Part shown: one piece after another, positions 1 to 64,000 of the stretch
Position numbering within the stretch: position 1 is the stretch's first letter
How the letters are laid out: the number at the start of each line of letters is the position of its first letter
Assembly (NCBI RefSeq): GCF_009687865.1
Contig: NZ_BLAE01000034.1
Coordinates: 62,001-126,000 of the forward strand
Length of the DNA stretch: 64,000 bases
Direction: 5' to 3'
From: Acrocarpospora macrocephala
Lineage (GTDB): Bacteria; Actinomycetota; Actinomycetes; Streptosporangiales; Streptosporangiaceae
The notes under the pieces: model-generated
What the model was told of the DNA's origin: nothing
What the model saw: only the letters and a program-made list of their open reading frames with translations
Databases searched by the model: none
Program-made: the position numbers and the translations under genes

Positions 1-558
1 CAGGGACACCGCCTGGGAGACGGCCCAGAAGTTCGCCGACGAGCGGCAGCCGTCCTGGCCGGCCGCGTTGATGTTGATCGACAGGTTGGACAGGGTGCGC
101 CAGAAGTTGACCAGCGCGAGGCAGTTGCCGGTGCCGCCGTCCGCCAGGCAGCGGTTGTAGACCTCGACCTTGCCGTTGATGACGACGTCGGTGGGCGAGG
201 CGCCCAGGCCGGCGATCTCGGTGTAGTAGCCGACCTTGATCTGGAGCGGCTGCTCGGCGGTGCCGTACGTGCCGGGCTTGAAGAGGTACGCGTGACGCGT
301 GGTGCCCATCTCGTTGTCGACCTGAGCGGCGTGTTTCGCGTCGAGAGTCGCCTGGATCGAGCTGACGGGCATGCTCGGATCGAAGACGGTGACGTTCGGC
401 CCGAAATCAGGAGCGCCATCGGATGCGGCGGTGGCGGGCGTGCCCGCCGTCATGACGGCGGTCGCGAGCACGAGACCGAACGTGAACGCCCGCCCGATCT
501 GCCGGCGGCGGGGGCTCCGCCTCGTCACACTCCCGTCGCCGGGAGGCTTGGTCGTCAT
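1..558 (-). CDS. Secreted beta-helix / F5-8-type-associated protein, 5' part only
   Basis: The first 186 codons of a gene that continues beyond the left edge. Start ATG at 558, preceded by GGAAAGGA 7 nt upstream. Residues 14-44 form an Arg-rich n-region, a hydrophobic core and an AxA-type signal peptidase site (TPATAA). The mature part contains VFDPSMPVSSIQATLDA, then KPGTYGT and YYTEIAGLGASPTDV. I recognise this layout from secreted actinomycete proteins usually labelled coagulation factor 5/8-type or pectate-lyase-like, which are exported carbohydrate-active beta-helix proteins. The substrate cannot be told from this fragment. A LacI-type palindrome lies 84 bp upstream, which fits sugar-controlled expression. 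The family is inferred from memory of the motifs; secretion is directly visible. Confidence 0.6.
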   Translation of the reverse strand, partial: MTTKPPGDGSVTRRSPRRRQIGRAFTFGLVLATAVMTAGTPATAASDGAPDFGPNVTVFDPSMPVSSIQATLDAKHAAQVDNEMGTTRHAYLFKPGTYGTAEQPLQIKVGYYTEIAGLGASPTDVVINGKVEVYNRCLADGGTGNCLALVNFWRTLSNLSININAAGQDGCRSSANFWAVSQAVSL

Positions 559-641
559 ACGGTTCGTCCTTTCCGCTGCGCGTGCAGCGGTCATTTGGGG
601 GGCTGAGACCCTTCGACGGGCGGCCGACACCGCCGGATCGC

Positions 642-653
642 GAGAGCGCTCTC
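642..653. promoter_or_regulatory. LacI-family-type operator
   Basis: GAGAGCGCTCTC is a perfect 12-bp palindrome centred on CG, of the same form as the actinobacterial CebR/CelR sites (GGGAGCGCTCCC). It lies 84-95 bp upstream of the secreted beta-helix protein start at 558. No LacI gene is adjacent, so the regulator is elsewhere. Confidence 0.5.
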
Positions 654-776
654 TCGAAGAAGGGCAATACTTGTATCAAGGACTGAAGGAATGGTTGAGA
701 TGTTTCTATCGCGTGAACTCGTCAGAGCACAAGTACACGAACGGTGGGCGGCAGCTACGGGCTTCCGGCAGCGAGA

Positions 777-1973
777 TCACGATGTCCGGAGGGCGTCGGT
801 GGGGTTGAGGCGCGCGGCCCGGCCGGCCGGGTAGAGGCCGGCCACGGCACCGATGACGAGCGTCGCCGCGAGGCCGCCCCAGACGCCGGTCACCGGTACC
901 AGGGTCTGCCAGCCGCGCGACGTGGCGACGGCGTAGGTGACCGCGATGCCGAGTACCGCGCCGGCCACCCCGCCGAGTGCGGAGAGCAGCAGCGATTCGC
1001 TCAGGAACTGGGCGGCGATGTGCCGGCGGGCAGCGCCGAGTGCCCGCCGGAGGCCGATCTCGGTACGGCGTTCGAGCACCGAGATGACCATGACGTTGGC
1101 GATCCCGACGCCGCCGACGAGCAGCGCGATCGCGCCGAGGCCGAGGAGCAGCGAGGTGATGGAGTCGGCGACGAGCAGCCGGGATGCGAGCGCGTCGGAG
1201 GGCCGGCTGACATCGACGGTGTTCGGCTCGGCCGGGTTGGCCGCCCGGGCCAGCATGGTGGCGACCAGCGCGGTCCGGTCGGTGTCCGCCCGCACGTACA
1301 GGCGGGTTGGGTGGCCGTCGAAGCCGAAGTGCTCGGCGGCGACCGGCAGCCCGATGAGGGCGGCCCGGTCGACCTCCGGGGCGAGCTCGAGCGGGCGCAG
1401 CACCCCGGCGACGGTGAACCAGTGCCCGCCCAGCCAGACCCGGGTACCGGCGTCGACGCGGTCGATGCCGAGCTGGGACGCGGCGTCGTGGCCGAGCACC
1501 ACGACCGGGTACCGGGTGGTGGCCTCGTTGAGGAAGACGCCGGTGGCCAGCTGCCCGTCGAGCGTGCCGAGGAGGGACGGGTCGGTGGCGCGGACCTCTA
1601 TGCCACCGGTGCGGTAGGCGGGTACCCGGTCGGTCCGGAACACCTGTACCTGGGCCAGATCGGCCGTGGCGGTGACCCGCTGCACGCCGTCGGTCCGGGC
1701 GACACCGGTGGCGGCGTGCTCCGGCAACCGCGCCGCGTCACCGCCGACCCGCTGCCCGTTGGCCACGGTGAGAAGGTTGGTACCCAGCCGGTCGATGCGG
1801 GCCAGCAGGTCGGCCTGGCTTGAGCGGGTGATGCCGAGGACGCCGACGATGGCGGCGATGCCGATCGCGATGCCCAGTATGGACAGTGCGGCTCGCAGCG
1901 GGCGGCTGCGCATGCCGATGGTCGCCAGCGAGAGCAGGTCCGCGGCGCGTACCCGGGAGATCATTCGGTCCAT
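777..1973 (-). CDS. MacB-type ABC transporter permease
   Basis: 398 aa. A transmembrane helix near residues 28-48 is followed by a large extracytoplasmic domain (about 50-260) and a C-terminal FtsX block with three helices. The block contains the diagnostic GGVGIANVMVISVLERRTEI and GLRRALGA segment at the second helix. This is the permease half of a MacB/LolCDE-like exporter. The ATG at 1971-1973 lies 13 nt inside the end of the ATPase gene, so translation is probably coupled. It is the last gene of a four-gene unit (lipoprotein, adaptor, ATPase, permease) typical of antimicrobial-peptide or envelope-stress modules. A two-component system is divergently encoded beside it. The exported substrate is unknown. 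Confidence 0.9.
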   Translation of the reverse strand: MDRMISRVRAADLLSLATIGMRSRPLRAALSILGIAIGIAAIVGVLGITRSSQADLLARIDRLGTNLLTVANGQRVGGDAARLPEHAATGVARTDGVQRVTATADLAQVQVFRTDRVPAYRTGGIEVRATDPSLLGTLDGQLATGVFLNEATTRYPVVVLGHDAASQLGIDRVDAGTRVWLGGHWFTVAGVLRPLELAPEVDRAALIGLPVAAEHFGFDGHPTRLYVRADTDRTALVATMLARAANPAEPNTVDVSRPSDALASRLLVADSITSLLLGLGAIALLVGGVGIANVMVISVLERRTEIGLRRALGAARRHIAAQFLSESLLLSALGGVAGAVLGIAVTYAVATSRGWQTLVPVTGVWGGLAATLVIGAVAGLYPAGRAARLNPTDALRTS

Positions 1974-2650
1974 CCGGTGTCGGCGACGATCCGGCCGTCG
2001 CGGAGGTCGACCCGGCGCGGGCAGGCCTCCGCGACGGTGGCGTCGTGCGTGATGACGAGCAGCGTCACGCCGTCGGAGTGCAGGTCCCGCAGCAGCGCGA
2101 GGATCTGCGCGCCGCTGACGCTGTCCAGATTGCCGGTCGGCTCGTCGGCGAGGATCAGCGCCGGCCAGCCGACCAGGGCTCGGGCGATGGCGACGCGCTG
2201 GCGCTCGCCGCCGGAGAGCTTGCCGGCCGGATGGCCCGCCCGGTGCGCCAGACCCACGCGGTCCAGGGCGGCCGCCGCTGCCCGTCGGCGCTCGTCCGCC
2301 GGTACGCCCCGGTAGAGCAGGCCGTTGGCCACATTGTCCACGGAGGACAGGTGGTCCATCAGGAAGAACTGCTGGAACACCACGCCCAGCGCGTACGCCC
2401 GGAGGCCGGAGAGCCGCCGGTCGGACAGGTTCTCGACGGCCTGCCCGGCGAGGCGGACCGAGCCGGTGGTCGGGCGGTCCAGGCCGGCGGCGAGGTTGAG
2501 CAGCGTGGTCTTGCCGGAGCCGGACGGGCCGACGACGGCCACCAGTTCGCCGGCGCGCACGGTCAGGTCGACCCCGCGCAGCGACTCGACCGGCGGCGTG
2601 CCGGGGTACGTCCGGCCGGCGTTCGCCAAGGAGAGCACGACGTCGCTCAC
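1961..2650 (-). CDS. MacB/LolD-type ABC transporter ATP-binding protein
   Basis: 229 aa, the usual length for this family. Walker A is GPSGSGKTT, the signature is LSGGERQRVAIARAL, Walker B is LILADEPTGNLDS, and the H-loop is VITHD. The GNLDS extension is typical of the MacB/LolD subfamily. The GTG start at 2650 overlaps the stop of the upstream adaptor gene (GTGA), and its own 3' end overlaps the permease start. It energises the permease encoded immediately downstream. I chose the GTG because it gives the standard N-terminus and the 4-nt overlap; no ATG lies closer. Confidence 0.92.
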   Translation of the reverse strand: MSDVVLSLANAGRTYPGTPPVESLRGVDLTVRAGELVAVVGPSGSGKTTLLNLAAGLDRPTTGSVRLAGQAVENLSDRRLSGLRAYALGVVFQQFFLMDHLSSVDNVANGLLYRGVPADERRRAAAAALDRVGLAHRAGHPAGKLSGGERQRVAIARALVGWPALILADEPTGNLDSVSGAQILALLRDLHSDGVTLLVITHDATVAEACPRRVDLRDGRIVADTGWTE

Positions 2651-3720
2651 GACACCGGCACCTCCACCCGCATGCCTTTGGTCAGCCCGTCGACCTCGAC
2701 CGTGCCGGCGGCCTCGTCGAACAGGCCCGGCCGCACGGGTACGAGCCGCCGGCCGACGTCGTCGACGACGGCCACCTGATAGCCGCCGGACGCCCCGGCG
2801 AGCAGCGCGGTCACCGGCACCAGCAGGACGTCGCGCCGCCGCGCGGTGGTGATCGCGACCTGCACCGGCGCCTGGTCGAGCCTCGGCGCGCCGGTCGGCA
2901 GCTGCACGGTGACGACCATGGGTACCGTCGCCGGCCCCGGGCCTTGGCTGGGCGGCGTCGCCACGGTCCCGATCTCCCGGACCGTCCCGGTGAGCGGCTC
3001 GGCCAGGCCTGGGACGGTGACCAGGACCGGATCGCCGGGGTGGACCGTCGTCTGCCGGTCGGCGGTGAGCGCGACCCGCACCACCCGGGCGGTCGCGGTC
3101 GCCGCCAGCACCGGCGCGCCCGGGCGCACCGACGTGCCGACCTCGGCGAGGGCCTGCCCGACACGGATGGCGCGGGGCAGGAAGACGACCTGCCCGAGCC
3201 CCAGCCGCCCGGTCCGCTGCGCCACTGGCAGGCCGCGGGCCGCCTGCCAGCGGCGGATCGCGCTCGCCGTGGCGTAGCTGAAGTGCCGATCGACCGTGAT
3301 GCGGCGCCAGGGGTCCATGCCGAGCTTGACGAGGTTCCGTTCCAGTTGCAGGACGTCGGCGCCGTCGGTCATGCCGACGGTGAAATCCCGGTACGCCGGT
3401 GTGGTCCCGTACAGCAGGATCGCCGGCACGCCGGCCACCGCGTACAGGTCGGCGCCGCGGATCACCGCGGTCCCGGGCGCCGGCACGGCGGTGACCACGC
3501 CGCTGGGCCCGTGGTTGACGACGGTGTACGCCCTGTCGAAGCCGAGCACCCCGGCAACCTGGACGCGGGCCGCCACGTCGCCACGGGTCACCGGGGCCGT
3601 CGTCGTGCGCACCTGCGGCCCGGCGACCGGTGCGGCCGACGGTGCCCGGGTGACCGCCCAGCCGGCCACGCCCGCCGCGGCGAGCAATGCGCCGGCGGCC
3701 ACCCACCACCGGATCCTCAT
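2647..3720 (-). CDS. Periplasmic-adaptor-like (HlyD/RND type) protein with peptidoglycan-binding domain
   Basis: 357 aa. An N-terminal signal anchor (residues 3-24) is followed by a barrel-sandwich/lipoyl segment. A peptidoglycan-binding-1 motif follows (VLQLERNLVKLGM ... ATASAIRRWQAARGL, about 120-165), then a second adaptor half ending in a beta-barrel with YQVAVVDDVGRR. In Gram-positive bacteria such proteins link MacB-type exporters to the cell wall. ATG at 3718-3720 overlaps the stop of the lipoprotein gene (ATGA), and the 3' end overlaps the ATPase GTG, so all four genes look translationally coupled. Confidence 0.85.
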   Translation of the reverse strand: MRIRWWVAAGALLAAAGVAGWAVTRAPSAAPVAGPQVRTTTAPVTRGDVAARVQVAGVLGFDRAYTVVNHGPSGVVTAVPAPGTAVIRGADLYAVAGVPAILLYGTTPAYRDFTVGMTDGADVLQLERNLVKLGMDPWRRITVDRHFSYATASAIRRWQAARGLPVAQRTGRLGLGQVVFLPRAIRVGQALAEVGTSVRPGAPVLAATATARVVRVALTADRQTTVHPGDPVLVTVPGLAEPLTGTVREIGTVATPPSQGPGPATVPMVVTVQLPTGAPRLDQAPVQVAITTARRRDVLLVPVTALLAGASGGYQVAVVDDVGRRLVPVRPGLFDEAAGTVEVDGLTKGMRVEVPVS

Positions 3721-4241
3721 GAGACCCGGAACCCGCGGTCCCAGTGCTGCTTACACGCATTCTGGGCGGCGCGGGAGCGATCGGACTTGGCATCCGCCTG
3801 GAGCGGCGTACCGATGATCGGGAAGCTGCCGTCCGCCTTCGGGTCGGGCCAGCCGGTGATCCCGTGGTCACGCAGGCACTGGGCGAACTGCTTCAGCTTC
3901 TCCAGGTCGGCCGCGCTGGGGGCCGCGTTGGCGTCGCCGAGCGCCCGGAGCTGGTCCTGGATCGCCTTGCACTCGGGTACCTCGCTCACCGCGCGGCTCT
4001 GCTCTTGGACCTCGGGCCCCCAGTCCCCGTACTTCAGCTTGGTGCCGTCGATCACGGGATCGGGGAAGCTCGGGTACCCGTGGTCGCGCCCGCACTGCGC
4101 GAAACGGCGGCCGATCTCCAGCGCCTGCTGGGCGTCGGCGCTCGCCCCGGGAGACGCGCCGGGGGAACCCGTGCCGCCGGACGCGCAGGCGGCCAGGCCA
4201 CCGGCCAGCACGGCGGATACGACGAAAGCTCGGTAAGTCAT
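3717..4241 (-). CDS. Lipoprotein with duplicated FAQCxRDHG motif
   Basis: 174 aa. It has a lipoprotein signal with lipobox GLAAC (Cys19) followed by a Gly/Ser/Pro linker. The mature part contains the same motif twice: RFAQCGRDHGYPSFPDP (about 50-66) and QFAQCLRDHGITGWPDP (about 117-133), each followed by a DG turn. So the protein is an internal duplication with one Cys and one His per copy. I know similar lipoproteins beside MacB-type operons in actinomycetes, but no biochemical role. It is first in the operon and overlaps the adaptor start by 4 nt. The repeated Cys/His could bind metal or form a disulfide; this is a guess. Confidence 0.75.
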   Translation of the reverse strand: MTYRAFVVSAVLAGGLAACASGGTGSPGASPGASADAQQALEIGRRFAQCGRDHGYPSFPDPVIDGTKLKYGDWGPEVQEQSRAVSEVPECKAIQDQLRALGDANAAPSAADLEKLKQFAQCLRDHGITGWPDPKADGSFPIIGTPLQADAKSDRSRAAQNACKQHWDRGFRVS

Positions 4242-4350
4242 GGCTCACAGGTTGCCGTTCGGGGCCAGCCCTCGCGTCTGCCCGCGGGCCGATCTCCGGG
4301 TCTGTCGTGAGACAGATGTCGCGCCGCTGCCGCGCACGTACGCTGGGGCG

Positions 4351-5610
4351 ATGCAGCCGACGACGCTTCGCGTGACGGCGCGTCGGCTCTGGCTCGACGC
4401 GACGCTGATCCTCCTGCTCGCCGCCGCCACCCTGCTCTGGAGCGACTCCCTGCTCATGTTCGGCAAGCCGGACGAAAAGCTGCTCGTCACGTTCGGATCG
4501 GTCGACGCCTGGCGCACCCACGTGATCTGGTGGTGTCTGGCCGGGGTGCCCGCGGCCGTCGCGATCGTCCTGCGGCACCGCTGGCCGCTCACCGCCACGC
4601 TCATGGCCGCCGGCTCGGTGGGCGCCCACCTGCTCGACCCGGTCATGAAGTCCCCGCCGATGGACATCGCCGTGCTGATCACCATGTACACCTTGGCCGG
4701 CTCGGCCCATACCCGCCGGAACGTCATCGCCGTCCTGGTCGCCGCCGAGGCGGTCCTGTTCGCCGGGTGCCTGAAAAACGTGATGGACGCCATCGTGCCG
4801 GGGCAGGCGCTGTCCATCCTGCTGAACGCGACGAAGGCGGCGGCCGTACCCGCCCTGCTGCTCGCCGCCACCTGGGCGGTCGCCGACAGCGCACGGACCC
4901 GGCGCGCCCACCTGGCCACCCTGCAGGCCCGCGCCGACGACCTCGAACGCGAGCAACAGCAGCGCACCGCGCTCGCGGTCGCCGCCGAGCGCAGCCGGAT
5001 CACCCGCGAGCTGCACGACGTCGTGGCGCATGGCCTGTCCGTGATGGTCGTCCAGGCACAGGGTGCCAAAGCCATACTCGCCCGGCAACCGGAGCGCACC
5101 GAGGCCGCGCTGACCAACATCGTCACCACCGGCCGCGCCTCGCTCGCCGAGATGCGCCGGCTGCTCGGCCTGGTGCGCACCGAGCCGCGCGCCGAACTGG
5201 AACCCCAACCGAGCCTCGCCAGGCTGCCCGAGCTGGTCGACCGGGTACGCGACAGCGGCACGCCGGTCGACTTCCGGGTCACCGGCGAGCCGGCGACGCT
5301 GCCGGCCGTCATCGAGCTGGCGGCCTACCGCATCGTGCAAGAGGCACTCACGAACACGCTCAAGCACGCGACCCCGGGCGCCGGCTGCACGGTCGCGCTC
5401 GACTTCGGCCCCGCCGGCCTGGACATCCGGATCGCGGACAGCGGCGAGCCGGTCCCGCCGCCGTTACCCGGCAACGGGCTGCGCGGCATCACCGAGCGGG
5501 TCCATGCCCTCGGCGGTGACCTTTGGGCCGGCCCGGCCGCGGGCGGCGGCTTCGAAGTCTCGGCGCGGCTCCCGGTCGCCGTCGGCACATCCCCGGAGCT
5601 GGTCGCGTGA
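4351..5610 (+). CDS. NarL-family sensor histidine kinase
   Basis: 419 aa. Four to five N-terminal membrane helices (about 15-180) and a short coiled linker precede the HisKA_3 dimerisation box [19 protein letters not shown], which carries the phospho-accepting His. The ATPase domain follows, with the N-box EALTNTLKH and the G-box [14 protein letters not shown] at 4351 is preceded by GGGG at a good distance. An upstream in-frame extension exists but lies in the intergenic region. It is transcribed away from the lipoprotein/ABC exporter operon, starting 110 bp from it, and overlaps its response regulator by 3 nt. The likely role is sensing envelope stress and controlling the exporter. Confidence 0.9.
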
Positions 5611-6257
5611 TCCGCGTCGTGATCGCCGACGACCAGGCCCTCGTCCGGGCCGGCTTCCGCATGATCCTCGACGGTACCGACGACATGACCGTGGTGGGCG
5701 AGGCCGCCGACGGGCTGCGGGCCCTGACCGTGGCCGCCGAGACCCGGCCGGACGTGGTGCTCATGGACGTACGCATGCCCGGCATCGACGGCATCGAGGC
5801 GACCCGCCGGCTCCGCGCCGCACACCCGCCGGACGAGCCGCCACACGTGATCATCCTGACCACGTTCGACCTCGACGAGTACGTCTACGCGGGGCTCCGC
5901 GCGGGCGCGGCCGGGTTCCTGCTCAAGGACTCGCTCGACGGCGAGCTGCTGCAGGCCGTACGCGCCGTCGCCGGCGGGCACAACGTCGCCGCGCCGACCG
6001 TCACCCGCCGGCTGGTCCAGCACTTCGTCGCCACCGGCCCGCGGCTCGCCGACACCACACCACTCAACGCGCTCACCGCCCGCGAGCGCGACGTGCTCAA
6101 GCTCATCGCCGAAGGGCTGTCCAACCAGGAGATCGCCGGCCGACTGGTGATCACCGAGGGCACGGTCAAGACCCACGTCAGCCGGATCCTGGCCAAGCTG
6201 GGGCTGCGCGACCGCATCCACGCCGTCATCTGCGCGTACCAGAGCGGCATAGCGTGA
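5607..6257 (+). CDS. NarL/LuxR-type response regulator
   Basis: 216 aa. The receiver domain (1-120) has the acidic pair DD at the start, the phospho-acceptor Asp in [10 protein letters not shown] and the conserved Lys in FLLKDS. A LuxR HTH covers about 150-210 ([22 protein letters not shown]). The GTG start overlaps the kinase TGA (GTGA), so the pair is translationally coupled. It forms a two-component system with the preceding kinase, most likely regulating the divergent ABC exporter operon. Confidence 0.93.
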
Positions 6258-6342
6258 CGAGGATGCCCGCCCGCCAGTCGCCGGCGGGGGGCGAAGCGAA
6301 ATGCATTGGTGGCCGCGCGGTATGTGCTGGCATCCTGCTCGC

Positions 6343-6831
6343 ATGCTGATCAGGGAAGCCACCGCTGAGGACTGGCCTGCCATTTGGCCCTTCTTCCACA
6401 AGATCGTCGCTGAAGGCGAGACCTTCACCTATCCGATCGATCTCGGCGAGGAGCAGGGCCGCGACTGGTGGCTTCTGTCAGCCCCGAACCGGACGGTGGT
6501 CGCTGTCGACGATGCCGGGGCGGTCCTGGGTACGGCGAAGATGAACAACAACAGCTGGGGCAATGGCTCGCATATCGCGAGCGCCAGCTACATGGTCGAC
6601 CCGGCGCGCTCCGGGCGGGGCATAGGCCGAGCGCTGTGCGAGTACACGCTGGAGTGGGCGCGGGCGGCGGGCTTCCGCGCGATGCAGTTCAACGCGGTCG
6701 TGGAGACCAATGTGTACGCGGTGAAGCTGTACCGGTCGCTCGGCTTCGACGTGCTGGGCACACTGCCGGAGGGCTTCCGGCACCCGTCGAAGGGCTACGT
6801 CGGGCTGCACATCATGCACCGAGCGCTCTGA
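6343..6831 (+). CDS. GNAT-family N-acetyltransferase
   Basis: 162 aa, the standard single-domain length. The acetyl-CoA loop is visible as VDPARSGRGIGRALCEYTLEWA (R/Q-x-x-G-x-G/A type). A late NAVVETNVYAVKLYRSLGF motif is typical of GNATs close to phosphinothricin-type acetyltransferases. The start MLIREATAEDW gives a canonical N-terminus; there is no clear ribosome-binding site, so the transcript may be leaderless. The substrate is unknown. It is a single gene in its surroundings. Confidence 0.85.
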   Translation: MLIREATAEDWPAIWPFFHKIVAEGETFTYPIDLGEEQGRDWWLLSAPNRTVVAVDDAGAVLGTAKMNNNSWGNGSHIASASYMVDPARSGRGIGRALCEYTLEWARAAGFRAMQFNAVVETNVYAVKLYRSLGFDVLGTLPEGFRHPSKGYVGLHIMHRAL

Positions 6832-6841
6832 GCCGCGAAAT

Positions 6842-6867
6842 CAGGTTGGAGCCCGTGCGCGAGTTGT
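6842..6867. repeat. Copy 1 of a dispersed repeat resembling an IS end
   Basis: CAGGTTGGAGCC, two variable bases, then TGCGCGAGTT occurs here just after the GNAT gene and again at 24613-24636. The second copy also sits in a gene-free stretch. Its position outside genes and its terminal-repeat-like character suggest solo ends of an insertion sequence. No transposase is attached to either copy. Confidence 0.4.
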
Positions 6868-6880
6868 GACAGCGCGCCCC

Positions 6881-7750
6881 TCACCGCGACGCTTCGGCGG
6901 ACGCACCCATTCCCCGTGACTCGGCGACGGCAGCCGCCGCGCGTACCAGTGCGGCCACGCCGCGGCTGCGGGAGCGCTCCGGCCAGGCGATGACCAGCGA
7001 GGCGGGAGGGCAGTCCTCGACGGGGACGTAGGCCACCGCCTGCCGGGGGTATCTCGCGGCGACCGACCTCGGAAGCAGGGTCATCGTCGTGCCGAGGCCG
7101 ATGAGCGCGAGCAGCTGCGCGAGGTCGTGCACGCCCTGGTCGCCGATGTCGCGCTCCGCCCGTTCGCCGACCTCCTCGGGGCCGATTCCGAGGTCGGCGA
7201 GCCGTAGCCGGGAGGCCCCGGCGAGGGCATGGTCCGCGGGCAGCGCCGCTACGCGAGGCTCGACCGCGACGACATCCGCGTCGATGCCGCCCGGGTCGTA
7301 GGGCTCGAACATGAGCGCGGCATCGGCCTCACCCGTCCGCAGCAGCCGCGTGTGCTCCCGCCAGCCGCACAGGCGCACGGCGACGGGCTCGGCATCGGGC
7401 TCGGCGGCCGCTGCGGCCAGGATGTCTTCCAGCAGGCCGCCGTCGGCATCCGCCTTGACGGCGAGCAGCACGCTGCGATGCGGTGCCGAGGCACGCATGG
7501 CACGGCGGGCCGCCGCGTCGAGAGCCTCGAGGGCGGGCCGCGCATGAGCCAGCAGCACCGTGCCGGGCTCGGTCAGCTCCACCACTCGCGTGGAGCGCTC
7601 GAACAGGCGCACGCCGAGCTCCGCCTCGAGCTTGCGGATCGCTCGCGACAGCGCGGGGGCGGCGATGCCGAGCCGTCCTGCGGCGCGCGTGAAGCTGCGT
7701 TCCTCCGCCACCGCGACGAAGTACCGCAAGGGCCGGGACTCCGCTGCCAT
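6881..7750 (-). CDS. LysR-family transcriptional regulator
   Basis: 289 aa. The N-terminal HTH (about 1-60) reads RYFVAVAEERSFTRAAGRLGIAAPALSRAI and is followed by LysR-substrate domain features to the C-terminus. The gene is divergent from a quinone-oxidoreductase-type gene at 7889. The 138-bp intergenic region holds a T-N11-A inverted repeat, the usual LysR arrangement, so it probably controls its neighbour and itself. The effector is unknown. Confidence 0.92.
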   Translation of the reverse strand: MAAESRPLRYFVAVAEERSFTRAAGRLGIAAPALSRAIRKLEAELGVRLFERSTRVVELTEPGTVLLAHARPALEALDAAARRAMRASAPHRSVLLAVKADADGGLLEDILAAAAAEPDAEPVAVRLCGWREHTRLLRTGEADAALMFEPYDPGGIDADVVAVEPRVAALPADHALAGASRLRLADLGIGPEEVGERAERDIGDQGVHDLAQLLALIGLGTTMTLLPRSVAARYPRQAVAYVPVEDCPPASLVIAWPERSRSRGVAALVRAAAAVAESRGMGASAEASR

Positions 7751-7763
7751 GCCCCCACACTAT

Positions 7764-7776
7764 TGCCTGATCGGCA
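7764..7776. promoter_or_regulatory. LysR box (T-N11-A inverted repeat)
   Basis: TGCC-TGATC-GGCA is an inverted repeat with the T-N11-A spacing of LysR sites. It lies 14 bp upstream of the LysR gene start and in the shared promoter region with the divergent oxidoreductase. Confidence 0.5.
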
Positions 7777-7888
7777 TAGCGATTGATGCCTTTCCGGTCA
7801 TAGTCGGTGCCGGATCGGTCGTTCCTCGAGACCTCGCCTCTCCCGCAGGCTGGTGCGGCAGTAAGGCCCACCGTGGAATGGAGAGAGC

Positions 7889-8848
7889 ATGCGAGCAATC
7901 GTCATCGAGCGCTTCGGCGGCACCCCGGGGCTCAAGGAGCTGCCTGTGCCCGAGCCCGCCGGCGGCCAGGTGCAAGTCGCCATCGAGGCGGCGGCGACCA
8001 ACCCGCTGGACCTGGCCATCGCCTCCGGGTCGCTGGCGGCGTTGGGGGAGTACCGGTTTCCGCTCACGCTCGGAATGGACGGCGCCGGCACCGTGACCGC
8101 GATCGGCGATGGCGTCACGGAGTTCCGGGTGGGGGATCGCGTCTTCGGCCAGTTCTGGAGCCAGCCGCTGCAGTTCGGCACCTTCGCGGAGGTCTGCGTG
8201 GTGCAGGCCGCGCCCGCGTTCGGCGCGCTGGCGGCCACCCCCGACGAGCTGCCGAGCCACGTGGCCGCCGCGCTGCCGACCGCCGGTATGACCGCGCTCG
8301 GTGCGATCGACCACACGCGGGTGCCCGACGGCGGCACGCTGGTCGTCATCGGCGCGACGGGAGGCGTCGGCACCTTCGCGGTGCAGGCCGCCGCGGCCCG
8401 CGGAATCCGGGTCATCGCGACGGCCTCCGCCCAGGTCGCCGAGCAGGTGCGAGGACTCGGCGCCGTCGAGATCGTCGTCCGCGGCGCGGAGCCCCTCGAC
8501 CTGGCCCTGCGGAGGCTCGCGCCCGAGGGCGTCGACGCGATCCTGGACGTCGTCGGCGACCAGTCCATCGTGAGCAGCGTGGCCGGCGCCGTGCGGGACG
8601 GCGGGGCGCTGTTCTCGACCGCCTTCGGCCTCGACGGGAAGCTCCTCGCCGACGAGCGCATCCGCACCGCGAACTACCGGCTCGATCGCAAGCCCGAGCG
8701 GCTCGCCGAGCTCGCGAGGCTCGTCACCGCAGGCACCATCCGGCCTGTCATCGGCGCGAAGCTCCCCATCGAGGAGGCGCCGCGAGCCCTCATCGGCGAC
8801 GTCGAGGTCATGGGGCTGCGCGGCAAGACCGTGCTGCACGTGCGCTGA
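7889..8848 (+). CDS. Zinc-independent NADP-dependent quinone oxidoreductase-type dehydrogenase
   Basis: 319 aa medium-chain dehydrogenase/reductase. The N-terminal GroES-like fold reads MRAIVIERFGGTPGLK. The Rossmann nucleotide motif is VVIGATGGVGTFAVQAAAARG (about 150-170). The catalytic-zinc Cys/His set is absent, placing it in the quinone oxidoreductase/zeta-crystallin group. RBS GGAGAG lies before ATG 7889. It is divergent from the LysR regulator with a LysR box between them, so LysR-controlled detoxification of a quinone or enone is the likely role. Confidence 0.88.
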   Translation: MRAIVIERFGGTPGLKELPVPEPAGGQVQVAIEAAATNPLDLAIASGSLAALGEYRFPLTLGMDGAGTVTAIGDGVTEFRVGDRVFGQFWSQPLQFGTFAEVCVVQAAPAFGALAATPDELPSHVAAALPTAGMTALGAIDHTRVPDGGTLVVIGATGGVGTFAVQAAAARGIRVIATASAQVAEQVRGLGAVEIVVRGAEPLDLALRRLAPEGVDAILDVVGDQSIVSSVAGAVRDGGALFSTAFGLDGKLLADERIRTANYRLDRKPERLAELARLVTAGTIRPVIGAKLPIEEAPRALIGDVEVMGLRGKTVLHVR

Positions 8849-9010
8849 CTGGCGGCCAACCGTAGAGGATCTTGTCGTTGGCGGAGTTCCTCTTCCCGGG
8901 GGTTGGTGAAAGGCGACCAACCTTGAATTCTTAGCGAGTTTCTCTGGGGATCCGCTCGGGAAACGTATTACCACGGCCTCGACAAGGCTCTGGCGGATCA
9001 CGGGGGGATC

Positions 9011-10729
9011 ATGACCCATTTCATCGTATGCTGCGATGGCACCTGGAATACTCCGGAGATCGAGTCGGTCACCAATGTTTGCCGGCTTTATAACGCTCTC
9101 ACCGAGACGAGCGTGGACGGCGACCGCCAATTGGCTTACTACCAGCCCGGCGTGGGCACTCTGCGCAACAGGCTGCTGGGAGGAGCTTTCGGGCTTGGTC
9201 TGTCCGACAATGTGATGGACGCCTACCTCTGGCTGACCACGCGATACGCCCCGGGAGATCGCATCTCATTGTTCGGATTCAGCCGCGGTGCCTACACGGC
9301 CCGAAGCCTCGCCGGGATGATATCGGCGTGCGGGCTAATCGACACCACCAAGGTGGACGAGGAAAAGCTCTGGCCTCAGATCAAAGATCTGTACAACCGC
9401 GGTTACCGGCAAAAGAAGCGCGACCCCCTAGGTCGTGAATGGCGGCACGGACTCGCCTTTTGCTGGGACCCGGACGATTACGACCAGATTCCAATACAAT
9501 TCATCGGGGTGTGGGACACCGTCGGCGCGCTCGGTATTCCAGCCTACATGGGCTGGCTCAGCCTTCTGGACCCATTGCATCGGCACGACTTTCACGACAT
9601 GCGGCTCAACCCGTATATCAAGCACGGTCGCCACGCCGTGGCCATGGACGAGCGCCGCAGTCCCTATACACCCGCGCTGTGGTCGGAGCCGTACGGGACC
9701 GAACAGGTCGTCAAGCAGGTGTGGTTCCCCGGTAGCCACATGGACGTCGGTGGTGGTCATCTTCAGCGGGGATTGAGCGACTGCTCACTGCGGTGGATGA
9801 TCGACGAAGCGCGCGAGGCGGTCGGTATCGGTTTCTACAAGACGACCGTGGAAGACCAGATCACTCCCAATCCGCTCGACGTTCTGCACAACGACGACCA
9901 CGGCGTGGTCGGCGTCCTCGAACCCTTGGTCGACCCGCAACTCGGGCCGCTGCTCGAGATCTTCGAGCAGCCGCGGCCGCGTGCCGTGCCCAAAATCGAC
10001 CCGGACGCAACGATCCCGCTGATTCACCAGTCGGTATACGACCGATACCAGACTCCACCGATCACCAGCGGGCCCTACCGGGCTACCCAGGTGCTTGCTC
10101 CTGGTCAGAGCAGGACGATCGAGGTGTTCGCCCACGAGCCGTGGAATGAGACAGGGCTCTACCTCGAATTCGGCGACTATCACTTCATGGCCGAGGGCCA
10201 GTGGCGCGACGCTGACATCCTGTCTGGTCCCGCCGGTACCACGGGCCTGCGCCGCTTCAACCCCTTGGTCGAGAGGCTCCGGCTCGTGGGCACACTGCTG
10301 GGCCAGGGCGAGAAGCTGTTCCGGCTTGTAACGGGGAACAAGGTGGCGGACTTCATCGGCTCGCGCCGGGAGGAGGACATGCCGTGGATGTCGCTTGTCG
10401 GCGTCGTCGCCAACGATGCGATATCCGTCGACGGTGAGTTCAAGTCCCACGAGCGCATCGCCGTCGGCGCCGGCACATCCTGCCGGGTGACCAGGAGCGG
10501 GTATCTGTACGCCTTCGCCAACGACGCCTGGGGTTTCTACGGGAACAACCGAGGCAGCGTGCACCTCACCGTGACCAGAATGCCTTCCGAGGCCGGTCCC
10601 GCTCGCACCCGGCGAGAACGGAGTCAACAGCAAGCCGTACCCGCCGGTAAAGAGAGAACACCTTCGGGAAATCGCCAAGCGGAGTTGGCCGGTGCAGGCC
10701 GAGGACGTCGTGCCGGTAAGCAAGGGTAG
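9011..10729 (+). CDS. DUF2235 (Tle1-like) alpha/beta hydrolase
   Basis: 572 aa. The N-terminal DUF2235 domain starts HFIVCCDGTWNTP and has a nucleophile elbow GFSRGA with Ser91. FIGVWDTVGALG follows, and then WFPGSHMDVGGGH, the family's metal/His segment. DUF2235 proteins are alpha/beta hydrolases that include T6SS phospholipase effectors (Tle1), but here there is no T6SS. The last 200 residues are a beta-rich extension with no family I recognise; residues 535-572 are a basic disordered tail. RBS GGGGGG lies before ATG 9011. No signal peptide, so it is probably cytoplasmic. The gene is solitary. Confidence 0.85.
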   Translation: MTHFIVCCDGTWNTPEIESVTNVCRLYNALTETSVDGDRQLAYYQPGVGTLRNRLLGGAFGLGLSDNVMDAYLWLTTRYAPGDRISLFGFSRGAYTARSLAGMISACGLIDTTKVDEEKLWPQIKDLYNRGYRQKKRDPLGREWRHGLAFCWDPDDYDQIPIQFIGVWDTVGALGIPAYMGWLSLLDPLHRHDFHDMRLNPYIKHGRHAVAMDERRSPYTPALWSEPYGTEQVVKQVWFPGSHMDVGGGHLQRGLSDCSLRWMIDEAREAVGIGFYKTTVEDQITPNPLDVLHNDDHGVVGVLEPLVDPQLGPLLEIFEQPRPRAVPKIDPDATIPLIHQSVYDRYQTPPITSGPYRATQVLAPGQSRTIEVFAHEPWNETGLYLEFGDYHFMAEGQWRDADILSGPAGTTGLRRFNPLVERLRLVGTLLGQGEKLFRLVTGNKVADFIGSRREEDMPWMSLVGVVANDAISVDGEFKSHERIAVGAGTSCRVTRSGYLYAFANDAWGFYGNNRGSVHLTVTRMPSEAGPARTRRERSQQQAVPAGKERTPSGNRQAELAGAGRGRRAGKQG

Positions 10730-10753
10730 CTTGCGGCTGGCTACCTGAGGGGG

Positions 10754-10990
10754 TCAGCCGCAGGACACCGTGAGCGTGCCCAGGTGGGTGAACTCGGCGG
10801 TGACCGGGCGGCCCGGTTCCAGCGGGACGGCATCGGTCATCCCGCCGGTGAGGACGATCCAGCCCTCCTCCAGGGCCAGCCCTCGCTCGGCGAGAGCGTT
10901 CGCGGCGAGCGCGAGCGCCCGCGCCGGGTGGCCCTGGACGGCCGCTCCCGTCGCGGTGTCCACCACCGCACCCCCCACGCCGAGGATCAT
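10754..10990 (-). pseudogene. C-terminal fragment of 2-keto-4-pentenoate hydratase / oxalocrotonate decarboxylase
   Basis: 78 codons reading [30 protein letters not shown] and then [15 protein letters not shown]. This matches the C-terminal third of MhpD/DmpH-family enzymes of the aromatic meta-cleavage pathway (usual length about 260 aa). The N-terminal two thirds are missing. It abuts head-to-head an aldolase fragment on the other strand, and the CAT of this fragment overlaps that fragment's ATG. It is a rearrangement scar, not an operon. Confidence 0.8.
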
Positions 10991-11561
10991 GGCCGACGCG
11001 GGCTGCCAGTGCGTGTACGTGGTCGACTCCGCGGGCGCGCTGCTGCCCGACGACACGCGGGCGCGGGTGGCCGCGCTGGTCGCCGAACTCGGCCAGGACG
11101 CGCAGACCGGACTGCACGGGCACCAGAACCTGTGCCTAGGCGTCGCCAACTCGCTGGTCGCCTACCAGGAAGGCGCCCGGCAGATCGACGGCACGCTGTG
11201 CGCGCTCGGCGCGGGCGCGGGCAACTCGCCGACCGAGGTGCTGGCCGCCGTGTTCGCGAAGATGGGGGTACGGACCGGCCTCCACGTGCCCGCGCTGCTC
11301 GACGCGGCGGCGGAAGTGGCGCTGCCGTTCATCCCACGACTGCCGTGGGCCGAACGCAACGCGATCGTGCAGGGCTACGCCGGGGTCTACTCGTCGTTCC
11401 TGCGCCACGCCGAGCGGGCCGAGGAGCGGTACGGCGTGCCGGCCCACGAGATCCTCCGCGAGGTCGGTGCGGCCGGGTACGTCGGCGGCCAGGAGGACAT
11501 GATCATCGACATCGCGGTCCGTCTGTCGTCTTACGAGGGCTCCAAGCTGCGGCTCAGCTGA
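10989..11561 (+). pseudogene. C-terminal fragment of 4-hydroxy-2-oxovalerate aldolase
   Basis: 190 codons, whereas DmpG/MhpE aldolases are about 340 aa. The sequence begins inside the TIM barrel ([19 protein letters not shown]). It keeps the [14 protein letters not shown] metal-site region, the [12 protein letters not shown] segment and the C-terminal channel-forming domain through [12 protein letters not shown]. The N-terminal catalytic part with the first Asp and Arg is gone, so it cannot be an active aldolase. The 3' end runs into the PadR gene by 31 bp. With the opposing hydratase piece it marks an inversion/deletion of an aromatic catabolic cluster. Confidence 0.85.
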
Positions 11562-12094
11562 TCGATCATCCAGCGGCACCACTCCGCCCGGTGCCGCTCG
11601 TAGGTGAGCCCGCACCTGAGGGTGGCCATGTTCCCGAACCCTGGCGTGCCGAATGCAGGCGCCCGTTCCTCCACGGCCACCCAAGCCGACTCGTACTCCG
11701 CCAGGCGCTCCTCGTGCTGGCGTAGTGCCGTACGGAACATCTCGATCAGCGTGGCCGGGTCCGCGAGCCAGGCGGCGTAGGTCTTGAGGACCAGTTCGTC
11801 GCGCTCGGGCTGCGGCCGGGGAGGCTGGGTGACCCAGTCCCGCAGCGCGCCGAGCCCCTTGGCCGTGATGGAGTACACCTTCTTGTCCTGAGGCCCCGGC
11901 CCGGGAGCCGTGGCGTATTCGACCAGATCGGCGGCGAGGAGGCGCTGGAGGTCGGTGTGGATCTGGCTGTAGCTGGCCGTCCAGAAGCGGCCGATCGGGT
12001 GGCGCATCCGCCCGGCGATCTCGTATCCGGTGCTGTCGGCCCGTGCGAGCACGGCGAGTATCGCGAATCCCAGCGTGGAAGTCGTCGCAGTCAT
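11531..12094 (-). CDS. PadR-family transcriptional regulator
   Basis: 187 aa. The N-terminal PadR winged helix ([23 protein letters not shown], then [19 protein letters not shown]) is followed by a long C-terminal Vir_act_alpha domain, typical of PadR subfamily 1. ATG 12092-12094 is the start that gives the standard N-terminus; upstream in-frame codons run through the operator. A perfect ATGT-N8-ACAT site lies 44 bp upstream, in the intergenic region shared with the divergent lipoprotein-hydrolase. Repression of both genes is likely. Confidence 0.9.
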
Positions 12095-12136
12095 GGCGTT
12101 CACAGCGTATTGACTCGGGGCTCGATCTCCATTCAC

Positions 12137-12154
12137 TATGTCATTTCTGACATA
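12137..12154. promoter_or_regulatory. PadR operator
   Basis: TATGTCA-TTTC-TGACATA is a perfect inverted repeat that contains ATGT-N8-ACAT, the PadR-family consensus. It lies between the PadR gene and the divergent lipoprotein gene, 14 bp before the latter's start codon, so binding would block its RBS and promoter. Confidence 0.8.
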
Positions 12155-12168
12155 GAGGGGAGTACCGG

Positions 12169-12909
12169 ATGCCACGGAAGCTCGGCCTGATCGCCGTCCT
12201 TTTCGCGCTGACCGCCTGCGGGGGCACGGTCAGCAAGGACACTGCGGCGTCCCCCTCCGCCCCGTCGGCATCCCCCACGGCCTCTCCTTCACCGACGGGG
12301 CCGAACGTCGGGGGATGCTTCACCGAAGCCGACGGCGGCATCTTCAGCTACGGCGACGGGTACACCGGCGTGATCATGGGAACCGGTCCCGTCGGAGCGG
12401 TCGTGTCGTACGAGCGGGGTGGCGACGTCTGCGCCTGGCGGCCCCTTGCCGACCGCCTGAAGGCCGCCGGCTACCGGGTCCTGCTGTACGACCGCAGCGG
12501 CGCCGCCGCCTTCGGGGAGGACCTGATCGTGGAGATGGCCGGGCGGCTCAGAAAGGAGGGCGTCAAACGGCTCTTCCTGGTCGGGGGCTCGATCGGCGGC
12601 CACATGTCGATCGTCGCCGCGACCCGGCTGAAGAAGCCCGCGGCGGCGGTCGTGAGTCTCTCCGGCTTCGCGCTAGCCGAAGAGGTGGCGCCCCTCGACG
12701 TGCCACTGCTGCAGATCACGGCCGAGAACGACCGCTCACCGACCCCGTCGATCGTCGAGGAAGTCGCCCGCGCCGCCGTGGACTCGCCCGATCGACCCGT
12801 CGTCATCGTCCGGGGTGAGGGCGCGCACGCCTCAAGGCTGTTCGAGACGGCTCAGAGCCAGATGGTGCTCGACACGATCATGGCCTTCCTCGCCAAGCAC
12901 GACGGCTGA
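12169..12909 (+). CDS. Lipoprotein alpha/beta hydrolase
   Basis: 246 aa. The lipoprotein signal has lipobox LTAC (Cys17), then a Ser/Pro/Ala linker (20-45). A small alpha/beta hydrolase domain follows with nucleophile elbow GGSIGG (Ser141), acid region AENDRS and a final Gly-Ala-His near 218-220. Such serine hydrolases anchored outside the membrane act on esters or amides; the substrate is unknown. RBS GAGGGGAG. Divergent from the PadR gene with the operator between, so probably PadR-repressed. Confidence 0.85.
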   Translation: MPRKLGLIAVLFALTACGGTVSKDTAASPSAPSASPTASPSPTGPNVGGCFTEADGGIFSYGDGYTGVIMGTGPVGAVVSYERGGDVCAWRPLADRLKAAGYRVLLYDRSGAAAFGEDLIVEMAGRLRKEGVKRLFLVGGSIGGHMSIVAATRLKKPAAAVVSLSGFALAEEVAPLDVPLLQITAENDRSPTPSIVEEVARAAVDSPDRPVVIVRGEGAHASRLFETAQSQMVLDTIMAFLAKHDG

Positions 12910-13741
12910 CCCCAGGCGGGCGCGACGTCGGCCAGGCTGTCGTGTTAGTCGGCGCCGCGGCTATGTCGGCGCCGCGCTTTCGCCGGCCAATGAGGCGGAT
13001 ATTGACTACACATTTAACTCCAAGTTAGAATATCATGTCGAATGGTCTGGATGCCTACCCACAGGGTGGATGCGTCGACCTGATCCCTCCTTCCGCCCTC
13101 ACAGCAGGGAAGGGAGGATGAACTTCTCTAGAGAACTTTGCGCAAGTCGTTGAAAACTTGCAAGACAAAATAGGCCTCCGGCCTGACCGTCACCCAGCTT
13201 GTCGAGCGGGTCGGCCCTACCTCGGCACGGGCCACCGCGTGATCTCCGACCGGCCCTGACCTTCTTGTCGACCGGTTTCCGTCGCCGAGGACTGGGTGCC
13301 GATGGACCTCGACCCGGACCGCCCGACGTTCGAGGGCTGGCTCGCACGGTTGCAGGCGCGGCTGAGCAGGAAGAACATCCGGGAGAAGGTGGTGGAGATG
13401 CGGGCCGCACGCGGGCTCCCGGCCAGCTGACATATGCCGCCCGGCGGGCCTGGAGCCGACCCACGGCAAGCAAATGGTCCATTCCGCGCTTGTAACCACC
13501 GCTAATGTCGGGGTGTCGGACCGTGGTACACCGCCCGACTCCGAAAGGTCGCCGCATGAACCGCCCGCTGATCCTGCTCGACATCAGTTATGGCAGCGGA
13601 CAAGGCCCACGCCTATGGAAGAATCCAACAGTTAGTTGATCTTCCGCATTGACCGGCTGCACCGTTGGCTCCGGCCGGTGGGCAGTCTTCTGTTCACTGG
13701 TGAACAGGTCATGATTTCGCGAGTGGGTACGGGGGCGGGGA
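12910..13741. other. Gene-poor stretch with decayed coding fragments
   Basis: I see no intact gene. On the + strand a fragment at about 13262-13430 ends WLARLQARLSRKNIREKV ... LPAS with a stop; it looks like the tail of a small protein I cannot identify. At 13556-13639 a 27-codon frame MNRPLILLDI matches the start of HAD hydrolases (normally continuing LLDVDG) but then diverges and stops. Part of the stretch near 12985-13030 is clearly AT-richer than its surroundings, suggesting foreign or decayed DNA. Confidence 0.4.
13690..13707. promoter_or_regulatory. Inverted repeat upstream of DUF2079 gene
   Basis: CTGTTCAC-TG-GTGAACAG, perfect 8-bp arms, ends 34 bp before the DUF2079 start codon. The form is that of a TetR/GntR-type operator. 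No regulator gene is adjacent. Confidence 0.45.
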
Positions 13742-15286
13742 ATGTCAGCGTCTGTTTCTGCGGAGAAGGACGCCGAAGGGCGGCGCGGGGGGTCAGCGCT
13801 TATTCCGGGAGGACGTCGGGACAGGATTCGGCTCGCACTGCTGACCTGTGCTTCGGCTGCCGTCTACGCCACCTATTCACTCGTCTCCTTGGCCAGATTC
13901 CGAGCGAGTGCCTATGATCTCGTGATTTTCGACCAAGGTATTCGCTCCTACTCCAGGTTCGAAGCCCCGGTGTCGATTATCAAGGGTGTGCACAACGAAT
14001 TCGGTGTGGACTTCACCCTGCTGGGAGATCATTGGTCTCCTCTCCTGAGTCTGCTTGCTCCCCTGTACTGGATCCACGATGGTCCGGGCACGCTTCTTGT
14101 CGCGCAAGCGGTACTTCTGGCCGCGGCGATACCGTTCCTTTGGCTGTATACCTTTCGGGCTCTAGCGGATGGGCGATTGCTCGGCGTCCGGAATGCTCGA
14201 TTAGTAGCCTATGCTGTTTCGTTCGGATATGCTATCTCCTGGCCGGTTGTTGAGACGGTAGCCTTCGACTTTCATGAGGCGGCATTCGTTCCCTTGCTTG
14301 TGGCGATTCTTCTCGAGAGTCACCAGGCAGGGCGGCGATCGCATGTTATTCTGGCGGCGGCCGGCATACTTCTGGTCAAAGAAGACATGGGTTTACTGGT
14401 GGCCGGACTGGGTTTCTGCTTTCTCGTGCAGCGGGGGAGCCGCCGACTCGGGGCCGCATTTGTTGTCACGGGAATTCTGGCGGCATACATCGCCACCCAA
14501 GTCCTGATTCCCGCCTTCGGCGGAAGGTCGAACTACTACTGGGCCTACTCTGCGCTGGGCGGCGACGCTCAGGAGGCGATCGTCAATGCCGTGCTCCATC
14601 CCATTGAGACGATCAAGCTGCTCTGGACCCCTCCGATGAAGATGCAGACGCTTCTGCTCACCTTGGCGCCGGTGCTCCTTCTTCCACTCTTCTCCCCGAT
14701 CACCATCGCGCTGGTTCCCCTGGTCCTGGAACGAATGTTGTCGAATTCGTTCCCCAACTGGTGGGTCTCCGAATATCATTACACCGCTTTCATCGTGATG
14801 ATCGTGTTCATCGGTGGCGTGGACGGTGCCTGCCGGATAAGTAGACGGGTCAGCGCCCGCGCCCAGGCCAAGGGAGATGGCTCTGCCGATGACATGGCTG
14901 CGAAGTTCATCAATCGGTGGGCCGTGTGTGTCATCGCGGTCGGCGTGGCCATCGTTCCGTTTTCTTCGCTGGGAAAGCTCTTCACCCCCGGCTTCTACTC
15001 CATTTCAGAGCGCCAGAAAGCAGCGGCAGAGGCGGTTTCGAGAATCCCCGACGGAGTCCTTGTAGAGGCGAGCAACAATCTCGCTCCCGCCCTATCCAGC
15101 CGGACACAGACGCTACTCTGGGATCGAACTCCCCGCAGGGCGCCATGGATATTGGCAGATGCGGGGAAAAAGACCTTCCCATTTCTCTCACTGGATGAGC
15201 AGATTTCGCGGGTCAGATTTCTGCTGACCCAGGGATACGAAAAACAATTTGAATCGAACGGTTATCTGGTGCTATTTCGCAGGTAG
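13742..15286 (+). CDS. DUF2079 multi-spanning membrane protein
   Basis: 514 aa with about ten hydrophobic helices. The family signature is near residues 45-85: YDLVIFDQGIRSYS, then a KG-VHNEFG loop and a GDHWSPLL motif. These resemble the extracytoplasmic first loop of GT-C-fold glycosyltransferases, although no transferase activity is proven for DUF2079. RBS GGGGCGGGGA directly before ATG. Codon use is less GC-extreme than neighbours, with many T-ending codons, suggesting recent transfer. It ends one base before the convergent regulator gene and shares a 28-bp palindrome with it. Confidence 0.88.
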   Translation: MSASVSAEKDAEGRRGGSALIPGGRRDRIRLALLTCASAAVYATYSLVSLARFRASAYDLVIFDQGIRSYSRFEAPVSIIKGVHNEFGVDFTLLGDHWSPLLSLLAPLYWIHDGPGTLLVAQAVLLAAAIPFLWLYTFRALADGRLLGVRNARLVAYAVSFGYAISWPVVETVAFDFHEAAFVPLLVAILLESHQAGRRSHVILAAAGILLVKEDMGLLVAGLGFCFLVQRGSRRLGAAFVVTGILAAYIATQVLIPAFGGRSNYYWAYSALGGDAQEAIVNAVLHPIETIKLLWTPPMKMQTLLLTLAPVLLLPLFSPITIALVPLVLERMLSNSFPNWWVSEYHYTAFIVMIVFIGGVDGACRISRRVSARAQAKGDGSADDMAAKFINRWAVCVIAVGVAIVPFSSLGKLFTPGFYSISERQKAAAEAVSRIPDGVLVEASNNLAPALSSRTQTLLWDRTPRRAPWILADAGKKTFPFLSLDEQISRVRFLLTQGYEKQFESNGYLVLFRR

Positions 15287-16486
15287 TCAGCCTTCCTCGG
15301 CAGCGCTGCCGAGGAAGGCGTCGATCTCGCTGAGGAAGTGCGGCCAGGCCGGATCCTGCTCCGGCAGGAGATGGTTGGCGCTGTCAAGCGATACCAGACG
15401 GCTGCCCGGAATCAGCGCGGCCAGGGTGCGCGACTGCTCGAACAGGCTGTCGGGCTCGCGCCGGGCACACAGAACCAGCGTTGGGGCGGTGACTCGTGGC
15501 GCGAGATCCGCCACGTCGATGTCGGCGAACGCGTCCAGGAAACGCCACGCGTTGGCGGCCGAGGTCGAGCGGCGTTGCAGCTCGTCGAAGGCGCGCCACT
15601 GCTCCTGGGTGCCCTCGGGCAGGAACCGGGCCACGAAGGTCGCCCGGTAGGTCGGGTCCGGTCGGCCCCACCCGAGCCGGACCAGCTCGACGCGGGCGTC
15701 CGCGAGCTGAGCCTCCTCCTGTGTGGTGGCCCTCTTGCGCCGTCCCTGCGCGAACGAGCCGAGCAGCACGAGGTGGCTCACCCGCTCCGGATGGCGCACG
15801 GCGTACGCGATCGCGACCGGCCCGCCCTGGGAGATGCCGAGTAGCGGGAAACGCTGCAATCCGGCCGCGTCGACCACGGTCTCCAGGTCTTCGACCCAGT
15901 CGTCGAAAGCGAACCGCTCAACGTCCCAGTCGGAGAGTCCACAGCCGCGTTCGTCGTAGCGCAGCAGCTGGAAGCGGCTGGACAACTCGCCGAGCCAGTG
16001 CCGCCACACCGGGCTCTCCCAGTCGTAATCGAGGTGGCTGAGCCAGTTCGCCGCCTTCACCAGCGGCGCCCCCGCGCCGGTCAACGCGTACCCGAGACGG
16101 GTGCCGTCGCGGGCCGTGCAGAACCGGATCTGCTGGCTGGGCGGCGCGGGGGCGGAGACCGCGGTTCCGGCCGTCGCCCGCTCGATCACGGTCCCGACGA
16201 ACTGGTATCCCCTGCCGTGGACGGTCCGGATGAGGCGCTGTCCGCGCCCGTCGTCTCCGATGGCCCGCCGCGCCGCCTTGACCCGGCTGGTCAACGCCGA
16301 CTCGGTGACGAAGCGGTTGCCCCAGACCGCGTCGAGGAGTTCCTCCTTGGAGACGACCCGCTGCCGCAAGCGCAGCAGGACGGCCAGGAGGTCGAACACC
16401 TGCGGCTCGACCCGCACCACCTGGCCGTCACGACGCAGTTCGTAACGGTCGAGATCGAGTTCACCACCCGCGAATTCGAAGACCAC
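15287..16486 (-). CDS. Winged-helix (OmpR/ToxR-type) regulator fused to alpha/beta hydrolase
   Basis: 399 aa. Residues 1-100 are a transcriptional-regulator C domain (LDLDRYELRRDGQVVRVEPQ ... TVHGRGYQFVG). Residues 115-399 are an alpha/beta hydrolase with elbow GISQGG (Ser219), the Asp region LVLCARREPD and His in SANHLL. The GTG start at 16486 is preceded by GAGGAGAAG. No receiver domain is present, so the hydrolase is probably the sensor of a one-component regulator. Divergent from azlCD with 120 bp between, making that operon a possible target. Confidence 0.88.
   Translation of the reverse strand: MVFEFAGGELDLDRYELRRDGQVVRVEPQVFDLLAVLLRLRQRVVSKEELLDAVWGNRFVTESALTSRVKAARRAIGDDGRGQRLIRTVHGRGYQFVGTVIERATAGTAVSAPAPPSQQIRFCTARDGTRLGYALTGAGAPLVKAANWLSHLDYDWESPVWRHWLGELSSRFQLLRYDERGCGLSDWDVERFAFDDWVEDLETVVDAAGLQRFPLLGISQGGPVAIAYAVRHPERVSHLVLLGSFAQGRRKRATTQEEAQLADARVELVRLGWGRPDPTYRATFVARFLPEGTQEQWRAFDELQRRSTSAANAWRFLDAFADIDVADLAPRVTAPTLVLCARREPDSLFEQSRTLAALIPGSRLVSLDSANHLLPEQDPAWPHFLSEIDAFLGSAAEEG
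15291..15318. terminator. Perfect 28-bp palindrome shared by two convergent gene ends
   Basis: Two 14-bp arms starting CCTTCCTCGG meet without a loop at 15304/15305. The palindrome lies 5 bp past the DUF2079 stop and inside the last codons (FLGSAAEEG) of the opposite gene. No T-run follows on either side, so it would be a bidirectional hairpin attenuator rather than a classical intrinsic terminator. Confidence 0.5.
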
Positions 16487-16606
16487 AAACTTCTCCTCGC
16501 GCCACCCGATCTCCAGAATTCCTCCATTCTGCCTCCAAGTACGCCTTTGGCGATTCCCGGACAGTGATGGACCTACCTGCGGAGCTTTGCGGAGAAGGAC
16601 ATCACC

Positions 16607-17326
16607 ATGATCAGCTACACGGCCTATCGGCGAGAGTTCGGCGCCGGCATGCGCGCCATGACACCCTGGCTCGTCGGCGTGGCTCCGTTCGGGCTAGTGA
16701 TCGGGGTAAGCGCGGCCCAAGCCGACATTCCCGCCCTCGCGGGATGGCTCACCGGCCCGCTGATCTACGCCGGCAGCGCACAGGTCGCCACCATCGAGAT
16801 GTTGGACGCCGGCGTCGCTCCGCTCACGGTGATCGTTACGGTGCTGGTCATCAACGTGCGCCTGATCCTTTACTCGGCGGCGATGGCCGCCTACTGGCGG
16901 GGCACCCCCCTGTGGTGGCGGCTGCTGGCCGGATACCTGCTGATCGACCCCTCGTTCGTCGTCGGGATCGACAGGTACGCCCACGCGCCGGACCGGCGCC
17001 GAGCGCACGCCCACTACCTCGGCGGCGCTGTCGTGCTCTGGGTGACCTGGCTCACGGCCATCGCGGTCGGCGTCACGGCAGGCGCGCGGGTCCCCGCCTG
17101 GCTCCACCTGGAGTTCCTCATTCCGCTCTATCTCATCGGCCAGATCGTGCCGAAGTCGCGGCAGGCGGTGGTCCGCAGGGCCGTGCTCGTCGCCGGTGCG
17201 GTCGCGCTGCTCTGCCTGGGTGCGCCGATGCACCTCGGCGTCGTCGCCGCCATCGTGGCCGGCGTCGCCGCGGGCTCGCTCACCCGGGCGAACTCCGCCC
17301 CACCTTCCCAGGATGCTCACCCGTGA
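16607..17326 (+). CDS. azlC: AzlC-family branched-chain amino acid exporter large subunit
   Basis: 239 aa with seven or so hydrophobic segments. Family features are MTPWLVGVAPFGLVIG near the N-terminus, the helix GPLIYAGSAQVATIEML and VINVRLILYSAAMAAYW, the conserved half-way motif. AzlC and AzlD together export branched-chain amino acids. RBS AGAAGGA before ATG 16607. The stop overlaps the azlD start as GTGA. Divergent from the winged-helix/hydrolase regulator, which may control it. Confidence 0.9.
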   Translation: MISYTAYRREFGAGMRAMTPWLVGVAPFGLVIGVSAAQADIPALAGWLTGPLIYAGSAQVATIEMLDAGVAPLTVIVTVLVINVRLILYSAAMAAYWRGTPLWWRLLAGYLLIDPSFVVGIDRYAHAPDRRRAHAHYLGGAVVLWVTWLTAIAVGVTAGARVPAWLHLEFLIPLYLIGQIVPKSRQAVVRRAVLVAGAVALLCLGAPMHLGVVAAIVAGVAAGSLTRANSAPPSQDAHP

Positions 17327-17643
17327 ACGCCTGGGCCGTCATAGTCGCCGCCGGACTCGGCAGCTACCTCCTGCGCGTGAGCATGATCGGAGCCGCCGAT
17401 CGTTTCCGGCCGCCCGCGCGGCTGGACGACGCCGCCGGGCTGGTCGCGCCGTCCGCCTTCGCCGCCCTCGCGGTGAGTGACATCGCCGGCGCCGCCCTCG
17501 ACGGCGGAGCGCTCCAGGCGAGTGCCCCGCTCACCGCCGCCGCCGTGGCGGTGCTCGCGGTGGCCCGCACTGGCTCGGCGTACGCGGGCATGCTCGCCGG
17601 GCTCCCCACCTTATGGATCTTGACCGCGTTGACTTCCGCCTGA
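17323..17643 (+). CDS. azlD: AzlD-family small subunit
   Basis: 106 aa, four hydrophobic helices, the usual AzlD size. GSYLLRVSMI and the late GMLAGLPTLWIL match the family. The GTG start overlaps the azlC stop by 4 nt, so the two are translationally coupled partners of one branched-chain amino acid exporter. Confidence 0.88.
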   Translation: MNAWAVIVAAGLGSYLLRVSMIGAADRFRPPARLDDAAGLVAPSAFAALAVSDIAGAALDGGALQASAPLTAAAVAVLAVARTGSAYAGMLAGLPTLWILTALTSA

Positions 17644-17778
17644 CGTACTTGGAGAGACCATGCGCACCACCGGCCACGCCGGCGGTCGTGCGGCATTGAG
17701 GAAGACGCCACGCTGATCGCCGAGCTGCCCATCGGTGAAGTCCTGGAGCACCTGCGAACGGAGTAGAGTCGGCGGGTT

Positions 17779-18255
17779 ATGCGCACGCGAACAATATTCT
17801 TTATAGCCGCCGCCTGGCTGACCATTATTGCGGTATTGGGCGTTGTGGTTGTGCTGAGAGGACAGGCCTGGCTGCGTGCACTCCTCGAAAGGCCCGATCC
17901 CGCGTGCGTATCACAGCACACCCTGGATATTAAGACGTTGACCGACGTAGTCGTCGTCGAACTTCCCAAAGAGAACGCTGATCCAGTCGATGGCGATGAG
18001 GGTTGCATACCTCCTGAGGAGGGCGCTTCCATAGCGATCGAACTCCACGGTTCGTCGATTGAGGCAGCCTTAGCCAACTTCCGGCCCCCAAAGTGGCAGA
18101 AGATCCCACCCGAAGAAGCCCAAGCGCAGGCCGAACGAGGAGAGGAAGTGGCAGCAGTGTCGGGTAAGGTGGGCGACCGCATAATGAACGTGTACGCGTT
18201 CGCTCCCCCGTCCCAACCTGACCCGGTCCTCGTCGTGGCATGGTTCGCTGATTAA
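17779..18255 (+). CDS. Hypothetical membrane-anchored protein
   Basis: 158 aa. One N-terminal transmembrane helix (about 6-27), then an extracytoplasmic acidic domain with two Cys (CVSQHTLD and EGCIPPEE) that could pair. No family recognised. The composition is poorer in GC than neighbours. A short in-frame tail fragment precedes it (ELPIGEVLEHLRTE, 17695-17766), probably a remnant of another gene. Confidence 0.55.
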   Translation: MRTRTIFFIAAAWLTIIAVLGVVVVLRGQAWLRALLERPDPACVSQHTLDIKTLTDVVVVELPKENADPVDGDEGCIPPEEGASIAIELHGSSIEAALANFRPPKWQKIPPEEAQAQAERGEEVAAVSGKVGDRIMNVYAFAPPSQPDPVLVVAWFAD

Positions 18256-18410
18256 GCCGTTGTCCATAACTTCGTCGCTGCGCGCAGTGCTGGCGCGGCC
18301 GATCTCGTACCCGACGGCATGCCCGAGCTGCGTCCATTCACGTGTTTCCTGGTCTCCGCGGGGAATTCCCTGGTGAGCCTTTCTTGATCACATACCGTAG
18401 AATATTTCCC

Positions 18411-18983
18411 ATGAATGCCCCTGATACGTTCCGCTACCCTTGGGCTGAGCGTCTCCGTACCGCCTATGCCGGGCCGGACGCTCTACCGTATCCGCCTGAT
18501 TGGGTGGGCATGGATCCTGCGAGCGAAGCCGAGATCCGTCGGCACGAGGAGCGTCTCGGTCGGCGTCTGCCACCGAGTTACCGGGAGTTTCTCCAGGTGA
18601 GCAACGGCTGGGATGAACAGTCCAGCACCAGTCTTCACCTGTTGCCCATAGCCGAGGTCGGCTGGACTCGCGATGTCGACCCGCATCTCGCGAAATGGGG
18701 TCCCCCGCCGGGAACCCCGATCCGCGAGATGCCCAGCGATTATTTCTTCGACTATGACGCGCCGCAGGACCCGGATTACTTCGAAGTCGGGGACCACATT
18801 CCGCACACGCTGCACATTTCCGAAGACGTCGAGGGCCTCATCTATCTGCTCGATCCGTACGTCGTCACCTCCGGCGGTGAGTGGGAGGCGTGGTTTCTCG
18901 ACACCACATCCGCGATCGGCGGGAGGCGCTTCCGGTCGTTCTGGCATTTGATGGAGAACACGTTCCGCGGCCACCCGTCCTGA
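18411..18983 (+). CDS. SMI1/KNR4 (SUKH) family protein
   Basis: 190 aa. The SUKH signature is clear: SEAEIRRHEERLGRRLPPSYREFL, then SNGWDE, and a C-terminal SFWHLMENTF. Many bacterial SUKH proteins are immunity proteins for polymorphic toxins. No toxin gene is next to it, so it is an orphan here. ATG 18411 is chosen because the fold begins there; the in-frame extension upstream is unlike the family. Confidence 0.82.
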   Translation: MNAPDTFRYPWAERLRTAYAGPDALPYPPDWVGMDPASEAEIRRHEERLGRRLPPSYREFLQVSNGWDEQSSTSLHLLPIAEVGWTRDVDPHLAKWGPPPGTPIREMPSDYFFDYDAPQDPDYFEVGDHIPHTLHISEDVEGLIYLLDPYVVTSGGEWEAWFLDTTSAIGGRRFRSFWHLMENTFRGHPS

Positions 18984-19078
18984 CCAGAGATCGGTGCGAG
19001 TACGAACAGTTTCACAACCGGCACCGACGCTTCGCGCGTCGCTCAGTCGCCGGTGCGGATGCTCGTCCTTCGTGTCGA

Positions 19079-19220
19079 GTCGGACAGGCATGATCACCTC
19101 CGCACCTGCGGCGGCGAGTCGGGCGGCCATTCCCAGGCCCATTCCGTCGCTGGCGCCGGTGACGATCGCGCGCTTGCCGGTTAGGTCCGGGATGGTGATG
19201 TCGATTGCTTGCCGTGGCAT
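19079..19220 (-). pseudogene. N-terminal fragment of an SDR oxidoreductase
   Basis: The frame from ATG 19220 reads MPRQAIDITIPDLTGKRAIV, then the cofactor motif TGASDGMGLGMAARLAAAGAEV. It breaks off at PVR (19079) and continues as unrelated sequence. SDRs are 250-300 aa, so more than 80% is missing. MmyB-type regulators such as the one at 19354 often face an SDR, so this is the lost partner gene. Confidence 0.85.
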
Positions 19221-19353
19221 TGTTCTGCTCCTTGACCTCCCGATCCCCGGCTCACCAGGCCCCCTTCGACCGGAGAGTGGGATCGGCGGTCCGTGGCTGC
19301 CTCCGCCCGCAGGCGGTAGAAACGAAGCAGCACCGCGAGATGACGGGAGTGCC

Positions 19354-20193
19354 ATGATCGATCGCGCCGGGCTGGCGGAGTTCCTCCGAAGTCGTCGGGA
19401 GGCGCTGCAACCCGAGGACGTCGGCCTTCCGCGCGGTTTCCGTCGCAGGACCGACGGGCTGCGGCGCGAGGAGGTCGCGTCGCTGTGCCACATGTCGACC
19501 GACTATTACTCCCGCCTTGAGCGGCAACGCGGGCCGCAGCCGTCGAGCCAGATGCTCGGTTCGATCGCGCAGGGGCTGCACCTTTCGCTCGACGAGCGGG
19601 ACCATCTGTTCCGCCTCGCGGGACACAATCCACCCGCCCGCGGCGGAGTCAGCGAGCACATCAGCCCCGGCCTGCTGCGCGTTCTCGACCGCCTGAACGA
19701 CACTCCTGCGGAGATCGTCACCGAACTCGGCGAGACCCTGCGGCAGACCCCGATGGGCGTCGCGCTCACCGGCGACACGACGCGGTACACCGGACCCGCC
19801 CGCAGCACGGGGTACCGGTGGTTCACCGATCCAGCCGCCCGGAAGCTCCACGCGCCCGAGGAACATCCGTTCCTCACCCGGATGTACGCCTCGGGGCTGC
19901 GCGAGATCGTCACCCTCCGCGGCCCCGACTCCCGAGCCGCGTACCTCGCCGACCTGCTCCTCGCCCGCAGCGAGGAGTTCCGGCGGGTATGGGACGAGCA
20001 CGAGATCGGGATACGCCCCCACGAGGTCAAGCACTTCATCCACCCGGAAGTCGGCTCCTTGGAGCTGACGTGCCAGAGACTGGTCGACCCTGGCCAGGCC
20101 CACTCGCTGCTCGTCTACACCGCCATCCCTGGCAGCGAGAGCCACGACAAGCTGCACCTGCTGTCTGTCATCGGGACGCAGGCCCTTGGCTGA
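19354..20193 (+). CDS. MmyB-type XRE transcriptional regulator
   Basis: 279 aa. The N-terminal helix-turn-helix has the RRTDGLRREEVASLCHMSTD signature, followed by YYSRLERQRGPQPS. A C-terminal MmyB-like ligand-binding domain (about 110-275) includes GYRWFTDP and LTCQRLVDP. RBS GGGAG before ATG. These regulators bind fatty-acid-like ligands and usually repress a divergent SDR; here that SDR is reduced to a fragment, leaving the regulator without its usual target. Confidence 0.92.
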   Translation: MIDRAGLAEFLRSRREALQPEDVGLPRGFRRRTDGLRREEVASLCHMSTDYYSRLERQRGPQPSSQMLGSIAQGLHLSLDERDHLFRLAGHNPPARGGVSEHISPGLLRVLDRLNDTPAEIVTELGETLRQTPMGVALTGDTTRYTGPARSTGYRWFTDPAARKLHAPEEHPFLTRMYASGLREIVTLRGPDSRAAYLADLLLARSEEFRRVWDEHEIGIRPHEVKHFIHPEVGSLELTCQRLVDPGQAHSLLVYTAIPGSESHDKLHLLSVIGTQALG

Positions 20194-20497
20194 GGGCTCA
20201 CACTTGCACAGGACAACGTGGGCGATCTGACAGCATCTGGTCGTCTTACCTCACCTCCGCGCGTCTCTCAGCGTCGCCGAAATGTCGCACCGTTGTTGAG
20301 GCTCTGACGGAGCATGTCCGCCCGTGTAGGGACGACGGTGCCCAACGAATGCCGAAAGCAGCGATGAGCGGGTGCGAGGCGGAGGAGTCGAGCGGGACAG
20401 GCCGATGGAGCTGAACGAGCGCCACGACTGCCTGCTATGGGATTGCCGGCTTCGGGTCGGGGAGTGACGCGCCGGGCGGCGATCCGGGAGGACCGCG

Positions 20498-20702
20498 TCA
20501 GGCCGTGATGTCGGCCAAGCGGGGAATGACGCGTTCTCCCAGTGTTCAGCGAACGCGACGGGGTCGGACGTCGATGGCACGAGCTGTACGTGGTCGATGC
20601 CGATCGCCGCGTAGCGTTCCATTTCTGCCAGAAACGCGTCGGTGTCGGTGAGGGGGTCGGGGCCGCCGAGGATGGTCTCATGAAGTGGATGCCGAGTCGC
20701 AT
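20498..20702 (-). pseudogene. Remnant of an LLM-class F420-dependent oxidoreductase
   Basis: From ATG 20702 the frame reads MRLGIHFM, a typical LLM N-terminus. It then shifts by one base into ETILGGPDPLTDTDAFLAEM and RYAAIGIDHVQL ... DPVAFAE, the C-terminal part of the family. A second shift near 20545 gives GERVIPRLADITA and a stop. Only about 68 of roughly 300 codons remain, with two frameshifts and a large internal deletion. Confidence 0.75.
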
Positions 20703-20988
20703 GCGTCTCTCCGGTCTCTGCTGATGCGGTGGTGTGGTCTTCCTTCGGATACTCTCCGGCCTCGCCGGAACGGGAACCAGGGAGCGCGAGTCCGTGGATA
20801 AGCCAGATCGCCGGCGCGCTTCGGGTAGCGGCCGGCGATCCGTTCCCGGGAGGTCGATCAACCAGCACCAGCTGGCCGCATAGACGCAGTGGATAACCGC
20901 AGGCCAGATCCTGCATCCGGGTTTTCGCACCCCACAAGGCTGGGGAACCAGGCCCGCGCCGAAAGGGCCACGGTTTTCCGGGAGGCTC

Positions 20989-21017
20989 TGAGCCCCACAC
21001 GGTTCAAACCACCCGGT
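20989..21017. repeat. Copy 1 of a 29-bp dispersed repeat
   Basis: A 29-bp sequence beginning TGAGCCCCACAC and containing GGTTCAAACC is identical to 30796-30824. In both copies CCCCGGACATCTCCA and GAGGTCA follow closely, with extra bases in copy 2. Both copies lie just past the 3' end of a minus-strand gene. No gene within it. Confidence 0.7.
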
Positions 21018-21036
21018 CCCCGGACATCTCCAGAGG

Positions 21037-24000
21037 TCATGACGTGGCTCCGGTGAGCTGGGCGTGGAGGCGCTTGCACTCGTGGACGAAGCGGATCGTC
21101 CGGCGGCTCTGCGCGTACTCGCCGACGACCGGGATCTCCCCGCGCGCGCCGGTCCAGCGTGCCACGTCGGCGGCGAAGGCGACGAGTTCGGCGTGGGTCA
21201 CGGTGATGCGCTGCCCCTCGCCCGGCAGCATCCCGGGCAGCAGGGCGCGCAGGATGCGCCACACCTCGTGGTGGCCGCCGGCGTCGGCCAGCTCGGTCAG
21301 GGCCGCGATGGCGGGGCGGGTCTCCCGCCAGGTGCGGCGCAGCACCAGCGCGAGCTGGCGGCCGATCGCCTCGGCGGGCAGCTCGCCCCTGGCCGCCATC
21401 CGCAAAACCACCGGGATCGTCCCGGTCACGCCGCTCCCCAGCAGGACAGCGATGATCACCGCCGTCGCCTCGCTCATGGGGCCGTCGCAGGCGGCCAGGC
21501 GGGACAGTTCCGCCGGGGTCACGCTCGCGTACCAGCGGCTGTGGAGCACGAACGGCAGCATGTTCACGGCCACCACCTCGCGATGCGAGGGCAGCATGGC
21601 CGGCCACCCGCCGATCCCACTGCCCAGGCCCTCGCCCGACCAGTCGAACGGCTGCCGCAGCAGCACCTCGTCGATCAGCTCGTCGCCGGTGGGCGTGGCC
21701 CGCAGCACCGGCGTCAGGCGGACCTCGGTGAAGTGCTCGGGTTCGCCGTCGCCGAACTCGACCATGGACGCGTTCACCATGTGGGTCCACTGGAGACCGC
21801 ACTCCGGGTCGGGCATGCCTTCCCCTTCCAGCCATTCCGCGGCCCTCCGCGCCGCCGAGGAATCGATCTTCGCGGCCCGGTCGGCCGCGGCCGGGTGGCT
21901 GCCCCGAGGCAGCCGCAGCAGCGCCTGCGTCAGGTCGGCCCGCAGCGGTTCCACGCCTGCGGCGGCGCACGTCTCCAGCCGGTCGACCAGCACGTCGGGG
22001 TCGAGGTGGCCGGTCATCCACGTCGGCGTGGCCAGCAGCACCGGCGGCAGCGTGCCGGCGCGCAGGGCCCCGTACAGCTCCGCGTAGCGGTTGACGAGGA
22101 AGTCGGTCGGCGGCGAGAGATGGTTCGGGTGCGGGAGCCGGTGCCGCCGCCGCCACTCGTGCAGGGGAGGAAGCGCTCGGGGCTGGAAGGAACGCAGCCG
22201 GGGCGGGACGAAGCCGACGGTGACCGCCACCAGCGGCTCGTCCGGGCCGGGCGGGGGCACCGGCAGGCCCTGCCGCATGGCCGCGATCCGGTCGGGGTTC
22301 ACGCCAAGATCGGCCATGCGCTCGTAGGCGCCATGCAGGGCATGCGACGGCATGGCCGCCACGGAGTCGTCGTAGCGGACACCGGGCTCCACCGGACGGC
22401 GATCCGGGACGGCGTCGGCCACGTCCTCATAGTCATCGAACTCGTCGGAGCCCGGGTCCAGTGCCTGGTCGTCGTCGGACGGCTGTCCGTACAGGTAGAC
22501 CCGGCCGTTGGCGAAGGGGATCCGCCGGCCGGCCTCGACGGCCACGGCCCCGGCCGGGCCGTCGTCGCTGGTCCACGTGATGAAAATGGCCCGGAGCGGG
22601 GTGTCGTCGTCGAGGTAGCGGCCGGGGCGCCAGGCACCGCTCACCGTGATCCTCCGCTTCGGCGGCTCCAGCTCGATCTCCTCGCCCCGGAGGACGGGGC
22701 GGACCGAGACCGAGTGACTCGCGCCGTCCCAGAACTTCTCCGGGCCGACTGGCGGGATCTCCGGCAGGCTGCCGGGGACGACGAGCTCCTCGGCCAGTAC
22801 GGCCTGCCATTCGTCGGGGTCGGCGATCTCCTTTCTGTCCCGCGGGTATTCCGTTCGCTGGTCGACGTGCGGCCTCAGCCCGCGGCGCAGGTTCGTACGG
22901 TTCTCAGCGACCCCGGCGACGAACGCCGCCATCCAGCGTTCCCATCCGATCCACCGCTCGTGGTAGTTCGGGAAGATCGACGGCTCGGGGAAACGCTCCG
23001 GCGCGGGCGCCTCGGGCAGCGGCGGGAACTCCTTGGCCTCGATCAGGTCCTCGACGGGCCTGTCACCGCCGAACTGCGCGGCGAGCCTCACCCCCAGGTC
23101 GGCGGGGAGCTGGGGGATCCCGTCGAGGATCGCCTCGGCGTGCTCCGCGAACAGGTCGGCGTGCTTCAGGGTCAGCTCAGCTGCGCGGGTGCGCACGTCG
23201 AAGGACTTGTGCGCGTACGCCATGGTCAGCGCGGTCACGAAATCGGCGGCCGCCTCGGGCGTGGCCCGGATCGCCTGGTCGAGCCAGCGCAGGCCCGTGG
23301 CGGCGAGCTTGGCCTCGTCCCGGAAGGTGAGCGCGTCGACCGCCTCGACCAGGTCGGCGTGCTCGAGCGGCATCGCCCCGCGCACCTGCCCGGCGGCCAG
23401 CTCGGCGACCGTGCCCGGAGCCGACGGCAACAACCGCAGGTAGTCGCGCAAGCGGGGCGCGGACTCCGCGGGCGTGGGGTCGAGAAGCGTGTGCAGCCGG
23501 ACGAAGAACCGCAGGTCCTGCGCCTCGCCGCCGCGCAGGAAACGGCTCACGCAACCGTCGAGCACCTGCTCCCTGGGCAGCTCGCGGGAGGCGGCGGCCA
23601 GCCAGCGGGTTGGCCGGGGCTCCAGCCGCTCGTCACGGAGGGCGCGGCCCGCGCCGTCGGCGTCGAAGACCCGAGGCAGCAGCACGGGGGTCAGCGGGTC
23701 ATCGGCCACGCTCGGCGCGGCCAGCCAGGCGGCCACCAGCGGGTCGTGGTCGGGCGGCACAGCGCCGGACTCCCGCAGCAGCGCCACGGCCAGCGGCGCG
23801 ATGCGGTCGGCGGGACGGCGCACCCGCTGGGCCAGCCGGACCGCGACATCACGACGCCACTCCCGGGGGCGGGTGGCCGCCACCCGGCACACCTGGGCGA
23901 CGTCGGGCTCCTCGGCCCAGCGGCGGTTGACGTCGCGGCTGGTCATCCACGTCACAGCGGCGGCCGGGCCGGTGATGACGCCTACCCCGGTCAGCAGCAG

Positions 24001-24237
24001 CGCGTCGGCCAGTTCGTCAAGCAGATCGCCGATTTCCCAGGAGGCCATCTCCTCGAAGTCGTCGGGATGGTCGGCGCGCACCCGCTCGGTGCGGGCGCGA
24101 CGGAGCTCCTTGACGAGGCCGGGCAACCGCCCGCCCAGCTCGGCGCGCTCCTCCTCGGTGAGCGTGACCAGCCGGTCGGCCAGTCGGGTGACCTGATGCC
24201 GGGTGATCAGGTCACAGATCTCCGTCCAGAGGGTCAT
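21037..24237 (-). CDS. DUF6493-family protein
   Basis: 1066 aa, largely alpha-helical with HEAT-like stretches in the first 400 residues (for example FVTALTMAYAHKSFDVRTRA). An acidic middle follows (about 580-640). A C-terminal half starts near PLVAVTVGFVPPRLRSF. It matches the large DUF6493 proteins found beside SWIM zinc-finger proteins in actinomycetes. No catalytic motif is visible. ATG 24235-24237 overlaps the stop of the SWIM gene (ATGA), so the two are translationally coupled and probably act together. The function is unknown. Confidence 0.75.
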   Translation of the reverse strand: MTLWTEICDLITRHQVTRLADRLVTLTEEERAELGGRLPGLVKELRRARTERVRADHPDDFEEMASWEIGDLLDELADALLLTGVGVITGPAAAVTWMTSRDVNRRWAEEPDVAQVCRVAATRPREWRRDVAVRLAQRVRRPADRIAPLAVALLRESGAVPPDHDPLVAAWLAAPSVADDPLTPVLLPRVFDADGAGRALRDERLEPRPTRWLAAASRELPREQVLDGCVSRFLRGGEAQDLRFFVRLHTLLDPTPAESAPRLRDYLRLLPSAPGTVAELAAGQVRGAMPLEHADLVEAVDALTFRDEAKLAATGLRWLDQAIRATPEAAADFVTALTMAYAHKSFDVRTRAAELTLKHADLFAEHAEAILDGIPQLPADLGVRLAAQFGGDRPVEDLIEAKEFPPLPEAPAPERFPEPSIFPNYHERWIGWERWMAAFVAGVAENRTNLRRGLRPHVDQRTEYPRDRKEIADPDEWQAVLAEELVVPGSLPEIPPVGPEKFWDGASHSVSVRPVLRGEEIELEPPKRRITVSGAWRPGRYLDDDTPLRAIFITWTSDDGPAGAVAVEAGRRIPFANGRVYLYGQPSDDDQALDPGSDEFDDYEDVADAVPDRRPVEPGVRYDDSVAAMPSHALHGAYERMADLGVNPDRIAAMRQGLPVPPPGPDEPLVAVTVGFVPPRLRSFQPRALPPLHEWRRRHRLPHPNHLSPPTDFLVNRYAELYGALRAGTLPPVLLATPTWMTGHLDPDVLVDRLETCAAAGVEPLRADLTQALLRLPRGSHPAAADRAAKIDSSAARRAAEWLEGEGMPDPECGLQWTHMVNASMVEFGDGEPEHFTEVRLTPVLRATPTGDELIDEVLLRQPFDWSGEGLGSGIGGWPAMLPSHREVVAVNMLPFVLHSRWYASVTPAELSRLAACDGPMSEATAVIIAVLLGSGVTGTIPVVLRMAARGELPAEAIGRQLALVLRRTWRETRPAIAALTELADAGGHHEVWRILRALLPGMLPGEGQRITVTHAELVAFAADVARWTGARGEIPVVGEYAQSRRTIRFVHECKRLHAQLTGATS

Positions 24238-24416
24238 CGGGAGATCTCCACGGCGGCGCGGGCGACGATCCGGGTGGCCAGCACGTGTTTGCACGGCCCA
24301 CGGGAGACACGATGGTCCCACCACCACTCGCAGGTGCAGGAGCCGTCGGCCAGCGAGACCCGGTCGACAAGGGAGGAGGGCGCGGCGTACGTGTACGCCT
24401 GCGTCGCTGAAGTCAT
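24234..24416 (-). CDS. Mini SWIM zinc-finger protein
   Basis: 60 aa. The SWIM motif CxC...CxH is complete: Cys27, Cys29, Cys42, His44 (GSCTCEWWWDH ... GPCKHVLA). SWIM proteins partnered with DUF6493 are usually several hundred residues long, so this is close to a bare zinc finger. The 4-nt overlap with the DUF6493 start supports that it is translated. Likely role: nucleic-acid or protein binding as partner of the large protein. Confidence 0.75.
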   Translation of the reverse strand: MTSATQAYTYAAPSSLVDRVSLADGSCTCEWWWDHRVSRGPCKHVLATRIVARAAVEISR

Positions 24417-24778
24417 GGCCGGGACATTAGATCACCCCACCGACAAACCGGCGCGGCAGATTGATGAGAGGTTTCAGTCGAGGGACAGCCCTACGGCCGG
24501 AGTCACCCGGGCGGCCCGGTGATCGACCTGACCGCTCCGATCCAGCGCCGACGGGCTGTCGCAGGGTTGATAAACGAGTACCGGATAGCAGCCTAGGGAT
24601 CTTGTAAAACACCAGGTTGGAGCCGATGCGCGAGTTTTGGCACGGCACAAAGCTGGATTCATATCGAGCTGCCCTGCGGGCTGGCGGCCCTCGGACCGCG
24701 CGCGTTGGACCTCGCTCGAAGTCGGTCAACCCACAGGTCAACGCGGCGTCGGAGAGTAGGGCGGCGCGGGACTTGAGC
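24417..24778. other. Gene-free stretch
   Basis: I see no convincing gene. It contains the second copy of the IS-end-like repeat and a short minus-strand frame without family resemblance. It separates the SWIM/DUF6493 pair from the DedA gene. Confidence 0.5.
24613..24636. repeat. Copy 2 of the dispersed IS-end-like repeat
   Basis: CAGGTTGGAGCC, two variable bases, TGCGCGAGTT, in the same orientation as the copy at 6842. A few flanking bases also match. Confidence 0.4.
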
Positions 24779-25369
24779 TCACGACTCACGGATTGTGGAT
24801 GAGGGTTTCGGGTGGTGAAGTCGGAGGATCACGGGGGTGAGTGCGGTCACGGCGAGGCCGACAAGCGTGACGGCCAGGAGAGCGGTCGGGGGGATGAACC
24901 AGCCGCCGAGGCGGCCGAGGGTGACGGTGGTGACGGCCCAGACCGTCTCGGCGAGTAGCGCCGCCAAGGCGTATCCGCGCTGAGGGAAGCGCTGCCGTCC
25001 GGCGGTGACGGCGGCGATCGTGCGGCCGGCGGGCAGACAGCGGGCCGCGAGCAGGCTCAGGACGGTATGCCGGGCGAAGTGCCGGTGCCAGGCGGGACGG
25101 TCCGGCTGAGTCCGGCGGGGGGCGAGGTGGGCAAACCCGCGGGCGAGCCGTCGGCCGAGCCGGTAGCCGCCGAGGTCGCCGATCCAGGCGCCGAGTGTTC
25201 CCGCTGCGATGAGGAAGAGGGGAGCCAGCTCTCCTTGTGCCGTGAGGGCGCCACCGGCGATCATCAGGGCGCCGGTGGGAAGGATCGGGATGAACAGGTC
25301 CAGGGCGGCGACCACCCAGACGACCAGATAGATGGCCAGGGGTGCGGCAGGGAGTGCGATGTCCATCAT
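24779..25369 (-). CDS. DedA/VTT-family membrane protein
   Basis: 196 aa. It shows the VTT fold: a re-entrant segment with FIPILPTGALMIAGG, then GAWIGDLGGYRLGR (the family's G-x-x-x-G-D-x-x-x-Y/W-x-x-G motif) and RCLPAGRTIAAVTAG, followed by two C-terminal helices. DedA proteins help flip lipids such as undecaprenyl phosphate or phosphatidylethanolamine. It lies 180 bp downstream of the MMPL exporter in the same direction. Confidence 0.9.
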   Translation of the reverse strand: MMDIALPAAPLAIYLVVWVVAALDLFIPILPTGALMIAGGALTAQGELAPLFLIAAGTLGAWIGDLGGYRLGRRLARGFAHLAPRRTQPDRPAWHRHFARHTVLSLLAARCLPAGRTIAAVTAGRQRFPQRGYALAALLAETVWAVTTVTLGRLGGWFIPPTALLAVTLVGLAVTALTPVILRLHHPKPSSTIRES

Positions 25370-25549
25370 TTTGGTGTTCTTTCGAGGAGACGTACGGCCG
25401 CGGCCTGATCGGCGCTTTCCTGGCGGACCTGTCGGGTCTCGCGGCGCGGCCGTCCTGCGCGTTACCAGGCGCCCGGCACCTCACCCGAGGCGACGGCATA
25501 CGAGTGGGGCGAGGAGTTCATGAAGCCCCGCCCCACGTTCGTGAGTGAG

Positions 25550-27769
25550 TTACCTGGAGTGAGTGAGAATCGGATGGTCTTGGTCGGGCGCGATGGGGTG
25601 GGGCCGGTCGAGCGCGTGTCCTTCGGTGTCGAGGCGCGGCACGATGCGGTCGAGCCACTTCGGCAGCCACCAGGCGGCGTGTCCGAGGAGGGAGAGCATC
25701 GCGGGCATGATGACCATGCGGACGATGAACGCGTCCACCATGACGCCGACGACGAGGCCGAAGGCGATGGAAGCGGCGACCGCCATGGGGCTGGAGGCGA
25801 ACCCGGCGAACACGAACGTCATGATCGCGGCTGCCGCGACGAGGACCGGGGCGGACTTGACGAACCCGGTGATCACGGCATCCTTGGGCGGCAGGCCTTT
25901 GCGGTAGGTCTCTTCGATGCGGGAGACGAGGAAGACCTGGTAGTCCATCGCGAGGCCGAAGAGGACGCCGACCAGGATGATGGGCAGCACGCTGAGCATG
26001 GGGTCGCCCTGAGGCGCGGGGATGATCGGATCGAGCCATCCCCACTGGAAGACGGCCACGCTGGCGCCGAAGGAGGCGCCGACGGACAGCAGGTAGCCGA
26101 GGGTCGCGATCAGGGGCACGAGGATCGACCGGAACATCACGATGAGCAGGATGAACGACAGGCCCACGATGATGATGACGTACTCGATGAGGGCATCGTG
26201 GAGCATGGCGTCGTTGTCGATGCCGATCGCGGTCTCGCCCGTGACGTCGAGGCGGATCCCGCCGATGGTGCGGGCGTGGTCTCGGACGTCGGTCACGAGG
26301 GTTTCGGTGGTGTCGTCGATGGGGCCGCCGTCGGGGATGACCGTGACGAGCGCCGCGTCGTCCTGCTTGGTCACCGCGCCGGTGCTGACCAGCCGAACGC
26401 CGTCGAGTTCGCGCAGTTCCGCCTCGACCGCGGCGATCTTCTGTGCGACGTCCTGGCCGCGGACGAGCACGATGAGGGGGCTCTGCACGCCGCCGAACTT
26501 GTCGACGATGAGGTTGTACGCGTGGCGTTGGGTGGAGCCGGGGTCGATGCCGCCGGGAACGTTGGAGGCGGTGCGCATACTGAGCGTGGGGATGGCGATG
26601 ATGGCGATCACAATGACCGCGCTCAGCAGGGACGTCACCGGCCGCCCGACGACGAGGACGGCCCACTTCCGCAGGAAGGGCGTGCGGCCGGGGCCGGTGG
26701 GCGACGTGGCGGCGGGCGCCAGGGTGCGCCGTTCGCGGCGGGGGAGCGCACGCCGGCCCAGGGCACGCAGAAGTACGGGGAGCAGGGTCAGCGCCATGAG
26801 CACCGCGATGAGGACGCCGAAGGCGCCGGCGAGACCCATGTCGCGGATGAAGCTGATGCCGACGACGCTGAGGCCGGCGAGCGCGATGATGACGGTGAGG
26901 CCGGCGAAGACGACGGCGGTACCCGCGCTGCCGGTCGCGCGGCCGATGGCGTCCTGGACACCGCGTCCCTCGCGGAGTTCGGCGCGGAAGCGGGTCAGGA
27001 TGAACAGGCTGTAGTCGATGCCGACGGCGAGGCCGAGCATGGTGGCCAGCGTGATGGTCGTGGGCTGGATCGGGTTGATCGCGCCGTAGGCCAGCACCCC
27101 GACGGTGCTGAGGCCGACCCCGGTGAAGGCGACGAGCATGTTCGCTCCGGCCGCGACCAGCGACCCGAACGTCAGGAACAGGACGAGGAAGGCGACCCCG
27201 ACGCCGAGGATCTCTCCGGCGCCGAATTCCGGGACGTCGTCAGCGAAGAGCTCACCGCCGACCTCCGCTCGGAAGCTCGCACCGGCCTCGTGGGCGAAGG
27301 CGAGCACGTCATCGTAGACGCGTTCCTGGTTCTCCTCCGTCAGCCCTTCGAAGGACAGAATCGCTACGGCGGTGGTGCCGTCCGCGGAGATGAACGGGTG
27401 TGCTCGGTCCAGAGGATCGCTAACGTCGCTGACGTGCGGGATCGATTCGGCCTTCGCCAGGATGCGCGCCAGGCGGGCGGCGGTGTCGGTGTCGGTGACC
27501 TTCGCGTTCCCGCGGGTCTGCAGGACCAGTTGCAGCGTCTTGCCCGTCGTGTCGCGGCCGCCGCCCTTGGACGGGAACTTCTCGTGGACGATGTCGAATG
27601 CTTCGGATGCCGGGGTGCTGGGCATCGAGACGCTCGCCGTTCCACCGGTGGAGTTCGATGACGTCGCGGTGATCCCGGTGAGGGCCGCGAAGGCGACGAG
27701 CCACGCCGCGATGACGATGACGGGATGCCGGGCGCTGAAGCGACCGACCATGGCGAGGAGGTGCGGCAT
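25550..27769 (-). CDS. MMPL-family RND-type transporter
   Basis: 739 aa. A first helix at about 20-40 is followed by a large extracytoplasmic domain. A five-helix bundle contains TTITLATMLGLAVGIDYSLF, and a second such half contains LVGVLFGLAMDYQVFL. The Asp-Tyr pairs (GIDYS, AMDYQ) are the proton-relay signature of MMPL transporters. The ATG at 27769 is preceded by CAGGAG at 5 nt; upstream ATGs lack a Shine-Dalgarno. It exports lipids or drugs in this family. It follows a two-component system in the same direction with a 107-bp gap, so it is the probable target. Confidence 0.93.
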   Translation of the reverse strand: MPHLLAMVGRFSARHPVIVIAAWLVAFAALTGITATSSNSTGGTASVSMPSTPASEAFDIVHEKFPSKGGGRDTTGKTLQLVLQTRGNAKVTDTDTAARLARILAKAESIPHVSDVSDPLDRAHPFISADGTTAVAILSFEGLTEENQERVYDDVLAFAHEAGASFRAEVGGELFADDVPEFGAGEILGVGVAFLVLFLTFGSLVAAGANMLVAFTGVGLSTVGVLAYGAINPIQPTTITLATMLGLAVGIDYSLFILTRFRAELREGRGVQDAIGRATGSAGTAVVFAGLTVIIALAGLSVVGISFIRDMGLAGAFGVLIAVLMALTLLPVLLRALGRRALPRRERRTLAPAATSPTGPGRTPFLRKWAVLVVGRPVTSLLSAVIVIAIIAIPTLSMRTASNVPGGIDPGSTQRHAYNLIVDKFGGVQSPLIVLVRGQDVAQKIAAVEAELRELDGVRLVSTGAVTKQDDAALVTVIPDGGPIDDTTETLVTDVRDHARTIGGIRLDVTGETAIGIDNDAMLHDALIEYVIIIVGLSFILLIVMFRSILVPLIATLGYLLSVGASFGASVAVFQWGWLDPIIPAPQGDPMLSVLPIILVGVLFGLAMDYQVFLVSRIEETYRKGLPPKDAVITGFVKSAPVLVAAAAIMTFVFAGFASSPMAVAASIAFGLVVGVMVDAFIVRMVIMPAMLSLLGHAAWWLPKWLDRIVPRLDTEGHALDRPHPIAPDQDHPILTHSR

Positions 27770-27826
27770 GGTGCTCCTGAGGATGAGGGATAAGGACCTG
27801 TTCATCCTCGGAAAGTGCATGCTCTT

Positions 27827-27837
27827 GTACGTCGTAC
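27827..27837. promoter_or_regulatory. Short palindrome upstream of the MMPL gene
   Basis: GTACGTCGTAC is an 11-bp inverted repeat with a one-base centre, 58 bp upstream of the MMPL start and just after the response-regulator gene. It could be the response regulator's binding site. Confidence 0.35.
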
Positions 27838-27876
27838 GTTCGAATCGCTCTTTGTACTGCGTTCGCAGTAGGTGCC

Positions 27877-28536
27877 TCAGCGCGCGATGCCTGCCCGGTA
27901 GGCGAACGCCACCAGTTGTGCGCGGTCGCGGGCGCCGACCTTGGCCATCGCCCGGTTGGCATGGGTCTTGACGGTGTAGGGCGAGATGAACATCGTCGCA
28001 GCGATCTGGTCGTTGTCGAGCCCGGACGCGATCGCGCTGACGACGTCGCGCTCCCGTGGCGTGAGCGCGGCGAACCGGTCGGCCATCGCGGCGTCCACGG
28101 TGACGGCCGGCTGCTCCGTGACATGTCCGATGAGGGCGGCGGCGGCCGCGGCGGACAGTGCGCCGCCGCCGGCGGCGACCTCGTTGATACCGGCCGTGAG
28201 TTCGGCGGGACCGGCCGCTTTGCTCAGGAATCCGTTGGCTCCCGCGCGGAGCGCGGCCAGCACGGTCTCGTCCTCCTCGAACGTGGTCAGGATGACGATC
28301 CGCGTCCGTTCGGCCGGATGCGTTTCCCGGATCCGCCGGGTGGCCTCCACGCCGTCCACACCGGGCATGCGGATGTCCATCAGGACGACGTCGACCGGCT
28401 GTTCCCGCACGAACCGCACGGCCTCCAGGCCGTCGCCGACGTCCCCGACGACGTCGAAGCCGGGATGCGTGCCCAGGATCGTCCGCAGGCCGATGCGGAT
28501 CATCTCCTGGTCGTCGACGATGAGGATGCGGGTCAT
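27877..28536 (-). CDS. NarL/LuxR-type response regulator
   Basis: 219 aa. The receiver has DD near the start, the phospho-acceptor Asp in VVLMDIRMPG and Lys in FLSKAAG. The LuxR HTH reads LTPRERDVVSAIASGLDNDQIA with YTVKTHANRAMAK. Its ATG overlaps the kinase stop (ATGA). Likely activator of the downstream MMPL transporter. Confidence 0.93.
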   Translation of the reverse strand: MTRILIVDDQEMIRIGLRTILGTHPGFDVVGDVGDGLEAVRFVREQPVDVVLMDIRMPGVDGVEATRRIRETHPAERTRIVILTTFEEDETVLAALRAGANGFLSKAAGPAELTAGINEVAAGGGALSAAAAAALIGHVTEQPAVTVDAAMADRFAALTPRERDVVSAIASGLDNDQIAATMFISPYTVKTHANRAMAKVGARDRAQLVAFAYRAGIAR

Positions 28537-29714
28537 CGAACGTTGCTCCCGTCGGTCATCAGAGTCACGCTCACCTGGAACCGGTCGCCGTCGTCATCGA
28601 TCACCGTCAGCCGTCCGCCCGCCGAGGAGACCCGTTCGCGCATGCCCAGCAGACCGTAGCCGCTGCCGGCGTGCCGGGTGGTTCCGTCACGCCGCCGCCC
28701 GTTGGCGACGTCGATCAGGATGTGCCCGTTCGCGATCGTCACGCTGACCTCGGCGGTGCCGTTGCCGTGGCGGTGCGCGTTCGTCAGAGCTTCTTGCACG
28801 ATCCGGAAGATGGTCACGCTCACGATCGGATCGATCTCCCTGGGCATTTCGTCGATGGTGGACTTGACGCGCAGCCCGATGCGCTGGAATGAATCGATCA
28901 GTTCGGGGAGCCGGGCGAGGTCCGGCGCCGGGTGGAGAGCCCCGTCGTCGTCGGGAGTGCCGCGGCGCAGGACGTACAGGATGCGTTGCGTCTCGGTGAG
29001 CACAGACCGCACGGCGGTCCGGGCGGACGCGAGCGCGGCGCGTGCGGGATGGGCTTCGGGAGGCAGGCTGACCTCGGCGATGCCCAGGTGCATGCTGACG
29101 ACGGCGATCTGGTGACCGACGACGTCATGCAGGTCGCGAGCGATCCGCAGCCGTTCCTCTGCCACCCGCCGGGTGGCCTCGATGTCACGTGTCGCGATGG
29201 CGTCGGCTGCGCGTTGCTCCAGGGATCGCCAGTACTGCTGGTGGATGCGGAGCGCGCTGCCGATCGCGCCCGCCGCCATCGCGGTGGCCATGGCCGTGAA
29301 CGCGGTGATGCTCAGGAAGTCGTAACGTTCGGCGATGACGACCGCCGCGTAGAGGGTGGCACCGGTGACCAGCGTTCCCCGGACGGCAGGCCTGCCCTTC
29401 AGGGTGAAGGAGAACAGTGTGAATACGGTGATGCTCCACTCCACCAGCGGAAGCCACCCGGCGGTTGCGGCGATCACACATCCCGCCACCGCGAGGAGGA
29501 GGCCCGGCCACGGATGCCACCAAGCGAGGGCGGCACCGGCGACTGTGAGGAGCAGCGAGCCGAGCACCATGGCACCACCGCCGCCGGCCACGACGTGGAC
29601 GGCCTCGACCACCGCGGCCAGGGCGATGACCACGTACGTTCCGGCGTGCAGAACCTCCGGCTGGCGAAACCAGACGGGGCTTCGCGAGGAGAGGTCGGTC
29701 GACTCCGGCAACAT
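28533..29714 (-). CDS. NarL-family sensor histidine kinase
   Basis: 393 aa from ATG 29714; a GTG two codons upstream (29720) is an alternative start. Neither has a clear ribosome-binding site. Four to five membrane helices fill about 20-160. The HisKA_3 box is ERLRIARDLHDVVGHQIAVV with the phospho-His. The ATPase domain has EALTNAHRHG and GYGLLGMRERV. It is paired with the response regulator and MMPL transporter downstream in one unit. Confidence 0.9.
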   Translation of the reverse strand: MLPESTDLSSRSPVWFRQPEVLHAGTYVVIALAAVVEAVHVVAGGGGAMVLGSLLLTVAGAALAWWHPWPGLLLAVAGCVIAATAGWLPLVEWSITVFTLFSFTLKGRPAVRGTLVTGATLYAAVVIAERYDFLSITAFTAMATAMAAGAIGSALRIHQQYWRSLEQRAADAIATRDIEATRRVAEERLRIARDLHDVVGHQIAVVSMHLGIAEVSLPPEAHPARAALASARTAVRSVLTETQRILYVLRRGTPDDDGALHPAPDLARLPELIDSFQRIGLRVKSTIDEMPREIDPIVSVTIFRIVQEALTNAHRHGNGTAEVSVTIANGHILIDVANGRRRDGTTRHAGSGYGLLGMRERVSSAGGRLTVIDDDGDRFQVSVTLMTDGSNVR

Positions 29715-29933
29715 ACTCACGATTCTGTTACAGGCGACCGGACCGGCTGTCGCCGGGTTGTCGCGGCGCCCGAGACCTCCAGCTTCATCGGCCGGTCGGC
29801 GGACTCCCGATATTCACTGGTGCTCGATCCGCTCCGCCCGGACGGCGCTTACGTGAAGGGCTTGGTGCTGAATTTCGAGCACTTGGCCTCGGGAGAAATC
29901 GCCTCCGCCGTACCTCATTGACTTCCGCGAGTG

Positions 29934-29965
29934 GCAAGCCCGTGTCAAGCCGCCCTGGCGATGAT
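29934..29965 (+). promoter_or_regulatory. SARP-type promoter, copy 1
   Basis: GCAAGCC (29934-29940) and TCAAGCC (29945-29951) are direct heptamer repeats 11 bp apart. Exactly 8 bp later lies GATGAT (29960-29965) as -10 hexamer. The same arrangement occurs at 53375 and 58388. Transcription should begin near 29973, giving a 23-nt leader with GGAG before the secreted-protein gene at 29996. Confidence 0.7.
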
Positions 29966-29995
29966 CTCCCCGGACACGAGAGAAACGGAGACATC

Positions 29996-30412
29996 ATGAA
30001 GACCACCCGAATGCTCGTCGCCGCGGCGACCACGGCTGCCCTGGGCCTCAGCGTCCTCACCGCCTCGCCTGCCGAGGCCGCCGTCACCCGCAGCTTCAGC
30101 GAGTCGGCCTCCGAGGGCAGCGCTAGCTGGGGCACGGTCACCTTCAACAGTTACTCGTGGAACGTGGATGCGTACATCTACCGCGACTCGAGCGCCTCGA
30201 TCAAGCTGGAGGTCTGCGGCTGGCAGTCCCTGAGCAACGGCAGCTGGGGCCTGCTGGGCTGCAAGTCGGCCACCAACAGCGGCTCGATCGGCTCGACCCG
30301 GCACGTCACCACCCTCGGCGGATCCGCGAGCTGGGCCAGGGTCAGCATGGTGAGCACGGATCTCTACGTCAACGGCGTGTTCGCCGACGGGGACTGGAAC
30401 TACGGGTTCTGA
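29996..30412 (+). CDS. Small secreted protein, SARP-controlled
   Basis: 138 aa. Signal peptide residues 1-29 (MKTTRMLVAAATTAALGLS ... SPAEA). The mature 109 residues are rich in Ser, Gly, Trp and Tyr, with two Cys (LEVCGW and LLGCKS) that can pair, and look beta-rich. No known family. RBS GGAG 5 nt before ATG. The promoter matches those of the giant lysozyme-like/SGNH gene and the ArsR-type gene 23-28 kb away, so it probably belongs to the same regulon. Its role may be a surface or antibacterial protein; this is speculative. Confidence 0.75.
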   Translation: MKTTRMLVAAATTAALGLSVLTASPAEAAVTRSFSESASEGSASWGTVTFNSYSWNVDAYIYRDSSASIKLEVCGWQSLSNGSWGLLGCKSATNSGSIGSTRHVTTLGGSASWARVSMVSTDLYVNGVFADGDWNYGF

Positions 30413-30602
30413 CCTGGCCGGCCGAACGGCGGCCCGGGCCGCTCCCAGCAGCCCGGGCGCCATCCGACGCCGTTGCGCCGATCACGAGGCGGGAACGACG
30501 ACCTTGCCGCTGGCGATCTTCCACTCGACCTGCTCCAGGCTGTCTTGACGCCGTCGATCCCGTTACCGGTGGTGGCGAAGTCAATGCAAGTCTCACGAGA
30601 GT

Positions 30603-30785
30603 CCTTCCCCTTCGCCATCCCCGTCTCCGTTCTCACCGGGGCTCGTCGCCGCGTACGGGATGAACGAAACGTCCGGCACCACGGTGACCGACTCGTCCGG
30701 GAACGGCAACCACGGCACGGTCAGCGGCACGAGCCAGTCCACCACCGGCAAGTACGGCGGCGCTCTGTCGTTCATCGGACACTGA
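30603..30785 (+). pseudogene. Fragment of a LamG-domain secreted protein
   Basis: A Pro-Ser repeat linker (SPSPSPSPFS) runs into GLVAAYGMNETSGTTVTDSS, then GNGNHGTVSG and YGGALSF, the unmistakable start of a laminin-G-like/concanavalin domain. A stop follows after about 50 domain residues (normally 150 or more). No start codon or signal peptide is attached, so this is a middle piece of a lost secreted protein. Confidence 0.8.
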
Positions 30786-30795
30786 ATCCCAGTGT

Positions 30796-30824
30796 TGAGC
30801 CCCACACGGTTCAAACCACCCGGT
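30796..30824. repeat. Copy 2 of the 29-bp dispersed repeat
   Basis: Identical over 29 bp to 20989-21017, followed by a similar but longer flank. It lies between the LamG fragment and the 3' end of the DUF6461-like pseudogene. Confidence 0.7.
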
Positions 30825-30866
30825 TACCCACCCACCCGGACCCCGGACATCTCCATGGTCAGGAGA

Positions 30867-31372
30867 TCAGAGGTCAGGACGACTCCGGTCAGCGACCACA
30901 CCGGCCACCCGCCCGGGGCCACCCGGTTCACGGCCCGGGTCGATTCCCACCTCACCCATCCGTGCCAGCAGATTCCGCCTAAAAAGCCGGTCCGGCTCAA
31001 CCGGATCAAAGGCGACGACGACGTCACCGTTCTCCGCGTACACGAAATAATCCACCCCATTGGGATTACTGAGAACGACCACGACAGCCGTGTCGCGGGC
31101 CATCCGCGCCAGCGCCGCCTGATCAGGGAATTCTCCTGCGAAAACCTCAAACAGGCCCGTCCACTCACCGAAGTCGCGGGCGAGCATCGTGACAGTGGAC
31201 TCGTCATCCTCCATCAGCTCATCCAGGGTCATCCGCACGATTCCCGCCGCCCGTACATCCCGGCGCGCCAGCGCCTCATCCACCCCTACACCCCTGATGA
31301 AGGTGAATCGCCGACCTCGCCCAGCATCAGGTCATCGACCAGCCACGAGAAATCTGGTAGCGGTCTACTCAT
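30867..31372 (-). pseudogene. Frameshifted DUF6461-family gene
   Basis: From ATG 31372 the frame gives MSRPLPDFSWLVDDLMLGE, then hits a stop. The +1 frame takes over near 31310 with FTFIRGVGVDEALARRDV and continues VVVVLSNPNGVDYFVYAENG ... FDPVEPDRLF ... LLARMGEVGIDP to the stop at 30867. Joined, they form a recognisable DUF6461 protein of about 165 aa. A single-base indel explains the break. Function of the family is unknown. Confidence 0.65.
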
Positions 31373-31508
31373 CAAATGGCCTCCACCGTGACGATGCAGG
31401 TGAGGGTCTGGCCAACCGGACCCGTGTCAGCTAGTTTAGTATTGATCCAGAATGGATAAATAAGCTTGAGAATGCGTTTTCCCGTCCGCCCAGCTGATGC
31501 CGGATAAC

Positions 31509-31634
31509 TCAGCCCACCGAGTCTCGGGTGGTGGTGTTCGGGTTTGTCAGTGCCTTTTGGATGTGGTCGAACTGTTCTGGCCACCACACGCCATCGATGT
31601 TGCCGTCGGTGTCGAATATAAGAACCTGATTCGT
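31509..31634 (-). pseudogene. C-terminal fragment of an unidentified protein
   Basis: The minus-strand frame reads TNQVLIFDTDGNIDGVWWPE, then QFDHIQKALTNP and a stop at 31509. It is protein-like with normal composition but has no start and no family I recognise. A stop codon lies immediately before its first residue. Confidence 0.4.
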
Positions 31635-31683
31635 TCAAGCCTTAAGAAGAAGATGGCAGAATTCAGGAGGAATAACTGTTAAG

Positions 31684-32178
31684 ATGGGGGAATTTGAGGA
31701 GGCCATACGATCCCTTGCGGATCTGGCCGGAGAAGAGATTGTCGACTTTAGGGACGAGCATCACAGATGGCATCTGTACCAACGGGTGATAAATAGTGAA
31801 AGGCCTGATCTTAGGGATGTACTTTACCAGGTAATTGGCCGGGATGAGGATGACGCCCTAGCGCTCACTGTGGTTCTACACGTGCTGGAGCAAGTGCCGG
31901 AGGTTGAGCGTCATGCCTGGGTAGACAGGCTGCGGACTAGTAAAAGCCATCAGTATGCGAGCGCCCGATCCTTTGATATCGGGATGCTGGAATCAATTTT
32001 GCAAGGCGCTATTTCGGAGAATGCTTGGCAAGCTCTTCAGGAGCGATCGGACTGGCTCCAACTACGGCTTGCTCGGCGGAGTGAGAGCGCCGTCGTTCTC
32101 GATGAGTTGGCGAATTCGGGAAGAACGAAGCGGATAAGGAGATTGGCGGCCGAACGCCTTGCCAAACTGGATTCCTAA
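31684..32178 (+). CDS. Hypothetical helical protein, immunity-like
   Basis: 164 aa, highly charged and probably all-helical (for example LRDVLYQVIGRDEDDALALT, then VVLHVLEQVPEVERHAWVDRL). No family recognised; size and composition resemble orphan immunity proteins. RBS AGGAGG lies 13 nt before ATG, longer than usual. GC content is clearly lower than the surroundings, suggesting recent acquisition. It sits among gene fragments with no partner toxin in sight. Confidence 0.6.
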   Translation: MGEFEEAIRSLADLAGEEIVDFRDEHHRWHLYQRVINSERPDLRDVLYQVIGRDEDDALALTVVLHVLEQVPEVERHAWVDRLRTSKSHQYASARSFDIGMLESILQGAISENAWQALQERSDWLQLRLARRSESAVVLDELANSGRTKRIRRLAAERLAKLDS

Positions 32179-32189
32179 GCTCTCTATTG

Positions 32190-32412
32190 TCGCGTGTTTG
32201 ATCGACTTGCACCGCACCGCCGAAGCCGTCGATCGCGACCTGGGCGACTGCTGGCATCAGGCGCTCAGCCTGGACGGCATAGCCAAAGCCCTCCACGCGA
32301 TGCAACGCTTCCCTGAGGCGCGCACTCAGTGGGAGCTCGCGCTGGCCGATTTCGACGATCCACGGCGGTGAAGCTCCGCCGGGAGATCGAGGGCACGCTC
32401 AGCTACTTCTAG
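32190..32412 (+). pseudogene. TPR C-terminal fragment of an AfsR/BTAD-type regulator
   Basis: Frame RTAEAVDRDLGDCWHQALSL, then DGIAKALHAMQRFPEARTQW ... ALADFDDPR, followed by a one-base shift near 32367 into AVKLRREIEGTLSYF and a stop. This is the last tetratricopeptide of AfsR-like regulators (usually over 700 aa). The N-terminal bulk is absent. Confidence 0.7.
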
Positions 32413-32586
32413 AGGCGCTGAAAGTAGCTGCCCAGGAAATCGGGCCATAAAGATCGTTCTCTCGCACCGCATGCTCTACGTGCGGATCGTCTGCGAAGTG
32501 CCGGGACTGCACGCCGGACACCTTTAGGCCCTTGTTGTCGAGGCTCGACGAAGTGCGTGTCAACGACGGCCAATTGTGTGGCTGGC

Positions 32587-33081
32587 TCACATCTCGTGAT
32601 GCTCTCTAGGCCGTGGGTCGTTTGGCTCCGCTCTCCCGGCGAGGTCGAGAGCCGCAAGTCCTCGCTGAACGTAGAGCGCCTCTTCATCGAGTAGGTGGCG
32701 GTCGCGGGTGGCCCAGTCGGCATGGATGCGGAAGCCGTCGTCCTTGTAACGAGGGAAGACGTGCAGGTGGAAATGAAAGATCTCTTGGAAAGCGGCCGCG
32801 CCGTCGGCGAGGAACACGTTGACGCCTTCGCAGCGCAGACCGGACTGTCGAAACGCTTGGCCGATGCGGTGACCTACACGCCAGACGTGAGTGCTGGTCT
32901 CCTCATCTAGATCTTCCAGGCCCACAGCGTGCCGACGTGGCACGACGAGAACATGCCCTGGCGTCACAGCGCCGATGTCCATGAAGGCAACCACGCGATC
33001 GTCGGAGAAGACCACGCTGGCTTCAGCCTCACCCGCGACGATGGCACAGAAGATGCACTGTTCCTGATCGTGAGCACCCAT
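32587..33081 (-). CDS. HIT-family nucleotide hydrolase
   Basis: 164 aa. N-terminal CIFCAIVAGEAEA with the family's zinc-type C-x-x-C, PGHVLVVPRRHAVG, and the catalytic triad HFHLHVFPR near residue 105. HIT proteins hydrolyse nucleotide phosphoramidates or dinucleoside polyphosphates. ATG 33081 gives the standard N-terminus. Intact within an otherwise broken region. The preceding 32413-32586 holds no gene I can support. Confidence 0.9.
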   Translation of the reverse strand: MGAHDQEQCIFCAIVAGEAEASVVFSDDRVVAFMDIGAVTPGHVLVVPRRHAVGLEDLDEETSTHVWRVGHRIGQAFRQSGLRCEGVNVFLADGAAAFQEIFHFHLHVFPRYKDDGFRIHADWATRDRHLLDEEALYVQRGLAALDLAGRAEPNDPRPREHHEM

Positions 33082-33165
33082 CCCACGATGATCGCAATCA
33101 GATACGAAGAAGCGAAGCGATTTACCCGCCTCACCGCCCCTACACCCTTGAGAAGGTCCGTGGAC

Positions 33166-33207
33166 TCTGCGCCTGCCGACAATGTCATCCGCCCCAGGTC
33201 CTGGCCT
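33166..33207. repeat. Copy 1 of a 42-bp repeat, probable IS boundary
   Basis: TCTGCGCCTGCCGA...CATCCGCCC...AGGTC.TGGCC recurs at 36619-36660 with a handful of differences. Here it lies just upstream of a transposase N-terminal remnant; there it marks where a LacI gene is cut. Both facts fit a mobile-element end. Confidence 0.5.
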
Positions 33208-33281
33208 TGGCCATGGCTTCGCCTGACATACGTGATCTCCGGCCGTCAGGGAGGGGCGGGTGTGCGGCATGATGTTCGGCC

Positions 33282-33309
33282 GTGCTCTTTCGCCTGGCTT
33301 ATCTCGCCG
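33282..33309 (+). pseudogene. N-terminal scrap of an rve-type transposase
   Basis: GTG at 33282 starts VLFRLAYLAVT, the standard beginning of the integrase-core transposase family whose C-terminal half is found at 60747. After these 10 codons the sequence becomes the truncated end of a sugar permease gene on the opposite strand, so this is a recombination junction. Confidence 0.6.
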
Positions 33310-33885
33310 TCACTGCATGGCGGCCAGGAACAGCACCACCAGGAAGCCCCAGTAGTGCCAGTTGTCGACGAAGGCGACGCTGTAGAGCGACAGGTTCGAG
33401 TCGCCGAAGAAGAAGACGTCGTTGAGGAAGGTGATGCCCAGCTTGTCGAGCTGGGCGGCGATCCCGGTCGCGGGGTCGAGCAGGCTCTTCCAGATCTGCG
33501 CGTTGACGACGCTCGCGATCACGTACGGGATGAAGAACACCACCCGGAACAGCGCCGCGCCTCTTTTGATGCGCGACAGCATGAACGCGCCGACCAATCC
33601 CATAATCGTCGGTACGGAGAGGAAGATCGCCAGCCAGATGAAGTTGTGGCCGAGGGCGTTCCAGAAGGTCGCGTCCTCCACCAGCCTTTTCGCGTTCTCC
33701 AGGCCGGTGAACTCGGGGAAGCTGAAGCCGTTCCAGTCGGTCCAGGCGTAGTAGAAGCTGCTCGCCGCCGGGCCGGCGATGACCAGCAGGTTGAGGGCGA
33801 GAGCGGGGAGGGCGAAGGCGATGGCCACCAGCCGCCGGCCGCGCCTGCGTCGGCGACGCTCAGCTTCGAGCGTGATGGTCGTCAC
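33310..33885 (-). pseudogene. Truncated sugar ABC transporter permease (MalF/UgpA type)
   Basis: 191 codons of a protein normally near 300. The N-terminal basic stretch is followed by four of six helices (ALPALALNLLVIAGPAASSF and RVVFFIPYVIASVVNAQIW). It stops at LFLAAMQ, immediately before the EAA loop (normally SVPxELYEAAxxDGA) that contacts the ATPase. Without it the permease cannot be energised. The break coincides with the start of a transposase scrap. GTG start 33885. No other transporter gene is nearby. Confidence 0.85.
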
Positions 33886-34134
33886 CTCTCAGCCACCCTC
33901 CGGGGGGAGCGATGCCACATCGCCAGCTCCCTTCTTCGTCGGATTTCAGCCGTATTACGCCGTATGCACTCTTCATGCCGTGGAGTACGAATCAGGAGTG
34001 CAAAAGGTTACGGTGCTGTATCGGCGAGTTTTCTTTGTGTGGAGCAACGTACGTAGCCCGGCAGCCTCAGAACCATGCAGTATCTCGCTGGGTTCCTTCG
34101 ATCTATTACACGCGCGAGGCAGGGGTTTCCCGTT

Positions 34135-34263
34135 ATGGGGATGGGGGTCCTCGGCCCGCTGACCCTCATGGCCAACGATGGCGCGATTCCTCTGCGATCG
34201 GCCAAGCAGCGATTACTCCTGGCCGGGCTGGATTCCGTGCTCACCCTCCGTACGGGCGAGTGA
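34135..34263 (+). pseudogene. N-terminal scrap of an AfsR/SARP-type regulator
   Basis: ATG 34135 gives MGMGVLGPLTLMANDGAIPL, then RSAKQRLLLA. This is the first 30 residues of the winged helix of AfsR/BTAD regulators, ending in unrelated residues and a stop. It is too short to function. The stretch 33886-34134 before it has no gene. Confidence 0.7.
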
Positions 34264-34618
34264 TGATCTCCAGGTTGTGGCCGTTGGGGTCGGACCAGTA
34301 CAGGCCGCGACCGCCGTCGTTGGTGTTGATCTGACCCGGCCGCTGGTGGAACGGGTCGGCCCAGAAGGTGAGTCCGCGGTCCTTGATCCGGCCCCAGATC
34401 TGGTCGAACTCTTCCTCGGTGACCAGGAAGGCATAGTGCTGGGGATGCACGGGACCGTCGGTCCCGGCGACGTCGAGGGACACCTCGTTGCTGAGGTCGA
34501 CGACGAGGAACGGTCCGAAGGCCGTTGCGGGCGGCAGACCGAGAATTTCCACCATAAACGCGGCGGTCTCCTCGCGGTCACGTGCTGCCACGATCGTGTG
34601 GTTCAACCGCACTGACAT
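34241..34618 (-). CDS. VOC-family (glyoxalase/dioxygenase superfamily) protein
   Basis: 125 aa. Two beta-alpha-beta-beta-beta modules: RLNHTIVAARDREETAAFMV ... FLVVDLSNEVSL and HYAFLVTEEEFDQIWGRI ... GLYWSDPNGHNLEIITRPY. The metal ligands His (NHTI), His (QHYAF) and Glu (LEII) are present. AAGGAG RBS before ATG 34618. Role unknown, possibly antibiotic or aldehyde detoxification. Confidence 0.88.
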   Translation of the reverse strand: MSVRLNHTIVAARDREETAAFMVEILGLPPATAFGPFLVVDLSNEVSLDVAGTDGPVHPQHYAFLVTEEEFDQIWGRIKDRGLTFWADPFHQRPGQINTNDGGRGLYWSDPNGHNLEIITRPYGG

Positions 34619-35043
34619 GTCGATCTCCTTCCCAGAAGGTCCCGACCGCAGGGGATACGACAGGGGCCGCGATGTCTTTCGCCTCCTCATCTCCATGGTA
34701 GGCGCGGCCGTCAGGCCGGGTGGGTACTAGCCGGAGCAGCGGCGCATGGACCAGATTTGGGCCGAGCGTTCGATTTCGGCGGCGGCGGACCAGCTGGTCT
34801 CCGGTGGGCTGGTCACGAGCCGGAATAGGTCGAGTGGTCGCGCGGGTTAGGGCGGTGTCGGCGGGTACGGCAGCCGCCAGTTCCAGCGCGGCATCGTCGA
34901 TTTCGGCGTCCGGCACCGCCATCCAGGCCAGGCCGCGGGCGACCGCGTCCTCGCCGCCCTCCTGGGTTCCAGCGGAGTCCGCATCGGCTGGTCCTGGACC
35001 GCCCAAGGGCTGCAGGTGGTACTGGTCGGCGACAATGGGTCGG
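34619..35043. other. Gene-free stretch with possible remnants
   Basis: No intact gene. The minus strand near 34850-34950 reads GLAWMAVPDAEIDDAALELA, reminiscent of enoyl-CoA hydratases but too short to assign. The plus strand ends with WTAQGLQVVLVGDNGSVNYL ... stop at 35068. Either could be the decayed gene. Confidence 0.3.
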
Positions 35044-35586
35044 TCAACTATCTCTGGCGGTTCCTCTGAGCCCTCCCGACACCACCGCGACGAGCCGGTC
35101 CAGCGTGGCGGGATCGGACAGGTCGGCCGACAGGCACCCGGCCATGAGGGCCTTGACGTCGGGATAGGTGATGTCGGGCCGGACCTCGCCCGACTCCTGG
35201 GCCGAGGCGAGCAGGGCGTTCAGCCGGGCGGTCACGTCGTATCCGGCCTGGGCGGCGGCGGCTTCCACGTCGAAGCCGGCTCCGCCCAGCGCCTCCGCCA
35301 GGCCCCGGTTGGCGGCGGCCTCGCGGACGAGGGTGGCGAAGAAGGTGAAGAACGCGCCGGGGCTGCCGGTCAGGGCGTCGGCCTGCTCGCTGAGCTCCTT
35401 CATGCGTTCGAGGAGGACAGCCGCGAACAGGTCCTCCTTGGTGGGGAAATGGCGGCTGACGGTGCCGGTGCCGACGCCGGCCCGGCGGGCGATCTCGTGC
35501 ACGGGCACGGACAGGCCTTCCGAGGCGAAGATCTCCGCCGCCACGGCCAGCACCCTGGCCCGGTTGCGCTGGGCGTCCGCGCGCAT
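35044..35586 (-). CDS. TetR-family regulator
   Basis: 180 aa. HTH at 10-55 (RVLAVAAEIFASEGLSVPVHEIARRAGVGTGTV, then SRHFPTKEDLF). The C-terminal ligand domain is of the TetR_C type seen in SDR-linked regulators. RBS GAGGGGG before ATG 35586. It faces an SDR gene 82 bp away; the intergenic region carries inverted repeats over the -10 region. Likely represses the SDR and itself. Confidence 0.92.
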   Translation of the reverse strand: MRADAQRNRARVLAVAAEIFASEGLSVPVHEIARRAGVGTGTVSRHFPTKEDLFAAVLLERMKELSEQADALTGSPGAFFTFFATLVREAAANRGLAEALGGAGFDVEAAAAQAGYDVTARLNALLASAQESGEVRPDITYPDVKALMAGCLSADLSDPATLDRLVAVVSGGLRGTARDS

Positions 35587-35616
35587 GGCACCCCCTCGTT
35601 GATAAGCGGGATGGCT

Positions 35617-35649
35617 GTCCCGTATAGTCGAAACGGGACGATCATCCCG
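35617..35649. promoter_or_regulatory. TetR operator region with overlapping inverted repeats
   Basis: GTCCCG (35617-35622) and CGGGAC (35634-35639) form an inverted repeat over a TATAGT hexamer. The same right arm pairs again with TCCCG (35645-35649) through a 6-bp spacer. It lies between the divergent TetR and SDR genes. Confidence 0.55.
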
Positions 35650-35668
35650 ATTCTAGGGGGACACCATC

Positions 35669-36601
35669 ATGCGCTGGACCACCTCGAACATCCCCGACCA
35701 GACCGGCCGCACGGCCGTGGTGACGGGGGCCAACACCGGGCTCGGCTACGAGACGGCCCGGCTGCTCACAGAGAAGGGCGCGACCGTGATCCTGGCCTGC
35801 CGCGACCTGGCCAAAGCCCGGCGGGCGGCCTCGCGGCTCGGCTCCCCGAGGGCGCGCACGCTGCACCTGGACCTGGCCTCGCCCGGCTCGATCAGGTCGG
35901 CGGCCAGGGAACTCGAAGGGGAGCGCGTCGATCTGCTCATCAACAACGCGGGCGGCATCCGGCCCCGGCACGCGGTGACCGGGGAAGGGTTTGAGCTGAC
36001 GTTCGCGACCAACCATCTGGGCACGTTCGCGTTCACCGGGCTGATGCTGGAGCGGCTGCTGGCCGTCCCGGGGTCGCGGGTGGTGACGGTCAGTAGCATC
36101 GGCCACCGGCGCGGCACCATGAACTTCGAGGACCTCCACTTCGAGCGCGGGTACGACTATCAGAAGGCCTACTTCCAGTCGAAGCTCGCCAACCTGCTGT
36201 TCAGTTACGAACTGCACCGGCGGCTGACCGAGGCGGAAGCCGCGACGATCTCGGTGGCGGCCCATCCGGGAAACGCGCGCACCGAGTTCGGCCGGGACAT
36301 GTCGCCGTTCGTCCGGCTCATGATGCGACCAGTCATGCGGCCGCTCACGTGGTGGCTGATGCACGACCCGGAGGTGGGGGCGCTGGCGGCGGTACGGGCG
36401 GCGGTCGATCCTTCGGTACGCGGCGGCGAGTTCTACGGCCCTCCGGGGCGGAGCCAGTTCACCGGGCATCCCGAGCGCATCGAGTCGAGCCTGGCGTCCT
36501 ACGACGCCGACGCGCAGCGGCGGCTGTGGGCGGAGTCGGAGCGCCTGACCGGAGTCGTGTTCAGCTCGATTCCCGCACGACCAGCTCCGTCGGCAGGATG
36601 A
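35669..36601 (+). CDS. SDR-family oxidoreductase
   Basis: 310 aa. Cofactor motif TGANTGLGYETARLLTEKG, NNAGG (about 92-96), catalytic Ser in VSSIGH and YxxxK as YFQSK (about 170). It resembles the retinol dehydrogenase-like SDRs that begin WTxxNIPDQTGRTAVVTG. The normal end is near LTGVVF; the last 12 residues read through a LacI gene remnant on the other strand, so its own stop was lost. RBS AGGGGGA. Probably TetR-controlled. Confidence 0.9.
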   Translation: MRWTTSNIPDQTGRTAVVTGANTGLGYETARLLTEKGATVILACRDLAKARRAASRLGSPRARTLHLDLASPGSIRSAARELEGERVDLLINNAGGIRPRHAVTGEGFELTFATNHLGTFAFTGLMLERLLAVPGSRVVTVSSIGHRRGTMNFEDLHFERGYDYQKAYFQSKLANLLFSYELHRRLTEAEAATISVAAHPGNARTEFGRDMSPFVRLMMRPVMRPLTWWLMHDPEVGALAAVRAAVDPSVRGGEFYGPPGRSQFTGHPERIESSLASYDADAQRRLWAESERLTGVVFSSIPARPAPSAG

Positions 36602-36620
36602 CCGACTCGGTCGCGACGTC
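36561..36620 (-). pseudogene. C-terminal scrap of a LacI-family regulator
   Basis: Minus strand reads ADVATESVILPTELVVRESS and a stop at 36561. This is the standard LacI-family C-terminus. It is cut at 36619, where the 42-bp repeat begins. It overlaps the tail of the SDR gene. Confidence 0.75.
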
Positions 36621-36660
36621 TGCGCCTGCCGATAATTCCATCCGCCCAGGTCTTGGCCCT
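36619..36660. repeat. Copy 2 of the 42-bp repeat, probable IS boundary
   Basis: Matches 33166-33207 with a few substitutions and one missing base. It starts exactly where the LacI fragment loses similarity. The following stretch to 36864 holds no gene I can support. Confidence 0.5.
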
Positions 36661-36864
36661 GTTGTAATGCTTTGCGCAACATCCGTTACCGTCGTGCGGT
36701 GGCCCAGCGCGAGTACGAATGCTCTTCGACGGCGGAGCGGCCGGTGCCGAGGCGGCGGCCGGCGGGGGCGACGGTGGCTGGCTGGAGCAGGCGGTGATAC
36801 TGGCCGCCGCGGCGAGTACGGCGAGTACGGCTCGGGTCTACTCCCACGGCCGCATACTGGTCGC

Positions 36865-36922
36865 CTACTGCACCAGCCCGAGCGAGGTCGCCCGGCACGT
36901 TGACCTCGCGGACCTCGTCGAG
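36865..36922 (+). repeat. Coding-like direct repeat left of the relaxase-like gene
   Basis: Translates on + as YCTSPSEVARHVDLADL. A version with about 80% base identity and one deleted base occurs at 37801-37857, on the other side of the relaxase-like gene. Both look like pieces of the same small protein family. Confidence 0.55.
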
Positions 36923-36938
36923 GTCATCGCCTTCCGAA

Positions 36939-37769
36939 CTAGTAGCGCCCTAAATGCGTGATCGCGGGGCATTCCGCGCGATGCCAGACCGACGATTCCT
37001 CAGCCAGCTGCGGCGGCACACCAGCCACCTCGAAGAAGCGGCCCCCGGGACCTGTCAGGGCCTCAATTTGGAACCCAAGGCCGCGCAACTTCTCCGCCAG
37101 CCGCAATCGGCCGGCCGCTCCACCCGACCGGACCGTCTCGCCGAACTGCCTACGGGACGACGCCAGCTGCCCGCCCGGGTCCGTGACGCCGACCAGATAG
37201 CAGTGCACGTGCAGGACCGGCGGCGGCACCGTCCTGGCGTACGGCGGCGCCTGCGTCACCGCGTGCAAGACTGCGGCGGCCGCGAACCGCGGGGACGCCA
37301 GCAGCTCGGCGAGAGCGACGTCTGCTCCCGCCATCATGGCCTGCTCCAGTTCTTGGCGTAGCAGGCCCTCGGAGTGACTCCAGATAACCGAGACCGAGCC
37401 CGGCGCCCAGAAGGTGATCTCGTGGCTGCGTACCGCGTCGCCGCCCAGAGCGGGGGACCAGCCCGGGCGGATCACTTGCACGTGCGTTTTGGCGTGCCGC
37501 CCCTGCCACGCCTGGGCGAGCGGCGCCGCCATCGCCTGGGTGCCCCGCTCGACACCCAGCTGCCGCAGCGCGTCCGCTGTTCCCAGCCACATCGCGTCGG
37601 CTCGTGGGGGCGGGTCGCCCTGGCGGTGGAAGGTGGAGGGCGCGAGGCCGTCCATGAGCACCAGTTGGGCCATGGCCTGCGTCCTCGCGTCACCGACCGG
37701 CGTCAGGACCGTGCGTGTCGTTAGCACGGGGGTACTTTGCCACAGCGCCGGGCGATTCGAGTAGATCAT
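36939..37769 (-). CDS. Stand-alone MobF (TrwC)-like relaxase domain protein
   Basis: 276 aa. EITFWAPGSVSVIW (117-130) matches the TrwC motif LTFSAPKSVSLLW. VLHAVTQ (His169) and VLHVHCYLVG (His187, His189) correspond to the three metal-binding histidines. AEKLRGLGFQIEALTGPGGR, then FFEVAGVPPQL matches the late relaxase segment. The N-terminal catalytic Tyr pair (DYYxGHG in MobF) is missing: the aligned region reads APSTFHRQGDPP with no Tyr. The helicase half normally following is absent. So either a non-nicking DNA-binding relative or a degenerate relaxase. It lies near a zinc-ribbon gene and between direct repeats, hinting at an integrated conjugative element remnant. Confidence 0.7.
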   Translation of the reverse strand: MIYSNRPALWQSTPVLTTRTVLTPVGDARTQAMAQLVLMDGLAPSTFHRQGDPPPRADAMWLGTADALRQLGVERGTQAMAAPLAQAWQGRHAKTHVQVIRPGWSPALGGDAVRSHEITFWAPGSVSVIWSHSEGLLRQELEQAMMAGADVALAELLASPRFAAAAVLHAVTQAPPYARTVPPPVLHVHCYLVGVTDPGGQLASSRRQFGETVRSGGAAGRLRLAEKLRGLGFQIEALTGPGGRFFEVAGVPPQLAEESSVWHRAECPAITHLGRY

Positions 37770-37800
37770 CAGGCGAATGCCCCACCCCCCACACGGAGGG

Positions 37801-37857
37801 CTACTGTGCCAGCCCGAGGAGGTGGCCCGGTTCGTTGATCTGGCCGACCTGGAGGAG
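37801..37857 (+). repeat. Coding-like direct repeat right of the relaxase-like gene
   Basis: Copy of 36865-36922 with one base deleted. The second half reads PEEVARFVDLADLEE in a shifted frame. It sits between the relaxase-like gene and the zinc-ribbon gene. Confidence 0.55.
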
Positions 37858-37912
37858 CAGGACTGCCCGGCTACTGCTCAGGTCCTCCCGTTCCCAGCGC
37901 GTCGCGTGTGGC

Positions 37913-38677
37913 CTACAGGTTGCCGTACCCGTGGCACTCCGTGCAGGGCCGGATCCGGGACAGCTCCATCTCCACGTCGAACGTGTGCCCAGCCGGGCAC
38001 TGCCACATCGGCCACCTGCCCGCGATCGGCTCCCCGAACTCCGGACACTCGGGGCACTGCTGGCGGCCGGCGCGGCGGCGGGCGTAGCCGAGCGCCTCGT
38101 GCAGTTGGCGGGCCACCTCGCCGCGCAGGTGCGCAAGAGCGGTGCCGACGCGGACGACCACGGTGCCGAACTGGCTGGCGATGTCCGGCGACAGGACGGT
38201 GACGAACTGCCCAACGGTGTAGTCCTCCCACCTTTTCCCGCCGAGGACGCGGCGCGGGTCCTTGTGCTGGAAGCGGTAGGTGTCCGGCAGAGTCTGGGTT
38301 GCAGCGCGGGCCAGCGCCCGGCAGCCGACGATCTGCCCGCTGGTGGAGCGGACCGGACGGTCCTGGTAGACGACGTCCAGGCGGCCGGTGGCGCGCTCGG
38401 CCGTGGCACGGGACACGATGTACGTCACTTCGTCAGTCGGGTTCGGCAGGCCGGTGACCTCCCCGAACCCGACCTCCGACAGGGGGGCGTGCACGACTTC
38501 GCCGCCGGGGGTGTGGAGGGCGATGGACCCGGCGGGCCGCCGGGTCTCCGTGTGGCGGGCCGTCGGTCCGGCGGCCTCCCAGACCGCGAGGACGCCCACG
38601 CTGGGGTCGTCGGTCACGTCCGGGGTGTCCGCGCTGTAGAGGGTGACGGGGTGCGGGGTCAGGTTGATGACGTGCAT
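37913..38677 (-). CDS. Zinc-ribbon protein of mobile-element type
   Basis: 254 aa. N-terminus MHVINLTPHPVTLYS is a signature I associate with small phage or conjugative-element proteins. The C-terminal 50 residues hold a zinc ribbon: CPECP, CPAGH and CTECHGYG. Middle part unrecognised. RBS GAGGAG before ATG 38677. It is upstream of and co-directional with the relaxase-like gene, separated by 143 bp. Function unknown; nucleic-acid binding is likely from the ribbon. Confidence 0.65.
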   Translation of the reverse strand: MHVINLTPHPVTLYSADTPDVTDDPSVGVLAVWEAAGPTARHTETRRPAGSIALHTPGGEVVHAPLSEVGFGEVTGLPNPTDEVTYIVSRATAERATGRLDVVYQDRPVRSTSGQIVGCRALARAATQTLPDTYRFQHKDPRRVLGGKRWEDYTVGQFVTVLSPDIASQFGTVVVRVGTALAHLRGEVARQLHEALGYARRRAGRQQCPECPEFGEPIAGRWPMWQCPAGHTFDVEMELSRIRPCTECHGYGNL

Positions 38678-38886
38678 GGTCTCTCCTCGGGGAGTTCAGG
38701 CCCCGGATGGGTTACATACCGGACCAATGGGCGCCAGAGTAGGGCATCGATCTTTCCTTGCAAGCGTCCGCGTAGGGCTTCGACTCCGCAAGGATTGCCC
38801 CAAGACCCAGGCCTCACTGGGCGCGGGTAACCGGTCTGGTTGCGCGCATCCTGGACCTGTGTCGCCGGGAACGGGATGATCCTCCG

Positions 38887-39768
38887 GTGGACTTCCGGCA
38901 GCTGGAGCGCTTTCTCGCGGTTGTCGACCACGGCGGGTTTCACCGCGCGGCGGAGGCGCTCTACGTCGCGCAGCCGTCGTTGTCGCAGTCGATCAAGCAG
39001 TTGGAGCGCGAGCTGGGCGATGCCCTGTTCCACCGTGTCGGCCGCGGTGTGGTGCTGACGGAGGCGGGACGGGCGCTCGTCGAGCCCGCGCGGGCGGTCG
39101 TCCACACGCTGCGCCTGGCCATCGAGTCCGTCGAGGCGGTGCACGGGCTGCGGACCGGGCGGCTGGAGATCACAGCGATGCCGTCGCAAGCCATCGCCCC
39201 GCTCGCCGGTGTGATTTCCCGCTTCACCGCGGAGTACCCCGGCGTTCGGGTGGTGGTCCGGGCCGGCGCGACCGCGGACCAGGTGGTGGAGGCCGTGCGC
39301 ACCGGCCGGACGGAGCTGGGCCTGCTGGCGGGTGTACGGCTCCCGCAACGGCCTGGCGTGGGCCTGCACCCGGTCGCTCGGCAACGATTCGTTGTCGTGA
39401 CGTCGGCCGGTGGACCGTTCCCCGCCGGCGCGAGGGTGGGGCCGGACGATCTGTCCGGCCTGCGCGTGATCGCCGGCCAGACCGGCACGGGAATGCGTGC
39501 GGTCGTCGATGAGCTGATCCGCTCCGGCGTCGAGCTGACGATCGCCGTGGAGACCGAGCATCGTGAGGCGATTCTGCCCCTGGTGCTCGCAAGGAGCGGC
39601 ATCGCCGTACTGGCCGACTCGTGGCGGGAGACCGCTGAGCGGGCCGGTGCCGTCGTCGTGGACCTCGATCCGCCCGTCCATCTTGAGGTCGCCTACGTGA
39701 GTCACGCGGGTGGGCTCGGTCCGGCGGCGCGCATGTTCCTGCGCATGGCCACGGACCAGGAACGATAG
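38887..39768 (+). CDS. LysR-family transcriptional regulator
   Basis: 293 aa. HTH FRQLERFLAVVDHGGFHRAA ... SLSQSIKQLERELG in the first 60 residues, then a full substrate domain. GTG start 38887. It is followed after 70 bp, in the same direction, by a tartrate/malate dehydrogenase and a dehalogenase gene, so it is their likely regulator. The 209 bp before it hold no gene. Confidence 0.92.
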   Translation: MDFRQLERFLAVVDHGGFHRAAEALYVAQPSLSQSIKQLERELGDALFHRVGRGVVLTEAGRALVEPARAVVHTLRLAIESVEAVHGLRTGRLEITAMPSQAIAPLAGVISRFTAEYPGVRVVVRAGATADQVVEAVRTGRTELGLLAGVRLPQRPGVGLHPVARQRFVVVTSAGGPFPAGARVGPDDLSGLRVIAGQTGTGMRAVVDELIRSGVELTIAVETEHREAILPLVLARSGIAVLADSWRETAERAGAVVVDLDPPVHLEVAYVSHAGGLGPAARMFLRMATDQER

Positions 39769-39838
39769 GAGTCGCCGATCGGTCGGGCAGGAAGCCGATC
39801 TTGGACTTGGGACGGACTTGACTGCTGGAATCGGTGCC

Positions 39839-40867
39839 ATGAAATCGCATCGCATCGCCGTGATCCCCGGCGACGGAATCGGCACCGAAGTATGCCGCGC
39901 CGCCCGCGCCGTACTTGACGCCGTCGGCCGCAGACACGCCATCGACCTCACCTACGACGAGTTCGACTGGTCCTGCGCGCGCTATCTGGACGAGGGCGCG
40001 ATGATGCCCGCCAACGGCCTCGACCTGATCCGCCACCACGATGCGATCTTCCTGGGCGCGGTGGGCGCACCCGGCGTGCCCGATCACGTGTCCCTGTGGG
40101 GGTTGCTGATCCCGATCCGCCGGGGTTTTGAGCAGTTCGTAAACCTGCGTCCGATCCGGGTGCTCGACGGGCAGCAGGCGATCGACCTTGTGGTGGTGCG
40201 CGAGAACGTCGAGGGCGAGTACAGCGAGATCGGCGGGCGCCTGTACCGGGGGACACCGGCCGAGATGGCGGTGCAGGAGTCGGTGTTCACCCGGACGGGG
40301 GTCACCCGCATCGTCGACTACGCCCTGGACCTGGCCGAGCAGCGCAGCGGACGGCTGACTTCGGCGACGAAGTCGAATGGGATCATCCACACGATGCCGT
40401 TCTGGGATGAGATCGTCGCCGAACGGGTCGCCGAGCGCTCCAGCGTGACCATGCGCTCCGAGCACATCGACGCGCTGTGCGCCAAACTGGTGCTCGATCC
40501 GGCCCAGTTCGACGTGATCGTCGCGTCCAACTTGTTTGGCGACATCCTTTCGGACCTCGCCGCCGCCGTCGCGGGCAGCATCGGCCTCGCGCCCGCCGCG
40601 AACATCGACCCGACGCGTGCGCATCCGTCGATGTTCGAGCCCGTCCATGGGTCGGCGCCGGACATCGTGGGCAGGGGAATCGCCAACCCGGTCGGCGCGA
40701 TCTGGACTGCCGCGATGATGCTCGACCACCTGGGTCACCCCGAGGCGTCAGCGAATATCCTGGCGGCCATCGGCAGTGTGTTCGCGAAGAGTTCCGTGCG
40801 CACCCCCGACCTCGGCGGCACGGCCACCACCGCGGACATGACCCTCGCGATCGTCGAAGCCCTCTGA
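39839..40867 (+). CDS. Tartrate dehydrogenase / D-malate dehydrogenase family (beta-decarboxylating)
   Basis: 342 aa. The family of isocitrate/isopropylmalate dehydrogenases is seen in IAVIPGDGIGTEV, VVVRENVEGEYSEIGGR (typical of TtuC/DmlA), the metal Asp segment NLFGDILSDLAAA and FEPVHGSAPDI. It oxidises and decarboxylates 2-hydroxy diacids with NAD. ATG 39839 gives the standard start. It is followed 7 bp later by a dehalogenase gene, suggesting joint use of 2-hydroxy acids such as glycolate or malate as carbon sources. Confidence 0.9.
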   Translation: MKSHRIAVIPGDGIGTEVCRAARAVLDAVGRRHAIDLTYDEFDWSCARYLDEGAMMPANGLDLIRHHDAIFLGAVGAPGVPDHVSLWGLLIPIRRGFEQFVNLRPIRVLDGQQAIDLVVVRENVEGEYSEIGGRLYRGTPAEMAVQESVFTRTGVTRIVDYALDLAEQRSGRLTSATKSNGIIHTMPFWDEIVAERVAERSSVTMRSEHIDALCAKLVLDPAQFDVIVASNLFGDILSDLAAAVAGSIGLAPAANIDPTRAHPSMFEPVHGSAPDIVGRGIANPVGAIWTAAMMLDHLGHPEASANILAAIGSVFAKSSVRTPDLGGTATTADMTLAIVEAL

Positions 40868-40874
40868 AGGAAGC

Positions 40875-41762
40875 ATGAGCGTCCCACTGCCCAGCTCGTT
40901 CCGGTCCCGCACTATCGATGCGGACGGTGTCGCCATCCACACGGTCATCGGGGGTGGCGGGCCGCCGGTGCTGCTTCTGCACGGCTACCCGCAGACGCAC
41001 CTGATCTGGCACGAAGTCGCCCCGGCGCTCGCTTCTCGCCACACGGTCGTGCTGCCGGACCTGCGCGGGTACGGCGACAGCGCCAAACCGGAGCCGGTTA
41101 CCGACGGCCTCTACTCCAAACAGGCGATGGCCCGCGATCAGATCAGGGTGATGCGGGAGCTGGGATTCGACCGCTTCGCCGTGGTCGGACACGACCGGGG
41201 GGCGAGGGTCGGCCACCGGATGGCCCTCGACCACCCCGACGCGATCGAGGCTCTCGCCGTCCTGGACATCGTGCCTACCCGGCACGCGTTCGCGCACGCC
41301 GACGCCGCGTTCGGCCTCGGCTACTACCACTGGTTCTTCCTCGCCGCGAACAACGGAATCCCGGAGCGGTTGATCGGCCACGATCCGGAGTTCTGGATTC
41401 GCAGCCGGATGACGGCCCGGCACTCCGGTGGCGCCGCATACGACGAGGCCGCGGTTCGGGAGTATGTCCGGTGCTTCTCCGACCCTGCCGCGATCGCCGC
41501 GTCATGCGCCGACTACCGGGCGGCGGCCGGCATCGATCTGGAACATGACGAGGCCGACGCGGCAGCGGGCAGGCGCGTGCGCTGCCCGCTGCTGGCGCTC
41601 TGGGGCGAGCACAGCTTCGTCGGCCGCACCTACGACGTCCTGAAGGTCTGGCGCGAATACGCCGAACACGTCAGCGGTACGGCGTTGCCGAGCGATCACT
41701 ACCTACCCGAGGAGGCGCCGGCTCTCGTCATCCGGGAGCTGGAGAAGTTCCTGCCCCGGTGA
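40875..41762 (+). CDS. Fluoroacetate/haloacetate dehalogenase-like alpha/beta hydrolase
   Basis: 295 aa. Nucleophile Asp107 in GHDRGARVGHR with Arg108 and Arg111, the carboxylate-binding pair of fluoroacetate dehalogenases. LDIVPT gives acid Asp131. The halide-site His-Trp is present in YYHWFF, and the general base His is in SDHYLPEEAP. This set closely follows the characterised fluoroacetate dehalogenase, so cleavage of a 2-haloacid to a 2-hydroxyacid is likely, though an epoxide hydrolase relative cannot be excluded. RBS AGGA. It is coupled to the TtuC-type gene by a 7-bp gap. Confidence 0.85.
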   Translation: MSVPLPSSFRSRTIDADGVAIHTVIGGGGPPVLLLHGYPQTHLIWHEVAPALASRHTVVLPDLRGYGDSAKPEPVTDGLYSKQAMARDQIRVMRELGFDRFAVVGHDRGARVGHRMALDHPDAIEALAVLDIVPTRHAFAHADAAFGLGYYHWFFLAANNGIPERLIGHDPEFWIRSRMTARHSGGAAYDEAAVREYVRCFSDPAAIAASCADYRAAAGIDLEHDEADAAAGRRVRCPLLALWGEHSFVGRTYDVLKVWREYAEHVSGTALPSDHYLPEEAPALVIRELEKFLPR

Positions 41763-41764
41763 GC

Positions 41765-43594
41765 TCAGGACCAGGGCTCCTCGCGCAGCGCCTTGCGGGC
41801 CAGTTCCAGCTCCAGCTCGAACTTGCCGACCACGCCCTCGTTGCCGATCGGTCCGTGCCCGCCCTCGAAGAACCGCAGGAGCACATCGCCTCCGGCGGCA
41901 CGCAGCCGCCGCGCGTACTCCTCGGCCTGCCGTGCGGGCGTGCGGGTGTCGTAACGTCCCTGATAGATCAGGACGGGCGCCCGCACGTTCTCCACGTAGG
42001 TCATCGGTGAGCTGAGCCGGAACCGCTCCTCCGCGGTTTCGGGGCGGCCGCCCAGGAAACTGCGCCAGGCCGCCTGCAGAGCGGGGTGCATGTCGTCGTA
42101 GGCGAGTTTCCAGTCGGCGAGCGCGATGAACGCGAACCCGCCCGCGAACAGGTCGGGGAGCCGGCCCAGCGAGAGGAGCGTCAGGTAACCTCCGTAGGAG
42201 GCGCCGGTGATGAAGACGGCCGCGGGGTCGGCGACGCCCGCACCGACGAGCCACTGCCAGGCTGCCTCAACGTCCTCCAGCTCCCGGTCGCCGACGGCGC
42301 CCCAGAATCCTTCCCGGAACGTCCTGCCGAACGTGACGGAGCCTCGATAGTTCAGCGACGCGTAGGCGAAGCCCTCCGCGAGCCACGCCTGCGCGACCGG
42401 ATCGTACCCGCCCACCTCCGCGAGGTTCGGGCCGCCGTGCACGTTCAGGACAAGAGGCACCGGCCCGCTCGCGCCGTGCGGTGCCGCGACCCACAGTTGC
42501 AGGGCGGTCCCGTCCTTGGAGGTGACGGAGACCGACCGCAGCGGAATCCCCGCCACGACGGCCTCGGGGGCGAGGATGCTGCGCGGCTCGCTCTCGCCGC
42601 GGTCGAGCGCGAGCACGTCGAAAGGCAGGTCGGCGCGCTGCCGCAGCAGCCGGATCTGACCGCCGGGCCCGTAGTGCGACGCCCACTGGTTGGTCACCGC
42701 GCACGCCACCTCGGGGAAGAAGTAGGCGCCGTCGGGATGCGGAACGCGGAGCAGTTTCTCGGCCTGGATGTCGTACTCGTACACCCGGTGGATGCCGCGG
42801 TCGACGTGCACGAGCAGCAGCCGGGCGCCGTCGTCCGACCAGTCGAGCGGGACGAGTTCACCCGAGAGTTCGGGCGCGTCGACATCGACCCGCTCACCGG
42901 TGCGGGGATTCCACACGGCCGGCCGCGCGAACCCCGTGCGTTCGGTGCTCACCAGCAGCCGGGGGTCCCCCGAGACCGGCGAGAACCGGACCCCGCGCAC
43001 CGGCGCGAGGGGCCCATCCGAGACCGACGCGATTACCGCGCCGTCGGAGGTGTCGAGCACCGTTACGGCGAAGCGGCGGATGCCGGGGTTGTGGTCTGTG
43101 GTGTCGATGCTCGCCAGTGCTCCATCGGCGGAGATCCGGCTGTTCCACGCCTCGTTCCGGCTGCGGAACAGACGGTGGGCGGCTCCGTCGGCCAGGTGGT
43201 AGAGCGTGAATCCCTCGTCGGTGACCGTGGAGATGACGATGGCCGATCCGTTGCGCGCGACGTCGATTCCGCGCAGCGTGTAAGGAGGCAGTTCGGGGGT
43301 GAGGTCGACGGGTTTGCCGTCGACCGGGTAGGACCACAGATGGCCGACCTCACCGCCGTCCTCGTCGTGCAGCACCAGCACGGAGCTGCCGTCCGCGGCG
43401 GGCAGCGGGTTCGCGACGTGTGGCGGCAGGTCTGGCAGCCGCAGGTTTTCCCCGGTGGCCGGATTCCAGATGGACACCTCGGCATCGCTGAGGCCCGCCG
43501 CGTAGACCATTTCGAGGTTGAGGGCGCCGGGACAAGGACGGATGTCTTCGACGATCGAGGTGCGGAAGCGGTCGCGCCAAGCTTCAGAGGACAT
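41765..43594 (-). CDS. S9-family prolyl oligopeptidase-like peptidase
   Basis: 609 aa. Residues 1-330 form a beta-propeller with WNPATGE-type blades. The C-terminal hydrolase domain has NVHGGPN, nucleophile elbow ITGASYGGY, Asp in [10 protein letters not shown] and His in EGGHGPIG. No signal peptide, so cytosolic. The start overlaps the ABC ATPase gene by 11 nt, so it is the last gene of the peptide-import operon and probably degrades imported oligopeptides. Confidence 0.9.
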
Positions 43595-44552
43595 TGATCA
43601 ACTCCGGTTTGTGACAGGCGACGCTGTGGCCCTGCGCATCCGTGACGAGCGGCGGGACCTCAGCGGCGCAGATCGAGCTTGCCTTCGGGCAGAGCGTCCG
43701 GAACCGGCAGCCCGACGGCGGGTCTGTGGGGCTCGGGACGTCGCCGGTCAGGATGATCCGGCGGCGGGCGCGTTCGGCCCGCGGGTCGGGGATCGGCACG
43801 GCGGACAGCAGCGCCTGGGTGTAGGGGTGCAGGGGACGCTGGTAGAGCTCGTCCGGGGGTCCCTGCTCGACGATACGGCCGAGATACATGACGGCCACCT
43901 CGTCGCTGGCATGCCGTACCACAGACAGGTCGTGGGCGATCAGCAGGTAGGTCAGCCCGAGCTGGTCCTGGAGGTCCTCCAGCAGGTTGATCACGCCCGC
44001 CTGGACGCTGACGTCCAGCGCGCTGACCGGCTCGTCCAGCACGATCACGTCAGGCTCGACGGCGAGCGCGCGGGCGATGCCGATGCGCTGGCGCTGCCCA
44101 CCGGAGAACTCGTGCGGGAACCGGCTGGCGTGCTGGGGGTCGAGCCCGACCAGATCGAGCAGTTCGGGGACGCGCCCGAGGTCACGGCCGTGGGTTTCGA
44201 GCGCTTCGCTGAGAATCGCCGCGACGGTCATGCGAGGGTTGAGCGAGGCGTACGGATCCTGGAAGACCATCTGGATGCGCCGCCGTGCCGTACGCAACTG
44301 GGCGGCCGGCAGCGCGGTGAAGTCGGTGCCGTCGAGGAGCACCTGGCCCGAGGTCGGTTCGACGAGCCGCACCAGGCATGCGGCCAGCGTGGACTTCCCG
44401 CAGCCGCTCTCTCCGACGAGCCCGAGCGTCGTGCCCCGCTCCACCCGCAGCGTCACCCCGGATACGGCCTGTACGGTGCCGACTCGGCGACCGAAGACCC
44501 CACGGCGTACCGGATACGTCTTGACGAGGTCGGTGACCTGCAACGCCGTCAT
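43584..44552 (-). CDS. Oligopeptide ABC transporter ATPase, DppF/OppF type
   Basis: 322 aa. Walker [10 protein letters not shown], signature [15 protein letters not shown], Walker [15 protein letters not shown]. The C-terminal oligo_HPY tail has [12 protein letters not shown] and a [14 protein letters not shown] iron-sulfur-like Cys cluster. ATG 44552 overlaps the stop of the preceding ATPase gene (ATGA). It is one of the two ATPases of the dipeptide/oligopeptide importer. Confidence 0.92.
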
Positions 44553-45520
44553 CGCCGGCGCACCTCCTTCAGCTCTGCCGCACGCAGGCACGACGCGGTG
44601 TGTCCGGCCGCGATCAGGACCGGCGCGGGGACGGTGGCGTCGCACAGGCCGGCCAGGACGTGTTCGCAGCGCGGGTGAAACGGACACCCCGGTGCTCGCG
44701 AGGGGTGGCCCGGGATCTGGTAGAGCCGCTCACCGTGGCGCGCGTCGAGCCGTGGGAGTGCGGCCAGCAGACCCCTGGTGTAGGGGTGAGCCGGTTCGTA
44801 GAAGATCGGCTCGACAGCGGCTTCCTCCACCTTCGTGCCCGCATACATCACCAGCACGCGGTCGGCGATGCCGGCCACCACGCCGAGGTCGTGTGTGATC
44901 AGCATGAGTGCCGTCGCCGTGCGCTGCTGGATCCTGCGGATGACCTCGAGGATCTGCGCCTGCACGGTCACGTCGAGCGCGGTCGTCGGCTCGTCGGCGA
45001 TGAGCAGATCGGGTTCGTTGGCGATGCTCATCGCGATCATGACACGTTGCCGCATGCCGCCGGAGAGCTCGTGCGGGTACTGGTCGGCGCGCTTGGCGGG
45101 CGAGGGGATGCCGACCAGGTCGAGCAGCTCGACGACCCGATCACGCAGCGCCGACCGCGAGATCGACGGGTCGTGCACGCTGATGGCCTCGGCGATCTGC
45201 GCACCGACGGTGTGCACCGGGGTGAGCGCGGTCAAGGCGTCCTGGAAGATCATCGCGATGCGGCGGCCCCGCAGGGTGCGGAGCTCGGCCTCCGACCGGC
45301 CCAGCAGCTCCTCGCCGCGGAACCGGATCGACCCCGTGACGCGGGCCCGGCTGGGCAGGATCCCCAGCACCGCCATCGACGTGATGCTCTTGCCGGACCC
45401 CGACTCCCCGACGATTCCGAGGGTTTGGCCGGGTTCGACCGCGAACGACAGCCCGGAGACGGCCATGACAGGGCCCGGGAACTCGACGGTGAGGTTGTCG
45501 ACTTCGAGGAGGGCGCTCAT
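44549..45520 (-). CDS. Oligopeptide ABC transporter ATPase, DppD/OppD type
   Basis: 323 aa. Walker [10 protein letters not shown], signature [15 protein letters not shown], Walker [15 protein letters not shown], and [14 protein letters not shown] with the Cys-containing tail. ATG at 45518-45520 overlaps the stop of the upstream permease gene by 4 nt. First ATPase of the importer. Confidence 0.93.
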
Positions 45521-46383
45521 GATCGGGCTCCGTTCGGGTCGAAGGCGTCGCGGAGGCCGTCGCCGAGGAAGTTGATGGCCAGCGCCGTGAGGAGGATGAA
45601 CAGGCCGGGAAAGTACAGGAGGTAGACCTTCTCGGTGCCGATCAGCCCGGACGCCTGGCTCAGCATGTTGCCCCAGCTCGATTCCGGAGGCTGCACGCCG
45701 TACCCCAGGAAGGAGAGCGTCGACTCGACGATCACCGCGCTCGCCGCGCCCAGCGAGGTGCTCACGGCGATGACGCCGGTGAGGTTGGGCAGGATGTGCC
45801 GCACGATGATGCGCCGCCGGGTGACGCCCAGCACCGTCGCCGCGGCGATGTACTCCTTCTCCCGGAGCGAGAGCACCTGGCTGCGGACGACCCTGGCCAC
45901 GGTGGTCCAGCCGATGGCCGCGAGCACCGGGACGATCACGGCCGGGGAGCGGCCGGCGCCCTGCAGCGCGACCGCCAGGACCACGATCGCGGGGAGGACG
46001 ATGAACAGGTCCGTGACCCGCATGATGATCTCGTCCACCCAGCCGCCGAAGAACCCGGCCGCCGCACCGAGCGCGGTGCCTACGGCGGTCGCGAGCACGG
46101 CGACCGACAGGCCGATCGCGAGCGAGATCCGCCCGGCGAACAGCAGTTCGGTGAGGTAGTCGCGCCCCAGCTCATCGGTGCCGAACCAGTGCGCCGCCGA
46201 CGGTGGCGTCGGCCCGAGCATCAGGTTCTGGACGCCGCGCTCGTACGGGGCGACCACGTCCGCTCCGAAGCAGCAGATCAGCAGGACCGTGAGCACGGTG
46301 ATCCCGGCGACGGCGAGCCGGTGGTGCAGGAACCGCCGGCGGGCCCGCTGCCACTGGGTTCGTTCGGGCGTGACGGTCGTCAT
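45517..46383 (-). CDS. Oligopeptide ABC transporter permease, DppC/OppC type
   Basis: 288 aa, six helices. The OppC N-terminal motif [16 protein letters not shown] is followed by [20 protein letters not shown] and the EAA loop [23 protein letters not shown] 46383 overlaps the other permease's stop (ATGA). Forms the membrane channel with the DppB-type subunit. Confidence 0.93.
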
Positions 46384-47345
46384 CCGAGCCTCACTCTCGG
46401 GTCGAGTACGGCATAGACGATGTCGGCGAGCAGGTTGAACACGATCACGACCAGCCCGATCACGAGCGTCCACGGCACGAGGACGAACACGTCCCCCGTG
46501 AGCAGGGAGTCGAGGAACAACCTGCCCATGCCCTGGATGGCGAAGATCTGCTCGGTGACGACGAGCCCGCCGAACAGCAGGCCGGCGTCCACGGCGGTGA
46601 CGCTGACAAACGGGCCGAGCGACGTGCGCAGGGCGTGCCGTACGACGATCCGGCCTTTCGGCACCCCCTTGGCCCGTGCGGTTCGCACATACTCGCTGGT
46701 GAGCGCATCCAGCATCGTCGCGCGGGTGAACCTGCTCCAGCTCGCCACCAGACCGACGGTGAGAGTCAGCACAGGCAGCACGAGATGGCGTGCGTAATCG
46801 AGCGGACCGCCGCCGTCCGGCGAGTGCAGACCCACGAAGTAGAGCGGGGGATCGGTCAGGCCGAGCAACTCCTGGGGCCAGGCCGCCAGGATCTGGATCA
46901 GGATCAGCCCGAGCCAGAACGGCGGCATCGCGACACCGAGGTAGGAGAGCCCGGTGAAGACCAGGTCACCCGCGGAGTACTGCCGCACCGCCGAGTAGGC
47001 GCCGACGGCGAGCGCGATCACCGCGGCGGCGAGCACACCCCAGACGATCAGCTGCAGAGTGGTGCCGAGGGCGGGCAGGATCAGCCCTTGGACCGAGCCC
47101 GCCGTACGTGAGCTGACTCCCCAGTCGCCGGTGACGAACTGGGTGAGCCACCGCCAGTACTGGTAGGGGATCGGTTGGCCGAGCCCGAGGCGCTCCGCCG
47201 CGCGGGCGAGCGCGCCCGGGTCCCGCCCACCGCGCAGCTTCGACAGCGGGTCGAACGTGACCCTCACCGCCCAGAAGAGCAGGAACGAGGCGACGAGTAT
47301 GACGGGGACTGAGTAGAGCAGCCGCCGTGCCACGTAAGCGAACAT
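46380..47345 (-). CDS. Oligopeptide ABC transporter permease, DppB/OppB type
   Basis: 321 aa. N-terminal YVARRLLYSVPVILVASFLL, and the EAA loop YVRTARAKGVPKGRIVVRHA followed by LRTSLGP, both standard for DppB. The gap to the preceding lipoprotein gene is 6 bp, so it is co-transcribed. Confidence 0.93.
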   Translation of the reverse strand: MFAYVARRLLYSVPVILVASFLLFWAVRVTFDPLSKLRGGRDPGALARAAERLGLGQPIPYQYWRWLTQFVTGDWGVSSRTAGSVQGLILPALGTTLQLIVWGVLAAAVIALAVGAYSAVRQYSAGDLVFTGLSYLGVAMPPFWLGLILIQILAAWPQELLGLTDPPLYFVGLHSPDGGGPLDYARHLVLPVLTLTVGLVASWSRFTRATMLDALTSEYVRTARAKGVPKGRIVVRHALRTSLGPFVSVTAVDAGLLFGGLVVTEQIFAIQGMGRLFLDSLLTGDVFVLVPWTLVIGLVVIVFNLLADIVYAVLDPRVRLG

Positions 47346-47351
47346 CGGCTC

Positions 47352-49034
47352 TTAGCCCACCAGGCCCCACTGGGCGAGGTTCCAGAACGGACCACGGGCC
47401 GGGTCGATGGCCAACGGCCCGCCGATCTTGCGGTTCCACAGCAGGATGTTGGGGATCACGTCGAGCGGCAGCAAGGCGGCCGAGTCGGCCAGGAGCTTGT
47501 CGGCCTGCCGCGACACCTCGATCCGCTTGTCCTCCTCAAGCGTCGACGCCGCGGTGTCGAGCACCTGGTCGAGACCGGGCACGTCGATGCGCGACATGTT
47601 GAGCCCGGAGTAGCCGTTGGCGGCGGTGGGGATCGCGCTTGAGGAGAACGATGCCTCAAGCGAGGGTTGGGGGAAGGTGTCGACGAGGGTCCACAGGCCC
47701 ATCTGGAAGTCGCCCTTGGGGAGTTTGCTGGCGAACAGATCCCCGGCCGAGGTGTTGTCGATGGTGAGCTCGAAACCGGCGGTCCGCAGCTGTTCCTGCA
47801 GGATTTGCTCGGTCAGCTCGCGACGCTTGTTGCCGGTCATCGTGCTGACGGTGAACTTCGCCCGGGTTCCCGCCTTCGCCCAGATGCCGTCGGATCCCTT
47901 GGCCCATCCGTCGCCCTGCATCAGGGTGCCGACCTTGCCGAGGTCGGGGGCGTACTGCGCGAAATCGGTGGCCCCGTAGCGGCCGACGAGCGGGGTGTGC
48001 GCGCTCTGGGCGGGTTCGGTGACGCCGAGCGCGCCGTACAGGCGGGTGACGATGGCCTTGCGGTCCAGCGCGTACGACACGGCCTGGCGGAACGTCACGG
48101 AGTCGAAGGGGGGCTTGGTGTTGTTGAACCAGACGGCTTCGAGGTTGCCGGACTCGGGATCGACGATCGAGTCGGCGTTGGGCAGCCCGCTCAGGATCTG
48201 GTCGATGGAGTCGAGCTGCGGTGTGGGGTAGAGGGCGTCAAGCTGGCCGGTCTTGAATGCCTGGAATGCCGCCGCGGTGTCGGCGGTGAACTGGAAGGTG
48301 ACCTTGTCCAGCTTTGGCTTCTCCCCCCAGTAGTTCTCGTTCGGCACCAGGACGACCGAGGCCCCCTTCGTCCAAGACTCGATTTTCCAGGGGCCGCCGC
48401 TCCAGGAATAGCCGTCCTTCATCAGCGCGCTGCGGTCCTTGTCGGCGAGCAGGTGGCTGGGAAGCAGCCCGCTGCTGTCGCTGAACAAGCCCTTCCAGTT
48501 CGCGTAGGGGGTGGAGAAGGTGACGACGGCGGTCTTCGGATCAGGTGTGTCGACCTTGGCGATGTGGCTGTACCCGGTCCGGTTCAGCACATCCTTGCCG
48601 TCGCGGATCGCCAGCGCGGTGTACTCGAAATCCGCCGACGTGATCGGCTGCCCGTCCGACCACACCGCGTCGGGGTTGATCCGGTAGGTGATCTTCTGCG
48701 GCGGACCTGCCGTGAGCTCGGGTTCCGATGCCATGACGTTCGTGGCCACCGGCGTCCACGCGCCATTGACCTTCTTGGGTTCGAACACCCGTGGAATGGT
48801 CGGGATGTCCATGATGAAGGTGCCCCAGATCGAGCCGGCACAGCTCGCGATCCAGTCGGTGCAGTCCGGTTCCTGTTCGGCGCCGATCACGATGCTCCCG
48901 CCCTGACGCACCGTCATGGTCGTGGACGGGCGATCACTGGAACCCTGGCTCGGGCCGCCTCCCCCACTCGTGCACGCGGCTGTGAGAGCTAGGACCGTAA
49001 GCCCTGCGGCTCCGAGTCTGATCCGAGTGCTCAT
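47352..49034 (-). CDS. Peptide ABC transporter substrate-binding lipoprotein (SBP_bac_5)
   Basis: 560 aa. Lipobox LTAAC with Cys21, then a Gly/Ser linker. The SBP_bac_5 fold is seen in VWSDGQPITSADFEYTALAI, VTFRQAVSYALDRKAIV and a late LPLDVIPNILLW segment. AGAAAGG lies upstream of ATG 49034. It captures peptides for the importer encoded downstream. A TetR-type palindrome lies 78 bp upstream of the start. Confidence 0.93.
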   Translation of the reverse strand: MSTRIRLGAAGLTVLALTAACTSGGGGPSQGSSDRPSTTMTVRQGGSIVIGAEQEPDCTDWIASCAGSIWGTFIMDIPTIPRVFEPKKVNGAWTPVATNVMASEPELTAGPPQKITYRINPDAVWSDGQPITSADFEYTALAIRDGKDVLNRTGYSHIAKVDTPDPKTAVVTFSTPYANWKGLFSDSSGLLPSHLLADKDRSALMKDGYSWSGGPWKIESWTKGASVVLVPNENYWGEKPKLDKVTFQFTADTAAAFQAFKTGQLDALYPTPQLDSIDQILSGLPNADSIVDPESGNLEAVWFNNTKPPFDSVTFRQAVSYALDRKAIVTRLYGALGVTEPAQSAHTPLVGRYGATDFAQYAPDLGKVGTLMQGDGWAKGSDGIWAKAGTRAKFTVSTMTGNKRRELTEQILQEQLRTAGFELTIDNTSAGDLFASKLPKGDFQMGLWTLVDTFPQPSLEASFSSSAIPTAANGYSGLNMSRIDVPGLDQVLDTAASTLEEDKRIEVSRQADKLLADSAALLPLDVIPNILLWNRKIGGPLAIDPARGPFWNLAQWGLVG

Positions 49035-49111
49035 ACTCTGACCTTTCTGGCAGGTGATGAAGGGAGAGTATGGGCAAGCCAGGCACCAGGCAAGGGCCTT
49101 AGGCATGTTTC

Positions 49112-49130
49112 TAGTCATGCTCATTGACTA
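49112..49130. promoter_or_regulatory. TetR operator 1 (importer side)
   Basis: TAGTCATGCTCATTGACTA has perfect 6-bp inverted arms with a 7-bp spacer. It differs by one base from the palindrome at 51017 upstream of the M20 peptidase. It sits between the importer operon and the TetR gene. Confidence 0.75.
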
Positions 49131-49211
49131 TGCTGAAGTCCGGCAGGGCGGTCAGCCGGTGCGAAAATGCGTGCACCAGCGGTGGCTTTTGGTCGACGAG
49201 GGAGGCTCTTG

Positions 49212-49976
49212 GTGGCATCAGCACGCCAGTCAAAGGAGAATCGGTCAAAGGGGGAGACCCGGCCGCGCCGCGCCCGCGACAGCCTCAACAGGGAGATGAT
49301 CCTCGCGGCCGCCGAGAAGATCGCCTTGAGGGATGGCTTGGACGGGTTGACCTTCCAGGAGCTTGGAGCCGAGCTTGAGGCACATCCGACGTCGCTCTAC
49401 CGCCACTTCAAGGACAAGGACGAACTGCTTCTTGAGCTGGTCGACGGCCTGAGGGCCCGGTCATACGGTGGCACCCTCACACCTACCGACGACTGGCGTG
49501 CCGATCTGCGGGCGATCTCCCAGCGGGTGCGCGAGCACTACCTCCGCTACGCGCCGTTCGCGCAGCAGATGGTCATGCGCACCACGCGACGTCCGGTGGA
49601 GTTCTCCAACGTCGAGTTCACTCTGGACGCCGTACGGCGTGCCGGAGTCGACGACGACGAGGTGGCGCTCGTGCAGCGCGCTCTCGGCAACTTCGTGCGC
49701 GCCGTGGCGAGCCTGGAGGCGGCCGTCCACGCGCTCGACCCCGAGGTGCGGCGCAGGGACGAGCTCGCCTGGCAGGTGGAATACCGCCAGCTCGACCCGG
49801 ACTCGTACCCCACGATCGCCCACTACGCGGAGCGGCTCCCGAGCCTCGGCGGCCCGGGCGCCTTCGACATCGGCCTGGAGATGATGCTCGACGCGATCGA
49901 GGTGCGCGCCGAACGGTCACGGGCGCGTCAACGCGTCGAGCAGTCCGGCGACGAGGAGCGCTCGCTCGGCGAGTGA
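49212..49976 (+). CDS. TetR-family regulator of peptide utilisation
   Basis: 254 aa from GTG 49212, with GGAGG 6-7 nt before it; longer starts would run into the operator region. HTH MILAAAEKIALRDGLDGLTF, then QELGAELEAHPTSLYRHFK. The C-terminal domain (about 90-215) is of the TetR_C type. It is divergent from the importer operon and convergent with the M20 peptidase gene, overlapping it by 60 bp at the 3' end. Matching palindromes in front of both suggest it controls both. Confidence 0.88.
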   Translation: MASARQSKENRSKGETRPRRARDSLNREMILAAAEKIALRDGLDGLTFQELGAELEAHPTSLYRHFKDKDELLLELVDGLRARSYGGTLTPTDDWRADLRAISQRVREHYLRYAPFAQQMVMRTTRRPVEFSNVEFTLDAVRRAGVDDDEVALVQRALGNFVRAVASLEAAVHALDPEVRRRDELAWQVEYRQLDPDSYPTIAHYAERLPSLGGPGAFDIGLEMMLDAIEVRAERSRARQRVEQSGDEERSLGE

Positions 49977-51005
49977 GGCCATATCGGCCCACTCGTGCTC
50001 CGCGTGCGCGCCGTCGCCCAGCGGGCCGAGCCCATCGAGGGTGGGGATTCCGAGCGCGCCCGTGAAGTTCGCGTCCGACGCTCCCCCGACCGCCACCTCG
50101 TCGAGTTCGGGCAGGCCGAGATCGGCCGCGACCTTGCGGGCCGTCGCGTACAGCTCCCGGGAGCCCGCGGGCTCCAGCGGCGGGCGGTTGATCGTGCCGT
50201 CGACCCGGACCGCCGTCCCCGGGACGCTGGAGGAGAGCGCATGCATTCGCTCGTCAACCCGCGTCAGCTCGGCCAGGTCCCAGGCGCGGACGTCCACGCG
50301 CAGGTGCGCTTGCGCGGGCACGGTGTTCGTGGTGGTGCCCGCGCGCGCGACGGTCGGGGTGACCGTGGTGCCGCGCTCGGGGTCGGCCAGTGCCGATACG
50401 GCCAAGACCTGCGCCGCAAGCTCAAGCAACGCGTTCACCCCGCGTTCGGGCTCCAACCCGGCGTGGGCCGCCCTGCCGGTGATGTCGATGCTGTAGAACG
50501 AACCACCCTTGCGGGCCGTCTTGACCGCCCCTGCCTGACTTGGCTCCAATACGAGTACGGCACCGCGGGAACCGGCCACGTCTTCGACGAGTGCCCGCGA
50601 GGTCGGAGAGCCGACCTCCTCGTCGCCGGTGATCAGAACACTCACCGCGGCAGGATCACGACACTCGGCGAGCGCGGCGAATGCCGCCACCAGCCCGGCC
50701 TTCATGTCGAAGACACCCGGACCGTACGCGCGGCCGCCCTCGATGCGGAACGGACGGCGGGCGGTCGTGCCGAGTGGCCACACCGTGTCGACATGACCAA
50801 GCAGCAGCACCCCACCTTCGCCGGACGCACGCCACAGCATGTGCGGCGTTCCGCGTACTTCGACGATCTCCGCCGGCCTGCCGAGCAGCGGCTCTCCCCA
50901 GGACTGCATCAGCGCGTAACAGCGCTCCAGCCCTTCGCTGTGGCCGGACGGCGACTCGACGGCCACCAGGGCGGAAAGGCGCTCGCACAACAAGGCATGA
51001 TCCAT
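49917..51005 (-). CDS. M20-family carboxypeptidase (CPG2-like)
   Basis: 362 aa. Metal ligands: His and Asp in LLGHVDTVWP, Asp in GVFDMKAGL, the catalytic Glu pair in TGDEEVGS and the late His in AEHEWADM. A dimerisation lid occupies about 170-280. ATG 51005 is chosen because upstream in-frame ATGs lie inside the operator. No signal peptide. It probably releases C-terminal residues from imported peptides. Regulated with the importer by the TetR protein. Confidence 0.88.
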   Translation of the reverse strand: MDHALLCERLSALVAVESPSGHSEGLERCYALMQSWGEPLLGRPAEIVEVRGTPHMLWRASGEGGVLLLGHVDTVWPLGTTARRPFRIEGGRAYGPGVFDMKAGLVAAFAALAECRDPAAVSVLITGDEEVGSPTSRALVEDVAGSRGAVLVLEPSQAGAVKTARKGGSFYSIDITGRAAHAGLEPERGVNALLELAAQVLAVSALADPERGTTVTPTVARAGTTTNTVPAQAHLRVDVRAWDLAELTRVDERMHALSSSVPGTAVRVDGTINRPPLEPAGSRELYATARKVAADLGLPELDEVAVGGASDANFTGALGIPTLDGLGPLGDGAHAEHEWADMASLAERALLVAGLLDALTRP

Positions 51006-51016
51006 GGCCAGAACTG

Positions 51017-51035
51017 TAGTCATGCACATTGACTA
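51017..51035. promoter_or_regulatory. TetR operator 2 (M20 peptidase side)
   Basis: TAGTCATGCACATTGACTA is one base different from the palindrome at 49112. It starts 11 bp before the M20 start codon, so bound repressor would block transcription or initiation. Confidence 0.75.
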
Positions 51036-51202
51036 CATCAAGGGCTGGCAACATGGCCATCATTCTTCGCTAACGACGCCCATCTCACAGAGGACAGAGA
51101 CACTGGGAAGTTCCCTCGACCGCGACGTATTCAACACGCACGGCATCTCACGTTCAGGGCGACCCGCGCGTCTTCACAGCAGAGAGAGCGAAAGGAACCG
51201 AC

Positions 51203-51715
51203 ATGAGGACTCGCCACACGGTGGTGGACACCACCCTTGGGCCGGTCACGATCGTCGCGAGCGACGACGCGGTCACGGGCCTGTACTTCCGGCACCACAT
51301 CCGCCGCCCCGCGCAGGAGACGTTCGGTCCCGCGGTCGCGAACGCCGACGACACGCTGCTCGCCGAGGCGGCCGCGCAGCTGGCGGCCTACCTCGACGGC
51401 CGCCGGCGTGGCTTCGACCTGCCGCTGCGAGCGGAGGGGGACACGTTCCAGCAGGCGGTGTGGAGCATTGTGAACGAGATCCCGTTCGGCGAGACGACGA
51501 CCTACGGGCGCATCGCGGAACGACTCGGCGACCGCACCCTCGCCTACCGCGTCGGTCAGGCGGTCGGCGCGAACCCGCTGTGCATCTTCGTGCCGTGTCA
51601 CCGAGTACTCGGCGCGAACGGGTCCCTCACCGGCTACGCCGGCGGACTGAAGCGCAAGCAGGCACTGCTGGAGCTCGAGGAGCCCGTCCAGGTCCGCGCC
51701 GGACGGTTGTTCTGA
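51203..51715 (+). CDS. ogt: Methylated-DNA-protein-cysteine methyltransferase
   Basis: 170 aa. Active site FVPCHRVLG with the acceptor Cys. A helix-turn-helix FQQAVWSIVNEIPFGETTTY, then GYAGGLKRKQALLELE. It removes alkyl groups from O6-alkylguanine by self-alkylation. AAAGGA before ATG. First gene of an alkylation-repair operon. Confidence 0.95.
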   Translation: MRTRHTVVDTTLGPVTIVASDDAVTGLYFRHHIRRPAQETFGPAVANADDTLLAEAAAQLAAYLDGRRRGFDLPLRAEGDTFQQAVWSIVNEIPFGETTTYGRIAERLGDRTLAYRVGQAVGANPLCIFVPCHRVLGANGSLTGYAGGLKRKQALLELEEPVQVRAGRLF

Positions 51716-51744
51716 CGGAGCCTGCGTCCAGCGATTTCAATGGG

Positions 51745-52242
51745 ATGAAGATGAAACAAGCGTTCGAGAAGGTGGTCGCGCGGCACGGCACCACCGTGCT
51801 GCGCGTCTGCCGCGCACTCCTGGGCGTGCATGACGCCGACGACGCCTGGTCGGAGACCTTCCTGTCAGCAATGCGCGCCTACCCCGACCTGCCGGACACG
51901 GCGAACGTGGAAGCCTGGCTCGTGACCATCGCCCGCCGCAAGGCAATCGACGTGCACCGGGCCGCGAAACGGACCCCGCTGACCATCGAAGCCCTCCCCG
52001 AGGCGCCGACCAACCTCGGCATCCCCGGAGCGGACGACACGAACCTCTGGGACGCGGTGGCGAAGCTGCCCGACAAGCAGCGCCAAGCCATCACCTTCCG
52101 ATACCTCGCCGGGATGTCGCACGCGGAGATCGCGGCGATCCTCGGCGGCACCGTCGACGCGGCCCGAAGAGCCGCGGCCGACGGGCTGAACAACCTCAGA
52201 AAGAACTATCCGGGCGCACACCCGAAAGGAGCATCCTCATGA
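51745..52242 (+). CDS. ECF-like RNA polymerase sigma factor
   Basis: 165 aa. Region 2: FEKVVARHGTTVLRVCRALL ... ADDAWSETFLSAMRAYPDLP ... WLVTIARRKAIDVHRA. Region 4: WDAVAKLPDKQRQAITFRYL, then AGMSHAEIAAILGGTVDAAR. The ATG at 51745 or at 51751 is possible; no strong ribosome-binding site. It is enclosed between two MGMT genes and overlaps the second by 4 nt. No anti-sigma gene is adjacent. It probably activates its own repair operon on alkylation damage; this is inference from position. Confidence 0.88.
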   Translation: MKMKQAFEKVVARHGTTVLRVCRALLGVHDADDAWSETFLSAMRAYPDLPDTANVEAWLVTIARRKAIDVHRAAKRTPLTIEALPEAPTNLGIPGADDTNLWDAVAKLPDKQRQAITFRYLAGMSHAEIAAILGGTVDAARRAAADGLNNLRKNYPGAHPKGASS

Positions 52243-52856
52243 GCGACATCCGACCCGATGACGACACTCTCAGCGTGCTGTCGGCGCCCATCGACCCTGA
52301 CACCCTCGCCCGCCTCCACGCCCGGCTCGTACGCGACGCCGAGGCCAACGGGCTCGTGGACGTCGCGTACACCACCATCGACTCCCCGGTCGGGAAGCTG
52401 CTTCTCGCGGCAACCCCGAAGGGCCTGGTCCGGGTCGCGTACGCGAACGAGGACCACGACCGCGTGCTGGAGACTCTGGCGCAGAAGATCAGCCCCCGCG
52501 TCCTGCGCGCACCCCGCCGACTCGACGACGCTGCCCGCGAGATCGACGAGTACTTCGACCGCCGCCGGAAGGCGTTCGATCTGCCCCTCGACCTGTCGCT
52601 GTCGCACGGGTTCCGGCAGCTCGTACAGCGGCACCTGCCCGAGATCGGCTACGGGCAGACCCGCAGCTACCGGCAGGTCGCCGAGCTCGTCGGCAACCCG
52701 AAGGCCGTCCGCGCCGTCGGCACCGCCTGCGCGACCAACCCCCTCCCCGTCGTCGTTCCCTGCCACCGCGTGCTCCGCGCCGACGGCGCCCTCGGCGGCT
52801 ACATCGGCGGCCTCGACGCCAAGACCACCCTGCTCAACCTGGAGGCCGCAGCATGA
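52239..52856 (+). CDS. ogt: Second methylated-DNA-protein-cysteine methyltransferase
   Basis: 205 aa. Active site VVVPCHRVLRADGALGGYIG. The N-terminal 45 residues are a helical extension absent from the first MGMT. ATG overlaps the sigma stop (ATGA), with AAGGAG upstream. Paralogue of the enzyme at 51203. Confidence 0.93.
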   Translation: MSDIRPDDDTLSVLSAPIDPDTLARLHARLVRDAEANGLVDVAYTTIDSPVGKLLLAATPKGLVRVAYANEDHDRVLETLAQKISPRVLRAPRRLDDAAREIDEYFDRRRKAFDLPLDLSLSHGFRQLVQRHLPEIGYGQTRSYRQVAELVGNPKAVRAVGTACATNPLPVVVPCHRVLRADGALGGYIGGLDAKTTLLNLEAAA

Positions 52857-52952
52857 CCCCCACCACCAAGCCCCGGACCGATCCGTGGCGCGACCGCCAT
52901 CCGCTCCGGTCAGCGCCACACTCTGGCCCTCGTCTTCCACGACGCCGCATGA
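52853..52952 (+). pseudogene. 2OG-Fe(II) oxygenase reduced to its two ends
   Basis: ATG 52853 overlaps the MGMT stop and gives MTPTTKPRTDPWRDR, a start like that of the 2OG-Fe(II) oxygenases that occupy this operon place in relatives. The next bases, in another frame, give RSGQRHTLALVFHDA and a stop, the family's C-terminus. Some 200 codons including the HxD...H iron site are missing. Both operon junctions are still in place. Confidence 0.7.
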
Positions 52953-53236
52953 ACCCTGCGAAGAGCTACACGCTCACCGGACCGAACGGCCGCACTTTCT
53001 CGTCCCCCGTCAAGGGCGAATGGGGCGGCCACCACGGCAGCCGGATCTACGGTCGGCTCGACTGCCCGGCGGCGCTGCGCGCCATCGCCCGCGGCGGCTA
53101 CGTGAAACACCGCGTCTTCTTCGCCGACGAGGCCACAGCGATCGCCGCCGGCTACCGCCCCTGCGGCACCTGCTGCAACGACCGCTACGCGGCCTGGAAG
53201 GCTGCGCACGACCGGGGCGAATCACGGAAACCGTGA
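52949..53236 (+). CDS. Ada-type metal-binding protein
   Basis: 95 aa. YGRLDCPAALRAIARGGYVK, then HRVFFADEATAIAAGYRPCG with the TCC cluster: the Ada zinc-domain pattern with RPCxxC. In Ada proteins this domain repairs methyl phosphotriesters through a Cys. Start ATG 52949 overlaps the TGA of the oxygenase remnant. Last intact gene of the repair operon. Confidence 0.85.
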   Translation: MNPAKSYTLTGPNGRTFSSPVKGEWGGHHGSRIYGRLDCPAALRAIARGGYVKHRVFFADEATAIAAGYRPCGTCCNDRYAAWKAAHDRGESRKP

Positions 53237-53239
53237 CCA

Positions 53240-53368
53240 CTGCGCCTGCCGGAGGTGGACGCGCCGACCCTGATGGAATCGGGGGTACGCCACGTCCACG
53301 CTGACTGGCGCGGCCTGCCGGCCCCCGGCTCGCGCGACATCCTCACCGATCTCGGCATCCGCCAGTAG
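53240..53368 (+). pseudogene. Unidentified C-terminal fragment
   Basis: Frame reads LRLPEVDAPTLMESGVRHVH, then ADWRGLPAPGSRDILTDLGI and a stop. No start codon and no family I recognise. It fills the gap between the repair operon and the SARP-type promoter. Confidence 0.4.
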
Positions 53369-53374
53369 GCGATG

Positions 53375-53406
53375 GCAAGGCCGTGTCAAGGCGGCCTGCC
53401 GATGCT
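53375..53406 (+). promoter_or_regulatory. SARP-type promoter, copy 2 (leaderless)
   Basis: GCAAGGC (53375-53381) and TCAAGGC (53386-53392), 11 bp apart, then 8 bp, then GATGCT (53401-53406). The ATG at 53414 comes 7 nt after the hexamer, exactly where transcription should start, so the mRNA is predicted leaderless. Only 8 nt separate the hexamer's end from the start codon's first base. Confidence 0.75.
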
Positions 53407-53413
53407 CCCGGAT

Positions 53414-56400
53414 ATGAGACACCCCCGGCGGCTGCTCCTCATCGGCGCCACGATCGCCGCCAGTCTGGCCACCCTGCTCACCCCCGCGACCCCCGCGCTG
53501 GCCGAGCCACCGGCGCCCGCCCCGACCTCACCGCCGCAGCATCTCGAACTGTCGTCCGTCCAGCCGGAGTTACGCGACCGGGTGCTGGGCGCGAACTGGC
53601 AGAAGTCCAACGACCTCGCCGTCACCACGGCCGGTGACGCGACCGGGTTCCACGTGTTCACGGCGACGGCCGCCACGGGCTACCAGTGGCGGACCGTCGC
53701 CACCCTCACCGAGCCCGGCATGGACACCGACCAGTGGATCGGCAACGCCTGCCTCACCGGATCCGGCACCAAGATCGTGGCCGTCTACGCGCCGCGCTAC
53801 TTCACCAACCGCGACTGGCTGTTCAGCCGGGGCGCCTTCGCCGCGATCATCGACGCCAAGACCGGCGCCGTCACCAAGCTCAGAGACCAGGTGACGCTCG
53901 CCTACTTCAACCCGGGCTGCGGCGCCGGTGACACGGTCGCGCTCACGCAGGGCGTCAGCGAGCAGCACGGCACCACCCGCCTGCTCACCGTCGACACCGC
54001 CGCCAAGCGCGTGACCCGGGCCGTCGTGGCCACCGGCCAGCTCACCTCGGCCGTCCCCGTGGGGGACACGGTGGTGGCGGCCGACGGGGCGCGGCTCGTG
54101 GAGGTGCGGGCGGGCGGCGAGCTCACCCAGCTCGCGGCCACCGACTCGGTGCCGTTCGACCTGCGCGCGACCGCCGACGGCGGCGTGGCCTTCGCCACCC
54201 GCGACGGTGCGTCGGTCAAGGTCCGGCAGTACCTGCGCGGGGAGACCCGCGAATTGGCGTCCGGCCCGCTGGGCGAACTGACGGTGCAGGCCGGCACGAA
54301 CGGCCGCGTCTTCCTCGTCGGCCGGGCCGACCGGCAGGGCGCCCTGCCGCAGGGCGTGTCACTCCTGGACGCCCCGGCGGCGGCCGACATCTCCTCCGAG
54401 GGCGGCCTCGCCGTCACCGCGGCGGCCCGGCGCGGCCTGCGCGCGGGACCCGGCGCCCCGCCCGCCGGACCGCCGGACGCCACCGCCCAGGGCGACGACC
54501 GCTCCGGTGCCGGCACGGAGGTGCCGGACGCCGAGCCCGTCGACATCGCCGCGCAGGTCGTCACGACCAAGAGCGCCGTCGGCTTCCAGGTGCAGCCGGG
54601 CGCCGACCTCGCCCCGTCGGCGGCCTCCGGACGCGTGACCAACCCCAAACTGGCGCTGACCCTCAGACCGGCGGGCCCCGCCGTGACCACGGCCGTCTCC
54701 GGGACCGTCGACACCGGATACACGTGCGCCGTCCCGCGCAACGACCCCGCGACGCAGGTCTACCAGCCGCACTGGCGGCAGGTGGAGTGGGCCGTGGACC
54801 AGCTCGTCTTCAAGAACCGGCTGACCGTGACCCGGCCGACCGGCTGGAAGGGCTCCGGGCTGCCCGCGTGGAACCCGCAGACCGAGTTCCCCATCCCGGA
54901 CCTGCAGGGCGGCGGGCGCATCCCGGTGTCGATCATGTTCGGCATCCTGGCGCAGGAGTCGAACCTGTGGCAGGCCCAGCGCAGCGTGCTGGAGGGCGAG
55001 ACCGGGAACCCGCTGGTCGGCAACTACTACGGCGTCAACATCTACGACGACAACCCGGCCAACGACTGGGACGTCGACTTCGGCCGGGCCGACTGCGGCT
55101 ACGGCATCTCGCAGCAGACCGACAACATGCGCAAGGACGGGTCCCTCTGGAGCGCCGCCAAGCAGAAGCGGGTGGCGCTCGACTACGTCACCAACATCGC
55201 GGCGGGCATGTCGACCCTGGCCCAGAAGTGGAACGAGATCTGGACCGACACCAACGGGGTGGCGAAGGTCCACAACGGTGACCCGTCGAAGATCGAGAAC
55301 TGGTATCTCGCCGTCTGGGCGTACAACTCCGGCTGGCACTCCAAGGCCGACGCCTGGAAGATCGACGGCAACGGCACGCCGAACCTCGGCGCGTGGGGTG
55401 TGGGCTGGCTGAACAACCCCGCCAACCCGTCCTACCGGCAGGACCGCCGCCCGTTCCTGGACAACAACAGCTACGCCGACGCGGCGCACCCGCAGGACTG
55501 GCCCTACCAGGAGAAGGTCCTGGGCTGGGCGGCGTGGCCGATCACCAAGACCTACTTCGACGCCGCCCAGAACAAGAACGTCACCGAGGGCGGCTACAAC
55601 TACGCGTGGTGGACCAGCGACGGCGCCCGCACGATGATCGTGCCGACGATCTCCAACACGGGGATCGTCGACAACAACACCTTCTGCGCGCCCGGCAACG
55701 AGTGCCAGCCGCCGTCGACAGGCAACGGGCGCGGCACCTGCCTGCGGTCCGACTCCAAATGCTGGTGGCACCTGCCCAAGGAGTGGAAGGACTGCCCGTC
55801 GGCCTGCGGCAACGAGGCGTCGCTGCGGTACGACTCGACCTGGGGCGGCACGGAACGCGCCGAACCGCAGGACCACTGGTACTCCTGCCACACGCCCGGG
55901 CTGCCGTACATCAGCGGGGACACGAAGAACGTCCTGATCGTCGACGACGGGAAGCAGTACGCGATCCGCGGCGGCTGCAACAACGCCGGGTGGGACAACC
56001 ACGGCACGCTGAGCTTCGAGTTCGCCCAGGACTCGGCGGGGCGGGTGCCCGCCAGGGCCGACTTCCAGCAGCTCGGCAGCGGATTCGGCGGGCACGAGTG
56101 GTTCGCGTACACGCGGATGGGCCTGCGCAACGGCGACGTGATGAAGGTGACCGGCACCTGGGAGCTCGACCAGCACATCAACGGGTGGGCCCGGGTCCTC
56201 GTCCACATCCCGAAACGACGGGCGGAGACCCAGCAGGCCCCCTACACCATCCACATCGGCGACGGCTCCGCGGAGTACCGCACCCTGAACCAGAGCCGGG
56301 AGGCGAACGAGTGGTACAACCTGGGCGTCTTCGAGTTCAAGGGGGCCCAGAAACCGAAGGTGTCGCTCACCAACCTGAACAACGAGGGCGACGGCTCGGC

Positions 56401-57469
56401 GGCCATCTCCTGGGACGCGATCGCCTTCCAGGTGCTCGCGAAACGGCCCAAGCACTTCGTGGTCGCCATGGGCGACTCCATCACCTCCGGTGAGGGCGTC
56501 GGGAACTACTACCCGGAGACCGACTTCGAGTACAAGACGCCACGCTGGAACGCCTGCCGCCGCAGCAAGGACGCCTGGATCCGCCAGACGGTCCTGCCGG
56601 GCGAGACCCAGACCATCGGCCAGCTGGCCGACTCCTGGGATCCGAAGCTCGACTTCTCGTTCGTGGCCTGCTCCGGCGCCACCACTCGGGACCTGACCGT
56701 GGGGCAGTACGCGTACATGCAGAACCCGATCGGCTCCTGGTCGGACTACCGGGACAGCGCGGAGGGCCGGTTCCGGGAGGCGGCGCAGCTGAACGGCGGC
56801 TTCCTGACGAAGAACACGACCCTGGTCGCCCTCACGCTGGGCGCCAACGACGCGGGCTGGTCCGGCGTCATCCTCGACTGCATCCTCGGCGTCCGATGTC
56901 GCCAGGGCAGCTTCGAGAACGACCTGCGGACCAACATCCTCGAAACGCTCAACACTCGGGTGACGCTGGGAGACCAGGCGAACGTCGCGAACATCCTCAA
57001 GGAGATCGAGTTCGATGCGGACAACAAGAACCCGTCCCGGGGCAAGAAGGCGAAGATCGTTCTCATGGGATATCCGGACATCGCCGGCACGTCCCCGCCG
57101 CTGACGATGTGCGGGCAGTTCGGCGTCGAGGCGGTGGGCGTGCTCGGCCGGTCCAGCGCGTTCTTCGCCACCGAGGCGCGCAAGACGGTGCAGGGGCTGA
57201 AGAACAACGGGTTCGAGGTGTCCTTCGCCGACCCCATGTCCGCCTTCCAGGGCCACGGCGTGTGCGGCACCGACCGATGGGTGAACGCCCTGATGTTCAA
57301 CAAGACCGGCCCCGGCGACTTCACCGATGTCTGGACCGGCTGTCTCGGCGACGGAGTCCGCTGCGCGAGCCGCAGCTCGTTCCACCCCACCAAGAGAGGG
57401 GCGCAGGAGTTCGCCACCGTGTTCGGCGACCACCTCCGCAGCTCTGAGGTGAACTACACCGGCTGGTAG
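53414..57469 (+). CDS. Giant secreted lysozyme-like / golvesin-like / SGNH hydrolase
   Basis: 1351 aa. Signal peptide 1-31 (ALAEP). A beta-propeller-like region covers about 40-310, then a Pro/Ala linker. A lytic-transglycosylase/lysozyme-like domain has GILAQESNLWQAQ near 510-520 with the candidate catalytic Glu. Beta-rich sections contain several Cys pairs, and a golvesin-like carbohydrate-binding region ends near 1005. A C-terminal SGNH esterase has GDSITSGEG (about 1020), LGANDAGW (about 1143) and FHPTKRG (about 1322), the Ser, Asn and Asp-His blocks. It would cut and deacylate a cell-wall or polysaccharide substrate outside the cell. ATG 53414 is supported by the promoter geometry. The stop overlaps the convergent SARP gene by 16 bp. 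Confidence 0.8.
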   Translation: MRHPRRLLLIGATIAASLATLLTPATPALAEPPAPAPTSPPQHLELSSVQPELRDRVLGANWQKSNDLAVTTAGDATGFHVFTATAATGYQWRTVATLTEPGMDTDQWIGNACLTGSGTKIVAVYAPRYFTNRDWLFSRGAFAAIIDAKTGAVTKLRDQVTLAYFNPGCGAGDTVALTQGVSEQHGTTRLLTVDTAAKRVTRAVVATGQLTSAVPVGDTVVAADGARLVEVRAGGELTQLAATDSVPFDLRATADGGVAFATRDGASVKVRQYLRGETRELASGPLGELTVQAGTNGRVFLVGRADRQGALPQGVSLLDAPAAADISSEGGLAVTAAARRGLRAGPGAPPAGPPDATAQGDDRSGAGTEVPDAEPVDIAAQVVTTKSAVGFQVQPGADLAPSAASGRVTNPKLALTLRPAGPAVTTAVSGTVDTGYTCAVPRNDPATQVYQPHWRQVEWAVDQLVFKNRLTVTRPTGWKGSGLPAWNPQTEFPIPDLQGGGRIPVSIMFGILAQESNLWQAQRSVLEGETGNPLVGNYYGVNIYDDNPANDWDVDFGRADCGYGISQQTDNMRKDGSLWSAAKQKRVALDYVTNIAAGMSTLAQKWNEIWTDTNGVAKVHNGDPSKIENWYLAVWAYNSGWHSKADAWKIDGNGTPNLGAWGVGWLNNPANPSYRQDRRPFLDNNSYADAAHPQDWPYQEKVLGWAAWPITKTYFDAAQNKNVTEGGYNYAWWTSDGARTMIVPTISNTGIVDNNTFCAPGNECQPPSTGNGRGTCLRSDSKCWWHLPKEWKDCPSACGNEASLRYDSTWGGTERAEPQDHWYSCHTPGLPYISGDTKNVLIVDDGKQYAIRGGCNNAGWDNHGTLSFEFAQDSAGRVPARADFQQLGSGFGGHEWFAYTRMGLRNGDVMKVTGTWELDQHINGWARVLVHIPKRRAETQQAPYTIHIGDGSAEYRTLNQSREANEWYNLGVFEFKGAQKPKVSLTNLNNEGDGSAAISWDAIAFQVLAKRPKHFVVAMGDSITSGEGVGNYYPETDFEYKTPRWNACRRSKDAWIRQTVLPGETQTIGQLADSWDPKLDFSFVACSGATTRDLTVGQYAYMQNPIGSWSDYRDSAEGRFREAAQLNGGFLTKNTTLVALTLGANDAGWSGVILDCILGVRCRQGSFENDLRTNILETLNTRVTLGDQANVANILKEIEFDADNKNPSRGKKAKIVLMGYPDIAGTSPPLTMCGQFGVEAVGVLGRSSAFFATEARKTVQGLKNNGFEVSFADPMSAFQGHGVCGTDRWVNALMFNKTGPGDFTDVWTGCLGDGVRCASRSSFHPTKRGAQEFATVFGDHLRSSEVNYTGW

Positions 57470-58308
57470 CCGGGAGCGCGGGGCGTCCCGGACGGGGCGC
57501 CCCGCCATGACCACCGCCGCGCGGACGCCTTCGACGGCTCGAAGTGGAGCGAGGGGTCCGCGCGAGCCATCCGGTCGTGCAACTCGTGGAGCTCCCTGGT
57601 CGGCTCCAGGCCGAGTTCCCGCACGAAGTCGCCGCGGGCTCGGCGATACCCCGCCAGCGCGTCCGGCCGGCGGCCGTCGCGATAGAGAGCGATCATGTAC
57701 GCCCGGATCAGCCGCTCCCTGAGCGGATGCTGCCGCACCAGATCGGCGAGCTCCGGCAGCAGCTCCCGGTGCCGCCCGCATTCCAGTTCGGCCTCCGCGC
57801 GCGCCTCGATCGCGGCCAGCCGCAGCTCCTCCAGCCCGACCCCCAGCCGGTCGCGCAGCCGATCGGTCGCGGCGTCGGCCAGCAGCGGCCCTCGCCAGCA
57901 GGCCAGCGCGTCGGTGAGCAGCCGCGACCGGCCACCCGGCCCAGCCGACCGGCGGGCCCGCCCGACCAGGTCCCGGAACCGGTGGACGTCGACCGCGCCG
58001 ACGTCGGTCTCGGCCAGATAGCCGTCACCCTGGCGCAGCAGCCGGAACCCCCGGGACCCCGTCCGGTCGGGGTCGAGCGTGCCGCGCAGCCGGGCGACGT
58101 GGCTGTGCAGGATGCCCCGGGCGTTGACCGGCGGGTCGTCGTCCCACAGCAGCTCCAGTAACCGGCCCACCGGGACGACCCGTCCCGCGTCGAGCAGCAG
58201 CAGGCCCAGCAGGCAGCGCTGGGCGCGCCTGGCGAGCGTGATCGTCGTGTCCCCTTGCCCCACCTCGACCGGCCCCAGCACCCGGAACTCCCAACCTCGA
58301 TTCGGCAT
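57454..58308 (-). CDS. SARP-family transcriptional activator
   Basis: 284 aa. N-terminal winged helix FRVLGPVEVGQGDTTITLAR ... LLLLDAGRVVPVGRLLELLW (about 8-95), then a BTAD domain: VDVHRFRDLVGRARRSAG ... RLIRAYMIALYRDGRRPDALAGY ... ELGLEPTRELHELH. No NB-ARC or TPR, so the small ActII-ORF4-like form. Start ATG 58308 without Shine-Dalgarno. It lies between the giant secreted protein and the ArsR-type gene, both of whose promoters have SARP geometry; a copy of that motif lies 80 bp upstream. No biosynthetic cluster is adjacent, so it appears to control secreted proteins. Confidence 0.93.
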   Translation of the reverse strand: MPNRGWEFRVLGPVEVGQGDTTITLARRAQRCLLGLLLLDAGRVVPVGRLLELLWDDDPPVNARGILHSHVARLRGTLDPDRTGSRGFRLLRQGDGYLAETDVGAVDVHRFRDLVGRARRSAGPGGRSRLLTDALACWRGPLLADAATDRLRDRLGVGLEELRLAAIEARAEAELECGRHRELLPELADLVRQHPLRERLIRAYMIALYRDGRRPDALAGYRRARGDFVRELGLEPTRELHELHDRMARADPSLHFEPSKASARRWSWRGAPSGTPRAPGYQPV

Positions 58309-58387
58309 GATTACGAGAGTCCGACACCTCGGTATAGCTGAGGTATAGACCCAGGTAGAACCCTTCCGCCGGTCTCGACCGGCAGCG

Positions 58388-58419
58388 GCAAGGCCGTGTC
58401 AAGACGGGCTGCCGAAGCT
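58388..58419 (+). promoter_or_regulatory. SARP-type promoter, copy 3 (leaderless)
   Basis: GCAAGGC (58388-58394) and TCAAGAC (58399-58405), 11 bp apart, then 8 bp, then GAAGCT (58414-58419). GTG 58427 follows after 7 nt, the same distance as at 53414. It may also serve the SARP gene on the other strand. Confidence 0.7.
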
Positions 58420-58426
58420 CTGAGTC

Positions 58427-59107
58427 GTGCTGCGAATTCACTTCACCGCCGAGGACATCGCACGAACCCGCCTGGCGACCGCGCCGCGCGCCGGCCACCA
58501 CGACGATCTGATCCGCGCGAGCGTCGAGGCCGACGTCGCGGCCCGCGTCGGCGCGCTGCTCGCCGGGGGCGTCGAGGCGCTGCTACGTGGCTTCGAACCG
58601 CTGATGCGCTGGCGCGCGCCGGTGCTGGAGGTGCGTTACCCGGTCGAGCGTGACCTGCACCTCCAGGGCCGGGGCCTGCGGCTGGTGCCGTCGTTCTGCT
58701 GCGGCGCGACGCCCCTGCCGCTCGTCGAGCAGGACCTGCCGCCAGTCCTGGTCTACCCGATTGCGCCCGAACACCGCCGGGACGCGATCACCGACCCGGG
58801 GGACTCACTCGCCGACCTCATGGGCGGCACCCGCGCCGCCGTCCTCGCCGCCCTGCGCGACAGCGCTTCCACGACGCAACTCGCCACCAGGCTGCACACC
58901 TCGCTCGCCGCGATGAGCAGGCACACCAAGACCCTCCGGCAGGCGGGCCTGATCACCACCACCCGTTGCGGTCCCGCTGTCCTGCACGACCTCACCCCAC
59001 TGGGCCGCAGGCTCCTCGACGGACCCCTTTGCGTTACCGCGCAAAGGTCTTCTCCGAGCCAGGGCGCTGATCGACTCTTACGGCTATGCGACTCACACGA
59101 TCAATGA
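58427..59107 (+). CDS. ArsR-type winged-helix regulator with internal deletion
   Basis: 226 aa. N-terminus LRIHFTAEDIARTRLA and the block EVRYPVERDLHLQGRGLRLV with PPVLVYPI are typical of actinomycete ArsR/DUF5937 regulators of about 320-330 aa. The winged helix is at 135-205 (TRAAVLAALRDSASTTQLAT ... AMSRHTKTLRQAGLI). Relative to the family some 90-100 residues between the N-terminus and the middle are missing, in frame. Leaderless GTG. Its 3' end overlaps the secreted-protein start by 22 bp. Confidence 0.75.
   Translation: MLRIHFTAEDIARTRLATAPRAGHHDDLIRASVEADVAARVGALLAGGVEALLRGFEPLMRWRAPVLEVRYPVERDLHLQGRGLRLVPSFCCGATPLPLVEQDLPPVLVYPIAPEHRRDAITDPGDSLADLMGGTRAAVLAALRDSASTTQLATRLHTSLAAMSRHTKTLRQAGLITTTRCGPAVLHDLTPLGRRLLDGPLCVTAQRSSPSQGADRLLRLCDSHDQ
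59026..59047. promoter_or_regulatory. Inverted repeat, candidate operator for the small secreted gene
   Basis: CCTTTGCG-TTACCG-CGCAAAGG, perfect 8-bp arms, lies inside the 3' end of the ArsR gene and ends 38 bp before the start of the secreted protein at 59086. Spacing fits an operator for the adjacent ArsR-type protein. Confidence 0.5.
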
Positions 59108-59535
59108 TCTCGACGGCGATCGCACTCCTCATCGGCATCGCCCTCCCGCTGACCTCCGCCCAGCCCGCGAGCGCGCGAGCGTGCTCGAGCATGGTCAACG
59201 GCAGCTACAAGGCCTACGGCACCCTCAGCGTGCACGTCCGCGGCACCAGCTGCAGCACGCGCAAGGGACACCTCACCCTGAGCAACGACGCGCACTGCTG
59301 CCCGCAGGTCTGGGTGAAGGTCGAGCGGCAGCTGTGGGGCAGCTACGGCTGGCTGACCACGCACAAGCAGTCCGCGTACACCCTCTGGAGAAGCTACGCC
59401 GAGATCGACACCGCGACCGTACCCTCGCGGCCCTCGGACGGTGACGAGCGGTTCCACGCCTGCTGGGCTTACGGCGACCCTTATGGTCCCGAACCCGGAG
59501 CCGCCTCATGGAACTGCGCCGGCTGGGTCGACTAG
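59086..59535 (+). CDS. Small cysteine-rich secreted protein
   Basis: 149 aa. Signal peptide about 1-28 (ending SAQPASA), leaving a mature part of about 120 residues with six Cys (CSSM, TSCST, HCC, HACW, WNCAG), likely three disulfides. No known family. ATG 59086 overlaps the ArsR gene end by 22 bp, without a clear ribosome-binding site. It resembles the 29996 protein only in being small, secreted and Trp/Tyr/Ser rich. Confidence 0.7.
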   Translation: MRLTRSMISTAIALLIGIALPLTSAQPASARACSSMVNGSYKAYGTLSVHVRGTSCSTRKGHLTLSNDAHCCPQVWVKVERQLWGSYGWLTTHKQSAYTLWRSYAEIDTATVPSRPSDGDERFHACWAYGDPYGPEPGAASWNCAGWVD

Positions 59536-59540
59536 CGGGA

Positions 59541-59780
59541 TCACGTGAAGGCTCGGTCGCTCGACGCGGCCGAGCCTTTTCGTCTGCCAAAAATCTGACA
59601 AACGGATCGAAGACATCGCGCAGAGGGAAGGCCGCTACCAATCCGACGCCGAGCACAGCGCAGGCGGGCCAGCAGGATCGGATCCCCAGCCGGCACACCG
59701 ACGAACGCTTCACGTCGTCGGAGATCCTCGAACCCCTCCACCGGCAACCCCGACCGCCCGCTGCCAGCTTGCTCAGACAC
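59541..59780 (-). pseudogene. Possible integrase N-terminal fragment
   Basis: GTG 59780 gives VSEQAGSGRSGLPVEGFEDL, RRREAFVGVPAGDPILL, then unrelated residues to a stop at 59541. The first part looks like the start of a site-specific integrase, though I cannot confirm the family. RBS AGGAG is present. The leader is repeated at 60670. Confidence 0.4.
59550..59581. terminator. Intrinsic terminator of the secreted-protein gene
   Basis: GGCTCGG (59550-59556) pairs with CCGAGCC (59570-59576), followed by TTTT. It lies 15 bp past the stop at 59535. Confidence 0.8.
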
Positions 59781-59807
59781 CAGATCTCCTGCTGAATCAC
59801 CGTCAAC
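59773..59807 (+). repeat. Direct repeat left of methyltransferase
   Basis: 35 bp beginning TCAGACACCAGATCT match 60670-60704 with three mismatches. Together they flank the methyltransferase gene. On the minus strand it is the leader and GTG of the integrase-like fragment. Confidence 0.75.
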
Positions 59808-59839
59808 ACGTTGGTCCGCGACCCGGCACTATGGCGGGA

Positions 59840-60577
59840 TCAGGCGATGAGCAGGCGCAGGCCGAACTCTGCCGCGTCGAGGCCGGAGAGGTCGCGGTTG
59901 CGCGCGGCCCACCGGCCGGATGCGAGGTCATCACGGAGGCTGTGCACTGCCCGCTGCTCGGCATCCGGGCCGACCCTGGCCCAGATCGACATTCCACGGC
60001 GGACATGCTCGTCCAGGTATGCCTCGGGCCGGCGCCAGAAGGCGTGGTAGAAGCCGTCAGCGCAGTCCCACGGAACGAGCACCGGCTCGGTCCGAGCTCC
60101 GATCGCACCGACCAGCTCGGTCAGCGAAGGCCGGCCAGCCCAGAGGCCGGCGAACTCCGGCAGGTAGTCACGATTCAGCCAGAAGAGCTCGGCGTCACTG
60201 GCGTCGCAGGTGAACACGACCACGCGGCGAGCGACACGCCGCATCTCGCGCAGGCCCGTGATCGGGTCCTGCCAGTGTTCGATGGTAGCGAAAGCCATCG
60301 CGGCGTCGAAGGACTGGTCCTCGAACGGGAGACTCTCCGCGGTGGCATCGACGCACGGCGCTGCCCCTGCGGGGCGCTGCGCCCGCATGACCGCCGATGG
60401 CTCTACCGCAGTCACGTCGAGGCCGGGAGGCTCGTAGGACCCGGTGCCGGCCCCAACGTTCAGCACGGTCCGCGCATCGCCGAGCGCGGTCCAGATCTGC
60501 TCGGCGATCCGCGGCTCGGTGCGCCGCGTCACGGTGTAGGTAGCGCCGATGGCGTCATACAAGTGCGCGCTGGACAT
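59840..60577 (-). CDS. Class I SAM-dependent methyltransferase
   Basis: 245 aa. Motif I LNVGAGTGSYEP, motif II ALFEDQ-type LPFEDQSFDAAMAF, motif IV-like EHWQDPITGLREMRRV. These belong to the Methyltransf_11 family. Substrate unknown. It lies between two 35-bp direct repeats and below an AT-rich palindromic promoter region, so it may have been inserted as a unit. Confidence 0.88.
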   Translation of the reverse strand: MSSAHLYDAIGATYTVTRRTEPRIAEQIWTALGDARTVLNVGAGTGSYEPPGLDVTAVEPSAVMRAQRPAGAAPCVDATAESLPFEDQSFDAAMAFATIEHWQDPITGLREMRRVARRVVVFTCDASDAELFWLNRDYLPEFAGLWAGRPSLTELVGAIGARTEPVLVPWDCADGFYHAFWRRPEAYLDEHVRRGMSIWARVGPDAEQRAVHSLRDDLASGRWAARNRDLSGLDAAEFGLRLLIA

Positions 60578-60630
60578 CAGACTGCCTCCATCTCCGGCGG
60601 CAGGTCATGTGGCAGCCCGCCAACCTAATG

Positions 60631-60643
60631 TATCGAGTCGATA
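60631..60643. promoter_or_regulatory. Palindrome upstream of methyltransferase
   Basis: TATCGA-G-TCGATA, followed by CGATATATCG overlapping it, lies 54 bp upstream of the methyltransferase start. AT-rich palindromes of this type are common operators of actinomycete TetR and PadR proteins. Confidence 0.4.
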
Positions 60644-60669
60644 TATCGAAATATATGATGCTACGCCAT

Positions 60670-60704
60670 TCAGACACCAGATCTTCCGCTGAATCACCGT
60701 GAAC
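60670..60704 (+). repeat. Direct repeat right of methyltransferase
   Basis: Matches 59773-59807 at 32 of 35 positions, in the same orientation. Confidence 0.75.
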
Positions 60705-60746
60705 GGTGTGCCGCTCGAATATTGAGTTACGTGTACTGAGCTGCGG

Positions 60747-61513
60747 TTATGCCGCGTGACGGTATTCGCTGATCATGCCTGTGACGACTGCTTCTCGCTG
60801 GATGGATCGCAGGTCGGTGAGCTCGGCTGGGTCCTGAGTGTGCTGGGCTTCGGTATCAGGGGGTCGTTGTTGTCTGGCTTGGTGCGGCCGATGGCCGTTG
60901 TAGTGGATCAGGTACTCGCGGAGCACCCGAGTCAGGTGCCGCTCGCCAAGGATGAGGATCCGGTCCAGGAGCTCACGGCGGAGCGTTTCGATCACGCGTT
61001 CGCAGACGGCGTTCATCCTCGGCGTTCGCGGCATCGTCCTAATGATCCGCATACCTTCAGCCCTGAACACCTCCGCGAACGCGGCGGTGAAGAGCGGATC
61101 GCGATCATGGATGATCAGCCGCAGCGTGCCAATGCGATCACGCAGGTCCATGGTGAGATTGCGAGCCTGTTGCACAGCCCATGCACCGGTCGGGTGCGCG
61201 GTTGCGCCGGCCAGGTGTAGTTTCCGGTCCCGTGCTCGATGAACACCAGCACATACAGCCGCTTGAGCAGTACCGTCTCCACCACGAGGAAGTCACACGC
61301 GATGATCGCTTGAGCCTGAGCGGCCAGGAACTGCCGCCAAGTCGGCCCGGCCCGGCGAGGCGCTGGCTCGATACCCGCAGCATGCAGGATCTCCCACACC
61401 GCAGATGCTGCGATCACGTAACCCAAGCGGACCAGCTCGCCTTGGATTCTCCGACGCCCCCACGCCGGATTCTCCCGCGCCATCCGCACAATCAATGTCT
61501 TGATCGGCCGACG
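60747..61513 (-). pseudogene. Frameshifted, 5'-truncated rve-type transposase
   Basis: Reads KTLIVRMARENPAWGRRRIQ ... AACDFL-type ACDFLVVETVLLKRL to EHGT. A one-base loss near 61226 shifts the frame, and the rest continues KLHLAGATAHPTGAW, LIIHDRD, CERVIETLRRELLDR and GHRPHQA. The three DDE residues (CDF, HDRD, CERV) are all there but in two frames. The N-terminal HTH part is absent, replaced by integrase sequence. Confidence 0.85.
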
Positions 61514-61996
61514 CCATCCGGCGAACAGTCTGCCGATCTGCTCGGTGGTCGGCGGGATGCGCAGCTTGGCCTGCTGGCGGCCGCGGGGCCGGTTCATCTC
61601 GTCGATCGGGCACTCGATCACCCGGCCGGTCATCTGGTGGATCTCGACCTTGTGCCGAAGCTCCAGGAATAGGAAGAACGTCTTCAACGCCTGGGCCCGC
61701 GACAGCCGCGTCCCCTTCGCCGTGCTCCGCGGCACCTTGCCGAAGTAGACGTTGGCGTCACCGGGCTCCATCTCCCACAGCGGCCGGCCGAACCATGCCC
61801 GGACCTGCTCCAGATGCATCACGTCCGAAGAGATCGTCCCGTCCGACAGCCCCGCCGCCGCCCGCGCCAGCACGAAACCCGCCAGTACGTCGGTCTCCAA
61901 CGCCTCCAGGTCCTCCGCGGTGGCCGGGGCACGCGCCACTCGAAGATCCTTCACCACCGCCAGCGCCAACTCCGGGCACCTCGCCTTCACCCTCAC
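61514..61996 (-). pseudogene. N-terminal fragment of a tyrosine recombinase fused to the transposase
   Basis: 161 codons: SAM-like N-terminal domain with VMHLEQVRAWFGRPLWEM, SRAQALKTFFLFLELR and CPIDEMNRPRGRQQAKLRIP. It then runs in frame into the transposase. The catalytic domain with the R...HxxR...Y residues is missing, so it cannot recombine DNA. Confidence 0.8.
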
Positions 61997-62167
61997 AGCA
62001 AGACGAACGCCCAGGACGATAGGTCTTCAGAATCCCTGAAGTCTCATCAACTCCTGAACAAGCCGGAGTGCCAGCACATAAGCCCAGGTCCTGCGGTTAG
62101 AGCAGCCAAAGAGGCTCCGAGGAACTCAAGGGATATTTCTTACAAGTCGTCATGACCATCCGCGAGT

Positions 62168-62189
62168 GTTCATGGGCGGTTCACGCCGT
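62168..62189 (+). promoter_or_regulatory. PHO-box-like direct repeats
   Basis: GTTCATGGGCG and GTTCACGCCGT are two 11-bp units sharing GTTCA, the layout of Streptomyces PhoP boxes. They end 45 bp before the SGNH gene start. A GATGAT hexamer lies at 62206. Phosphate control is a possibility; a SARP site is the alternative. Confidence 0.4.
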
Positions 62190-62234
62190 TCTTGTCCGGG
62201 CTGGAGATGATCAGCCCCGAATATGGAGGTATGC

Positions 62235-64000
62235 GTGAATACGCGAAGAACGACTGGCCGTGTGGCCTTGATCATGTCCATCGTGGTGTCTCTGTTACTG
62301 GGCCTGACACCCCCGGCGACAGCGGCGGCGGGGCCACGGTTCGCCGTGCCGAGTGGCTCCGTCGGGAATTTCTCCGTGGTCATGGCGGAGGAGTCCGTCA
62401 CCCTGGAGCTGGACGCATCCGGCTACGACCAGGACCAGATGCGCGAGATCCTCGCTGAGACGCAGGGCCGTAACCCGCGCCTCAGCGACACCATCCGCGA
62501 GGACTTTCAGGAATATACGAATAGCATGCCGCCAGGGGGCGGCGGCGACCCCAACGACTTTCCCGACTTCGACGGGCAACTGTCGATCACGGATACCGGC
62601 ATCGCGATACGCGTCGACGGCGGTGAGCCGCTCACGAACGCCTCGTGGTGGGCCCAGATTCTGGCCGCGGCCGCGGGGGTGCTGACCGGGCTGGTGGTGC
62701 GGTCCATCTGCGTCGGCTTCTTCCCCGAGGCGGCCGTGATGTGTGTCGTCATCGGCAACTTCTTCGGTGGCATGACGCGGGGTATGATCATTCAGGCCAT
62801 CGACGGCACCCTCAAGGACGGCAAGGCGTGGGCCAACACGCTCGCCCAGTCGATCCTCCTGGCTGCCGGGGGGGCCGCCTGGGAGGGCGGCGTCAATACC
62901 TGGAGCAAGGAAGTGCTGCCCGGTCACATCGAACGACTGGGGGAGGCGCTCGTCCGGCTGGGTGAGCGGCTGTCCGCCGGGTGGGCGACCTTCAGGGAGG
63001 GCTGCGCGGCTGCGGGCGAGTTCCTCGTGGACGTCGGCAGGAACCTCGCCGACGCGGTCTCCCGGGTCAGGGTTCCGGCCATGCTGCGGGTGATGCCGCT
63101 CGGAGACTCGATCACCTACGGCGTGGAGAGTTCCGACGGAAACGGCTACCGCGACGAGTTGTACGCCTACCTGAAGGCCAGCGCGCCCGACGTTGACTTC
63201 GTCGGGTCGGTGAAGGCCGGCTCGATGAGTGACCGCGACAACGAGGGTCACCCGGGCGATCGGATCGGCGAGATCGCGGCCTTCGCCTATTGCAGCGTGC
63301 CGCGGTATCAGCCGAACGTGATCACCCTGCACGCCGGCACCAACGACATGAACCAGAACTACAACCTGTCGCAGGCGCCCACCCGGCTCAAGAAGCTGAT
63401 CAACCAGGCGCTGACGCACTCACCACGTGCCACGGTGCTGGTCGCCCAGCTCATCCCGACCGGCAAGGCCGGGCTGCAGCCGCGCATCGACGCATACAAC
63501 GCGGCGCTGCCCGGCATGGTGGAGGACCTGCAAAGCGAGGGCAAGCACGTACTTTTGGTGGACATGAGCCGGGTGCTGGTCAGCGACGGACTGGAGAACG
63601 ACGCACACCCGACGGACGCCGGCTACGCCAAGATGGCCGACGCCTGGTACAGCGCCGTACTACAGGCGAACGCCAACGGCTGGATCCAGAACCCGCTGCC
63701 CGAGCAGGCGGCCAACGGCTGCAACCCGACGGAATCTCCCATCGACGACGACCCGGGGACGGGCTCTACCATCGGGACCGGCGAGACGGCTCTCGGCGAG
63801 GGATGGCGCGCGCTGGGCGTGATCGCGCCCGGATACGGTACCAGGATAGGCCGCACGATCATCGCCGAGCTCAATGGCGACCAGCGGGCCGACTACCTTC
63901 AGGTCGCCGCAGATGGCAGGTTCCGCGCAGCGGTGAACACCGTCGGCACCCCTGGGCAACCCCACTGGGTGGACGTGGGCACGTACGCCCCGGCAACGAG
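62235..64000 (+). CDS. Secreted SGNH hydrolase with FG-GAP-like end, 5' part
   Basis: 588 codons seen; the gene continues past the right edge. GTG 62235 with GGAGG 4 nt upstream. Signal peptide 1-33 (ending TAAAG). A region of about 140-210 holds two hydrophobic segments. The SGNH domain has GDSITYG (about 290), GTNDMNQ (about 367) and DAHPTDAGY (about 454). A beta-propeller-like part begins near 525 with NGDQRADYLQV, an FG-GAP/VCBS repeat. It probably removes acyl groups from a cell-wall or extracellular polysaccharide. Confidence 0.88.
   Translation, partial: MNTRRTTGRVALIMSIVVSLLLGLTPPATAAAGPRFAVPSGSVGNFSVVMAEESVTLELDASGYDQDQMREILAETQGRNPRLSDTIREDFQEYTNSMPPGGGGDPNDFPDFDGQLSITDTGIAIRVDGGEPLTNASWWAQILAAAAGVLTGLVVRSICVGFFPEAAVMCVVIGNFFGGMTRGMIIQAIDGTLKDGKAWANTLAQSILLAAGGAAWEGGVNTWSKEVLPGHIERLGEALVRLGERLSAGWATFREGCAAAGEFLVDVGRNLADAVSRVRVPAMLRVMPLGDSITYGVESSDGNGYRDELYAYLKASAPDVDFVGSVKAGSMSDRDNEGHPGDRIGEIAAFAYCSVPRYQPNVITLHAGTNDMNQNYNLSQAPTRLKKLINQALTHSPRATVLVAQLIPTGKAGLQPRIDAYNAALPGMVEDLQSEGKHVLLVDMSRVLVSDGLENDAHPTDAGYAKMADAWYSAVLQANANGWIQNPLPEQAANGCNPTESPIDDDPGTGSTIGTGETALGEGWRALGVIAPGYGTRIGRTIIAELNGDQRADYLQVAADGRFRAAVNTVGTPGQPHWVDVGTYAPAT

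What the first reader, a model, noticed from the sequence alone, without database searches (positions are those of the whole stretch)
53375..58419. A SARP next to two promoters with exact SARP geometry
The promoters of the giant secreted gene (53375-53406) and the ArsR-type gene (58388-58419) each contain two heptamers (GCAAGGC then TCAAGRC) exactly 11 bp apart, with exactly 8 bp to a -10-like hexamer. This is the arrangement established for ActII-ORF4, RedD and AfsR targets. A SARP gene lies between them at 57454-58308. SARPs are known mostly as antibiotic-cluster activators, yet no biosynthetic genes are here: the targets are a wall-active secreted enzyme and a regulator.
Basis: partly seen in the sequence, partly recalled or inferred. 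Interest (0 to 1): 0.88.

Follow-up and report, generated by a model that had tools for sequence, protein, structure and literature searches.

The report
SARP regulon of secreted proteins
A regulator from a family known mainly for switching on antibiotic genes appears instead to switch on a small set of secreted proteins, through a DNA signal that is kept wherever the regulator is kept in the related genomes examined.

Summary
Two exact boxes, GCAAGGC-N4-TCAAGRC, then 8 bp, then GATGCT/GAAGCT, lie before the giant secreted gene (53375) and the ArsR-type gene (58388). A third lies before a small secreted protein (29934), and two more in a paralogous cassette on another contig: five in the 12.1-Mb genome. 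Of 297 family genomes, only 13 hold exact copies. In a 32-genome set, all 14 genomes with this SARP's orthologue have a box; none of the 18 without it does, although 12 of those encode a relative of the giant protein. In three Microbispora and one Planotetraspora genome the 29934-type gene lies between the giant gene and the SARP. The first heptamer matches the published PimR/SanG/PolR half-site. The giant and ArsR genes start 7 nt after the -10-like hexamer, so their mRNAs are probably leaderless. The SARP gene has a different 11-bp repeat (TATACC) with the same geometry, which recurs before other SARP and secreted-protein genes. There are no binding or expression data, and 'wall-active' is weakly supported. 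Best reading: a self-contained SARP cassette controlling secreted proteins, inside a wider SARP network.

The parts
53375..53392 (+). Box B1: GCAAGGC-cgtg-TCAAGGC, SARP-type direct repeat before the giant secreted gene
   Evidence: conserved in orthologues
53401..53406 (+). -10-like hexamer GATGCT, 8 bp after the 3' heptamer and 7 nt before the start codon
53414..57469 (+). Giant secreted protein (1351 aa from ATG 53414; signal peptide by eye, SLT-like region, golvesin C-terminal domain, GDSL-like C-terminus); NocE-like by description
   Evidence: NocE description from PMC6856088 passages
57454..58308 (-). SARP gene, 284 aa: OmpR-type DNA-binding domain plus BTAD
   Evidence: BTAD 2.5e-37, Trans_reg_C 9.3e-8; AfsR chain 8hvr_I 1.1e-33
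58330..58347 (-). Box A: TATACCT-cagc-TATACCG direct repeat before the SARP gene
58316..58321 (-). -10-like GACTCT, 8 bp after box A and 7 nt before the SARP start codon
58388..58405 (+). Box B2: GCAAGGC-cgtg-TCAAGAC before the ArsR-type gene
58414..58419 (+). -10-like hexamer GAAGCT, 7 nt before GTG 58427
58427..59107 (+). ArsR-type regulator, 226 aa; lacks about 112 internal residues present in Herbidospora relatives
59086..59535 (+). Small secreted protein, six cysteines invariant in 9 sequences; its start overlaps the end of the ArsR gene, so probably the same operon
59550..59580 (+). Hairpin plus T-run (terminator-like) near the right edge of the conserved cassette
   Evidence: sequence read by eye; homology to A. 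pleiomorpha ends at 59595
29934..29951 (+). Box B3: GCAAGCC-cgtg-TCAAGCC, then 8 bp, then GATGAT (29960-29965)
29996..30412 (+). Small secreted protein under box B3; its orthologue lies between the giant gene and the SARP in three Microbispora and one Planotetraspora genome

Best explanation
The 53.3-59.6 kb stretch is a self-contained SARP cassette. The small SARP encoded at 57454-58308 probably binds box B (YGGCAAG-N4-YGTCAAG) side by side on one face of the helix and recruits RNA polymerase to promoters with a poor -10 (GATGCT-like) and no recognisable -35. This would activate the giant NocE-like secreted protein, the ArsR-type/small-secreted operon, a second small secreted protein at 29996, and the paralogous cassette on contig C16. 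The giant-gene and ArsR transcripts probably begin at or next to the start codon (leaderless). The SARP gene itself has a promoter of the same geometry but a different repeat (box A, TATACC), so it is probably switched on by a second SARP-type activator. Shown by sequence: boxes, geometry, conservation, co-occurrence. Inferred: binding, activation, which protein reads which box, leaderlessness, and the extracellular role of the targets.
For: Exact geometry at both sites, as published for SARP promoters. The first heptamer equals the PimR/SanG/PolR consensus CGGCAAG or its T variant, with a 4-bp spacer. Five sites in 12.1 Mb, all before this gene set. Box present in 14 of 14 genomes with the SARP orthologue (E<=1e-60) and 0 of 18 without; reversed control 1 match in 32 genomes (one-sided Fisher 2e-9, not corrected for kinship). 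Exact boxes in 13 of 297 family genomes. In L062, L064, L065 and L071 the 29996 orthologue with its box lies between the giant gene and the SARP. In Rhizohabitans (G053) a 1-mismatch box lies 4.0 kb from the SARP gene, before a large SARP gene. In 27 unique sites, spacer bases that the search pattern left free are also kept (G in 25, T in 25 and G in 27 of 27 at positions 9-11), and information falls off outside the promoter. Start codon 5-8 nt after the hexamer in 15 of 27 box-B sites, and exactly 7 nt in all 10 small-SARP promoters that carry box A. The SARP matches AfsR, whose complex with RNA polymerase and promoter is solved (PMC10936776, passages and abstract start).
Against: No binding or expression data. 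Box and SARP travel together in one cassette within one family, so the 14 genomes are not independent, and the pattern was partly learned from them. The positions fixed in the pattern are conserved by construction. The SARP orthologue was sought in 32 genomes and 41 relatives, not in all 297. Another SARP could read box B: the own genome has at least 42 SARP-like matches. At three loci (L063, L072 and the C16 copy here) a box-bearing giant gene has no SARP within the fetched DNA; the SARP is elsewhere in those genomes, so it must act in trans. Twelve of 27 box-B sites have no start codon 5-8 nt after the hexamer. The one SARP of the Rhizohabitans locus (L188) and the four large-SARP loci lack box A. 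GATGCT is not a textbook -10.
Confidence: 0.78

Rival explanations
1. Box B is the operator of a different regulator (the neighbouring ArsR-type protein, or another SARP/OmpR-type factor), and the nearby SARP is a bystander.
For: The ArsR gene is directly behind box B2; at least 42 SARP-like matches exist in the genome at E<=1e-20 (60 of 108 candidates scored).
Against: Box B and the SARP orthologue occur without an ArsR match (E<=1e-6) at L062, L064, L065 and L071. Box presence tracks this SARP's orthologue 14/14 versus 0/18. Direct repeats at 11 bp with 8 bp to the hexamer are SARP geometry; ArsR operators are palindromes (recalled).
Confidence: 0.12
2. The conserved GATGCT-containing promoter is read by a dedicated sigma factor, and the repeats are part of, or accessory to, that sigma promoter. 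This could also hold together with SARP control.
For: Box A and box B promoters share the same -10-like hexamer. In box A, GATG[AC]T occurs only at offset +9 (13 of 39 unique sites; none at the other offsets from 0 to 47) although the search did not use it.
Against: Neither repeat lies 16-18 bp from the hexamer as a -35 would. Two different repeat sequences share the 11-bp period and 8-bp spacing, which fits SARP promoters. GATGCT-type sequence without the repeats is not clearly enriched (16 versus 9 in the reversed control).
Confidence: 0.1
3. The similarity is only recent shared ancestry: duplicated or transferred cassettes carry their upstream sequence along, so the heptamers are passengers.
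For: The cassette is 97.7% identical to A. pleiomorpha DNA with unrelated flanks, and the C16 copy is a paralogue.
Against: Boxes persist where the surrounding non-coding DNA has diverged: homology to the A. pleiomorpha copy of the 29996 gene starts at 29925, 9 bp before the box. The C16 copy keeps the second box although most of the ArsR gene and the SARP domain beside it are gone.
Confidence: 0.05

Closest known systems
PimR / SanG / PolR SARP operators (Streptomyces)
   Same: Heptamer CGGCAAG with 4-bp spacers, direct repeats (PMC3367932, passages)
   Different: Those act on antibiotic-cluster genes, and PimR's main operator does not overlap the -35. Here the targets are secreted proteins, the second heptamer is YGTCAAG, and the repeat ends 8 bp before the -10-like hexamer.
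AfsR and the afsS promoter (Streptomyces coelicolor)
   Same: Best-scoring solved relative by sequence (8hvr_I); 22-bp box of two 11-bp repeats with a poor -10 (PMC10936776, passages)
   Different: AfsR is large (NOD and TPR domains) and global. The window SARP is small; its orthologues in L062, L064, L065 and L071 lie in frames of 948 codons, with an ORF of 932 aa in L065.
NocR and nocE of the nocardicin A cluster (Nocardia uniformis)
   Same: A cluster with a SARP and a large secreted SGNH/GDSL protein (nocE described in PMC6856088, passages; NocR being a SARP is recalled)
   Different: That locus makes an antibiotic; no biosynthetic enzyme was found among the ORFs scanned here. The NocR paper was not held, so its operators could not be compared, and NocE itself was not aligned.
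EmbR (Mycobacterium)
   Same: A SARP-family protein not tied to an antibiotic cluster (PMC9239209, passages; chain 2fez_A matches at 1.2e-30)
   Different: Has an FHA domain and a different, debated regulon.

Membership tests
SARP family | N-terminal OmpR-type winged helix plus BTAD domain | tested here: met
   Trans_reg_C 9.3e-8 and BTAD 2.5e-37, both above cut-off; AfsR chain 1.1e-33
SARP family | Targets with direct repeats 11 or 22 bp apart, the 3' repeat 8 bp from the -10 | tested here: met
   Sites at 53375, 58388, 29934 and two on C16; rule from PMC10936776. The -10 is GATGCT-like, and its role as a -10 is inferred.
SARP family | Binds the repeats and activates transcription | not testable with these tools
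   Needs gel shift, footprint or RNA-seq
Cluster-situated antibiotic activators | Lies in, and activates, a biosynthetic gene cluster (typical of characterised SARPs, not defining) | tested here: not met
   No polyketide-synthase or peptide-synthetase domain in the 28 of 59 predicted window ORFs scanned. In the part that was shown, window ORFs outside 53.3-59.8 kb have no relative in the compared loci; that output was cut.
PimR/SanG/PolR operator class | CGGCAAG-type heptamers with 4-bp spacers | tested here: met
   YGGCAAG-N4-YGTCAAG in 27 unique sites, most letters fixed by the search pattern, versus PMC3367932 passages. The second heptamer differs by one base.
NocE family | Secreted protein with C-terminal SGNH/GDSL domain | tested here: inconclusive
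   Lipase_GDSL 8.7e-5, 23.2 bits against a cut-off of 23.6; signal peptide read by eye; no alignment to NocE itself
Lytic transglycosylase (SLT) | SLT fold with catalytic Glu | tested here: inconclusive
   SLT E=0.008, below cut-off; Glu-Ser pair invariant in 40 sequences; Foldseek best hit MltC E=0.29, not significant

The most novel reading that the evidence does not exclude
Some Streptosporangiaceae run a layered SARP network for secreted proteins. Box A (TATACC repeats) switches on SARP genes and small secreted proteins, and box B (CAAGNC repeats) is one second-tier output. The promoters are SARP-dependent, share a -10-like GATGCT, and several are leaderless. One tier travels as a portable cassette carrying its own activator and targets.
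Probability: 0.45. Interest if true: 0.75.

Novelty: new variant of a known kind. Interest (0 to 1): 0.62.

Why it matters
SARPs are studied and used mostly as antibiotic-cluster switches. A SARP whose conserved predicted targets are secreted proteins, with an operator precise enough to find by sequence alone, gives a clean test of how SARP specificity is written in DNA. It suggests that some of the many SARPs per actinomycete genome serve secretion or surface biology. It also bears on why large NocE-like genes sit beside SARPs: 15 of 66 more distant giant-gene loci have a SARP in the fetched DNA, against about 3.9 expected from a density of 3.2 per Mb in 35 such genomes. That density is a lower bound, because scored candidates were capped, and it comes from a different model.

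Tried and rejected
RNA element at the boxes: an 8-kb region gave no Rfam match at a family's gathering score; the three weak matches (E up to 5) are far below it. The inverted repeat around box B2 is not kept in the other sites, so a DNA hairpin was dropped (by eye).

GATGCT as a stand-alone promoter signal: YTGNCCGATGMTC gave 16 matches against 9 for the reversed control in the own genome, not specific without the repeats.

Horizontal transfer of the cassette: 97.7% identity with unrelated flanks first looked decisive against 80% for a neighbouring stretch. Other shared stretches of the two genomes are 96.5, 93.2, 92.0, 85.9, 79.9 and 72.0%, so I call it suggestive only. A second divergence control hit scattered stretches, best 66-79% over its longer matches, apparently paralogues, and was not used.

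Fold of the small secreted protein 59086: mean pLDDT 65.5 and no structural match at E<=0.001; nothing concluded. The SLT-like region also had none.

Box A as autoregulation by this SARP alone: box A also occurs 6, 3 and 6 times in G002, G003 and G004, which lack the orthologue.

The hits GCAAGTC-AGTC-ACAAGNC in four Herbidospora genomes were kept in the counts but not treated as box B. Three CAAGNC-N5-CAAGNC matches elsewhere in the 1.44 Mb of loci (L069, L101, L106) look like chance.

Literature searches. In the listings I saw no SARP regulon of secreted proteins; I read passages of six papers and no whole text, and most subscription journals are not held. The NocR paper is not held.

Full report
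What is there. The giant gene's start is most likely ATG 53414, which opens a signal peptide (by eye); the longer frame from 53372 would contain the box. In both promoters the start codon follows the -10-like hexamer by exactly 7 nt, which predicts mRNAs that begin at or near the start codon. The SARP (57454-58308, minus strand) has an OmpR-type DNA-binding domain and a BTAD and matches the solved AfsR SARP domain at 1.1e-33. The window's genome is of the same genus as G001, whose contig C5 has the length and content of Acrocarpospora pleiomorpha record NZ_BLAF01000005.1.

More sites. In the 12.1-Mb genome GCAAGNNCGTGTCAAGNC with up to one mismatch has five matches, all exact, against two for the reversed control. 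Three are in this window, counting 29934 before a small secreted protein (29996-30412). Two are on contig C16, in a paralogous cassette that keeps the giant gene (77% identity) and the small secreted protein (53%), and where the window's SARP finds no match at E<=1e-6. The C16 remnant between them reads like the TPR end of a large SARP (by eye), and only the end of the ArsR gene remains.

Conservation. A scan with the giant-protein alignment A2 found 453 relatives and kept 78 loci. Box B lies before the giant gene in 11 of 11 orthologous loci with upstream DNA: nine with both heptamers exact (L060-L067, L071) and two with one mismatch (L059, L072). These are from Acrocarpospora, Herbidospora, Microbispora and Planotetraspora. 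A box also lies before the ArsR gene in L060, L061, L067 and L068, and with one mismatch in L066. Over 27 unique sites gathered with a pattern, the letters fixed by the pattern are of course conserved; but spacer letters left free are kept too (25, 25 and 27 of 27 at positions 9-11), and information drops outside the promoter. In three Microbispora and one Planotetraspora genome (L064, L065, L071; L062) the orthologue of the 29996 protein lies between the giant gene and the SARP, with its own box. This matters because 29996 is 27 kb from the SARP here and was picked by its box alone. In those four the SARP orthologue lies in an open frame of 948 codons.

Co-occurrence. In 32 genomes the box plus spacing plus GANNCT with up to one mismatch gives 35 matches in 14 genomes and one reversed-control match. 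The SARP orthologue (E<=1e-60) is found in exactly those 14. Twelve of the 18 without it encode a relative of the giant protein (G002, G003, G006, G017; the genomes of L069, L076, L077, L079, L080, L081, L084, L088), so the giant gene alone does not bring the box. The genomes are related and the pattern was learned partly from them, so the Fisher value of 2e-9 overstates the evidence. A draw of 297 family genomes gives 47 matches in 26 genomes. The 26 exact matches are confined to 13 genomes, which carry the same contig coordinates as 13 of the 14 SARP-bearing ones. Eight more 1-mismatch matches fall in those 13. The remaining 13 genomes have one 1-mismatch match each, one of them Rhizohabitans (G127, the same coordinates as G053), at about the level of the reversed control, 19 (counted by eye). 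The SARP itself was not searched in all 297.

How it compares. The published rule is direct repeats 11 or 22 bp apart with the 3' repeat 8 bp from the -10 (PMC10936776, passages). PimR, SanG and PolR use CGGCAAG heptamers with 4-bp spacers (PMC3367932, passages). Read as YGGCAAG-N4-YGTCAAG, box B belongs to that operator class, its second heptamer differing by one base. With the start codon as +1, the 22-bp box spans -39 to -18, close to the afs box centred at -29.5.

A second layer. The SARP gene's own promoter has TATACC-N5-TATACC, then 9 bp, then GACTCT, then 7 nt, then ATG. The same layout is in all 10 small-SARP promoters that carry the repeat; the eleventh examined, of Rhizohabitans, does not carry it, nor do four large-SARP loci. 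The bare repeat has 53 matches in 16 of 32 genomes, 6 of them in this genome, against 4 in the reversed control. Among 39 unique sites in fetched loci, some of them orthologous, GATG[AC]T occurs 13 times at offset +9 and at no other offset from 0 to 47; GANN[AC]T occurs at +9 in 22. Downstream genes include SARPs (L222, L228; L215 by eye) and proteins with signal peptides (L207, L223, L226 and others, by eye); others are unclear. The factor that reads box A is unknown. It cannot be this SARP alone, because box A occurs in three Acrocarpospora genomes without the orthologue (G002, G003, G004).

The targets. The giant protein has a golvesin C-terminal domain (3.1e-12), a GDSL-like C-terminus (8.7e-5, just under the cut-off) and an SLT-like region (0.008, under the cut-off). 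A model of that region (mean pLDDT 79.9) has lytic transglycosylases MltC and MltF as top structural hits, but at E=0.29 and 1.1, not significant. A Glu-Ser pair is invariant in 40 sequences. 'Wall-active' is plausible but unproven. PMC6856088 (passages) describes NocE proteins as secreted SGNH/GDSL proteins whose loss did not change beta-lactam production. I call the giant protein NocE-like by that description and did not align it to NocE. The two small secreted proteins have no Pfam match at E<=1.

Mobility. Homology to A. pleiomorpha runs from 53328 to 59595 at 97.7%, with no further match longer than 80 bp in the fetched flanks. That is from just before box B1 to just after a terminator-like hairpin. 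Other shared stretches of the two genomes are 72 to 96.5% identical, so movement as a unit is suggested, not shown.

Verdict. The step from box to protein is inference. Novelty: a new variant of a known kind.

Noticed in passing
58427-59107; L167, L168, L169, L060, L061: The window's ArsR-type protein lacks about 112 internal residues after residue 18 that the Herbidospora relatives seem to have; the Microbispora L066 copy aligns over the full 226 aa.
   Followed up: partly
59026-59047; L006 14217-14238; L072 12071-12092: A CCTTTGCG...CGCAAAGG inverted repeat (one mismatch in L006) stands before the small secreted gene even where the ArsR gene is missing; attenuator, terminator or operator is unclear.
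   Followed up: partly
L067 about 9263-9307: The A. pleiomorpha copy of the giant gene is in two frames: a frame break or an assembly error. Left as found.
   Followed up: no
L064 12746, L065 12744 (+ strand): A second, divergent box-B-like site with 1 mismatch and GATGCT at 8 bp faces the opposite way beside the 29996 orthologue; a similar sequence is upstream in A. pleiomorpha C11. No clear gene behind it.
   Followed up: partly
L171 3789 and three other Herbidospora genomes: GCAAGTC-AGTC-ACAAGNC-N8-GATCCT recurs in four Herbidospora genomes, with ATG 6 nt later in L171; perhaps a further SARP-type promoter.
   Followed up: no
L056 5990-6009 (G003, A. phusangensis): Between a divergent 309-aa SARP gene and a 43%-identical giant gene is another 11-bp repeat (GTTGTAT/GCTGTAT) with TACAAT at 8 bp; repeats of this length are common by chance.
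   Followed up: partly
60747-61996: Transposase-like ORFs (integrase-core-like, read by eye) lie just right of the cassette.
   Followed up: no
9011-10729: Protein with a Tle1-like phospholipase catalytic domain (Pfam 7e-80).
   Followed up: no
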